A DNA stretch of 38,451 bases, from the IMG/VR virus record IMGVR_UViG_3300013131_005212, positions 1 to 38,451 of that record; one strand, written 5' to 3'. Source of the DNA: a virus. Shown piece by piece: positions 1 through 38,451 of the stretch (positions are counted from its first letter, which is position 1; every line of letters begins with the position of its first letter). The notes under the pieces are model-generated. The model made no database searches and was not told the DNA's origin. It saw only the letters and a program-made list of their open reading frames with translations. The translations under genes were made by a program, and so were the position numbers.

Positions 1-116
1 TCAACGATAGAGAACCTATATGTGAAAATGTAGAACACTCTATAAAGTGTTTCTTGGGAACGAGGATAGATTATCTGTATTTCCCGGAATTCTCTCTAAT
101 CTTAAAGAGAAAATGA
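1..116 (+). CDS. 3' end of an unidentified protein (5' truncated by window edge)
   Basis: Reading from base 3, 37 sense codons run without interruption to a TGA at 114-116. The last residues read YFPEFSLILKRK. The stop overlaps the ATG of the next gene as ATGA (113-116), the same junction used repeatedly downstream. This supports a real gene end rather than chance. Too little is visible to assign a family. From context it is probably another member of the glycan cluster. Confidence 0.6.
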   Translation, partial: NDREPICENVEHSIKCFLGTRIDYLYFPEFSLILKRK

Positions 117-1045
117 AAGTATTTTTCAACAGAAAACTACGTAGAAATCCTTGGGGTGGCGGAATACATTTCGCGACAGGCCTTGCTGACTTCCTTGAAA
201 GCCAAGGACATAAAGTTGTTAACTCATATGACCATGATGTAGATGTCATACTGATGTTAGATCCTCGTGATGACGAGGGATTTGGAAGTGTCCACCATAT
301 ACTGCAGTTCAAACAGTGGCTAAACAGAAGTGGAAGAAAAGTAAAAGTAGTTCATAGGATCAACGACACTGACATTGCCAGAGGAACTAACTTTTTAGTT
401 GACTTAAACATCAAATCAAACGACGTAGTAGCAGATGAAACAGTCTTCATTAGTAATTGGCTAAAAGAACACTATCAACAGCACGGCTTCAACAGAAGTT
501 CCCATGTCATAACCAACGGATGCAACCATGAATGGTTCTATCCAGTGAATCAAGAAAAGAAAGATGGACCTATAAAAGTCGTCACCCATCACTGGTCTGA
601 CAACTACAACAAGGGTTTTGACGCTTACATTGAATTGGATAAACAACTTGCCAACAGGAAAGACATTCAGTTCACTTACATTGGTAGATACTACAAGGGC
701 TACAATCCCACAAACACGAAGATAGTAGCTCCTTTGTACGGTAAAGAGTTAGGTGACGAATTGAGAAATCATGATGTCTACTTAACGGCGGCTCGTTGGG
801 AAGCGTGTGGTATGCATCATATAGAAGCATCTTCCTGTGGTCTACCTGTCGCATATCACTTTGAAGGTGGTGGTGTCAATGAAGTTTGTAGACCGCATGG
901 TGTAGAATACAAAGACATCACAAAAATATGCGACGTAGTACTGAACACTTTTAATAGAAGGAAAGAACTTGTATCAAAGATACAGTACGACAGCCTCAGT
1001 AATGCCTCCGCCAATACCAAGTTTTTGTCGATATTTGAATCATGA
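113..1045 (+). CDS. GT4-like (GT-B) glycosyltransferase
   Basis: A protein of 310 residues that probably transfers a sugar from a nucleotide sugar to a glycan acceptor in the cytoplasm. The start is set at ATG 113 rather than an upstream GTG at 47, because 113 overlaps the preceding stop as ATGA and has AAAGAGA just upstream, and the protein then begins MKVFFNRKLRRNPWGGG. That N-terminus, with its Gly-rich acceptor-side loop, is typical of GT-B enzymes. The middle part has the pattern of a GT4 inter-domain region (VFISNWLKEHY, then a conserved HVITNGCNHEWF). The C-terminal donor domain has HHIEASSCGLPVAYHFEGGG, equivalent to the family's E-rich donor-binding loop. It overlaps the next gene by 4 bases. 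The exact sugar is not predictable. Confidence 0.8.
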   Translation: MKVFFNRKLRRNPWGGGIHFATGLADFLESQGHKVVNSYDHDVDVILMLDPRDDEGFGSVHHILQFKQWLNRSGRKVKVVHRINDTDIARGTNFLVDLNIKSNDVVADETVFISNWLKEHYQQHGFNRSSHVITNGCNHEWFYPVNQEKKDGPIKVVTHHWSDNYNKGFDAYIELDKQLANRKDIQFTYIGRYYKGYNPTNTKIVAPLYGKELGDELRNHDVYLTAARWEACGMHHIEASSCGLPVAYHFEGGGVNEVCRPHGVEYKDITKICDVVLNTFNRRKELVSKIQYDSLSNASANTKFLSIFES

Positions 1046-1980
1046 AAATTATAGCAATAACTCCTGACAGAAAGAGAGATTACACTACCGAGCAGACACT
1101 CGAAGGTCTCAAGCAGTTAGGATGTGAAATAATGGCTTCCGATGTTGGCAATGGAATACAAAAAGCCTATGCTGAAGAGCAGTTGCTAAATGAAAAAAAT
1201 GTCGATGCGGTGATTGCATTTTTTGGTAAAGTGAGAGACAATCGACAACCCAAGTATCATATTGCAAAATTACTGAAAGATAGATTACCGATAATCTATG
1301 TCGATGGAAGTGAGTGGACGTGCACTGGATATCCCACAAAAGATCAGCTAAAAGATTCGCTGGTTGATCCTGCAAAAAGAAGAGGAACGCCGTGGCTAAA
1401 TCACGAAATGTTGACACTGGCAAACTTCTATTTTAAGAGAGAATGTTACACCGAAGATTTAAGAAAAGGTATTAAGCCTCATCCTTTCTGCCTGACGCAG
1501 AGACACCTCATACAGTCAGATGAAAAAGATGTCGACCTGATGTGTGTTTTTGGTCAGACCACAACAGGATTGAGAAAAGAAGTAATGCAAATCTGCATGA
1601 AATTGAAACAAGAAACCAATTTTAACATAGTGGTGCAAGAGAACGTTGAACCCAACGAATATAGGCAATTACTAGCCAGGTCACGTATAATAGTAGATGC
1701 ATGGGGCGGAGGAGACACTTGTGATCGTTTCTATGAAGCAGTAGGCGCCGGTGCGTGTTGTCTGTACCAAAGATACAACATCGTGCAAGAGAATCCTTAC
1801 GAAGATTTTCAGTCTGCTGTCGAGTATTGGGATCCTGCATCTTTCTTAGAAAGAGTGAGCTTGCTGTTAAATTCCAAACAATTGTGCCTTAGAATAGGAG
1901 ACAGAGGAAAGCAGCATGCCTTGTCGTATCACACTTCAGAGTATAGAGCAAGAAAAATATTACAATTGTTATCGAGGTAA
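1042..1980 (+). CDS. CgeB-like GT-B glycosyltransferase
   Basis: A protein of 312 residues. The C-terminal half shows a GT-B donor-site segment (DAWGGGDTCDRFYEAVGAG) and a glycan-1-type ending in which Glu and Gly residues precede a short helix and a terminal YRARKILQLL. This layout resembles the CgeB/Glyco_trans_1_2 group, in which the N-terminal Rossmann domain is less conserved. It starts at ATG in an ATGA overlap with the preceding glycosyltransferase, so the two are probably co-translated. The function is inferred as glycosyl transfer in the same polysaccharide pathway. The sugar and linkage are unknown, and a non-catalytic GT-B fold cannot be excluded. Confidence 0.65.
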   Translation: MKIIAITPDRKRDYTTEQTLEGLKQLGCEIMASDVGNGIQKAYAEEQLLNEKNVDAVIAFFGKVRDNRQPKYHIAKLLKDRLPIIYVDGSEWTCTGYPTKDQLKDSLVDPAKRRGTPWLNHEMLTLANFYFKRECYTEDLRKGIKPHPFCLTQRHLIQSDEKDVDLMCVFGQTTTGLRKEVMQICMKLKQETNFNIVVQENVEPNEYRQLLARSRIIVDAWGGGDTCDRFYEAVGAGACCLYQRYNIVQENPYEDFQSAVEYWDPASFLERVSLLLNSKQLCLRIGDRGKQHALSYHTSEYRARKILQLLSR

Positions 1981-1983
1981 CAG

Positions 1984-2874
1984 TTGATTACATTTTGTGG
2001 ATTTTCTTATAGGAGCTCTGGTATCATCAGGGGCATGCAGCTTTCTCAGCGGTTGCCTGACGCAGATTTCCAAGATATTGATAGATTAGGTCATCAACGT
2101 CCAAAAAATGACGTCGTGTTGCATGTTAGAAAATTTGACAGCACGCATGCAGAGTATTGTAAATCCAAAGGACTAAAAGTAGGTTTCGATGTTGCAGATA
2201 ATCCTGTAACCGATTATCTCTATGGGAGAGTAAAGCAAGATGATTTCTCAAGATATGTTCATCCTGCAATAGATTTCTACATCGTCAATAACGATATAGT
2301 CAAGGGTAAGATATCTCAATACACGGACAAAAAAGTGTATGTGATACCGCATCACAATTGCAACTTTAAGAAAATTCACAACGAAAAAAGAAAACCAAAG
2401 AAATTAGGTTACATAGGGCTACCGGAACAGTCGATAAACTCTGACAAGATGAATTCATTTTGTAGAAAACTAGATATCACTTTTTCAACTGAAGATGTTA
2501 CTGAACACGCTTCTCTTGACTCCGCTTTCTCTAAGATAGACATTGGGTTGGTCTTTTTCGAAAAAGATTCATCCAAAAAAGATCTCCAAGAAAAGATATT
2601 GAACTATAAACCCGGCACAAAGCTTAGCAACTTTCAAAGTTATGGGATCCCAACAGTCTGTTTACCTTATGAGAGTTTTAAGCAATTCGGAGAAAATCAA
2701 TGTCGATACATTAACTTTATGAACGAATTAGAATTTGAAGTAGAAAAGCTGGTCAGAGATGAAGAATGGTACAACGACTTATCTCAAAATTCGATCCCGA
2801 TCGGCGAGAAATTTCACATAGACAATGTGGTTCAGTACTATAAAAAAATCTCAGAGGACATGAAGAATGAATGA
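1984..2874 (+). CDS. Probable GT-B glycosyltransferase, TTG start
   Basis: A protein of 296 residues starting at TTG 1984. A GAGG sequence at 1974-1977, six bases before the TTG, supports this start, and no better ATG exists nearby. The protein begins MITFCGFSYRSSGIIRGMQL, a beta strand followed by a Ser/Gly loop, as in GT-B acceptor domains. A second Rossmann-like strand follows at VLHVRKFDS and KVGFDVADNPVTDYLYG. The second half has YVIPHHNC, then KKLGYIGLP and KLSNFQSYGIPTVCLPYES, which resembles the donor-site loop of family 1/4 enzymes. The next gene overlaps it by 8 bases. It shares the MITF(C/Y)G opening with the glycosyltransferase at 12484, which suggests a common subfamily. Confidence 0.6.
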   Translation: MITFCGFSYRSSGIIRGMQLSQRLPDADFQDIDRLGHQRPKNDVVLHVRKFDSTHAEYCKSKGLKVGFDVADNPVTDYLYGRVKQDDFSRYVHPAIDFYIVNNDIVKGKISQYTDKKVYVIPHHNCNFKKIHNEKRKPKKLGYIGLPEQSINSDKMNSFCRKLDITFSTEDVTEHASLDSAFSKIDIGLVFFEKDSSKKDLQEKILNYKPGTKLSNFQSYGIPTVCLPYESFKQFGENQCRYINFMNELEFEVEKLVRDEEWYNDLSQNSIPIGEKFHIDNVVQYYKKISEDMKNE

Positions 2875-3646
2875 AAACATCCTCAGCAATATCGATTTTG
2901 GAAATTTAGCGAAAAAATTTCAAGGTGCGGAACCGTTCGACCATGTGGTCATAGACAATTTCTTAAACGATGATTTTGCCAGGAAACTTGTTGATTGTTT
3001 CCCCCGGCCTGAAGAAAAATCGTGGTGGCAATATGACAATCTTCTTGAAAAGAAGCTGGCTTTCAACGACATCACACAACTACAGCCTTGCTTCTCTGAA
3101 TTCTTTTCATTCTTCAATTCTCCACAGTTTTTGATGTCGATGCAACTGTTGACAGGCATTGAAAATTTAAAAGCAGATTCTACTCTAATGGGTGGCGGTC
3201 TTCACTGCATAAAAACAGGTGGGAAATTGGATGTGCATCAAGATTTCAACATCCAAAAAGAATTAAACATGTTAAGGAAAGTCAACTTAATAGTTTATCT
3301 CAATGAAGACTGGCAGGAGGATTGGGGCGGCCATCTCGAATTATGGGACAAGGACATGCGCGTGTTGTGTAACAGGATTGCCCCGAGTTTCAATCGAGCT
3401 GTTATTTTTAGGACAGACATGGATTCAAATCACGGACATCCACATCCATTAACATGTCCTGAGAATAGAGTGAGAATGTCACTTGCAACTTATTACTACC
3501 TCGAAGACGACAAGATAGATTCCATTCCTTTCAAGTCTACTGTCTACAAAAAGCTGCCTGGTGAAGATGACAGTCTTGATGAATTAAGAGAATTGCGTAG
3601 CAAAGGCAGGCTCATTAACATGAAGACAGGTAAACAGGATGTGTGA
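2867..3646 (+). CDS. 2OG-Fe(II) dioxygenase (prolyl-4-hydroxylase-like fold)
   Basis: A protein of 259 residues with the double-stranded beta-helix iron ligands of 2-oxoglutarate dioxygenases. The HxD pair is H124/D126 in LDVHQDFN. The distal His lies in the cluster NHGHPHPL (H189, H191 or H193). R201 or R203 would bind 2-oxoglutarate (ENRVRMSLATYYY). The segment EDWGGHLELWD before the distal His is typical of the 2OG-FeII_Oxy_3 type. Such enzymes hydroxylate peptides, sugars or small molecules. In this cluster a modified sugar or lipid is the simplest substrate, but a virion protein is also possible. It overlaps both neighbours by 8 bases. Confidence in the family is high. The substrate is unknown. 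Confidence 0.85.
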   Translation: MNENILSNIDFGNLAKKFQGAEPFDHVVIDNFLNDDFARKLVDCFPRPEEKSWWQYDNLLEKKLAFNDITQLQPCFSEFFSFFNSPQFLMSMQLLTGIENLKADSTLMGGGLHCIKTGGKLDVHQDFNIQKELNMLRKVNLIVYLNEDWQEDWGGHLELWDKDMRVLCNRIAPSFNRAVIFRTDMDSNHGHPHPLTCPENRVRMSLATYYYLEDDKIDSIPFKSTVYKKLPGEDDSLDELRELRSKGRLINMKTGKQDV

Positions 3647-4370
3647 GAATGTAGCGATAATCACATACACAACATCGAAATACAAAGATGTTTGGGACAT
3701 GCATTTCGGACAATTGACTCTTCACGCATCAGCTTTAAAGAGTTATGCTTTTTCTGATGAAGAATCTCTTCCTCTATGGAAGCATGATGATCATAAATTA
3801 ATTTGCTATAAAAACAACGAAGATTACTGGAAGCAATACACTACGTGTTTGCAGGACGTCACGGAAGATTTTGTCATATACTCACAAGAAGACTTCATCC
3901 TCTTTTCAGATGTCGATGTCGATGCAATAGAAAGATACAAACAATTACTTTCTAATTCGACATATGATTATGTTCGATTGATTCGTTGTGGATATTCAAC
4001 ACTTCTTACGAATCCTGTCGCCGATGACATCTACGAAGTTGACATGAAAACTTCTGATGCATTCTCAATGCAAGCTACACTTTGGAAGAAAAGCTCTCTT
4101 GAAAGATTGTATGCCTATGTTAAGTCTCAAAAATGGTTAGAGTCGGAGGCTTGGAATAGTGGAGCTCGTGATTTAAAAGTGAAAGGAACTTTCATTTACA
4201 ATGGTGAGAGAAAAATTGGTGCATTTCACTACGATTCTAAAGTGTATCCCTACGTCTGCACTGCCATCAATCGAGGCAGATGGAATGTCGACCAGTATCC
4301 TGATGTGATGACTAACTTATTTGAAAAATACAAAGTTGATCCTACAATCAGAGGCATCAGAGTAAGATGA
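3639..4370 (+). CDS. Putative GT-A-like sugar transferase, family not recognised
   Basis: A protein of 243 residues. It opens with a short beta strand (VAIITYTTSKY) and has an acidic segment, VIYSQEDFILFSDVDVD, near residues 80-95. That segment resembles the metal-binding DxD region of GT-A enzymes, where a QED or DVD triplet coordinates the nucleotide sugar. The following DYVRLIRCGYST and FSMQATLWKKSSLERL segments recall the acceptor-side part of small phage and bacterial glycosyltransferases. It overlaps the preceding oxygenase by 8 bases and the next gene by 4, so it is part of the same translationally coupled run. I do not recognise a named family. Confidence 0.5.
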   Translation: MCENVAIITYTTSKYKDVWDMHFGQLTLHASALKSYAFSDEESLPLWKHDDHKLICYKNNEDYWKQYTTCLQDVTEDFVIYSQEDFILFSDVDVDAIERYKQLLSNSTYDYVRLIRCGYSTLLTNPVADDIYEVDMKTSDAFSMQATLWKKSSLERLYAYVKSQKWLESEAWNSGARDLKVKGTFIYNGERKIGAFHYDSKVYPYVCTAINRGRWNVDQYPDVMTNLFEKYKVDPTIRGIRVR

Positions 4371-5161
4371 AGATCTATAGCTTAATTTTTGATTACAACA
4401 TCTCAAAAATGAAAGAGACAGGTCGTCCATGGGCCGAGACAGCATACAAGAATACAGATTTCATCTTCACGTATTCCGCTGCATCAATAGCGACATTTTT
4501 ACACCATAATCCTCACTTAAAGTATGAAGTGCTGACAGACAATGTTGAGCTGCTGGCACAAAAAGTTGAGCCTTACAAAGTAAACAAGTCTAACTTAAAC
4601 ATAGTAGATTCAAAAGAATTAATACGAAGTTGGTCATCGCACTGGTATTGCTTTTGGCCGCTTATCGCATCGTTCGATCATCAGTTGCAAAAACATCCTG
4701 AAGGTGTTCTTAAACTCGATAATGATTTGACCTGTTTAAAGACAATAGACGGCTTACTTGATCACAAAGGAGCGATTGTCTGGAAAAGAGAAAGAAATTG
4801 CAAGGATGGTCGTGACTATTGGGGTGAGAAGTACGCAGCGCATCATGCATTTGGAATCAATGATTTTGAGATCTACAACACGGGCACATGGGGATTGTCT
4901 GCTCAGTACACACAACTTGGGCGTGCAATTCCATCTTTGTGCGAAAAGATGATATCGGTTGACGTTTCTTCGGTCTTAAAATTCCCTGAAGCTCCCCACG
5001 TGAAATCGAAAGTATTTAACACTAGCGATCAAGTGTCAAATTGCTTTTTCTTGCATGATTCTAAAATTCCAATAGTAGAATCTAATAACTGGTTCGAACA
5101 CCATTGTTATGGTCATGACGCAAAAAAGGTCTGCATACAAAGAGCAGAACATTTATTATGA
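4367..5161 (+). CDS. GT-A type glycosyltransferase with DxD motif
   Basis: A protein of 264 residues. The key feature is KLDNDLTC, giving D118-N-D120 as the likely metal/nucleotide-sugar binding DxD. It is preceded by a helix and a Trp-rich stretch (SHWYCFWPLIASFD) that resembles the GT8/GT32-type region lining the donor site. Downstream, FEIYNTGTWGLS fits the usual acceptor-binding loop after the DxD strand. It begins with ATG in an ATGA overlap and ends in another ATGA overlap, so it lies mid-operon. The likely role is addition of one hexose to the growing glycan. The specific sugar is unknown. Confidence 0.65.
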   Translation: MKIYSLIFDYNISKMKETGRPWAETAYKNTDFIFTYSAASIATFLHHNPHLKYEVLTDNVELLAQKVEPYKVNKSNLNIVDSKELIRSWSSHWYCFWPLIASFDHQLQKHPEGVLKLDNDLTCLKTIDGLLDHKGAIVWKRERNCKDGRDYWGEKYAAHHAFGINDFEIYNTGTWGLSAQYTQLGRAIPSLCEKMISVDVSSVLKFPEAPHVKSKVFNTSDQVSNCFFLHDSKIPIVESNNWFEHHCYGHDAKKVCIQRAEHLL

Positions 5162-5904
5162 AAGTTGCGATACTTGTCTGCGGATTACCAAGGACTTTTA
5201 AAGTTGCATCAAAAACTTTCTCAAGAGCTTTTGGGCACTTGAACGCCGACACCTTTGTGCACACATGGCAAGTGCCTTTAAAGCCAAGCATCAAAATTCA
5301 CAAAAACATTGACAACGCAACGTTGCTATCTGCAGAAGAAATCAAACAGTGTTTCAATGCTTCTTCTGTCGTAATAGATCAGCAATCAGAAGACATTGAG
5401 GGATTGATAAAAGGTCATAATGAACCATATCCCAACAATGTCGTATGCTTTCATGAATCGATAAACAGATGTTTAAATTCTGTTAAAGAAGCCGAGAAAT
5501 ATGACCTCTTCATAATGACTCGACACGACATCTTCTATAAAGAGAGAATAACCCTACCAGACATTAAAGATGGAGAAGTTTGGACGCCTAGGATAAACAA
5601 TATCCATAGTGGGAAACAAATTCTGCAAAGAATGAAGAATGCCCACCCAGGATCAGTATGCGACATTGTTTATGGTGGGATATGTGTCGCAAAATTTGAT
5701 GAAATGAAATTACTTGGCAATTTCTCCAGAGAATATGTTTCTTTATGTCAAGACGAAAAGTATTTCCTATCAGGCAAGGTAGATTACTTTCCTGATAGAG
5801 CTTTGGCGATTTACTTAAAAAATGAAAAGAAACTTGCAGTTAGAGAATTCATTTTTAGACACGGAATTGTGAGAGAAGATCATGTCCAAGAATACTGTTG
5901 GTAG
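5158..5904 (+). CDS. Glycosyltransferase-like protein, paralogue of the 9147 gene
   Basis: A protein of 248 residues beginning MKVAILVCGLPRTFKVAS, followed by DTFVHTW and YDLFIMTRHDIFY. The gene at 9147 has the same layout (MKIAACISGHMRTYRETA, YDIFIHTC, YDLVIRLRPDTFF), so the two are divergent paralogues. This C(L/S)G-x-x-RT opening with a later R-x-D triad belongs to a group of small GT-A-like proteins common in phage and giant-virus glycan loci. The RHD/RPD triplet is a plausible DxD-like element. It begins in an ATGA overlap and its end overlaps the SGNH gene by 23 bases. The activity is inferred from the fold-like pattern and the neighbours. Confidence 0.55.
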   Translation: MKVAILVCGLPRTFKVASKTFSRAFGHLNADTFVHTWQVPLKPSIKIHKNIDNATLLSAEEIKQCFNASSVVIDQQSEDIEGLIKGHNEPYPNNVVCFHESINRCLNSVKEAEKYDLFIMTRHDIFYKERITLPDIKDGEVWTPRINNIHSGKQILQRMKNAHPGSVCDIVYGGICVAKFDEMKLLGNFSREYVSLCQDEKYFLSGKVDYFPDRALAIYLKNEKKLAVREFIFRHGIVREDHVQEYCW

Positions 5905-6625
5905 GCATACGAATATAGAAATATTTGGCAACAGTCATGCAGGCGTAATAACGGGTGCACCACCTTCAGGCACAGCCGTAAAAAAGCAGAAAGAGAAACC
6001 TCGTGGAAGAGGTTACACAGAAAAAAATCCGCTCTATCCTTTCAGGACTTGGTTTTTAGGTCCTGTTTTAGCCTACAATTTTTACGAGCATCATCTTCAT
6101 AAGATTTACGATCACATAAATGAAAACCCAAACTTCTTTAAAGGAGATGTCGTGTTGCTGCTGGCTGTTGGGGAAATAGATTGCAGGGTTCATTTACCGA
6201 AGTATGTAAGCAACGAAAGATCTGTTGAAGATGTTGTCAATGAATGTGTCACGAGATATCATAGATCACTTTTGCATCTAAAAACAAAAGGATACAAAGT
6301 GGCGGCCATGGGAGCCATACCCAGCCTTTGTGATGAGACTCTGCAATTGAAAATGACAGAGCACGAATTAAAAAATGATGTGTCTGGTAACACATGCACT
6401 CGCAACAAGATTGTTTCTGTGTGGGACGAAATACACTCAAACTATTGCAAAAGAGATGGAATACCTTACGTGTCGATTCATAAAAATTTGACAGATGAAA
6501 AAGGCATGACTAGAGAAGAGCTCTACTGCGACATCATACATTTGAGTCACGAGAAAACGATTGACTTTTGGGTATCTGCATTACAAGAAGCAGGAATATA
6601 CCAAAATGATAGTGGAGAGTCTTAA
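5882..6625 (+). CDS. SGNH/GDSL-family hydrolase or acyltransferase
   Basis: A protein of 247 residues with the blocks of the SGNH fold. Block I is FGNSHAG, with S18 as nucleophile. A block III-like turn is AVGEIDCR near residue 100. The terminal block is CDIIHLSH, with D217 and H220 completing the catalytic triad. Members remove or transfer acyl groups (often acetyl) on sugars, which fits the surrounding glycan genes. The ATG start lies 23 bases inside the previous gene, and no later start in frame precedes the Ser block. There is no signal peptide, so it should act in the cytoplasm. Whether it de-esterifies or esterifies cannot be told. Confidence 0.7.
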   Translation: MSKNTVGRHTNIEIFGNSHAGVITGAPPSGTAVKKQKEKPRGRGYTEKNPLYPFRTWFLGPVLAYNFYEHHLHKIYDHINENPNFFKGDVVLLLAVGEIDCRVHLPKYVSNERSVEDVVNECVTRYHRSLLHLKTKGYKVAAMGAIPSLCDETLQLKMTEHELKNDVSGNTCTRNKIVSVWDEIHSNYCKRDGIPYVSIHKNLTDEKGMTREELYCDIIHLSHEKTIDFWVSALQEAGIYQNDSGES

Positions 6626-6628
6626 TTC

Positions 6629-7756
6629 ATGCCAACAAGAAAAAATTGTGTTGTTTGTGCAGGTGAGGACTTAAAAGTTTTTTACACGATTCCTAATTTT
6701 CCTATTAGACTCGGTGTTGATGATTACAACGAAGTTTGCTCTACGTTGGACATGACATGGTCAGAATGCCAAAAGTGCGGATGTTCGCAACTGATAGAAC
6801 TGGTCGAGCTGGACAAGCTGTATGAAAAGCACCACAATGCATCAATAGGAGGTATGTGGGAAAGACATCACGAAGAACTATCCAGACATGTTTCTGAAAG
6901 TATTACCGGTGATGGTATAAAGATACTTGAGATTGGTGGAGCGAATCTTTTACTCGCCAATAAAGTTTGTAGCAAATCGTCACATTCTATTGGATATACC
7001 ATCGTCGACTTAGCGAGCGGTCAGTATGATGTGAAGGAGCACGATGAAAGAATTCATTTGAAATGTTTAAAGATTTCTGAATACGTTACAGATGAAAAAT
7101 TTGATGTCGTAGTCCACTCACACACTCTTGAACACTTTTACGACCCTGTTGAAACGCTGTTGATGCTGAGAGAATTTTTGAAAGAAGATGGGAAGATGAT
7201 CGTATCTATCCCAAACGTATCTTCACAGGTGCAAGCAGGACACCTAAACTCACTACACTTTGAACACACATACTATTATGACGATGTGTATCTCGATTAC
7301 ATGTTAAGCAGGTCAGGATTTGCAATAACAGAAGTGGTTCCATTTTCTAAGTGGAATAACTTCTACATTTGTAAGAAAGTAAAAATTGCAAGTAACCTCA
7401 ACTTGGTCTACAGGAATGAAAGTAAGCGAGACATCATTTCGATGATGACAAGTTTGAGAGAATTTGTGGAAGATGTGAAGAAAGTAGAAGGAAAAGTTTT
7501 TAGTTTTGGAGCACACATATTCTCTCAGTACCTCTTCTCATTTGGTTTGCATGAGAAGATGCAAGGAGTTCTGGACAATGACGTCACGAAAAATAAACAA
7601 GGCAACACGTTGGCTGGTACCAAAATACCTGTCTTTCCTGTTTCACATATAGAAAACTTGAACGCACCGACTGTTGTTCTTAAAGCGGCGCAGTTTTACG
7701 AAGAGATATCAAGGCAAATAATCGATACGAATAACACTGCTAAAATCTTGTGTTAA
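6629..7756 (+). CDS. SAM-dependent sugar C-methyltransferase
   Basis: A protein of 375 residues with the three-part layout of NDP-sugar C-methyltransferases. It has an N-terminal zinc-binding segment (C7, C10, C47, C50, plus C52), a class I SAM domain with motif I as ILEIGGANLLLAN near residues 97-109 and the HSHTLEHFYDPV strand-helix, and a C-terminal Methyltransf_14-like domain (SFGAHIFSQYLFSFGL, VLDNDVTKNKQGN). This arrangement is known from TylC3/Tcab9-type enzymes acting on keto-deoxysugars. GGAGAG at about 6614-6619 provides its ribosome site. Its C-terminal 27 residues have a decayed paralogue at 10454-10537, which makes this gene the intact reference for the scar. Confidence 0.85.
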   Translation: MPTRKNCVVCAGEDLKVFYTIPNFPIRLGVDDYNEVCSTLDMTWSECQKCGCSQLIELVELDKLYEKHHNASIGGMWERHHEELSRHVSESITGDGIKILEIGGANLLLANKVCSKSSHSIGYTIVDLASGQYDVKEHDERIHLKCLKISEYVTDEKFDVVVHSHTLEHFYDPVETLLMLREFLKEDGKMIVSIPNVSSQVQAGHLNSLHFEHTYYYDDVYLDYMLSRSGFAITEVVPFSKWNNFYICKKVKIASNLNLVYRNESKRDIISMMTSLREFVEDVKKVEGKVFSFGAHIFSQYLFSFGLHEKMQGVLDNDVTKNKQGNTLAGTKIPVFPVSHIENLNAPTVVLKAAQFYEEISRQIIDTNNTAKILC

Positions 7757-7767
7757 TCAATTGACGC

Positions 7768-9150
7768 ATGATAAAACTTGCAATATTCGACTTAGATGGA
7801 GTTGTGATCGACTTGAAAGAGTGCCACTTTGACTCTCTCAATTCTGCTTTGCTTAGTTTGCATCCAAAATATGTCATAGGAATCGATGAGCATTACAAGT
7901 TCTACGATGGTCTACCGACCATGAAAAAACTAAAAATGCTGACGAAGTATAAAGAGCTGCCAATGAGCTCATACGATCTTGTGATGAAAAGAAAGCAAGA
8001 TTACACGTTAAAATTCATATACAACAACGTTACTCCATCAAAAAATATCATTGAAACTTTTCAGTATCTTAAAGATCATGATGTGAACGTATGTGTGGCA
8101 AGCAATTCGGTGTCCAACACGATATACTCGGTACTGACAAAGTTAGAGATATTGCACCTTGTTGATAAAGTGTTTTCTAATCAAGATGTAAAACACCCAA
8201 AACCTAACCCAGAAATTTACTTCAAAGCAATTAGTCACTTTGGTGTTGTACCTGAAGAAACTTTAATAGCTGAAGACTCTCCTTACGGTCTTGAAGCTGC
8301 GTATCAGAGCGGTGCAAACGTCTATAGGGTGAGAAACTCTCATGACGTTACAATAGCCAATATCAAAAGTCAACTTGAAAAGTACTCAACTAAACCTTCT
8401 TCTTACAGATGGAAAGACGACAAGATGAATGTTCTAATACCCATGGCCGGCGCCGGTAGCAGATTTGAATCGGCAGGTTACGCTCTGCCAAAACCCCTAA
8501 TAGACGTGAGGGGTAAGCATATGATCAAACGTGTTGTTGACAACATAAATGTCGATGCAAAGTACACGTTTGTAGTACAGGAAAAACATGAAGAAGAACA
8601 CAAGGTAAGTGAAGTACTAAAAACTTTCGCGTCTCGGTGCAACATTGTAAAAACGGATGGCCTGACTCAAGGAGCGGCATGTACTGCATTGTTAGCCCAG
8701 GATCATATCGATAATGATGAACCATTGCTTATTGCCAATTCGGATCAATTCATCGAATGGGATAGCACACATTTTTACTATCAAACCTTGTCTCAACAAG
8801 AGATAGACGGATGCATACTAACATTCAAGTCGACTCATCCAAAATGGAGTTTTGCGAAGCTAGGCAGAGATGGTTACGTCACTCAGGTGGCTGAGAAGAA
8901 TCCTATAAGCGACGTCGCGACCGTGGGAATCTATTACTGGAAGAGGGGCTCCGACTTCGTCAAGTATGCGAAGCAGATGATAGAAAATGAAGTGCGAGTG
9001 AATAACGAATTCTACATCGCACCAGTTTTCAATGAAGCAATTCGTGATGGCAAAAAGATAACGACGTATAATGTCAGGAAAATGTGGGGATTAGGTACGC
9101 CTGAAGACCTGAATGAATTCCTGGATTCTTACAAAGAGTCTCTTCCGTGA
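7768..9150 (+). CDS. HAD phosphatase fused to sugar-1-phosphate nucleotidyltransferase
   Basis: A bifunctional protein of 460 residues. Residues 1 to about 205 are a HAD hydrolase of the beta-phosphoglucomutase/GmhB-like type: D8 and D10 in FDLDGVVID, a KHPKPNPEIY lysine motif and AEDSPYGLEA as the acidic motif IV. From M220 onward is a NTP_transferase domain with the signature PMAGAGSRFESAG followed by YALPKPLID (G-x-G-x-R and the Lys). The C-terminus, KMWGLGTPEDLNEFL, is the typical end of such enzymes. Dephosphorylation and nucleotide activation of one sugar could thus be coupled. An internal ATG at 8425 with GGAAAG upstream could also yield the second domain alone. The next gene starts in a GTGA overlap. 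Confidence 0.85.
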   Translation: MIKLAIFDLDGVVIDLKECHFDSLNSALLSLHPKYVIGIDEHYKFYDGLPTMKKLKMLTKYKELPMSSYDLVMKRKQDYTLKFIYNNVTPSKNIIETFQYLKDHDVNVCVASNSVSNTIYSVLTKLEILHLVDKVFSNQDVKHPKPNPEIYFKAISHFGVVPEETLIAEDSPYGLEAAYQSGANVYRVRNSHDVTIANIKSQLEKYSTKPSSYRWKDDKMNVLIPMAGAGSRFESAGYALPKPLIDVRGKHMIKRVVDNINVDAKYTFVVQEKHEEEHKVSEVLKTFASRCNIVKTDGLTQGAACTALLAQDHIDNDEPLLIANSDQFIEWDSTHFYYQTLSQQEIDGCILTFKSTHPKWSFAKLGRDGYVTQVAEKNPISDVATVGIYYWKRGSDFVKYAKQMIENEVRVNNEFYIAPVFNEAIRDGKKITTYNVRKMWGLGTPEDLNEFLDSYKESLP

Positions 9151-9887
9151 AGATAGCGGCATGCATATCAGGTCACATGAGGACCTATAGAGAAACAGCT
9201 GAGTCTCTACACGAAAATCTTTTGAAGCCTCTTTCAGGTGGTGAGGAATACGACATCTTCATTCACACATGCCATGAAAATGACATGAGTTCAAACTGTC
9301 TGAAGAATCCTGAAAATTCTCCATTGAAACCAGTCCAGTTGAATGAAGAAGATTTGGCACTTATAGACAAACTTTACGAACCAAAGAAAATTTCATTCGA
9401 TCTCTCGACAGAAAAGACCGGACTAGGTCGACAACCCATGCTTCGAAGAATTGCCGCATGTGACAATCTTAGATTGCAATATGAAAAAGAAAATAACAAG
9501 AATTATGACCTTGTCATAAGACTGAGGCCCGACACATTTTTTGTAGAAAAATTCGAACCTATAGCCCTACAAGATAATGAAATAATATTCTTTAGTTATG
9601 GCAGGCATCACGGAGGGTACTACGATGGGTTTGCAATCGGCTCAGGTCAAGTGATGGAACGATATTCTGAAATGCATATGCATTCTGAAAAGATAAGAAT
9701 GAAACAAGAAGGCAATGGTCACATCAAGATAGAAAAAGTGTTAAAAGAATACATCGACTCCCTGGGATATAGGGCGATATTTTGTGACAAAGCTTCTTAC
9801 ACGCTGAGGTCATGGGGACAGAGATATACTTTTTTTGATCAAGACCCAGTGACCTGCAAATTTGTGCAAGGTAAAATACACGTATGA
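9147..9887 (+). CDS. Glycosyltransferase-like protein, paralogue of the 5158 gene
   Basis: A protein of 246 residues started by GTG 9147 inside a GTGA overlap with the upstream fusion gene. It opens with MKIAACISGHMRTYRETAES and has YDIFIHTC and DLVIRLRPDTFFVE, the same order of landmarks as the 5158 protein. The RLRPD segment is a candidate donor/metal-binding element. A later stretch, IIFFSYGRHHGGYYDGFAIG, matches the conserved substrate loop of this group, in which the enzyme tests whether a figure or acceptor is in place. Function as a glycosyltransferase is inferred, not proven. It ends in an ATGA overlap with the next gene. Confidence 0.55.
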   Translation: MKIAACISGHMRTYRETAESLHENLLKPLSGGEEYDIFIHTCHENDMSSNCLKNPENSPLKPVQLNEEDLALIDKLYEPKKISFDLSTEKTGLGRQPMLRRIAACDNLRLQYEKENNKNYDLVIRLRPDTFFVEKFEPIALQDNEIIFFSYGRHHGGYYDGFAIGSGQVMERYSEMHMHSEKIRMKQEGNGHIKIEKVLKEYIDSLGYRAIFCDKASYTLRSWGQRYTFFDQDPVTCKFVQGKIHV

Positions 9888-10351
9888 GACTGATAGCCCA
9901 CAGAGGCAATGTTGAAGGTCCTCGACCCAAAGACGAGAATCATCCTGAGTATTTACTGAATGCCATTGAAGAAGGCTTCGACATAGAAGTCGATGTATGG
10001 TGGTGGAGCGATCAATTTTACCTGGGTCATGATCAGCCGCAATGGAAGTTGAGTTCAAACGACATTCTGACGAGTGAGAGGTCATGGTGTCACGCAAAGA
10101 ACAGTCAAGCCCTAGAGATGCTTCTAAGAATAGGAAGCCACTGTTTTTGGCATCAAACCGATGATTATACCCTGACATCAAAAAATTACATCTGGACGTA
10201 CCCAGAAAAACAATTGATTTCGGTAGACATGTCAGTCTGCGTCACCAATGAAAAGCTTTTAAGTAGGCAACAGTTCTCATTACTGAAAAGCAGTTGTATC
10301 GCTGTTTGCAGTGACTATGTGAAATTTTTTAGAAATTATGAAGTACAATAG
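9884..10351 (+). CDS. Small glycerophosphodiester phosphodiesterase-like protein
   Basis: A protein of 155 residues, shorter than the roughly 230-300 residues usual for bacterial GDPD enzymes. It keeps the main catalytic pattern: H6-R7-G8 in LIAHRGN, E35 and D37 in DIEVDVWW, and H49 in FYLGHDQP. The C-terminal CIAVCSDYVKFF is the characteristic last barrel strand of a compact phage/bacterial subgroup. It may cleave a glycerol-phosphate or other phosphodiester in the glycan or its lipid carrier. The start is an ATGA overlap. The C-terminal CSDY signature reappears in the scar at 11356-11469, from a different paralogue. Confidence 0.7.
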   Translation: MRLIAHRGNVEGPRPKDENHPEYLLNAIEEGFDIEVDVWWWSDQFYLGHDQPQWKLSSNDILTSERSWCHAKNSQALEMLLRIGSHCFWHQTDDYTLTSKNYIWTYPEKQLISVDMSVCVTNEKLLSRQQFSLLKSSCIAVCSDYVKFFRNYEVQ

Positions 10352-10356
10352 CGGTC

Positions 10357-10482
10357 ATGTGGGCGACAACAGTTAACGTAAATCCTTATTTTGAAATATG
10401 CAAAAAAGCAGTAGAATCCGAAGAAGCATTCAGCAAGTCTAGAATCACAATATGTAATTTTAAAAGTTGCACAATTCTATGA
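10357..10482 (+). pseudogene. N-terminal gene stub (unrecognised protein) truncated by a deletion
   Basis: An open frame of 41 codons starting at ATG 10357, five bases after the previous stop. It begins MWATTVNVNPYFEICKKA and continues as amphipathic helix VESEEAFSKS, then turns into unrelated sequence and stops at TGA 10480-10482. The opening looks like the start of a real folded protein. From about 10450 the DNA encodes, in another frame, the end of a methyltransferase. I read this as the 5' remnant of a gene whose remainder was lost in a deletion that joined it to the next remnant. The protein family is not recognised. Confidence 0.55.
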
Positions 10483-10537
10483 TGAAATATCAACGCAAAT
10501 TTTAAAAATTAATTCTAAAACAAAAATATTACAATGA
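10454..10537 (+). pseudogene. C-terminal remnant of a sugar C-methyltransferase paralogue
   Basis: In the frame ending at TGA 10535-10537 the codons from 10454 encode VILKVAQFYDEISTQI followed by LKINSKTKILQ. The intact methyltransferase at 6629 ends VVLKAAQFYEEISRQI followed by IDTNNTAKILC. Sixteen of 27 positions are identical and there are no gaps. The terminator still forms ATGA with the start codon of the following WavE-like gene, exactly as in a functional operon. So only the last 27 codons of a divergent second methyltransferase survive. They are AT-rich compared with the intact copy, which argues against a recent local duplication. Confidence 0.8.
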
Positions 10538-11325
10538 AATTTTCAATCATCATTACTGGACCTTGGACAGCATGGACGAACGATTTGATTGAATCAGCTA
10601 GACAACATTATCCCGAGAGTCAACTGATATTTTCTACCTGGTCCGACCAGGATTTGAAAAATTGCTCACAAGTTGATAATTTATTAGTAAATGATGTATC
10701 GTTGATGACGAATTGTAATAATCATCAGCATTTTTCAAACGTATTTTTTTCATGCAAAGCCGGATTACAGATTGCTGAAGAGGCATACACGATTAGATTA
10801 AGATCTGATTTAAAAATCGTAAGTCCTTCTTTAAAGGATTATATGAATTATAGATTGGACAAAAATTGTAAAAAAGTTTGTATCTTTAAAGAAAAGATTA
10901 GATGCGTTAACTTAGGATCTCTAATGCATAGAGGTTATGCTTTTTATTTTGCAGACGTATGCCAGTCAGGTTTAACAGAAGATTTGATCAAATTTTTTGA
11001 TGTTGAATTACTTCCTAAAGATATGAAAAAAATTCAATATTTGATGCCAAATAGCACAAACCCTCACGAGTTAGGAAATGAGCACGCTGTTCCACTAATG
11101 TCTATAAAAAAATACTTGAATTATACGTTTATGTCTCCTAACTTTTTTTGTGAAAATGAAAGAAAATTTCATGATGACGTATTGATCAATAATTTTGTTT
11201 TGTTAGACATGATGAATGAATATGGATTAATTTGGAAAAAGCATCCAAATTATGGTATGGGCTCAGACGTATTGTATTACGATAGATTGTTTCAATCTAC
11301 TTTTCCAATAGTTGGCAACATGTAA
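10534..11325 (+). CDS. WavE-like LPS/surface-glycan synthesis protein
   Basis: A protein of 263 residues with the opening FSIIITGPWTAWTNDLIES, the strand QLIFSTWSDQD and the segment EAYTIRLRSDLKI. This order (TG-x-W, then STW-x-x-x-D, then an R-x-D strand) is characteristic of WavE-type LPS core/O-antigen proteins, thought to be glycosyltransferases. The RLRSD triplet resembles the metal/donor site. The gene is clearly more AT-rich than the neighbouring glycan genes and lies between two gene scars, so it probably came from a different source. Its ATG is overlapped by the stop of the methyltransferase remnant. No promoter is evident upstream. Confidence 0.6.
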   Translation: MKFSIIITGPWTAWTNDLIESARQHYPESQLIFSTWSDQDLKNCSQVDNLLVNDVSLMTNCNNHQHFSNVFFSCKAGLQIAEEAYTIRLRSDLKIVSPSLKDYMNYRLDKNCKKVCIFKEKIRCVNLGSLMHRGYAFYFADVCQSGLTEDLIKFFDVELLPKDMKKIQYLMPNSTNPHELGNEHAVPLMSIKKYLNYTFMSPNFFCENERKFHDDVLINNFVLLDMMNEYGLIWKKHPNYGMGSDVLYYDRLFQSTFPIVGNM

Positions 11326-11355
11326 CTTTACGACTGGGTGCTGTATCATACTAAA

Positions 11356-11469
11356 ATGATTAATCTAGTAGTCTTTGATATTGATGAAGTGACTTTCAAT
11401 TCACTGGGGAATAGCTGCCTAGGAATCTGTAGTGATTACGCAGCAAAATTAAAAATTTTCAATAACTAG
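11356..11469 (+). pseudogene. In-frame HAD N-terminus / GDPD C-terminus deletion chimera
   Basis: An open frame of 37 codons. Its start, MINLVVFDIDEV, matches the HAD opening of the 7768 gene (MIKLAIFDLDGV), including the two aspartates. Its end, SCLGICSDYAAKLKIFNN, matches the C-terminal strand of the glycerophosphodiesterase-like gene (SSCIAVCSDYVKFF at 9884-10351). The two pieces meet near codon 15-20 and share one frame. The simplest explanation is a deletion that removed everything between a HAD N-terminus and a downstream GDPD C-terminus. The 37-residue product cannot fold as either enzyme. It may still be translated, but I expect no catalytic function. Confidence 0.75.
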
Positions 11470-11471
11470 AA

Positions 11472-11496
11472 ACTTTACGTATAACAGCTGTAAAGT
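11472..11496 (+). promoter_or_regulatory. Inverted repeat with TATAAC in its loop, upstream of the GDP-mannose epimerase
   Basis: ACTTTAC at 11472-11478 is the exact reverse complement of GTAAAGT at 11490-11496. The 11-base loop contains TATAAC (11480-11485), which resembles the T4-type late promoter core TATAA. The gene start at 11513 follows, with GTGGAG at 11501-11506 as ribosome site. This is one of few real gaps in the window, so a promoter is plausible. The stem could be an operator or a transcript hairpin. Compare the stronger element at 16412-16439. Confidence 0.4.
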
Positions 11497-11512
11497 AGTC
11501 GTGGAGTAGTTT

Positions 11513-12487
11513 ATGAAAAAAGCTTTAGTTTGTGGCGCTGGGGGATTCATCGGATCACATCTTGTTAAGCGTTTGAAATCTGAGGGTTATTTCGTCAGGG
11601 GTGTAGATCTTAAAAAGCCTCAATTTTCACGTTCAGCATCTGATCAATTTATCATAGGCGATCTTAGAGATCCTAGGGTAGTAGATGATATTTTTTCTGT
11701 AAGTAGTGGAACTTTTGATGAGGTATATCAATTAGCTGCTGATATGGGTGGTGCAGGATATATCTTTACGGGTGAGAATGATGCAAACGTCATGCATAAT
11801 TCAGCAACAATTAACCTAAATGTTGCTTCAACTGCGATAACTTATCCAACTAAACCAAGGATATTTTATTCATCTTCTGCTTGCATGTATCCTGCGTATA
11901 ATCAGGATGATCCCTTGAATCCAAAGTGCTCAGAAGATTCAGCATATCCAGCTGCGCCAGACAGTGAATATGGTTGGGAAAAACTTTTTAGTGAACGTCT
12001 TTACCTTGCTTTCAGCAGGAATCACGGGCTGGATGTGAGGATAGCAAGGTACCACAATATCTTCGGTCCAGAAGGAACATGGACAGGTGGCAGAGAAAAA
12101 GCTCCTGCAGCGTTGTGCAGGAAAGTCGCAGAAACTACCTCTGGAGGTGTCATAGATGTGTGGGGTTCAGGTAGTCAAACGAGATCTTTCTTGTATATTG
12201 ATGAATGCGTAGAGGGAACACTACGCCTGATGCGTTCCAACTTCATAGGACCTGTGAACATTGGGTCCGATGAGATGATATCCATTAACGATCTCGTAAA
12301 GATGATAGCCAGAATATCTGGAAAAGACATAAAGGTGAACAATATCGCTGGACCGACCGGTGTTGCAGGTAGAAATTCTGATAACACTCTCATAAAGCAA
12401 AAGATTGACTGGGCACCATCACAAGGCCTTGAAGTAGGAATCAAGAAGACATACGAATGGATCAAAAAGATGGTCGAGAAGCCATGA
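11513..12487 (+). CDS. gme: GDP-mannose 3,5-epimerase (extended SDR)
   Basis: A protein of 324 residues converting GDP-D-mannose to GDP-L-galactose/GDP-L-gulose in plants and relatives. The NAD site is CGAGGFIGSH (G8, G11, G14). The active site has the SSACMYP strand and Y153-x-x-x-K157 in EYGWEKLFSERLY. Very distinctive of this enzyme are AADMGGAG, RYHNIFGPEGTWTGG followed by REKAPAALCRK, and QTRSFLYIDECVEGTLRLM. The length is close to the family's 320-370 residues. It would supply a nucleotide sugar to the surrounding glycosyltransferases. The 5' half is more AT-rich than the 3' half, a possible intragenic recombination. It ends in an ATGA overlap with the next gene. Confidence 0.9.
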   Translation: MKKALVCGAGGFIGSHLVKRLKSEGYFVRGVDLKKPQFSRSASDQFIIGDLRDPRVVDDIFSVSSGTFDEVYQLAADMGGAGYIFTGENDANVMHNSATINLNVASTAITYPTKPRIFYSSSACMYPAYNQDDPLNPKCSEDSAYPAAPDSEYGWEKLFSERLYLAFSRNHGLDVRIARYHNIFGPEGTWTGGREKAPAALCRKVAETTSGGVIDVWGSGSQTRSFLYIDECVEGTLRLMRSNFIGPVNIGSDEMISINDLVKMIARISGKDIKVNNIAGPTGVAGRNSDNTLIKQKIDWAPSQGLEVGIKKTYEWIKKMVEKP

Positions 12488-13458
12488 TAACATTCTATGG
12501 GTTGAACAACAGGGATCAAATATTAAACTTTCAAAATCTGTTGTTGAAGAGAAATGTAACACCCAACTCCACACATGACACATTGATGTGCTCTGAAGTT
12601 TTAGGTAGGAATTTTTCTTCTTTCATTTATCAGAAAGACGGAAAGAAGTTACTGGTCTTACTTGACGTCGATGATGGCAGCGGTGGAACTCCTTCAGATT
12701 GTAAAATCGTGTGGTCGTCCCTGCATTCGATATTGCAGAAACATAAACCTCATGACATGATCGTACTGAAGTCACAAGTGAACCGTGATCCCGAGTACAA
12801 CCAGTTCTACCCCTTTAAGGATGATGTTTATCCAATAGGAATATTCAGCAACGATCCTGACAAAGTTTTTGAAAGAAAAAACCGACATCCTCTATGTGAG
12901 CAAGACATTGATGTTTTCTATGCAGGAGGATACAAACATAGTAAAAATAGACCCTATGTGTGGCCAAAGAACAGAGACATAAGAAAATGGTGGTCTGGTT
13001 CATCTGTGAGAGGCTATGAAAAACTTCTTGAAATTAAGTCTAGGAGACAAGACATTAAATTCGCGTTATTTGATGACAGCGTTCCTGCAGATCAATTCTA
13101 TTCATTGATGAGAAGAAGTAAGATATGCATTGATCTGCCTGGCATTGGGCTTTCTTCAAGGAAGTTTTATGAGTGCATGGTGTTTGGTAAATGCGTGATT
13201 GCACTACGGCAGCAATTCGCACCATGGCCGTGTGAAGAGAATGAACATTATGTGTCGTTGGGTGAAGATTTAGATTACGAAACTCTTGAGGAAAAAATCG
13301 ATCTCATTCTAAAGAACGACGACATGCGTAAGAGAATAGAAAACAATGTTGAAAATCTGCAGGGCGATTTAAGACTTGATGCGATGGTCACGAGAGTTGA
13401 AAAAATATTGAATGATAAAATCACTTCGATGTCTGAAAAAACAACATTACAATACTGA
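12484..13458 (+). CDS. GT-B type glycosyltransferase
   Basis: A protein of 324 residues. I place the start at ATG 12484 (ATGA overlap with the epimerase, GAGAAG just upstream) instead of an earlier in-frame ATG at 12457, and it then begins MITFYGLNNRDQ like the 1984 gene. The second half is the donor domain: DVFYAGGYKHSKNRPYVWP, then ICIDLPGIGLSSRKFYECMV, whose Glu is in the place of the conserved donor-binding acid of GT-B enzymes, followed by a GKCVIAL strand. The N-terminal half is less conserved. It is likely to transfer a sugar made by the adjacent epimerases. The identity of the sugar is unknown. Confidence 0.65.
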   Translation: MITFYGLNNRDQILNFQNLLLKRNVTPNSTHDTLMCSEVLGRNFSSFIYQKDGKKLLVLLDVDDGSGGTPSDCKIVWSSLHSILQKHKPHDMIVLKSQVNRDPEYNQFYPFKDDVYPIGIFSNDPDKVFERKNRHPLCEQDIDVFYAGGYKHSKNRPYVWPKNRDIRKWWSGSSVRGYEKLLEIKSRRQDIKFALFDDSVPADQFYSLMRRSKICIDLPGIGLSSRKFYECMVFGKCVIALRQQFAPWPCEENEHYVSLGEDLDYETLEEKIDLILKNDDMRKRIENNVENLQGDLRLDAMVTRVEKILNDKITSMSEKTTLQY

Positions 13459-13472
13459 TAGTGAGCGCTAAC

Positions 13473-14504
13473 ATGAAGAAAGTCTTGGTGACAGGTGCGT
13501 CAGGTCTAATTGGTTCAGAAGTGACTCGATTTTACTTGTCAAAGGGTTACAAAGTCATTGGTGTCGACAACAACATGAGAATGAAATTCTTTGGACCTGG
13601 TGGTGACACTTCATCGGTCTTAAAGAGTCTTTCGCAAGACAAGAATTATTTGCATGAAAGCGTTGACATTAGGGATAGGATTGAAATCGAAAACATCTTT
13701 CAGGCGCACAGGCCTGACTATGTAGTTCACGCCGCGGCGCAGCCTTCTCATGACTTAGCAGCAAAGATACCTCATGAAGATTTTCACACGAACGCTGTAG
13801 GAACATTGAATCTACTCGAAGCTGCACGACGTTACACGAAAGACTCTCCCTTCGTGCATGTCAGCACGAACAAAGTTTATGGAGACACACCTAACAAACT
13901 CGAATTAGTGGAAAAAGACACGAGGTACGACTATGCAGACCAGCACTCTGATGGCATAGATGAATCGATGTCGATCGATCAGACAACTCATTCTCTTTTT
14001 GGTGCCTCTAAAACTGCTGGTGACCTATTGGCCCAAGAATACGGAAGATACTTCGACATGCCTGTTGGCGTTTTTAGAGGAGGTTGCTTGACAGGGCCTC
14101 AGCATGCTGGGGTCGAGCTGCACGGTTTTCTGTCCTATATCATCAAGTGTGCAGTCAGTAAAAAGCCCTACACGGTATTCGGTTACAAGGGCAAGCAAGT
14201 AAGAGATCAAATTCACTCTTACGACGTGTGCACAGCATTTCATGAATTTGTGAAAGCCCCAAGAGCAGGAGAAGTCTACAATATAGGTGGTTGCAGGAGT
14301 AACAGCGCTTCTATACTGGAAGTCATCCACACTCTGAGTGAAATGGGCCACGTGTTGCAATATTCCATAGTCGACACTCCACGAGTCGGGGATCACATTT
14401 GCTACATTAGTAACATGAAGAAATTCACATCTCATTATCCTCGATGGAGACATGAAAAAGACTTGAACACTACAATAAGAGAAATTGTAGATTCTTGCAA
14501 ATGA
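13473..14504 (+). CDS. CDP-paratose-2-epimerase-like SDR with Phe in place of the catalytic Tyr
   Basis: A protein of 343 residues from ATG 13473. A GTG at 13461 would add four residues but lacks a ribosome site, whereas GTGAG at 13461-13465 can serve the ATG. The NAD site is VTGASGLIGSE, and GVDNNMRMKFFGPGG is the signature following the second strand in CDP-paratose/tyvelose 2-epimerases. RGGCLTGPQHAG and GYKGKQVRDQIHSYDV are also diagnostic of this group. The YxxxK motif reads F176-G-A-S-K180, so the usual catalytic Tyr is Phe. I believe a subgroup in bacteria shares HSLFGASK. Role: interconversion of a nucleotide sugar. The exact substrate is uncertain. Confidence 0.75.
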   Translation: MKKVLVTGASGLIGSEVTRFYLSKGYKVIGVDNNMRMKFFGPGGDTSSVLKSLSQDKNYLHESVDIRDRIEIENIFQAHRPDYVVHAAAQPSHDLAAKIPHEDFHTNAVGTLNLLEAARRYTKDSPFVHVSTNKVYGDTPNKLELVEKDTRYDYADQHSDGIDESMSIDQTTHSLFGASKTAGDLLAQEYGRYFDMPVGVFRGGCLTGPQHAGVELHGFLSYIIKCAVSKKPYTVFGYKGKQVRDQIHSYDVCTAFHEFVKAPRAGEVYNIGGCRSNSASILEVIHTLSEMGHVLQYSIVDTPRVGDHICYISNMKKFTSHYPRWRHEKDLNTTIREIVDSCK

Positions 14505-15442
14505 AGAAAGTAACTTTTGGAATAGTCAATTGCAATAGACTATTCTACATGAAAAGCTGCATTGAGTCGCTGTTAGACACGACAAAAGATTATGAGAACA
14601 AAGAGTTGATTGTAGTCGACAACGCTTCAATCGAGGCAGGTACTTCGGAATATCTTCAGTCTCTACAAGAACGTGGATTCAATGTAATCAGACGTCTTGA
14701 AAGAGATCCTGCCAATGAATATGCGATAGGTCTCAATCAAATTACGAATCACGCGTCGGGTGATTACGTCTGTATGCTTCAGGGTGACATGCAGTTTGTT
14801 GTCAACAATTGGTTGCATGAGGTCGTTGAGTTTTACGATCTAAATTTGGACGTTGTTGGCAGTTACATGTTCGATGCACAACGTCGAATGACGATAGCGT
14901 CCCATGACGTGAAACAATTCAACCCAAACAGGCATCCAAAATCTGTAAAGAATAGATACTTTGCAGATTTATCACGTGATCCGATCGCCCCCGCGGCCGA
15001 TGCCATGTACAGTCGGCGAGTCCTCGAACAAATAGCACCGTGGAGTGAAAGAAACGTAAATCATGAAGGCTCCCTGGACTCAGAGAACGAAATGAGATTC
15101 AGGATAAAAGAGTTGATGTCTTCCGGAAAGATGCAGAGATATATGACGGCATTTTCTGCAGTTCCGCAGTCTATCGCAATATACACTGATCCTCGAGGCA
15201 CCCAGGGCAGAGTGAGAGGAAACAAGAGGTACGGACAGTACTGGGAAGCGAAAGATGAAACCAGGTGGAAGTATTACGAGTACGTGAATGTAGAAGATTT
15301 TGACGTAAACTCTCCACGATCGATTGAAGAAGTAGCAAAACCAATCGGATTTCAAAAAATGTTGGACGAGAGAGGCAATTGGTTAAAAAATCCCATTCGC
15401 CCAGAAACTGCAAAAAATGATGATTGGATAGAACTCACATAA
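14501..15442 (+). CDS. GT2 family glycosyltransferase
   Basis: A protein of 313 residues. The start ATG 14501 overlaps the preceding stop as ATGA; a TTG six bases upstream is less likely. The N-terminus is a classic GT2 start: VTFGIVNCNRLFYMKSCIESLL, then ELIVVDNASIEAG, the strand that ends in the nucleotide-binding Asp. YAIGLNQITNHASGDYVCML followed by QGDMQF holds the DxD-equivalent (here QGD). The acceptor side includes DPIAPAADAMYSRRVLEQIAP. Inverting transfer of one sugar in the cytoplasm is expected. The C-terminal 60 residues are charged and not recognised. A 21-base gap with a good ribosome site separates it from the next gene. Confidence 0.8.
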   Translation: MKKVTFGIVNCNRLFYMKSCIESLLDTTKDYENKELIVVDNASIEAGTSEYLQSLQERGFNVIRRLERDPANEYAIGLNQITNHASGDYVCMLQGDMQFVVNNWLHEVVEFYDLNLDVVGSYMFDAQRRMTIASHDVKQFNPNRHPKSVKNRYFADLSRDPIAPAADAMYSRRVLEQIAPWSERNVNHEGSLDSENEMRFRIKELMSSGKMQRYMTAFSAVPQSIAIYTDPRGTQGRVRGNKRYGQYWEAKDETRWKYYEYVNVEDFDVNSPRSIEEVAKPIGFQKMLDERGNWLKNPIRPETAKNDDWIELT

Positions 15443-15463
15443 AAGTTTTAGTAGGATCGAGGC

Positions 15464-16399
15464 ATGCAAAGAAACTCAATAGCGGTCATCGGACAGGGTT
15501 TTGTCGGTGGATCTTTAACAACAGTTTTCTCCGAAAGAGGATTTGACGTATACACATATGACAAGAGCGGAAAATATGTCAAAGGTGCCACTCCAACGCA
15601 CAATGATGAGACTGCAGGATATCCAAGTTCTATAGAAGAACTTATCCATGACAACGAGAATGGAGCGACGCCTGGTTTCTCATGTGTGTATTTCGTATGT
15701 GTGCCCACCCCGATGTATGAAGATGGTTCTGCAGACCTAAGAATCGTAGAAAGTGTCCTAGACTGCTTGGCAGTCGTGCCAGGAGAAAGAGTAGCAGTCG
15801 TAAAGTCAACAGTACCACCTGGCTCTACTCAAAAGTGGAATCAAAAGTATAGAGACACGGGTCTTAGGGTCGTGTTTAATCCTGAGTTTCTAACAGAAGC
15901 CAATGCCCTAGACGATATGCGTAATCAAAACAGGATAGTTCTAGGAGGTCCACGTCCATGGATTAATAAGGTTAAGCAGGTCTTTCAAACTGCTTTTCCT
16001 AAAGTTCCAATCGTGAAGACTTCATCAACAACTGCCGAGATGGTCAAGTATGTAACCAATAATTTCTTGACAGTCAAGGTTTCATTTGCCAATGAAATGG
16101 CGCAAATATGCGAAGCTCTCGACGCCAAAGGATTAGATGTCGATTTTGACAAGGTCGTCGAATACGCGAAGTATGACACCAGGTTAGGCACCAGTCACTG
16201 GAGCGTTCCTGGTCCTGACGGTTTTAGAGGATATGGAGGTCACTGCTTCCCCAAGGACATCAATGCAATGATTTCTGTCGCTGCTGACAATGGAGTCGAT
16301 GCAAAAGTCATGAAAGCAGCATGGGAAAAGAACCTTGAAGTCAGGGCCGACAGGGATTGGGAGAAGATGCAAGGTCGTGCCGTCTCAAAGAGACATTGA
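15464..16399 (+). CDS. Short UDP-glucose/GDP-mannose dehydrogenase (C-terminal domain missing)
   Basis: A protein of 311 residues that should oxidise C6 of a nucleotide sugar to the uronic acid using NAD. Visible motifs are GQGFVGG at 10-16, VCVPTPM at 79-84, KSTVPPG at 114-120, FNPEFLTEA at 138-146, E192-K195 in TTAEMVKYVTNN, and the catalytic GYGGHCFPKD with C261. Usual family members have 390-450 residues. Here the C-terminal UDPG_MGDP_dh_C domain, which completes the sugar-binding site, is absent. There is a normal stop, so this is a genuine short form, not a window truncation. AGGATCGAGG precedes the ATG. It may work as an oligomer of short chains or be inactive. Confidence 0.8.
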   Translation: MQRNSIAVIGQGFVGGSLTTVFSERGFDVYTYDKSGKYVKGATPTHNDETAGYPSSIEELIHDNENGATPGFSCVYFVCVPTPMYEDGSADLRIVESVLDCLAVVPGERVAVVKSTVPPGSTQKWNQKYRDTGLRVVFNPEFLTEANALDDMRNQNRIVLGGPRPWINKVKQVFQTAFPKVPIVKTSSTTAEMVKYVTNNFLTVKVSFANEMAQICEALDAKGLDVDFDKVVEYAKYDTRLGTSHWSVPGPDGFRGYGGHCFPKDINAMISVAADNGVDAKVMKAAWEKNLEVRADRDWEKMQGRAVSKRH

Positions 16400-16411
16400 A
16401 CTGTGAAAGAG

Positions 16412-16439
16412 TTGCATGTTACTATAAGTTAACATGCAA
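16412..16439 (+). promoter_or_regulatory. Perfect 10-bp inverted repeat enclosing TATAAG and the nuclease start codon
   Basis: TTGCATGTTA (16412-16421) is the exact reverse complement of TAACATGCAA (16430-16439), with the 8-base loop CTATAAGT. TATAAG (16423-16428) resembles a T4-type late promoter core and lies about 6 bases before ATG 16434, whose bases are inside the right arm. No Shine-Dalgarno is evident. So this could be a promoter/operator giving a near-leaderless transcript, or a hairpin that hides the start codon in read-through messages. Both readings are inference. The symmetry itself is directly visible. Confidence 0.6.
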
Positions 16440-17249
16440 TCGCAACAAGAATTTCAAACTCTTCCGACAGGCAAACCTCATGTATCTTTTTCTGAGGTGA
16501 AGACCTGGAAGGATTGTTCCTACAGGCACCACCTCACACACGTGAAGAAGATCGATTTCTTCAAGCCATCCCCTGTCCTTGAGTTCGGCACGGCAGTTCA
16601 CACATCATGTGAAAAGTACCTGCTTACTCGCGAAATGGATGTGAAACTGTGCCACGATGCACTCGATGAGGCCTGGGCCAAACACAGTGGCCAAGAAGAA
16701 TTCTCAGAAAAATCCTTAAAGGTTGCCAAGGCAGAGTCAGAAGCAATTCTTTTAGAAGTTCCCGCCTTCTTAGACAAAGAGTTTCCTGGTTGGATTGCTG
16801 TGGATGCAGAACATGCTCTCTACGAATCGGTAGAAGGCCATCCCCATGCATTCAAGGGATTCATCGATGGTGTCATCAAATGCAAGGGTAAAAAAGGAGA
16901 AGATCTCTACTGGATCGTCGACTGGAAGACATCGGCGAACGGGTGGCGACGTGAGAAGCGTTCCGATGAGATGGTGAAGTCACAGTTGGCCCTCTACAAA
17001 AACTATTGGCATCAGAAGAATCCTAATGTTCCCTTCAAGGACATTAGATGCGCCTTCGCAATCCTAAAGAAGTCTGCAAAGCCTGGACAGCATTGTGAAT
17101 TGTTCTCTGTTTCTCTTGGAGAAGTTCCTATTAAGAAATCTCTTAAAGTTGTCAGTAACATGATCACTTCTGTCAAACGCGGCATTGCATTAAAGAATCG
17201 TGATTCTTGCACTTACTGCGAGTACAAAGGCACGGAGCACTGCACTTAA
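16434..17249 (+). CDS. PD-(D/E)XK nuclease, RecB/Cas4-like, probable 4Fe-4S
   Basis: A protein of 271 residues with the RecB-type nuclease order: SFSEVKTWKDCSYRH at the N-terminus, FGTAVH (H56), GFIDGVI (D145), IVDWKTS (D163 and K165) and QLALYKNYW (Q184 and Y188). C28 together with C259, C262 and C270 (CTYC then C) gives the four cysteines that coordinate a 4Fe-4S cluster in Cas4 and AddB. It is likely a DNA exonuclease for phage recombination, repair or DNA processing, with no sign of CRISPR context. The start codon lies inside the inverted repeat 16412-16439, which is unusual. A weak terminator-like hairpin follows the stop. Confidence 0.85.
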   Translation: MQSQQEFQTLPTGKPHVSFSEVKTWKDCSYRHHLTHVKKIDFFKPSPVLEFGTAVHTSCEKYLLTREMDVKLCHDALDEAWAKHSGQEEFSEKSLKVAKAESEAILLEVPAFLDKEFPGWIAVDAEHALYESVEGHPHAFKGFIDGVIKCKGKKGEDLYWIVDWKTSANGWRREKRSDEMVKSQLALYKNYWHQKNPNVPFKDIRCAFAILKKSAKPGQHCELFSVSLGEVPIKKSLKVVSNMITSVKRGIALKNRDSCTYCEYKGTEHCT

Positions 17250-17278
17250 CGAAACTTTTATTACAACTTTTCGTTTTT
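17248..17278 (+). terminator. Weak terminator-like hairpin after the nuclease gene
   Basis: AACGAAA at 17248-17254 overlaps the TAA stop and is the reverse complement of TTTCGTT at 17269-17275. A run of five T residues ends the element. The stem is only 7 bp with low G+C and a 14-base loop, so it would be weak. After it, TAATATAGG lies just before the next gene's ATG at 17295, which could be a promoter core or its ribosome site (TAGGGA). Confidence 0.35.
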
Positions 17279-17294
17279 AGGTAATATAGGGACA

Positions 17295-18548
17295 ATGCAG
17301 AATCAAAAGAAGACGATATTATTTTTATCGGACCATCCTCTGTCGACCTCAGGTGTAGGTACCCAAGCACGATGGTTAATCAGCGGACTGGTCAATACTG
17401 GGAAATACAGTTTCAAGTGTTTTGGCGGAGCCATTCGTCACGATAACTATGAAACTGTTGTTGTCAATCCTGACTTCATCATCAAGCCAACTAACGGCTT
17501 TGGCGACAAGGCTCTCCTAAGAAAGACACTGGCACAAGTACGGCCTGACGCCTTATTCCTGTTCACTGATCCCAGGTTCTTCGTGTGGGCATGGGAAATG
17601 GAAGACGAGATCCACCAGATTTGTCCAATCGTTTATTGGCACCTGTGGGATAATCCACCATGGCCGGAATTCAATCGACCATTATACGAGTCGAATGACT
17701 TGATCAATTGCATCAATTATCCGACTTACGAGATGGTGAAGGAGAGGTTCCCTGAGAGAACGAATTACATCCCCCACGCTGTGCCTAACGATCTTTATCA
17801 TCCTCTTCCAAAAGAAGATGCGCTTAAGTTCAAGACAAAACTTTTAGGCAACGACAGAAAAGACCACTTTACATGTCTTTACGTGTCTCGAAACGCAAGA
17901 AGGAAGATGGTCAGCGACATATTGGCGTCATGGCGACAGTTCCTCGATCAGATGAAACAAAGGCATGGCCACACTAATGCAACCATGGTGTTGCATACTG
18001 ATCCCATGGATCAGGAAGGTACAAACTTATACGAAGTCATCAACATTCTTTCTTTGAAGGACAACATCGTCTTCTCAAAAGACAGAATTGGCTTCAATGA
18101 GATGAATATACTTTACAACGCGTGTGACACGATCATCAACAGAAGCTGCAATGAAGGTTTTGGATTGCCGACGCTTGAAATGGCCATGTGTGGCAAGCCG
18201 GTAATTGTCCTGAAGACAGGAGGCCTAACGAGGCAAGTAGAAGATCCTGAAACAGGAGACCAAGTAGGTATAGGAATGGATCCGGAAGTTCGTACGATGG
18301 TAGGAAACCACATGGTACCCTACATCTATGAAGATTTTGTTTCTCACAAGACTGTGACCGATGCATTCATGAAAATGTACGAGTTAGGACCTGAAGGCCG
18401 AGAAAAGCTGGGAGCGAAGGCCATGGAAAGAGTCAAAAAAGAGTACAGTCTTGAAAAAATAGTGTCAGAATGGGATAGGACTCTCTCTCAAACCATTGAA
18501 GATTGGAACGACAAGAAGACTCCACGTTGGAAGGCAATAGAGCTATGA
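17295..18548 (+). CDS. GT4 glycosyltransferase
   Basis: A protein of 417 residues with a complete GT4 layout. The acceptor domain starts ILFLSDHPLSTSGVGTQARWL, the Gly-rich loop after the first strand. IPHAVPNDLYHPL marks the domain linker, CLYVSRNARRKMVSDILASW the start of the donor domain, and E287...E295 in NEGFGLPTLE the EX7E donor motif. This gene and the next lie next to nuclease and sigma genes rather than in the main glycan cluster, so they may act on a different target such as a virion protein. TAGGGA precedes the ATG closely. The end overlaps the next start as ATGA. Confidence 0.85.
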   Translation: MQNQKKTILFLSDHPLSTSGVGTQARWLISGLVNTGKYSFKCFGGAIRHDNYETVVVNPDFIIKPTNGFGDKALLRKTLAQVRPDALFLFTDPRFFVWAWEMEDEIHQICPIVYWHLWDNPPWPEFNRPLYESNDLINCINYPTYEMVKERFPERTNYIPHAVPNDLYHPLPKEDALKFKTKLLGNDRKDHFTCLYVSRNARRKMVSDILASWRQFLDQMKQRHGHTNATMVLHTDPMDQEGTNLYEVINILSLKDNIVFSKDRIGFNEMNILYNACDTIINRSCNEGFGLPTLEMAMCGKPVIVLKTGGLTRQVEDPETGDQVGIGMDPEVRTMVGNHMVPYIYEDFVSHKTVTDAFMKMYELGPEGREKLGAKAMERVKKEYSLEKIVSEWDRTLSQTIEDWNDKKTPRWKAIEL

Positions 18549-19744
18549 ATTTTGAAGAAATTTTCAACAATCTGCCTTCAAAAAAGAGGGTCTTGATAAG
18601 AGGGCCTGTACTAACTCAATCAGGCTATGGCGTTCATGCACGTCAGGTTGCCAAGTGGCTCTTTTCCAACACCAATCTTGATGTAGAAGTGCAGGCTCTA
18701 CCTTGGGGAGACACACCTTGGTTAATTGACAAAAATTTAGATGGTGGTTTTATTGGCAAATTAATGGAAAAAACTGTTGACCCTACAGGACGTCAGTATG
18801 ATGTGTCTGTTCAAATACAGTTACCAAACGAGTGGGATGCTAGCATTGCAAAAACGAACATCGGCATTTCCGCAGTTGTGGAAACAGACGTTTGCAACCC
18901 CTTGTGGGTACAGTCATGCAACAAAATGACGATGGTGATAGTACCCTCCCTGCATGCAAGAGACTGCCTTACGAAGACAGGTGTTGTGAAAGTTCCTCTA
19001 CATGTTGTTCCTGAAGCTTATGCTCCTGAATGTGCCGAATCTCACAACACCCACATCAGCGAACTGGACCTGTCCACACCTTTTAATTTCTTGATATTCG
19101 GCCAGTTAACGGGCAACAATCCAGAGAACGAAAGAAAGAACATCTTCTACACAGTCAAGTGGCTCTGTGAGGCTTTTAAGAATGACAAAGACGTTGGCAT
19201 CGTCATTAAGACTAATTCAGGAAGAAATACCTGCATCGACAGGAAGATAATCAAGCAAACTTTTGAAACGTTAGTAAAAGAAGTAAGACAGTCTGCATTT
19301 CCCAGGGTTCACTTACTGCATGGTGACATGACCGAAAGCGAGATATCTTCCCTTTACAGACACCCTAAGATAAAAGCTTTGGTGTCTTTGACCAAAGGTG
19401 AAGGTTATGGATTGCCGATACTAGAAGCAGCAGCATGCGGTCTGCCTGTCGTGGCCACAGGTTGGTCTGGTCACGTTGACTTCTTGTCACATGGCAAGTA
19501 TATCGATGTAAACTACAAGTTGGTTGACATACACCCAAGTAGAATCGACAATAAAATCTTCATTAAGGGACAGAAGTGGGCACAAGTATCTGAAGAAGAC
19601 TTCAAAAAGAAGATAGTGAAGTTTAAGTCAAGCTCTGCGATACCAAAACAGTGGGCCACAGACTTGCAGGCAAAAATTCTGAAGAGATATTCGATCGAAT
19701 CTGTAATAGAAAACTACAACGAAGTAACTCGAGATCTTTTCTGA
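18545..19744 (+). CDS. GT4 glycosyltransferase, partner of the preceding gene
   Basis: A protein of 399 residues. The start is ATG 18545 in an ATGA overlap, not the longer in-frame start at 18503, giving MNFEEIFNNLPSKKRVLIRG. GPVLTQSGYGVHARQVAKWL is the acceptor-domain loop, and E286...E294 in GEGYGLPILE is the EX7E donor motif, followed by ACGLPVVATGWSGHVDFL. HVVPEAYAPE matches the linker. It is similar in architecture to the upstream gene, so the two probably act in succession or as a pair. The substrate is unknown. The stop overlaps the next start (TGATG). Confidence 0.85.
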   Translation: MNFEEIFNNLPSKKRVLIRGPVLTQSGYGVHARQVAKWLFSNTNLDVEVQALPWGDTPWLIDKNLDGGFIGKLMEKTVDPTGRQYDVSVQIQLPNEWDASIAKTNIGISAVVETDVCNPLWVQSCNKMTMVIVPSLHARDCLTKTGVVKVPLHVVPEAYAPECAESHNTHISELDLSTPFNFLIFGQLTGNNPENERKNIFYTVKWLCEAFKNDKDVGIVIKTNSGRNTCIDRKIIKQTFETLVKEVRQSAFPRVHLLHGDMTESEISSLYRHPKIKALVSLTKGEGYGLPILEAAACGLPVVATGWSGHVDFLSHGKYIDVNYKLVDIHPSRIDNKIFIKGQKWAQVSEEDFKKKIVKFKSSSAIPKQWATDLQAKILKRYSIESVIENYNEVTRDLF

Positions 19745-20052
19745 TGTTAAGTTTCCTATTCGCGACAGGTTTCATTGTGAATGCCGTGATGTTGTACTAC
19801 AGCGTCATGAGAAACATTCAGTACATGGAAAAAATCGATGAATTAGAAGAGTCTTTAAGAACTACAGTGCAAATACTTGATGAACAGTATGAAAAGATAG
19901 AAAAGAAGACAAGAATAGAAGTTTTTTCCGATGAACCTATCATCAGAGAGCTTGTCAGAGACATTTCGGTGGCTCGAAATGCCGTTTTAACCACAGCAAG
20001 ACTATTAGATGATACAATAAACGTTGAATCATCATCAAAAACAGAAGAATGA
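19744..20052 (+). CDS. Small membrane-anchored coiled-coil protein
   Basis: A protein of 102 residues. The start is ATG 19744, overlapping the upstream stop as TGATG; a longer frame beginning at 19651 would overlap the glycosyltransferase by about 90 bases and is unlikely. Residues 2-22 (LSFLFATGFIVNAVMLYYSV) form one transmembrane segment or uncleaved signal anchor. The rest is charged and helical (MEKIDELEESLRTTVQIL, EQYEKIEKKT), likely a coiled coil on the far side. The protein ends RLLDDTINVESSSKTEE. I do not recognise a family. Similar small anchored proteins occur in T4-like marine phages. Its function is unknown. Confidence 0.65.
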   Translation: MLSFLFATGFIVNAVMLYYSVMRNIQYMEKIDELEESLRTTVQILDEQYEKIEKKTRIEVFSDEPIIRELVRDISVARNAVLTTARLLDDTINVESSSKTEE

Positions 20053-20059
20053 CACCAAC

Positions 20060-20878
20060 GTGACCATCAAATCCAGCAAAATAAGAAAAAAGACGAAGAA
20101 AGTAGAGCCCGAGTCTCAAGAAGTAGAGCAAGAGTTGGCAACTCCACTATCGGATGATGAATTAGCTTCAAAAGTTCGTGAAAAAGCTGCAAAGCCAAAT
20201 CCCAAGATGTATTTCAATGGCGGAACACAGGAAGCCATTGTCAAATATCAAAATGAACCGTCAAAAAAAGAGAGAGATAAGCTTTACGTAGAAGAAATAC
20301 TACCGGCATTCAAGAAACTGGTTGAAAATCTCATCAACATTCACAAGTTTACAGGGATGCATGACACTTATGATGAACTCAAGAACGATTGCATCAATTT
20401 CTTGTTTGAAACGATACACAAGTTTGACGCAAGCAGAGGAACAAACGCTTTTTCTTACTTCAATGTCGTCGCGAAGAACTGGTTGATCATTAGAACGAAG
20501 CAAAAGACTCAAAGAACCAAGAAGAGTGTGTCTCTTGATGACCCTGCGTCGTTGACCACACATGAATCTCTCTTGATAGAAGAGCACAATATGCTGCCGG
20601 CGCAAGACACCCCCTTCGATGCTTCTAACTCGTTGGAAATGACGGTAAACTTGCTGTATGAGATAAGGTGTAAGGTAAAAACCGAAAACGAGTTAACTTG
20701 CATCAATGCCATCATCACTATATTTGAGAACATGGATGACATAGATCTTCTCAATAAGAGTGCGATACTACTTTACATGAGAGAACTTTCAGGTTTGTCT
20801 CCTAAGCAGTTGACGATTGCAATGCAGTCTATTAAAAGAAGATACAAAAAAACAAAATCAGACTACGGCGACTCTTGA
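20060..20878 (+). CDS. 55: gp55-like late-transcription sigma factor
   Basis: A protein of 272 residues. The start is taken as GTG 20060, eight bases after the previous stop; a TTG at 20024 would overlap and lacks a ribosome site. After a Lys-rich leader, residues 80-150 hold the region 2-like core: YVEEILPAFKKLVENLINIH, NDCINFLFETIHKFDASRGT and FSYFNVVAKNWLIIRTKQ, as in sigma-70 region 2 and T4 gp55, which binds RNA polymerase core and late promoters. The C-terminal part has no clear sliding-clamp tail. In T4, gp55 with gp33 and the clamp directs late transcription. TATAA elements at 11480 and 16423 are candidate targets. This supports T4-type gene control. Confidence 0.75.
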   Translation: MTIKSSKIRKKTKKVEPESQEVEQELATPLSDDELASKVREKAAKPNPKMYFNGGTQEAIVKYQNEPSKKERDKLYVEEILPAFKKLVENLINIHKFTGMHDTYDELKNDCINFLFETIHKFDASRGTNAFSYFNVVAKNWLIIRTKQKTQRTKKSVSLDDPASLTTHESLLIEEHNMLPAQDTPFDASNSLEMTVNLLYEIRCKVKTENELTCINAIITIFENMDDIDLLNKSAILLYMRELSGLSPKQLTIAMQSIKRRYKKTKSDYGDS

Positions 20879-20888
20879 TATTTTTAAC

Positions 20889-21248
20889 ATGTCAAAAAGC
20901 AAAAGCAACAACGTTCTCATAGAAGAGAAGATAAAAGATTTCTCAGAATTACTTGAGCAAATTGACAATGTCAATGACAAGAAAAAGAGATTGTGGAAAG
21001 AGATATACGAAAATGCAGTGACAGACAGACAAAATGCTTACGTTCTGTTCACAACATTGGTCGACATCGTTGAGAACAAGAGTACCGAGCACGCAATCCA
21101 CGGCAGGACGTTGGCCACATACATTGAAAAGATGAGCAAGGCCAATGATCAAATCATTAGACTTGCAGAATTAGTTGCCAAATCTGAGTACAAAGAATCA
21201 GAAGAGATAGACCCAGAAGAAATGTTCAAAAAGATTGGTGGGTCATAA
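20889..21248 (+). CDS. Small helical protein, possibly gp16-like small terminase
   Basis: A protein of 119 residues starting at ATG 20889 (ten bases after the sigma stop; no clear Shine-Dalgarno). It is nearly all helix: IEEKIKDFSELLEQID, then RQNAYVLFTTLVDIV, then LATYIEKMSKANDQIIRLAE. The last segment resembles, from memory, the [20 protein letters not shown] part of T4 gp16, the small terminase subunit, and the acidic IDPEEMFKKI end fits it too. A gp33-like co-activator was considered because of the gp55 neighbour, but the hydrophobic clamp-binding tail of gp33 is missing. No large terminase follows in this window. The identity is tentative. Confidence 0.4.
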   Translation: MSKSKSNNVLIEEKIKDFSELLEQIDNVNDKKKRLWKEIYENAVTDRQNAYVLFTTLVDIVENKSTEHAIHGRTLATYIEKMSKANDQIIRLAELVAKSEYKESEEIDPEEMFKKIGGS

Positions 21249-21249
21249 A

Positions 21250-22719
21250 ATGGTGAGAAAATTATCTGACACTAATTTCACTGACAACCTTACTGACTTA
21301 GCCGAAGGAAGGCTTAACAATGATGAGCTCGAAGCTCGGCGACCTTATGTACCCGGGCAAACATTTGTCAGAATGATTGTCATGGAAGTCATCTCAGATT
21401 CCAATGCTGCTGTCACTGAAGAAAAAAGAAAAACGTGGCAGATGCAAGGAGTCAGGAAATTAGATGACTACGTCAATTTCTTGCCAAGAAATACAATAAT
21501 CGCAAAGAAAGTTGGAGAAGATGTCTCTCCAATGTTTTGCTTCCCTTTCTTCCCGTCACACATGTCACTGCCATGTAAACCTGGTGAGTGTGTATGGGTC
21601 ATGTTTGAAAAACCCGATGCACCAGACGTCGATATAGGTTATTGGTTTTGTAGAGTTGTAGAGCCACATGTCGTTGATGACGTGAATCATTCACATCCCG
21701 GTCGTGCATTTGAACCTTCGTTACGTCCTGGAACGAAAGACAGGGCTCAGGCAGCAGCTAATGGAACTGCCGAAACAGGTGAAAATGTCTGGCATGAGCT
21801 GAGGAATTCACCTGTCGTTAAGATCAATGGAAGACGAACTGCAATTTATGAAAACATTATATTAAAGGGTGAGAAAGAAGATATCTTCGAAACTCTCATA
21901 ACGAACACAGATGCGTCAAGGTTAATGACGTATGAATCGGTGCCTCGTTTCAGGAAGAGACCAGGAGATGTGGCTTTGGAAGGAAGCAACAATGCCCTTG
22001 TAGTTCTTGGGACTGACAGAAAAGGGCCGGTCGCAAAGTCACCTCAAGACGAATTTCCGGCTGGTTCTATTGATATAGTAGCAGGTAGAGGCCAAACGAC
22101 AGAAACATATGGTAAAGAAACTGCAACTACTCGAGTGCAAGGATCTTCAATTGATAAAAAAGGACCTGAGATAAAGAAGGAACTTAACAAATCTCCTGAT
22201 ATTCTAGAGAAAAAAGAAGGAGATCCTGACTACATCAATGATAGCAGCAGAATGCTTGTGTCTCAACGAACTAAAGTCGATCAAAACTTTGGACTCCAAG
22301 ACTACAATTCTTCTAAATTAAAAATAGAAGATTCAAAATCTGGTGACGCAGGAATCATTATCAAATCGGACAAGGTAAGACTTATAGCTCGATCTGATGT
22401 AGAGATATTGGTCACTGGGTTTGAACCTAAAAAATCTCCAAACGGCAAGGAAATAAAGGGTGAGAAACAGTCCTCCAGTTGGGCATCGATTGTCATTAGA
22501 TCTAATGGCGATATAATCATAACTCCCTCTGAAGAAGGAGTTTTGAAACTTGGCAGTGACAAAGCAGACAAGGCGATACTCTGTACTAAATCTGTTAATT
22601 CAGGAGCAGGAGGAACCGTTGTCGGCAAACCAATCACAACAACCATGGGTGGACAAGTTGGGCTTCCTACACCTGGTGCTCCTACAGGTGAATGGGCCAA
22701 GAAAGTGTTGATAGACTGA
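21250..22719 (+). CDS. 5: Baseplate hub/central spike protein, gp5-like without lysozyme domain
   Basis: A protein of 489 residues. ATG 21250 follows GGTGGG and comes two bases after the upstream stop, so it is preferred to a TTG at 21235. Residues about 30-165 form an OB-fold like domain of the gp5/Phage_base_V type (YVPGQTFVRMIVMEVIS, LPCKPGECVWVMFEKPDAP, YWFCRVVEPHVVDD). The middle is Gly/Asp-rich and low in structure. The C-terminus (WASIVIRSNGDIIITPSEEG, VLKLGSDKADKAIL) looks like the triple-stranded beta-helix of VgrG/gp5 spikes. The T4 lysozyme domain between them is absent. It sits before the baseplate wedge genes, as in T4-like phages. Confidence 0.6.
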   Translation: MVRKLSDTNFTDNLTDLAEGRLNNDELEARRPYVPGQTFVRMIVMEVISDSNAAVTEEKRKTWQMQGVRKLDDYVNFLPRNTIIAKKVGEDVSPMFCFPFFPSHMSLPCKPGECVWVMFEKPDAPDVDIGYWFCRVVEPHVVDDVNHSHPGRAFEPSLRPGTKDRAQAAANGTAETGENVWHELRNSPVVKINGRRTAIYENIILKGEKEDIFETLITNTDASRLMTYESVPRFRKRPGDVALEGSNNALVVLGTDRKGPVAKSPQDEFPAGSIDIVAGRGQTTETYGKETATTRVQGSSIDKKGPEIKKELNKSPDILEKKEGDPDYINDSSRMLVSQRTKVDQNFGLQDYNSSKLKIEDSKSGDAGIIIKSDKVRLIARSDVEILVTGFEPKKSPNGKEIKGEKQSSSWASIVIRSNGDIIITPSEEGVLKLGSDKADKAILCTKSVNSGAGGTVVGKPITTTMGGQVGLPTPGAPTGEWAKKVLID

Positions 22720-23630
22720 TGCCTTCTCCTTTTGACAAAGTGTTAACCGGTGCCGGTGTGATTGGTCCTGATGGAAAAGCAACGCAGCAAGAGAAACAGA
22801 AATTTGCTTCAAATGTTGAAAATATCTTAAAGAAAGGCTCGAGCTTACCTGGTCTGTCATTCCCACCGGATCCTTTTGCAGAACAAACAGCAAAAAGATT
22901 AAAAGAATCTGCGTCATGGAACAAGACATATGTAGAAGGCTTATTGACACCCACTTTAAAATCGTTAGACACGCCTGGTAATTTGCCACTTTTTCCCATA
23001 CATGACATTTCTTCAACATTTAATGTTGATTTGGATTTAAATGAACTGAAAGATCCTACTAATTTCACGCCACCCAGTTTGGTTGGCAAATCTGGTCTAA
23101 CACTCCCAGAAGTATCAGACAAATTGTTAGAAATAACCACTAATATCCCGGCCATTCCTCCTTTGCCACAGTTACCTCCTGTACCAACACCGGATTCAAT
23201 TTTGGAGAACTTTGGAATATCCAAATCGTCTCTTTCGTTGCCAACGGCAACCGGACCAAACGTAAGCGTAACTTCGCCTGATTTAAATGCCAATGTTCAG
23301 ATTGTAACAAAGCAACCAATAGATTTCTTTGGTAAGTTATTGACTGCCCCTATTGATGTTTTTAAAGAACTGTTATCAACGCCCGATGAAACATTAAATT
23401 CTGCAGTCGATGGTTCACTTCCTCAACTGATATTTCAAAAACTCATAAAAGTTGTAAAAATAGTGCTAGCGGCACTTGGTGCTGCGATAGAAGCAATTTA
23501 TGTTTTAGTGTCGACTATTTTAGCTTGGGTGTATAAAATTGTCTCCGCCATAGCGGCGTCGGTTGTCTCTGCAATAATAGGAACAGGAAGCATTTCTAAG
23601 AGCATATACAACATGCAGTTAAATGTCTGA
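22719..23630 (+). CDS. Unknown virion-region protein with hydrophobic C-terminal helices
   Basis: A protein of 303 residues, starting at ATG 22719 (TGATG overlap with the gp5-like gene). Residues 1-235 are Pro/Leu/Ser-rich with repeated short hydrophobic motifs (PGLSFPPDPF, IPPLPQLPPVPTPDS). Residues about 235-292 are strongly hydrophobic and Ala/Ile-rich (KVVKIVLAALGAAIEAIYVL, VSTILAWVYKIVSAIAASVV), giving two or three possible membrane-spanning helices. It sits between baseplate genes. A hub plug, pilot or membrane-inserting injection protein is conceivable, but no family is recognised. Several long frames on the opposite strand here are shadows. Confidence 0.55.
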   Translation: MPSPFDKVLTGAGVIGPDGKATQQEKQKFASNVENILKKGSSLPGLSFPPDPFAEQTAKRLKESASWNKTYVEGLLTPTLKSLDTPGNLPLFPIHDISSTFNVDLDLNELKDPTNFTPPSLVGKSGLTLPEVSDKLLEITTNIPAIPPLPQLPPVPTPDSILENFGISKSSLSLPTATGPNVSVTSPDLNANVQIVTKQPIDFFGKLLTAPIDVFKELLSTPDETLNSAVDGSLPQLIFQKLIKVVKIVLAALGAAIEAIYVLVSTILAWVYKIVSAIAASVVSAIIGTGSISKSIYNMQLNV

Positions 23631-23657
23631 TGTTATGATTTTGCCATAGTTAAACTC

Positions 23658-24125
23658 ATGGCATCATATAGCTTCAAGAGTGTCGGTAAGACGCAAGAAG
23701 TAATTGAACAAGAGACATTGGCTGCATCACCAATTCCTTTCGGCATAAAAACTCCTGTGCAACTAGGAAGTTCTGAAGGGATATTTGCGATGAACTACAA
23801 TTTGGCCGATCAATTTTCTGATAATTTAAAGAACCTGTTGTTAACGAACTGGGGTGAAAGACTTGGACTCTATGACTTCGGAGCCAACCTTAGACCGCTA
23901 ACGACAGAATTCGTGTCACAAGACAATTTTGACAATGAGGCGATCGGTAGAATACAAAGTGCGGTCAATAAGTGGATGCCTTTCATCGACCTAGAAAGTT
24001 TCTCTTCGCAGGTTAACAGATCTGAAAACAAAAATACCGCTATCGTTAATGTCAATATCACATACAACATTCCTGCACTTAATGTAACAGGTAGAGGTTT
24101 GCAAATTACGCTGTATGTGATGTGA
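23658..24125 (+). CDS. 25: Baseplate wedge protein gp25 (GPW/gp25 family)
   Basis: A protein of 155 residues. The gp25 domain spans about residues 40-140 and has the family core DQFSDNLKNLLLTNWGERLG followed by LYDFGANLRPLTTEF, then the closing RGLQITLYVM-type strand. In contractile tails gp25 is the wedge component that starts sheath polymerisation and is among the best conserved baseplate proteins (also TssE in T6SS). The ATG 23658 lies in the right arm of a 6-bp inverted repeat (TGCCAT/ATGGCA). It directly precedes gp6, the usual partner, supporting a T4-type baseplate. Confidence 0.88.
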   Translation: MASYSFKSVGKTQEVIEQETLAASPIPFGIKTPVQLGSSEGIFAMNYNLADQFSDNLKNLLLTNWGERLGLYDFGANLRPLTTEFVSQDNFDNEAIGRIQSAVNKWMPFIDLESFSSQVNRSENKNTAIVNVNITYNIPALNVTGRGLQITLYVM

Positions 24126-24158
24126 TTTAGTTTTATTTATCAAACACGGGTAGAAGCC

Positions 24159-26033
24159 ATGGCAACAAGCGACAGTAAGACAGCACCAAAGCCAGTGAGG
24201 CAAAGAAACTATTTAGCCAGAGACTTCGATGGTTTCAGGGCGGCTTTGCTGAATTATGCGCAGCAGTATTATCCTGATAGGATGCAAGACTTTTCTGAGG
24301 CTTCTCTAGGAGGTCTCTTCCTAGACATGGCGGCATACATTGGCGACAACATGTCTTTTTACATGGATCACTTGTATGGCGAGCTTAACAATGACACAGT
24401 CATCGAAACAGGTAACATTGAGCGAGCCCTAAGAAATGCAGGAGTTCCAATAGTAGGTGCGTCGGCGGCCGTCGTCAACGTAGATTTCTTCATAGAAGTT
24501 CCTGTATTATCTGATGGAACTTTAAGGCCTGATCCACAGTTACTTCCCACAATACAGGCGGAAACGACAATACAGTCTGAAAATGGTGTTATTTTCACTT
24601 TACTTGAAGACGTAAACTTTTGGAAATCCGATTCAGTCACGGGAACACTAACAGTTGATTCCAGCGTTGAGGTCGTAAATGGCAGAAGAATAAATGGTGA
24701 AGTTGTCAGCAAGATACTGAAGAAGAGTGGTCTTTGTGGTTCGGGTGCGCAAATATCCGAATCATTCTCAATAGGCGAGTTTGTTCAGTTTAGAAGACTA
24801 ACGCTTTCGCAACCTGACATGACACAGATACTCAGCGTTGTAGATGGAGCAGGTAACACCTACTACGAAGTCGAAAATCTCACACATGATGTCGTTTATA
24901 AGAATGTTCTAAACACCATTGAAAAAGACGTAGGAGCGTCTTCAATGGTAAAAGACAATTTGAAAGTGATACCCGCCCCTTACAGGTTCATTAAAGAAAC
25001 TTCCCTTGCCAGCAGAAGATCCACTCTTGTTTTTGGAGGTGGCACTGCTGACAGCTTAGAAGATGATATCATACCTGACCCATCAGAGTTCTCGATTCCA
25101 CTGCCGTATTCACAAACTTTTTCAAGAATGCCGATCAACCCGCAGAAGATGTTACAGACTTCAACGTTAGGAGTCGCAGCCATCAATACAGTCCTCACAA
25201 TAACATACAGGTATGGAGGCGGACTTTCACACAATGTTGCACCGAACACGATAAGGGCAATAACAAACCTTCTCATAGCGTTTCCCGAAAACCCAGATCC
25301 TGGTTTACAGTCACAAGTTAGAAACACAGTAGAAGTAACGAATCCATTGGCAGCATCGGGTGGTGAAGATGCACCGACGAACCAAGAATTGTTGGCTCTA
25401 ATCCCATCTATAAAGAATTCGCAGGAAAGAATCGTCACAAAAGAGGACCTTTTGGCGAGAGTGTACACGATGCCAAGCAATTTCGGTAGAGTTTTTAGAG
25501 CATCCATAGTGAAGAATCCAAACAATCCGATGGCCTCAAGACTCTTCATTATCTCAAGAAATCCCGAACGACAGTTGGTTACATGTCCTGATAGCCTGAA
25601 AATAAACCTAAAGAGATATCTGAATTCTTACAGAATGGTCTCTGACGCAATCGACATAACGGATGCCAGCGTCATTAACCTTGAACTTTTCTTTCAGATT
25701 ATAGTGGACCCATCTCTCAACAAGTCATTGCTCCTGCAAAGTATTATTTCAGACCTGAGAACGCAGTTTGACATCACAAAGATGCACATAGGGCAGCCCA
25801 TAGTGATATCAGATGTCGTCTCAACAATCTTCTCAAAAGCTGGGGTAATATCGGTCGACTCAATTAGATTCAATAATCTTAATGGCACCGTGAAAAACAG
25901 GGACTACTCCACTGTGGCCTATGACATTCAGTTAAACACCAAGAATCAAATAATATACCCACCTGATGGAGCCATCTTTGAGATCAAGTATCCCGACGTA
26001 AACATCGTAGGTAGGTGCATCACCAACATGTGA
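24159..26033 (+). CDS. 6: Baseplate wedge protein gp6 (gpJ-like)
   Basis: A protein of 624 residues, near the length of T4 gp6. The N-terminus has the strongly conserved gp6 opening: NYLARDFDGFRAALLNYAQQ, YYPDRMQDFSEASLGGLFLD, MAAYIGDNMSFYMDHLYGE and ERALRNAGVP. The C-terminal half includes ERIVTKEDLLARVYTMP and SIVKNPNNPMASRLFIISRN, typical of the baseplate J/gp6 scaffold. gp6 dimers form the inner ring of the baseplate and bind gp25 and gp53. Here gp25 is directly upstream (33-base gap) and AGAAG precedes the ATG. The GC content matches neighbours. The assignment is firm. Confidence 0.9.
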   Translation: MATSDSKTAPKPVRQRNYLARDFDGFRAALLNYAQQYYPDRMQDFSEASLGGLFLDMAAYIGDNMSFYMDHLYGELNNDTVIETGNIERALRNAGVPIVGASAAVVNVDFFIEVPVLSDGTLRPDPQLLPTIQAETTIQSENGVIFTLLEDVNFWKSDSVTGTLTVDSSVEVVNGRRINGEVVSKILKKSGLCGSGAQISESFSIGEFVQFRRLTLSQPDMTQILSVVDGAGNTYYEVENLTHDVVYKNVLNTIEKDVGASSMVKDNLKVIPAPYRFIKETSLASRRSTLVFGGGTADSLEDDIIPDPSEFSIPLPYSQTFSRMPINPQKMLQTSTLGVAAINTVLTITYRYGGGLSHNVAPNTIRAITNLLIAFPENPDPGLQSQVRNTVEVTNPLAASGGEDAPTNQELLALIPSIKNSQERIVTKEDLLARVYTMPSNFGRVFRASIVKNPNNPMASRLFIISRNPERQLVTCPDSLKINLKRYLNSYRMVSDAIDITDASVINLELFFQIIVDPSLNKSLLLQSIISDLRTQFDITKMHIGQPIVISDVVSTIFSKAGVISVDSIRFNNLNGTVKNRDYSTVAYDIQLNTKNQIIYPPDGAIFEIKYPDVNIVGRCITNM

Positions 26034-26045
26034 TCAGAGGACAAG

Positions 26046-27977
26046 ATGTATAAAATAATCAAGGCCGACAAAGACGCGTACATCACGAACAAGATAGTGA
26101 AAGGTGTGCAAAAAGTATCGGCTAGCACTGGTGCGGCAGGAACTCTCGACCTCTTCAAGCTTTACCATGTCAATGGAAGCAATGTCGAATTATCACGTGC
26201 TCTCGTTCATTTTGATCTCACGGACATAAAAACACTATTCGATGGAGGCAGAATAAACACCAACAGCAGTAATTTTTGGTGCAAGTTGCGTCTCAAAGAC
26301 GTATATGGTGGTCAATCGACACCTAGAAACTTTACTCTCAGTGTTTTTCCGCTGGCCAAAGAATTCGAAGAGGGAATAGGAAAGGACATATCCTATTATT
26401 CTGACGTCGATGCATGCAACTGGCTTTCATCATCAATCGATGACTTATGGTATGAAGCTGGCTGTTCGCGTACATCGGACGGCTCCGCCGTTGGAGACTA
26501 CTTGACGAGCTCCATAAGCATCGTCGATACCGAGATAACGCAAGCATTTAAGAAGGGTGATGAAGACCTGTTGGTAGATGTGACGCCTCTCATCTCTGCG
26601 ACTCTCAATAATGAAATATCTGATTACGGTTTTAGAATTTCTTTCGCAGAAACTTTTGAAAGCAACAGCAAGACTTACTTCGTCAAGCGATTTGCATCAA
26701 GCAACGCATACAATGAGTCGAAAAGACCTGCTCTCCTGATAGGATTTGATGACTCGGTCACGGATGACTCGCAGAATTTAACCTTGGACACGTACTGCAG
26801 GCTGAACCTTTACAATTATGATGCTTCCGGACAGCTGGCAACCATCAACACTAATCTTTCAGGAACATTAATTCCTGTCATTGGAGATGATTGCGTCACT
26901 CTTAAGCTTTCTTTGACGGCCAACGAATACCTTCTCTTCTCAGGATCACAGCTCTCGTTTGGTAGCGGTTCTTTTGCTACAGGAATATACACGTCATTAG
27001 TTTCAATTCCTACTTCTAATTCCACAGTTTCTCAGATTTTGAATGCATCAGGCTCAGTGTCAGTGACACCTATCTGGTGCTCGAATGACCTGACGACGAC
27101 CTATCTGTCAGGCAGCACGCTGTCTGTGAAACAGTCGACAAAATTAACGACCCGCGGAATTAGAAAATTCACAGTGTCGATAACAAATATGAGAGACGTT
27201 TACCTCTCAAACGAGTTGGCACTCTTAAGACTGAACATATTCGACCAGTCCTCGCCGTTGCTAAAAGTGACAAAAGTTCCTATTGAAATGCCTGGATTGG
27301 TTTTGAAGAATGTTTTCTATCAAATTAGAGACGTTGTAACGAATGAAGTCATCGTACCTTTCGACGATCAAAAGAATTCCACAAAAGTCTCTAATGACTC
27401 TGAAGGAATGTATTTTTATCTCGATGGATCAAATCTGCTCGTTGGTAGAGCCTACTGCATCGACGTGATGATTTTCTACAACGGCATAAGAGAAAAATTC
27501 TTGAATGTCTCACCAGTCTTCAGAGTGGAAAAGGGAGACGGAGCTGTTCAGTACGATGTTCTTGGAATATCCAATGTTGGAAACCTCGGTTATGGTCCAA
27601 TATACGATCAAGCGACCGGCACTCTCTACATTACGAACCTCGTCGCGACGAACATCACAGGATCTCTTACGTCTCTCATCGATGGTTCACCATACCTCAA
27701 TGCAGGCGCCAACATCACGATAGTGACAGGTTCGAATGGTTCGGTGACAATATCGGCAACTAGCGTTCTCGGTTACGTCACAGCATCCTTCTCCAACGCA
27801 ACCACAATTACGGTCAACCACGGACTTAACACTGCGTTGTATGACATCGAAGTTTTCGATGTCAACAGCAACAAGATCTTGCCGAAGAGCGCCACCGCGA
27901 CCTCATCAACGCAGGCTGTCGTCACGTTCGGAGGACCTACGTCAGGATACATCATGATCCTTGGACAGCAAGGTTGA
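26046..27977 (+). CDS. Virion protein with DNRLRE-like N-terminus and fibre-type C-terminus
   Basis: A protein of 643 residues. AGAGGA precedes ATG 26046. Residues about 1-240 (KADKDAYITNKIVKGVQK, ELSRALVHFDLTDIKTLFD, RPALLIGFDDS) resemble a DNRLRE-type jelly-roll module found in adhesive phage proteins. The C-terminal 110 residues include PYLNAGANITIVTGSNGSVTIS and a typical phage fibre-tip module: TITVNHGLNTALYDIEVFD, KILPKSATAT, and GYIMILGQQ. The role is likely attachment of fibres to the baseplate or host contact. Several such large proteins in T4-like marine phages are poorly characterised, so no specific counterpart is claimed. Confidence 0.6.
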   Translation: MYKIIKADKDAYITNKIVKGVQKVSASTGAAGTLDLFKLYHVNGSNVELSRALVHFDLTDIKTLFDGGRINTNSSNFWCKLRLKDVYGGQSTPRNFTLSVFPLAKEFEEGIGKDISYYSDVDACNWLSSSIDDLWYEAGCSRTSDGSAVGDYLTSSISIVDTEITQAFKKGDEDLLVDVTPLISATLNNEISDYGFRISFAETFESNSKTYFVKRFASSNAYNESKRPALLIGFDDSVTDDSQNLTLDTYCRLNLYNYDASGQLATINTNLSGTLIPVIGDDCVTLKLSLTANEYLLFSGSQLSFGSGSFATGIYTSLVSIPTSNSTVSQILNASGSVSVTPIWCSNDLTTTYLSGSTLSVKQSTKLTTRGIRKFTVSITNMRDVYLSNELALLRLNIFDQSSPLLKVTKVPIEMPGLVLKNVFYQIRDVVTNEVIVPFDDQKNSTKVSNDSEGMYFYLDGSNLLVGRAYCIDVMIFYNGIREKFLNVSPVFRVEKGDGAVQYDVLGISNVGNLGYGPIYDQATGTLYITNLVATNITGSLTSLIDGSPYLNAGANITIVTGSNGSVTISATSVLGYVTASFSNATTITVNHGLNTALYDIEVFDVNSNKILPKSATATSSTQAVVTFGGPTSGYIMILGQQG

Positions 27978-27981
27978 CACA

Positions 27982-30900
27982 ATGGCAATAAAGTCGAATC
28001 AACCCTACACACCAAACTTTCTAAAGGCAGCAGGCTATGAAGGTAAGCCTCTGCAGATGTCTTACTCCGATTTCAACTTATCGGACACGAACCATGAAAG
28101 TTCTGATTCATTCAAATATGATCCTCTTGGCTATCCTCTCAAGAGCACTCAACAGCTTAACATAGACTGGTCCAAGTTCGAGAATCACACCTTCTTTTCT
28201 TCGGCAGAGGTAAAAGTAAATGAAGCATTCAATAGGATAATCAATGGTTATCCTTTCGATGGCACCAAAAAAGAAGTTGAAGGATTCCTCGATTCATTAA
28301 CAGGATTTGAAAAGTGGATTTTCGATTCTTTTCCTAAGTGGTCCGGAGCATTGCACTTCTCAGGAACTCAAGTGGGCGAAATTCCCTCTGCAACGAAGGG
28401 CAACTGGATAAGCGTCAAGGACAAGTCTGGTAATCTGTTCCCAGACCTCGCGAAGAACAAGAAAGGTGATGTCGTTATCAATCCTGGTGACGATGACTCT
28501 CTGTCGATCGAAATGTTACTGAAACTTCCGCAGTCGACAAATGACACACAAGTCGTGTTTCAGAAGAACTCGGCTCAAAACATGGGTTTTTCGTTTTATC
28601 TGCAGCCAACTTCTTCGACTTCGACAGTCACGGCAACATTTTGTGTGGCGTCTGGATCGGTAAGAAACAGCGTTTCTACTAATCTGACGAAGGGGTTATA
28701 CAATCATATCTGCATTACACTGAACAAGAACGACACAAGAGAAGATCAACTACAGTTTTATGTCGATGAAGCGCTCGTCGAGACGAGCGCTGCAAGCAAC
28801 AAGATAAAGAAGCTCACTATAGATGAAGCCGACTTTCTCATAGGATCAGGCAGTTCCTTTTATAGTCTGACTTCTTTAATCACGCCTACACAGACACTCA
28901 GCGGAACAATTGATGAATTCAGAGTTTTTCATTCGGTAAGAGACATAAAGTCCCAGAAACTACATACCTCGAGAGGCCTGTATGCAACACCAGATCTAAA
29001 ACTGTATTTTCGATTCAACGAACCTTCAGGCTCTCTATCACTCGGTAGTAATTCCTCTGTCGACTCGATAGTTCTCGATAGTTCAGGCAATTCTCTACAC
29101 GCTAACGTCAATAACTTCGACAATGCGCTGAGAATCAACGCTGCACTAGAAAGTGACAACATTCTCACGAATGAAAAAGACGATTTCAAAGTGGTGTTGT
29201 TTCCGGCATACCAAGAAGTTTTGGACCTCAATACAGAACTCTTGGTGTCTGCGAGTAATTACGACAGGGCAAACCCCAACATAATTCTCAAGTTAATTCC
29301 AAAGCACTACCTGCTAGAAGGAGCCGCTCAAGACGGTTTTGCCAACGTAGAAGGAGACGGAGGAAATCCCTACGAAGGCAAAGGCATACCAGGTCAGGGT
29401 AAGAAAGGATCCGTGCAAATAATCCTTTCGTTTCTCTACATTTGGGCGAAGTTCTTTGATGAGCTAAAGACATACATCGATTCTTTCGTGACGCTGAGGA
29501 CCGTGAGTTACGATGAAGATGACAGCATCCCTGACAATTTCTTAGAAGACATGGTGAAGCAGTACGGTTTCTACATGCCGAAATTCTTTAACCACGCAAC
29601 TATCGAGCAGTTCGCCGATGGAGAAAGAATAGATGGCCTGACGGACATTGGGACACCGCTGAAGAAAATACAGGCTGCTATACTCAGAAGAACATTGGTA
29701 AACATGCCTGACATAGTCAGGTCAAAAGGAACACAGCACAGCATCAAATCTTTTTTGAGATCCATAGGAATAGATCCGGACAACAGTCTTCGTATCAGGG
29801 AATACGGAGGTCCGACGACGAGACAGCTGTCTTATGCAAGAGAGAAGAGGATAGAGCCCGGCGCGATGGTCGAGTTCACGGGTTCGTCTTTTGTCATCTC
29901 AACTCCTCTGTCTGCCTCGAGGATAGAGCCCGGTTTTCCTCCTCCTGCAGGAAATTTTCAAAGAAACTCTCTCGGTAAAATCATAGGCACAAGCAAACTT
30001 TCTGACGGTTTGCTCACATCAGGTTCATGGAACCTCGAAGGCGTGTTCAAGATTCCACCACAGAAAATTACAGAAATAACAGATGATGTTGGTAATCAAT
30101 CTCTTATTAGAATGATTATCACGGGTAGTGCAGCAACGGCAGGACCAGGTCTGCTGCTCAACGTAGTCGCCACACAGTTTGTTGACCATCCTGAAACTGC
30201 AGCAACAGTTCAAGCGTACGTCAGACCTGGTATTTCAAACTCGTCGCCTCTGTTGAAGCTGAGTCTTCCTCTCAGTGGTGAGGGTATATTCGATGGAGAA
30301 AAGTGGAACGTCTCAATAGGTTGCATACGCAATGATGAGTTTGATTCTACAGTGTCTTCTTCGTACTATCTTCGTGTCGCAAAGAATGATGCAGGAGAAA
30401 TCAACGAAGTTTATGTTACTTCATCCTATTTCCTAGAACAGACTTCAACCGAAGGCAATGCTTTTAGGAGCGGTTCCACTCAGTACAACGTCTCGGGAAC
30501 TTACATATGTATGGGCAGTGGGCAGACATTGCCTACCCTGTCTTCATACTACTTCTTGAACGACACGTTGAATGTTCCTGACATTGCAAGAACAGTCGAG
30601 TATGTTGGGTGGGCTTCCAACGTAAAATTCTGGTCGAAGTCAATGACCGAAGACGAATGGAGAGAGCACGCAAAAAATCCCAAGTCTTTCGGTGTCGAAA
30701 ATCCACTAGTCAACTACAACTTTGTCGACAGTCTGTCAGGATCATTCCAGCGTTTGAGGGTTGACGCCATGGTGAAGCAACCCTCCAGATCGGCAGACAC
30801 ATCTGGCAAAATAACGCTGTTGGACTTCAGCCAAAACGACAGACACATGTTTGGCTACAACTTCGTGTCTGGCTCCAAGGTACTGATCGGTGAATTGTTC

Positions 30901-31482
30901 AATTACAGTTATCTTTCACCTACTTTCGACGAAGCATCGACAGACGATAAAGTGAGAGTCAGAAGTTTCTTCAGCCCCAACCTCGTGAAGGAAAATCCAG
31001 GATCTGTCGACGCACCCAGTTACATGAGTAACGACATGTTTCTACAGGAAGAACCGCAAGACGACTTACGACTTTCCATAGAATTTTCCATGGTCGACTC
31101 CCTGGATAAGGACATAACTTCTATGTTCACATCGTTTGATATGCTCAACGATGCATTGGGAAGCCCTGAACTAATGTTCTCACCTGATTATCCTGACTTA
31201 GAAAACCTAAGAGACGTTTACTTCAATAGACTTTCTGACAAACCTGACTTCAGAAAATTTTTAGAATTCTATAGGTGGTTCGATACATCGATATCGTCTT
31301 TCATAGAACAACTGATACCAAGCAAGACTCTATACAAAGGCACAAATTTTGTCGTCGAATCGCACATGCTTGAAAGACACAAAAATATCTACAGGCACAG
31401 CGGAAATTATCTAGGAACACGACAAACGATTGACGACAGTCTACTCGTTCAACAAATAGTCGGCAAACTAAAGAAGTACTAA
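27982..31482 (+). CDS. Very large virion protein with LamG-like carbohydrate-binding domains
   Basis: A protein of 1166 residues. The start is ATG 27982 (AAGG upstream) after the preceding stop at 27977, not TTG 27961. Residues about 150-330 form a LamG/ConA-like lectin fold with the recognisable SGTIDEFRVFHSVRD ending after SLSIEMLLKLP and FYVDEALVETS. Residues about 680-930 show a second similar unit ending VEYVGWASNVKFWSKSMTE. The C-terminus (SIEFSMVDSLDKDITSMF, then FRKFLEFYRWFDTSISSFI) is a conserved part of such phage structural proteins. LamG domains bind glycans, so host recognition or binding to phage-made glycans are both possible. Confidence 0.65.
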   Translation: MAIKSNQPYTPNFLKAAGYEGKPLQMSYSDFNLSDTNHESSDSFKYDPLGYPLKSTQQLNIDWSKFENHTFFSSAEVKVNEAFNRIINGYPFDGTKKEVEGFLDSLTGFEKWIFDSFPKWSGALHFSGTQVGEIPSATKGNWISVKDKSGNLFPDLAKNKKGDVVINPGDDDSLSIEMLLKLPQSTNDTQVVFQKNSAQNMGFSFYLQPTSSTSTVTATFCVASGSVRNSVSTNLTKGLYNHICITLNKNDTREDQLQFYVDEALVETSAASNKIKKLTIDEADFLIGSGSSFYSLTSLITPTQTLSGTIDEFRVFHSVRDIKSQKLHTSRGLYATPDLKLYFRFNEPSGSLSLGSNSSVDSIVLDSSGNSLHANVNNFDNALRINAALESDNILTNEKDDFKVVLFPAYQEVLDLNTELLVSASNYDRANPNIILKLIPKHYLLEGAAQDGFANVEGDGGNPYEGKGIPGQGKKGSVQIILSFLYIWAKFFDELKTYIDSFVTLRTVSYDEDDSIPDNFLEDMVKQYGFYMPKFFNHATIEQFADGERIDGLTDIGTPLKKIQAAILRRTLVNMPDIVRSKGTQHSIKSFLRSIGIDPDNSLRIREYGGPTTRQLSYAREKRIEPGAMVEFTGSSFVISTPLSASRIEPGFPPPAGNFQRNSLGKIIGTSKLSDGLLTSGSWNLEGVFKIPPQKITEITDDVGNQSLIRMIITGSAATAGPGLLLNVVATQFVDHPETAATVQAYVRPGISNSSPLLKLSLPLSGEGIFDGEKWNVSIGCIRNDEFDSTVSSSYYLRVAKNDAGEINEVYVTSSYFLEQTSTEGNAFRSGSTQYNVSGTYICMGSGQTLPTLSSYYFLNDTLNVPDIARTVEYVGWASNVKFWSKSMTEDEWREHAKNPKSFGVENPLVNYNFVDSLSGSFQRLRVDAMVKQPSRSADTSGKITLLDFSQNDRHMFGYNFVSGSKVLIGELFNYSYLSPTFDEASTDDKVRVRSFFSPNLVKENPGSVDAPSYMSNDMFLQEEPQDDLRLSIEFSMVDSLDKDITSMFTSFDMLNDALGSPELMFSPDYPDLENLRDVYFNRLSDKPDFRKFLEFYRWFDTSISSFIEQLIPSKTLYKGTNFVVESHMLERHKNIYRHSGNYLGTRQTIDDSLLVQQIVGKLKKY

Positions 31483-31483
31483 C

Positions 31484-32962
31484 ATGAGCCAACAGACCAA
31501 AAAGATTGATTTCATCAACATAGATTGCGACAGCAACTATTTTGATTCTGCAGAACAGATCGGTCTCGAGAACACCTACTTTTTCTCGGACAAATCGATA
31601 GTTTCTAAGGTCACAGGCTCCAACACATCGACGGGATATTTTTCCAATAGAAAGATAGTAAAGACTCGACTTTCAACTGTGTCGGCAAGTCTCTACCCTA
31701 CAGCTTCCATCGTAGTAGATGGAGCTGGTAATTCAAGAAAAATACTGTCTTTGGACATCGACGTCTTCGCTTCAAGCTCTGTAGATTCTTACAAGAATGG
31801 TGTCGAACTTTTGCGAGACTCTGATTGGACAGCAGGCCTCGCAAAAATCTCGGCAGGAACCGCTGGGCACCTACACGACGCTTCTCGTTATGGAATCTTT
31901 GAAGTGAGCGCAGCCGATTCTTTGTACGTTGTGAACACGTCAACCGCCGATGCCTCTGGTGCAAGTAGAAAGTATCTTCGAGGAGAATGGTCTGCGACGA
32001 CGCAGCAGGACAACAGCGGAGCTTCTCGAAGGGTCTATACGAACAAACGACCCTCTGATAGATTCGTCGATTCAAGCAAATTTGACCCTGTCTTCTTTGT
32101 TTCGACAGGTGGGAATGCAGACATATTTTCTTTTCCGGTAACGACAAAAATCTCAAAAATGGCCGAGAGCCTCGTTCTCAATGGAGCAATCGAGCCTCTG
32201 GACATTCGACCAGGCAGATCTATAACCAACAAAAGATCGATAGAGTACCACACAATAAGAGGCCAGACAGGCAACGGAAACACGAACAAAAGAGGGGCTT
32301 CTGACTTCATTCTTTCGGTCGATTATTTCTCTCCAAAGGTCATCAATAAGTCTGTCTTTTTGGACAGTCCTGGAAAACTGAACAACAGCACTGCCATCAC
32401 AGGTTCTTTTTCGGCATACTCCGAAGACTACACAACAGATGAGAACGATGTGCCGCCCTTTGAAGATGCAGTGTATCCGAGAGGTCAGAAACCCAGCGGT
32501 TCGTATGGTGATCAACTTTCAGCGGCAGTAGAAGCCTTCGATCCAGGAGGCATGACATATGTGTCACTGAACCAGAAGTCCGCTGCATGCGGTTTCGTTT
32601 TTGGAGACACGAACTCAGGAGTTGATTCCATAGCCTTTGGTGATAAAACATTTGGAGACAATAGGGACAACAGGAGACGCAAGAGGACGATACTCTCCTT
32701 ACGAGATTCTCAATCTTTCATCCCAGCAGGTGGTAAATTTAACGACACAAATACAGTCCACTTCGTCTCGCAATCGATAGAATATCCAAGCATGGCACCT
32801 GTAAGCTACAACGGACCGCTGATGAACAGCACAGTGCAAAGCGAAATCTACAAGAGCGGCGGCATACAGATACTCATTTCAGGTTCAATAAAACCTGGTA
32901 ATTTTGACGTCGTGTTCTACGACAGCATCATCAGCGCGAAGAAGAGACTGGGCACCTTATGA
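31484..32962 (+). CDS. Unknown virion-associated protein, Ser/Thr-rich beta type
   Basis: A protein of 492 residues beginning two bases after the preceding stop. It is rich in Ser, Thr, Gly and Asp and poor in Cys, with short beta-strand repeats (STVSASLYPTASIVVDGAG, KILSLDIDVFASSSVDSYK). The C-terminal half contains FLQ-type strands with charged turns (GGIQILISGSIKPGNFDVVF). It lacks a signal peptide and transmembrane segment. Its position between LamG and other large proteins implies a tail-tip or adsorption component. No family is recognised. It ends in an ATGA overlap. Confidence 0.55.
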   Translation: MSQQTKKIDFINIDCDSNYFDSAEQIGLENTYFFSDKSIVSKVTGSNTSTGYFSNRKIVKTRLSTVSASLYPTASIVVDGAGNSRKILSLDIDVFASSSVDSYKNGVELLRDSDWTAGLAKISAGTAGHLHDASRYGIFEVSAADSLYVVNTSTADASGASRKYLRGEWSATTQQDNSGASRRVYTNKRPSDRFVDSSKFDPVFFVSTGGNADIFSFPVTTKISKMAESLVLNGAIEPLDIRPGRSITNKRSIEYHTIRGQTGNGNTNKRGASDFILSVDYFSPKVINKSVFLDSPGKLNNSTAITGSFSAYSEDYTTDENDVPPFEDAVYPRGQKPSGSYGDQLSAAVEAFDPGGMTYVSLNQKSAACGFVFGDTNSGVDSIAFGDKTFGDNRDNRRRKRTILSLRDSQSFIPAGGKFNDTNTVHFVSQSIEYPSMAPVSYNGPLMNSTVQSEIYKSGGIQILISGSIKPGNFDVVFYDSIISAKKRLGTL

Positions 32963-34797
32963 CGAAACCGTTTTCTGAATCAGCTTGTTTTGAACAAGGA
33001 AATGCAACTGACGCTTTTTACGCGACAGGATCGAATGGCTCTATAGGAGAAAATCCTGGCAGTTTTTCACGTTCTCTCTTCAATAAAGAGCAGATCAAGT
33101 TATCTTTTGCTGTGACATCACGAACAACTATGCTGCCAAATAGTTGCAGTATTTATTACTTCAATAGAACATCAGGAACGTGGAATATTCCTTCAAAAGC
33201 AGCAGGAGATCACGTTGGTCCTTTTAACAAGTTCGCGGTGTCTACGAACTGGTATCCGACTTCTGGCACGACAGGTTATGGTTACACACGCGGAACTACT
33301 TTGCTGGAAGATGCAAAAGCTTTTGATGCTTATGGAAGAGCTGTGGCTTCGGGAAGTCTTGAAATTTATAGGCAAGCTGTCGATTATGACGCAGATGGCC
33401 TAGGAGTTTTCAATAATTCTTCAAGATATGCCGGTTCAAGCATAAAAGGAAACGAGATAGGAAAAAGCATTTACTACAGAGGGGTCAGCGTAATAGACGC
33501 CTTGATAGACGATTTCTCAAATTCTGTGCAACGAGCTTCAATATACGAAGCGACAAGAGATGAAACTTTTGAGTTAAACATAGATCAACCGTTTTTACTT
33601 GAAAAAGCTGTTTTCGAACTTCCATTTTGCTTTGGTTCTTCTTGGTTTCAAGACAGAACCGTTACGTCTCTATCGGTTTCAACAGGTACTTACACACCAA
33701 CTGGAAGATCTTTTGCACCGTGGCTGTATACAGATACCGGCGGTCCTGCGGTGACAGTGTCACTGTTTTGCCAGAAAAACTATGGACAGACAAGTATTAG
33801 AGATCTGATAGCAAAAGGAACTATAACGCACAGCGAAGACGCAAAACTTACAGCGGTGGCAAGACGATTAGGAATTGTTGAAAGAGGAGCATATGGAGTT
33901 GCAGTAGAACCATTTGGGCTAAGAAATCCGAATGCTACTGTTCGTCAAACCTCGGCGAGCTCAGCAGTGACTAGTTCTGTCATTGTGAAAACGGCGGCAG
34001 CTGTCACTAACGGTGTCAATGGGCTCACGGCAGCGATATGGTTTATGACTTCAAGCTTGGAAGATTCCGGCACGGACGCATATAAGCAACCAGGATATGA
34101 AGTTTACTACAAGAGGGAGCTGCTAACCAAGTACAAGGAGATAGTAAAAGATCCTGACTTGTATGGAAAAACAGAATTTCCATTATCTTCTTTTGCGGCA
34201 CTGCAAACTTCAGTAGTTTCAACAATAGACCCTATAGGCAGAGGAATGACAGGTTTCTCTCCAAGTGGTGGATCTATATTTGGAGGTGAATATGCCTCGA
34301 GCCAAGCATTCAGTAAGAATGGAGACCCGATCGTACTGAATCCTTACTACTCTGATAATTCGACTTCTTCAGACAGGATAACAGCTTACAATAACTTAGA
34401 ATCTTTTTTTAATCAACTAGGAACTGACATACAAACCTATGTTCCTAATTACAATGGGGTGCCTGCGAATCTTCCCTACCCAGGAATATTTCGGCCCCAA
34501 GCTTGGATTTACAATATTTTTCCTGCGGAAGTGTTTTCGGCAACGAAAGAATCTCCATATCTTATTAATCCTGGTGACAAACTTGTTTTAATGATATCGA
34601 AAACTAGGCCCGCTATATCGGCAAGCGGTCATGACGTAAGGAGCGATGTAGATGCAAATACTGGTAAAAACATCTTGACGAAGCTCGTACCGATTACAGG
34701 TTCTGTGTCAGGTCATGATATTCAGCTCAACTCAGGTAGCATCAACATGACGTTCTACGGTTCCTATGTGCGTGCAGGCGATAGTTACACACCATGA
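32959..34797 (+). CDS. Unknown large virion-associated protein
   Basis: A protein of 612 residues in an ATGA overlap with its upstream neighbour. Early segments SGTWNIPSKAAGDHVGPFN and NEIGKSIYYRGVSVIDALI, and the late stretch PGDKLVLMISKTRPAISAS, suggest stacked beta domains. The sequence repeats the pattern of the following 911-residue gene (both have PSEED-type loops of Ser/Thr/Tyr/Gly and a final NITMTFYGSYVRAG-like strand), so they may be adjacent parts of one structure. No known domain was recognised. The stop overlaps the next start as ATGA. The position supports an adsorption or tail-fibre role. Confidence 0.55.
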   Translation: MTKPFSESACFEQGNATDAFYATGSNGSIGENPGSFSRSLFNKEQIKLSFAVTSRTTMLPNSCSIYYFNRTSGTWNIPSKAAGDHVGPFNKFAVSTNWYPTSGTTGYGYTRGTTLLEDAKAFDAYGRAVASGSLEIYRQAVDYDADGLGVFNNSSRYAGSSIKGNEIGKSIYYRGVSVIDALIDDFSNSVQRASIYEATRDETFELNIDQPFLLEKAVFELPFCFGSSWFQDRTVTSLSVSTGTYTPTGRSFAPWLYTDTGGPAVTVSLFCQKNYGQTSIRDLIAKGTITHSEDAKLTAVARRLGIVERGAYGVAVEPFGLRNPNATVRQTSASSAVTSSVIVKTAAAVTNGVNGLTAAIWFMTSSLEDSGTDAYKQPGYEVYYKRELLTKYKEIVKDPDLYGKTEFPLSSFAALQTSVVSTIDPIGRGMTGFSPSGGSIFGGEYASSQAFSKNGDPIVLNPYYSDNSTSSDRITAYNNLESFFNQLGTDIQTYVPNYNGVPANLPYPGIFRPQAWIYNIFPAEVFSATKESPYLINPGDKLVLMISKTRPAISASGHDVRSDVDANTGKNILTKLVPITGSVSGHDIQLNSGSINMTFYGSYVRAGDSYTP

Positions 34798-37529
34798 GCA
34801 ACGAACAATTCTTCACTGACGTAGTCAAGGATGTCATTGGTAACGACCCTGTCGTAGATCAATTCGACATATATTATGAAGCTTCGTTCTACGGCACGAT
34901 GCAAGACGATTACATCACAGGATCGATGCTTGCGATCAACACAAAAAGCAAGACCTTCGCAGTGTCGACAGGAGGTTTGGGTACCCGAGGCAGAGCTTTC
35001 AGCGTGTATTACGCAGAGTCACAACCTCCGTTAGAATCGACTTACGGATCTGCAGGTGTCGCTCTCAACCCCTTTCTCTCAAAGAGAGTTGTGCCATGGA
35101 AGGAAAGATCGTCGTCCACATCTTATAGGCTGAGACAACTTTTTGACGGAAGTGAGAGATACTACGATTCTTGCATCCCAGACGTAGCGTACTGCCTTGG
35201 AGTTGACGGCTCAAGAATATGGACGAACAGTGATCCTTCGTCAGACGTGAGGACAAGGACGACGCTGTCCCCCTACGCTTCTGTGATTACAGGTTCAACA
35301 GTGGGATATATGTTGTTCAATGCTGTGCAACAGGACAGAACATCAGAAGGTTACGAAGGAGATCCGACGACAAACAACGATTGGACCTGGTCGTTTCCTT
35401 ATGAAGGAAAGTATAGACCGACCAATCGTTTGACAAAATTCAATAGTAATCTCAATCTTAAATCAAATCTTTCGGCGAGATTACCTTTATATGATAAAAA
35501 AGAGAGAGAGTTTATAGGCAACGCGACGATAGGAGCCTTGCCGACCAATCTCACAGCCAATCCTGAAACAACAGGCAAAATTACAGGCTACTTTTATCGT
35601 GACAGTAACTCGGCGATAACTGACAGCACACCTTTAAATCTTGCAGATGAGAGCCTCAAGAACATAGAATTTTTCAGCCCGCTATTACCAGGCTATAACG
35701 TGTCTGGTGTTGCAGAATCAAGAAATGCTTTAAGAACAAAGACAACGATAAACGGAACTTTAGGAGACGGCACGATACGTCCATCTTGGTACAAGTCTGA
35801 AATAACAGACTTAAGCTATGGGCACAGCCTATTGGTTCCAAATGATGTCAATTTCTCAAGATTGTCTGACAATTCTTTTCTTTCAGGCTATTCAAACGCG
35901 GACGCATCGAGAACAATGCCAGTTACGCAATCGATGAGCACAGATGATCAAATCAAGTTTCTATTCGGATTTGGTGACGTCAACACTGTGACATATGGTA
36001 AGAGATCTTATGATTCTTCAAAAGCTACATTGGCATACAATTTGGATCTAGAATCTTATGCAGAAGGTACACATCCGCACCAAATTTCTGCTTACGACCA
36101 AGACGGACTGGTGATAAATTGGAATTGGGACCCGGTTACAATGGGTCTCAGCGATGCAAGATATCGTAACAGATGGTACGTTGCAGAAAAAATAAATGCA
36201 AGTCCGCAGACTTTCACAGTCGGTGGTGTGACCAAATTCTACAACTATGTTTCAGGTTCAACATCCCCCGTAAGAGGTATCGGTTGGGAACCTGCAAGTG
36301 GAAGTACGAAAATACTCGTTTCAAACACGAGCGCGACTTCATATCATGGAACAATGGCAGACGGTGATTTTTGCCCTCTTATTGTCGACATAACTTCTTC
36401 TTATCCCTGGAGTTTTTCTTTTGACAAAGCCGTAGCTGCATTTACTCAATATGGCACACTGACTGGTTATTTCGCTGCATTTCCGGGGCAACCAACAGAT
36501 TGGTTGACCACGATGTGGGGTACAGGTGTTTTTCCACTTCCTGGACAGCCTGATGCGAGCTGGGCGACTTTTTTGTATGTTACTGGATCTGTGTCCTCGG
36601 GTGCAACACCTGTTAACACGTTTGTGACCATGTCACTTCACGATCACACAAAAGATTATTGGAAAATACCATATGACGGTTCTGGTGGTGAATTCAGAAA
36701 ACCTCTTGGTCAATATCTGCTTGAACCTGGAGAGTACAGACTGGTACTGAATTTTGGTCTCGATCAGGTCACTACGAACCCCAACTGTGCAGCAATAGAC
36801 AACTTCAAGATATTCACATACAAAGAAGAGGCATTCCCAGTCACAAATGAAAGCAGAATGGGAGGCAACAATTATCCCAAGTTCAAGACGTACAGACTTG
36901 ACAAGAGAATAAATCCAGTTGTTTCAAGTTCATATGAAAATATCGCTTACATGAGTACTCTTTCATTTGGTGGGTTAACAGATTCGGATTACATCGTGTC
37001 AGGTTCTGCTGACGTTTCAAAATCAATAATCTTTGGAATCTCACCTGAAATTAGAGGCTGGAAGTACGGTCTCGTTAGCGGCTTTCCAACGCACTCAAAA
37101 GCTGTATTCAGGCGCGACAAGTACGGTCAATTCAGAGACATGTTAGAACAACGCCCCTACACCAAGTTCATAAATGTTCTATCATCACCTCTGGACAACG
37201 ACGCCATAACCGTTGACAGCTTCAACGTACAGGTAGATTCCAGGTCGACAGCATACGCCGAAGGTTTCACAGACGTCGGACCGTCTGTCGTCGCTGTCAA
37301 CTTCGTGAAACAACGTTACAGGAAGAACGACAAGGGCGTTGGTTACATCTATAACGAGAAAGTAGATCCTCTGCAAACATACTCACAGAATTTAAGTTCT
37401 GAAGTTACTTCATCCCTGCCTTACTTTGACGGTGTAGCAAAGCATAGACAAGATGAAGATTTACAGTTGGTGAGCAGTGCAGGATTGTCTTCGTTGCAAG
37501 TTAACAACAGCGGTTTGACGGTAACGTAA
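34794..37529 (+). CDS. Unknown very large virion-associated protein
   Basis: A protein of 911 residues starting in an ATGA overlap. It has many aromatic residues and Ser/Thr-rich loops. Visible elements are IDYY-type openings ([19 protein letters not shown]), an inner module near residues 490-690 with the pattern of a jelly-roll or carbohydrate-binding fold ([32 protein letters not shown]), and a C-terminus with [20 protein letters not shown]. The central part resembles ligand-binding domains of adhesins only in general features. No catalytic motif was found. It is directly followed by the collagen-like gene, suggesting that both contribute to the same fibre complex. Confidence 0.55.
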
Positions 37530-37530
37530 A

Positions 37531-38451
37531 ATGTCGATTCAAAGAAATCCCAATGATGTTTTTATCTTTGTCAGTGAAAATGGCAAAGTAAAAAGAACCG
37601 TCGCAGTGACAGAACTGCAGGTTGGTCATTTGAACAGTCCGTCAGAACTACAGATCACCGGCCGCTTAATTCAAAGCATCAGGACATTAGAAGTAGGGCC
37701 GGGTCAAACTGTGTCCCTGCCTGATTCTACAACTATTTTAAGCATCGAAGCCAAGGGCACAGGAACTTCTCCCATCACAATACTGCTTCCTGGTTCACCC
37801 AAAGAAGGTTTGATTTGTCATATCAAAGATGGAAATGGTCGTGCTTCGACGAACAACCTGATCATAAGATCAGGTATAAGTAACGTAAAAATAGATGGTG
37901 AGAACAGCAAACTCCTAACGCAGAATTATGCAAGTTCCACTCTCATTTGGAATGGCAAATCCTGGTTATCTCTCTCTGCAGGTGTCGGTGCCACAGGGCT
38001 TACGGGAGCAACAGGAAATTCAGGTGCTACAGGACCGACAGGGCTTACAGGTGCCACAGGTCCTGTCACAACAGCAGCGACAGGTGCTGTAGGTTCAACG
38101 GGTGCCACAGGACTTACAGGTGCCACGGGAGCGCGAGGAGCCTCAGGATCCACAGGAACACAGGGAGCCTCAGGATCGACAGGACTTACAGGCGCTACAG
38201 GGGCTGGGCTTACGGGTGCGACAGGTTCTACGGGTCCAATTGGAGCGACAGGAGTTCAAGGAGCAAGTGGATTGCAAGGAGCTTCTGGTGCGACAGGGCT
38301 GACAGGTGCAACGGGACTTACAGGTGCCACAGGAATCCAAGGAGCCTCGGGATCGACAGGAGCCACAGGAATACAAGGAGCCTCAGGGTCGACAGGAATC
38401 CAAGGAGCCTCAGGAGCCACAGGAATACAAGGAGCCTCAGGGTCGACAGGA
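37531..38451 (+). CDS. Collagen-like tail fibre protein (3' end beyond the window)
   Basis: An open frame of 307 codons from ATG 37531, one base after the previous stop, running without a stop to the window edge. Residues 1-150 form a beta-rich head ([57 protein letters not shown]) that resembles the attachment/phasing domain of phage fibres. From residue 153 it is a collagen-like Gly-X-Y array, interrupted after GPV by TTAAT and once by a two-residue GA. Y positions are mostly Thr or Ser and Pro is rare. Trimeric collagen-like stalks are common in phage fibres. The tip or chaperone part is missing from this window. Confidence 0.8.
37987..38451 (+). repeat. Gly-X-Thr/Ser collagen-like coding repeat, 9-nt unit with 54-nt higher-order copies
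   Basis: Nine-base codon triplets (GGN NNN ACN/TCN) repeat through the end of the window. The last part also shows higher-order identity: the 39 bases starting at 38359 recur exactly at 38413, a 54-base period coding for [18 protein letters not shown]. Such homogenised repeats can change length by slippage or recombination. Confidence 0.9.

Follow-up and report, generated by a model that had tools for sequence, protein, structure and literature searches.

The closest described systems are the host-recognition or glycan islands of pelagimyophages and cyanomyophages (PMC7029224), which lie near structural genes in T4-like genomes, are rich in glycosyltransferases (GTs), and are non-syntenic among relatives. 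In pelagimyophages, such an island sits between VrlC and gp14. The authors of that work inferred that these islands change gradually, as gene cassettes are gained and lost, and are not replaced wholesale. For the GT at the center of the locus described here, the described counterpart is WavE of Vibrio cholerae (PF07507), whose family acts in the synthesis of the lipopolysaccharide core. The locus is an island of the same kind, and it differs from those in PMC7029224 in that leftover gene ends could be identified in it, so that single events can be read.

Genomic setting of the locus

The window, meaning the whole stretch of DNA that was analyzed, is a linear viral record of 38,451 bases (IMGVR_UViG_3300013131_005212) from an uncultured T4-like phage. 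It contains T4-like baseplate (wedge) genes, and GTs, epimerases, and methyltransferases (MTs) are abundant in its left half, based on Pfam matches. The contig begins within a carbamoyltransferase-like C terminus (positions 1 to 114; CFLGTRIDYLYFPEFSLILKRK, followed by a stop). The next gene therefore probably starts at an ATG near position 113 and not at position 47, where a GTG was assigned mechanically.

Sister phages with syntenic flanks delimit a variable slot (Table 1). Contig L004 has in common with the window the genes at 47-5161 and those from 11513 onwards, at 57 to 75% identity. Both flanks of the slot are retained in L004 and in L279/L280 at 69 to 73% amino acid identity, while the slots hold two and four unrelated genes, respectively; the two in L004 are of methyltransferase type, as read from their sequence. 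In L003 and L013, a GT-like gene lies directly 5' of the epimerase, and the slot contents vary across L004, L279, L002, L003, and L013. The region is GT rich, non-syntenic among relatives, and part of a T4-like genome: it is a hypervariable slot of a glycan island.

Two side observations concern other contigs. In L279 (13157-14448), a UDP-glucose dehydrogenase gene is split by an intein-looking insert with an HNH-type endonuclease (C-terminal VVHNC). In L018 (8955-9310), a homologue of the epimerase at 13461-14504 in the window is truncated to its N-terminal part (about 113 amino acids), possibly another collapsed gene.

Table 1. Features of the variable slot and its right edge, with the evidence for each. 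Primes mark genes of the putative second module; GDPD, glycerophosphodiesterase.
Feature	Position	Strand	Evidence
Variable slot	5158..11512	+	Bounded by GT 4367-5161 and epimerase 11513-12487, syntenic in sister phages
Class I SAM methyltransferase (MT), Methyltransf_14 C-terminal domain	6629..7756	+	Pfam Methyltransf_23 and Methyltransf_14; relatives L148, S-SKS1, L159-L162
HAD phosphatase-nucleotidyltransferase (NT) fusion	7768..9150	+	Pfam HAD_2 and NTP_transferase
GT-like protein	9147..9887	+	Pfam DUF7796
Short GDPD-like protein	9884..10351	+	AlphaFold and PDB structure matches
Stub, N terminus of NanM-type (TIGR04371-like) sugar O-methyltransferase	10357..10446	+	HMM
Stub, C terminus of second methyltransferase (MT')	10427..10537	+	HMM; TGA overlaps WavE ATG
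WavE-family GT, intact, 263 aa, GC 31%	10534..11325	+	Pfam PF07507
Stub, N terminus of second HAD (HAD'), MINLVVFDIDEV...	11356..11409	+	Start-anchored score
Stub, C terminus of second GDPD (GDPD'), NSCLGICSDYAAKLKIFNN	11410..11469	+	HMM; in frame with HAD' stub
NAD-dependent epimerase, slot right edge	11513..12487	+	Pfam; conserved; 73% identical in L004

The intact module

The slot contains an intact module at 6629-10351, in the order claimed by an earlier, sequence-only reading: MT, HAD-nucleotidyltransferase, GT, and GDPD-like gene, the first three placed by Pfam and the last by fold. The GDPD-like protein had no match in Pfam or NCBIfam. Its AlphaFold model has a pLDDT of 96, its best PDB matches are glycerophosphodiesterases (TM 0.48 to 0.62), and there is a weak profile match to the GDPD 7e0v; the name GDPD rests on this predicted fold. 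Together with its homologues, it forms a short GDPD-like family (about 140 to 155 amino acids) that is predicted to resemble a shortened GDPD barrel. Neither Pfam nor NCBIfam has a model for this family, although marine phages and SAR11 commonly carry it.

Gene remnants on both sides of the WavE-like gene

We scanned the whole window for gaps of at least 70 nt between open reading frames of at least 80 amino acids. There are only two (10352-10533 and 11326-11512), and both flank the WavE-like gene. All six-frame fragments of both gaps were then scored with HMMs built from relatives, with 3,000 Markov shuffles as the null. Blind Pfam and NCBIfam scans of the short stubs gave zero matches, as expected at their length.

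The MT' stub, assigned to a C-methyltransferase-type family, scored 29.8 bits, compared to 8.7 for the best of the 3,000 shuffles. It consists of the last ~35 residues only, and the catalytic SAM domain is absent. A blind tblastn search of 2.3 Gb of phage DNA with this stub returned a sole locus at E < 10, the C terminus of the homologue that Synechococcus phage S-SKS1 carries; its E value is 6, and the match is of value for its position. A DNA pattern for the MT C terminus, [AV]AQFY[DE]EI, gave two chance matches in unrelated proteins among the viral contigs and was set aside. The MT profile found three distant matches only in 50 bacterial genomes carrying HAD/NT. The stop codon of MT' (TGA, 10535-10537) overlaps the start codon of WavE (ATG, 10534-10536) as ATGA, an overlap also used elsewhere in the cluster (e.g., 9884-9887). 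The junction is thus native, and MT' and WavE were neighbors in one operon.

Preceding MT' is the O-methyltransferase N terminus, a piece missing from the inventory of the sequence-only reading, which had named the other stubs correctly. First spotted via L150 and L151, it scored 13.4 bits with a six-sequence HMM (null maximum of 12.5 among 3,000) and 11.2 bits with a profile built from four phage sequences outside the discovery set (1 of 3,000 nulls higher). Its full-length relatives match TIGR04371 by profile, and the relative in Sf-FS3 is named a sugar O-methyltransferase. Searches with this stub by tblastn in phages gave no match, a profile search of the viral contigs returned the two query loci only, and TIGR04371 matches in bacterial genomes were weak. 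The stub has an open frame of 41 codons, which differs from the frame of the MT' C terminus after it, and the broken join between the two lies near 10427-10446. Because its GC content is like that of the window (39%), unlike that of the AT-rich debris, it probably belonged to another gene.

On the other side of WavE, HAD' did not stand out by local HMM (3.6 bits, with top null values of 6.2 and 5.8), which is insufficient by itself, so its identity was taken from a start-anchored test. In that test, 44 of 125,059 start 12-mers scored as high, namely the stub itself and 43 with the HAD motif DxD[GS], as did 0 of 59,669 random start 12-mers. The start codon of the stub is at position 11356, and the stub spans 12 to 18 codons; it has the N-terminal DxD motif I in context (VVFDIDEV, with E in place of the usual G after DxD), and motifs II to IV are absent. 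GDPD' scored 13.6 bits, compared to 9.4 for the best of 3,000 shuffles. It carries the C-terminal GICSDY motif in the alignment (the C terminus in L087 has NCLGICSDYISKYK) and lacks the catalytic HRG...E-D residues. The broken join between HAD' and GDPD' lies near 11392-11410 and is in frame, giving a chimera with an open frame of 37 to 43 codons. A tblastn search of phages with the HAD'-GDPD' chimera gave one match, rejected as chance, and no full-length relatives of the chimeras were found there. The HMM, start-anchored, and Pfam tests therefore confirm the MT C terminus, the WavE-like gene, and the HAD/GDPD chimera that had been proposed downstream of the intact module, and the stubs match their named families better than shuffles or random 12-mers do.

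The debris also differs in base composition. GC content, which has a wide error in stubs this short and is supporting evidence only, is 19% in MT', 29% in HAD', and 36% in GDPD', with WavE as in Table 1 and neighboring genes at 39 to 42%; the AT-rich stretch runs from about 10440 to 11400.

The WavE-like gene

The window WavE matched PF07507 at 63.1 bits (cut-off, 27) and is thus in the same family as V. cholerae WavE by profile and by conserved residues, a placement made from sequence. Of the family-invariant residues, G9, S34, W36, S73, D92 (RSD), D141, and F221 are present, and Q8 is replaced by T. The predicted structure is GT-A-like at moderate confidence (pLDDT 63) and matches TarP/TarS and other GT-A enzymes (E values of about 1e-6 to 1e-5). 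The full-length frame and the retained conserved residues suggest that WavE is functional. No close relatives of it were found in the viral contigs or in phage records.

Comparable modules in other genomes

Gene order sets the debris apart from the intact module. The former reads MT-GT-HAD-(NT)-GDPD-epimerase and the latter MT-HAD-GT-GDPD, so the statement that the same order reappears does not hold: GT precedes HAD in the debris and follows it in the intact module. The debris order occurs intact in two phage contigs, L148 (MT-GT-HAD-NT-GDPD-epimerase) and L083 (WavE-like GT-HAD-NT-GDPD-epimerase). Both differ from the window in having HAD and NT as separate genes and an epimerase of another family; in addition, L083 has no MT before its GT, and the GT of L148 is of another family. 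The L083 GT aligned to the WavE profile with an hhalign E value of 2.3e-10; in Pfam, this GT scores below the WavE cut-off. Synteny thus yields complete genes in the debris order in two contigs, and no relative with MT-WavE-HAD-NT-GDPD at this position. These five genes occurred together in no single genome found, and the order is pieced together from several genomes.

In SAR11, Flavobacteriales, and other genomes, WavE genes lie directly beside HAD/NT and GDPD, often with overlapping ends. Among 99 distinct GDPD loci, HAD/NT immediately precedes GDPD in 22 and immediately follows it in 37. Based on these gene neighborhoods and the L083 order, WavE is a regular partner of the HAD/NT-GDPD module. 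An unrelated single-gene insertion of WavE was considered and dropped, since WavE adjoins HAD/NT-GDPD in many genomes.

Seven of the SAR11/Flavobacteriales clusters (L178, L188, L190, L191, L196, L212, and L215) have the same families adjacent and are AT rich (22 to 29% GC). They differ from the debris in their order, GDPD-HAD-WavE, in having no directly attached methyltransferase, and in their longer WavE proteins (about 375 to 407 amino acids), which are only about 18 to 27% identical to the window WavE. In these clusters, the WavE-family GT directly follows the GDPD-HAD/nucleotidyltransferase pair, mostly with overlap, and this forms a conserved glycan module in its own right. We found no description of a GDPD-HAD/NT-WavE glycan module.

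Scars in other contigs

Leftover termini are not unique to the window. In L004 (1600-1735), only the first ~23 and the last ~22 codons remain of a carbamoyltransferase-like gene, named by sequence motifs and not by profile, and these two pieces are in different frames; the gene is whole in L002 (464-2098) and L013 (2036-3679), where it encodes 544 to 547 amino acids. In L083 (6548-6670), an N-terminal stub that is sulfotransferase-like by motif, not by profile (FVFIHVPKTGGSSI; KDKFVFIHVPKTGGSSIHISLKEIGM), lies between the WavE-like GT and HAD genes. A wider gap scan gave many further partial matches, which are unsorted and include ordinary short genes.

Origin of the remnants

It is likely that the hypervariable slot holds, beside the intact module, what is left of a second module, MT'-WavE-HAD'-(NT')-GDPD', which was AT rich and xenologous and was cut by about two deletions. 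The second module would have been acquired whole next to the intact one. One deletion would have brought the start of the O-methyltransferase gene up against the final ~35 codons of MT'. A second, of about 1.7 kb, would have removed the sequence from about codon 12 to 18 of HAD' to the last ~20 codons of GDPD', and WavE would have been left whole between both. We infer the exact junctions and the direction of change. In favor of this explanation are the stub matches, the native ATGA junction, the contrast in base composition, the intact modules of this order elsewhere, the different slot contents of sister phages, and the similar scars in relatives. Against it count the small size of the HAD' and GDPD' remnants and the need to combine several genomes to obtain the order. 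The sequence-only reading had likewise seen a second module, divergent from the intact genes, with WavE kept, and these points are supported. Its further view that the module is ancient is not, as the stub frames are uninterrupted by stop codons and the ATGA overlap persists; the divergence from the intact copy reflects xenology and not decay. The collapse by deletion that it proposed is the history that we favor, with one main rival.

That rival is the insertion of a fragment: an AT-rich piece running from the MT' C terminus through WavE to the HAD' N terminus would have entered by illegitimate recombination between the recipient's O-methyltransferase and GDPD genes, so that GDPD' would be the recipient's own and a full second module would never have been present. 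One double-junction event would be enough, and the extent of the AT-rich stretch, flanked on the O-methyltransferase side by sequence of 39% GC, fits. However, adjacent genes in the order HAD'-GDPD' are native to many genomes, and both this order and the in-frame join would have to be coincidence. The GC content of GDPD' (36%) is uninformative here. We therefore consider fragment insertion improbable, and less likely than acquisition followed by two deletions.

The other explanations are much weaker. It is very improbable that the stubs are genuine small genes or leaders with a regulatory role: the chimera and the O-methyltransferase stub do have open frames, but the pieces match the termini of catalytic families and lack their catalytic portions, MT' is not in frame with the start upstream of it, and the chimera has no full-length relative found in phages. 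If the window's own module had recently been duplicated in tandem and the copy had then decayed, this would account for the same families being adjacent and for MT' being about 50 to 59% identical to the intact MT C terminus, yet order and GC content differ from the intact module, and about 57% DNA identity at MT' with frames still open is too divergent for a recent copy, which makes this hardly credible. An assembly artefact, conceivable in a metagenomic record, is just as hard to credit, as native junctions are kept, composition shifts at the boundaries between gene families, and independent contigs have scars of a comparable kind.

Implications for phage glycan clusters

Under the favored history of acquisition and two deletions, the module would make a modified sugar and transfer it onto a host or virion surface glycan, with the precursor steps now performed by the intact upstream copy. 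WavE may have been kept because the intact module supplies these precursors. A more general rule, in which the redundant MT, HAD/NT, and GDPD of an incoming module are deleted and the acceptor-specific transferase is kept, is possible but doubtful. If it is true, the phage would gather transferases around one precursor pathway and shift its surface-sugar chemistry stepwise.

The scar in the window is a well-preserved, essentially ordinary trace of the known gain and loss of genes in phage surface-sugar clusters. The hypervariability of glycan islands is already known, but single events are usually erased; the leftover ends in the window and in two relatives record which genes went and their order. 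Scars of this kind lend themselves to systematic searches and could tell whole-module replacement from piecemeal loss.
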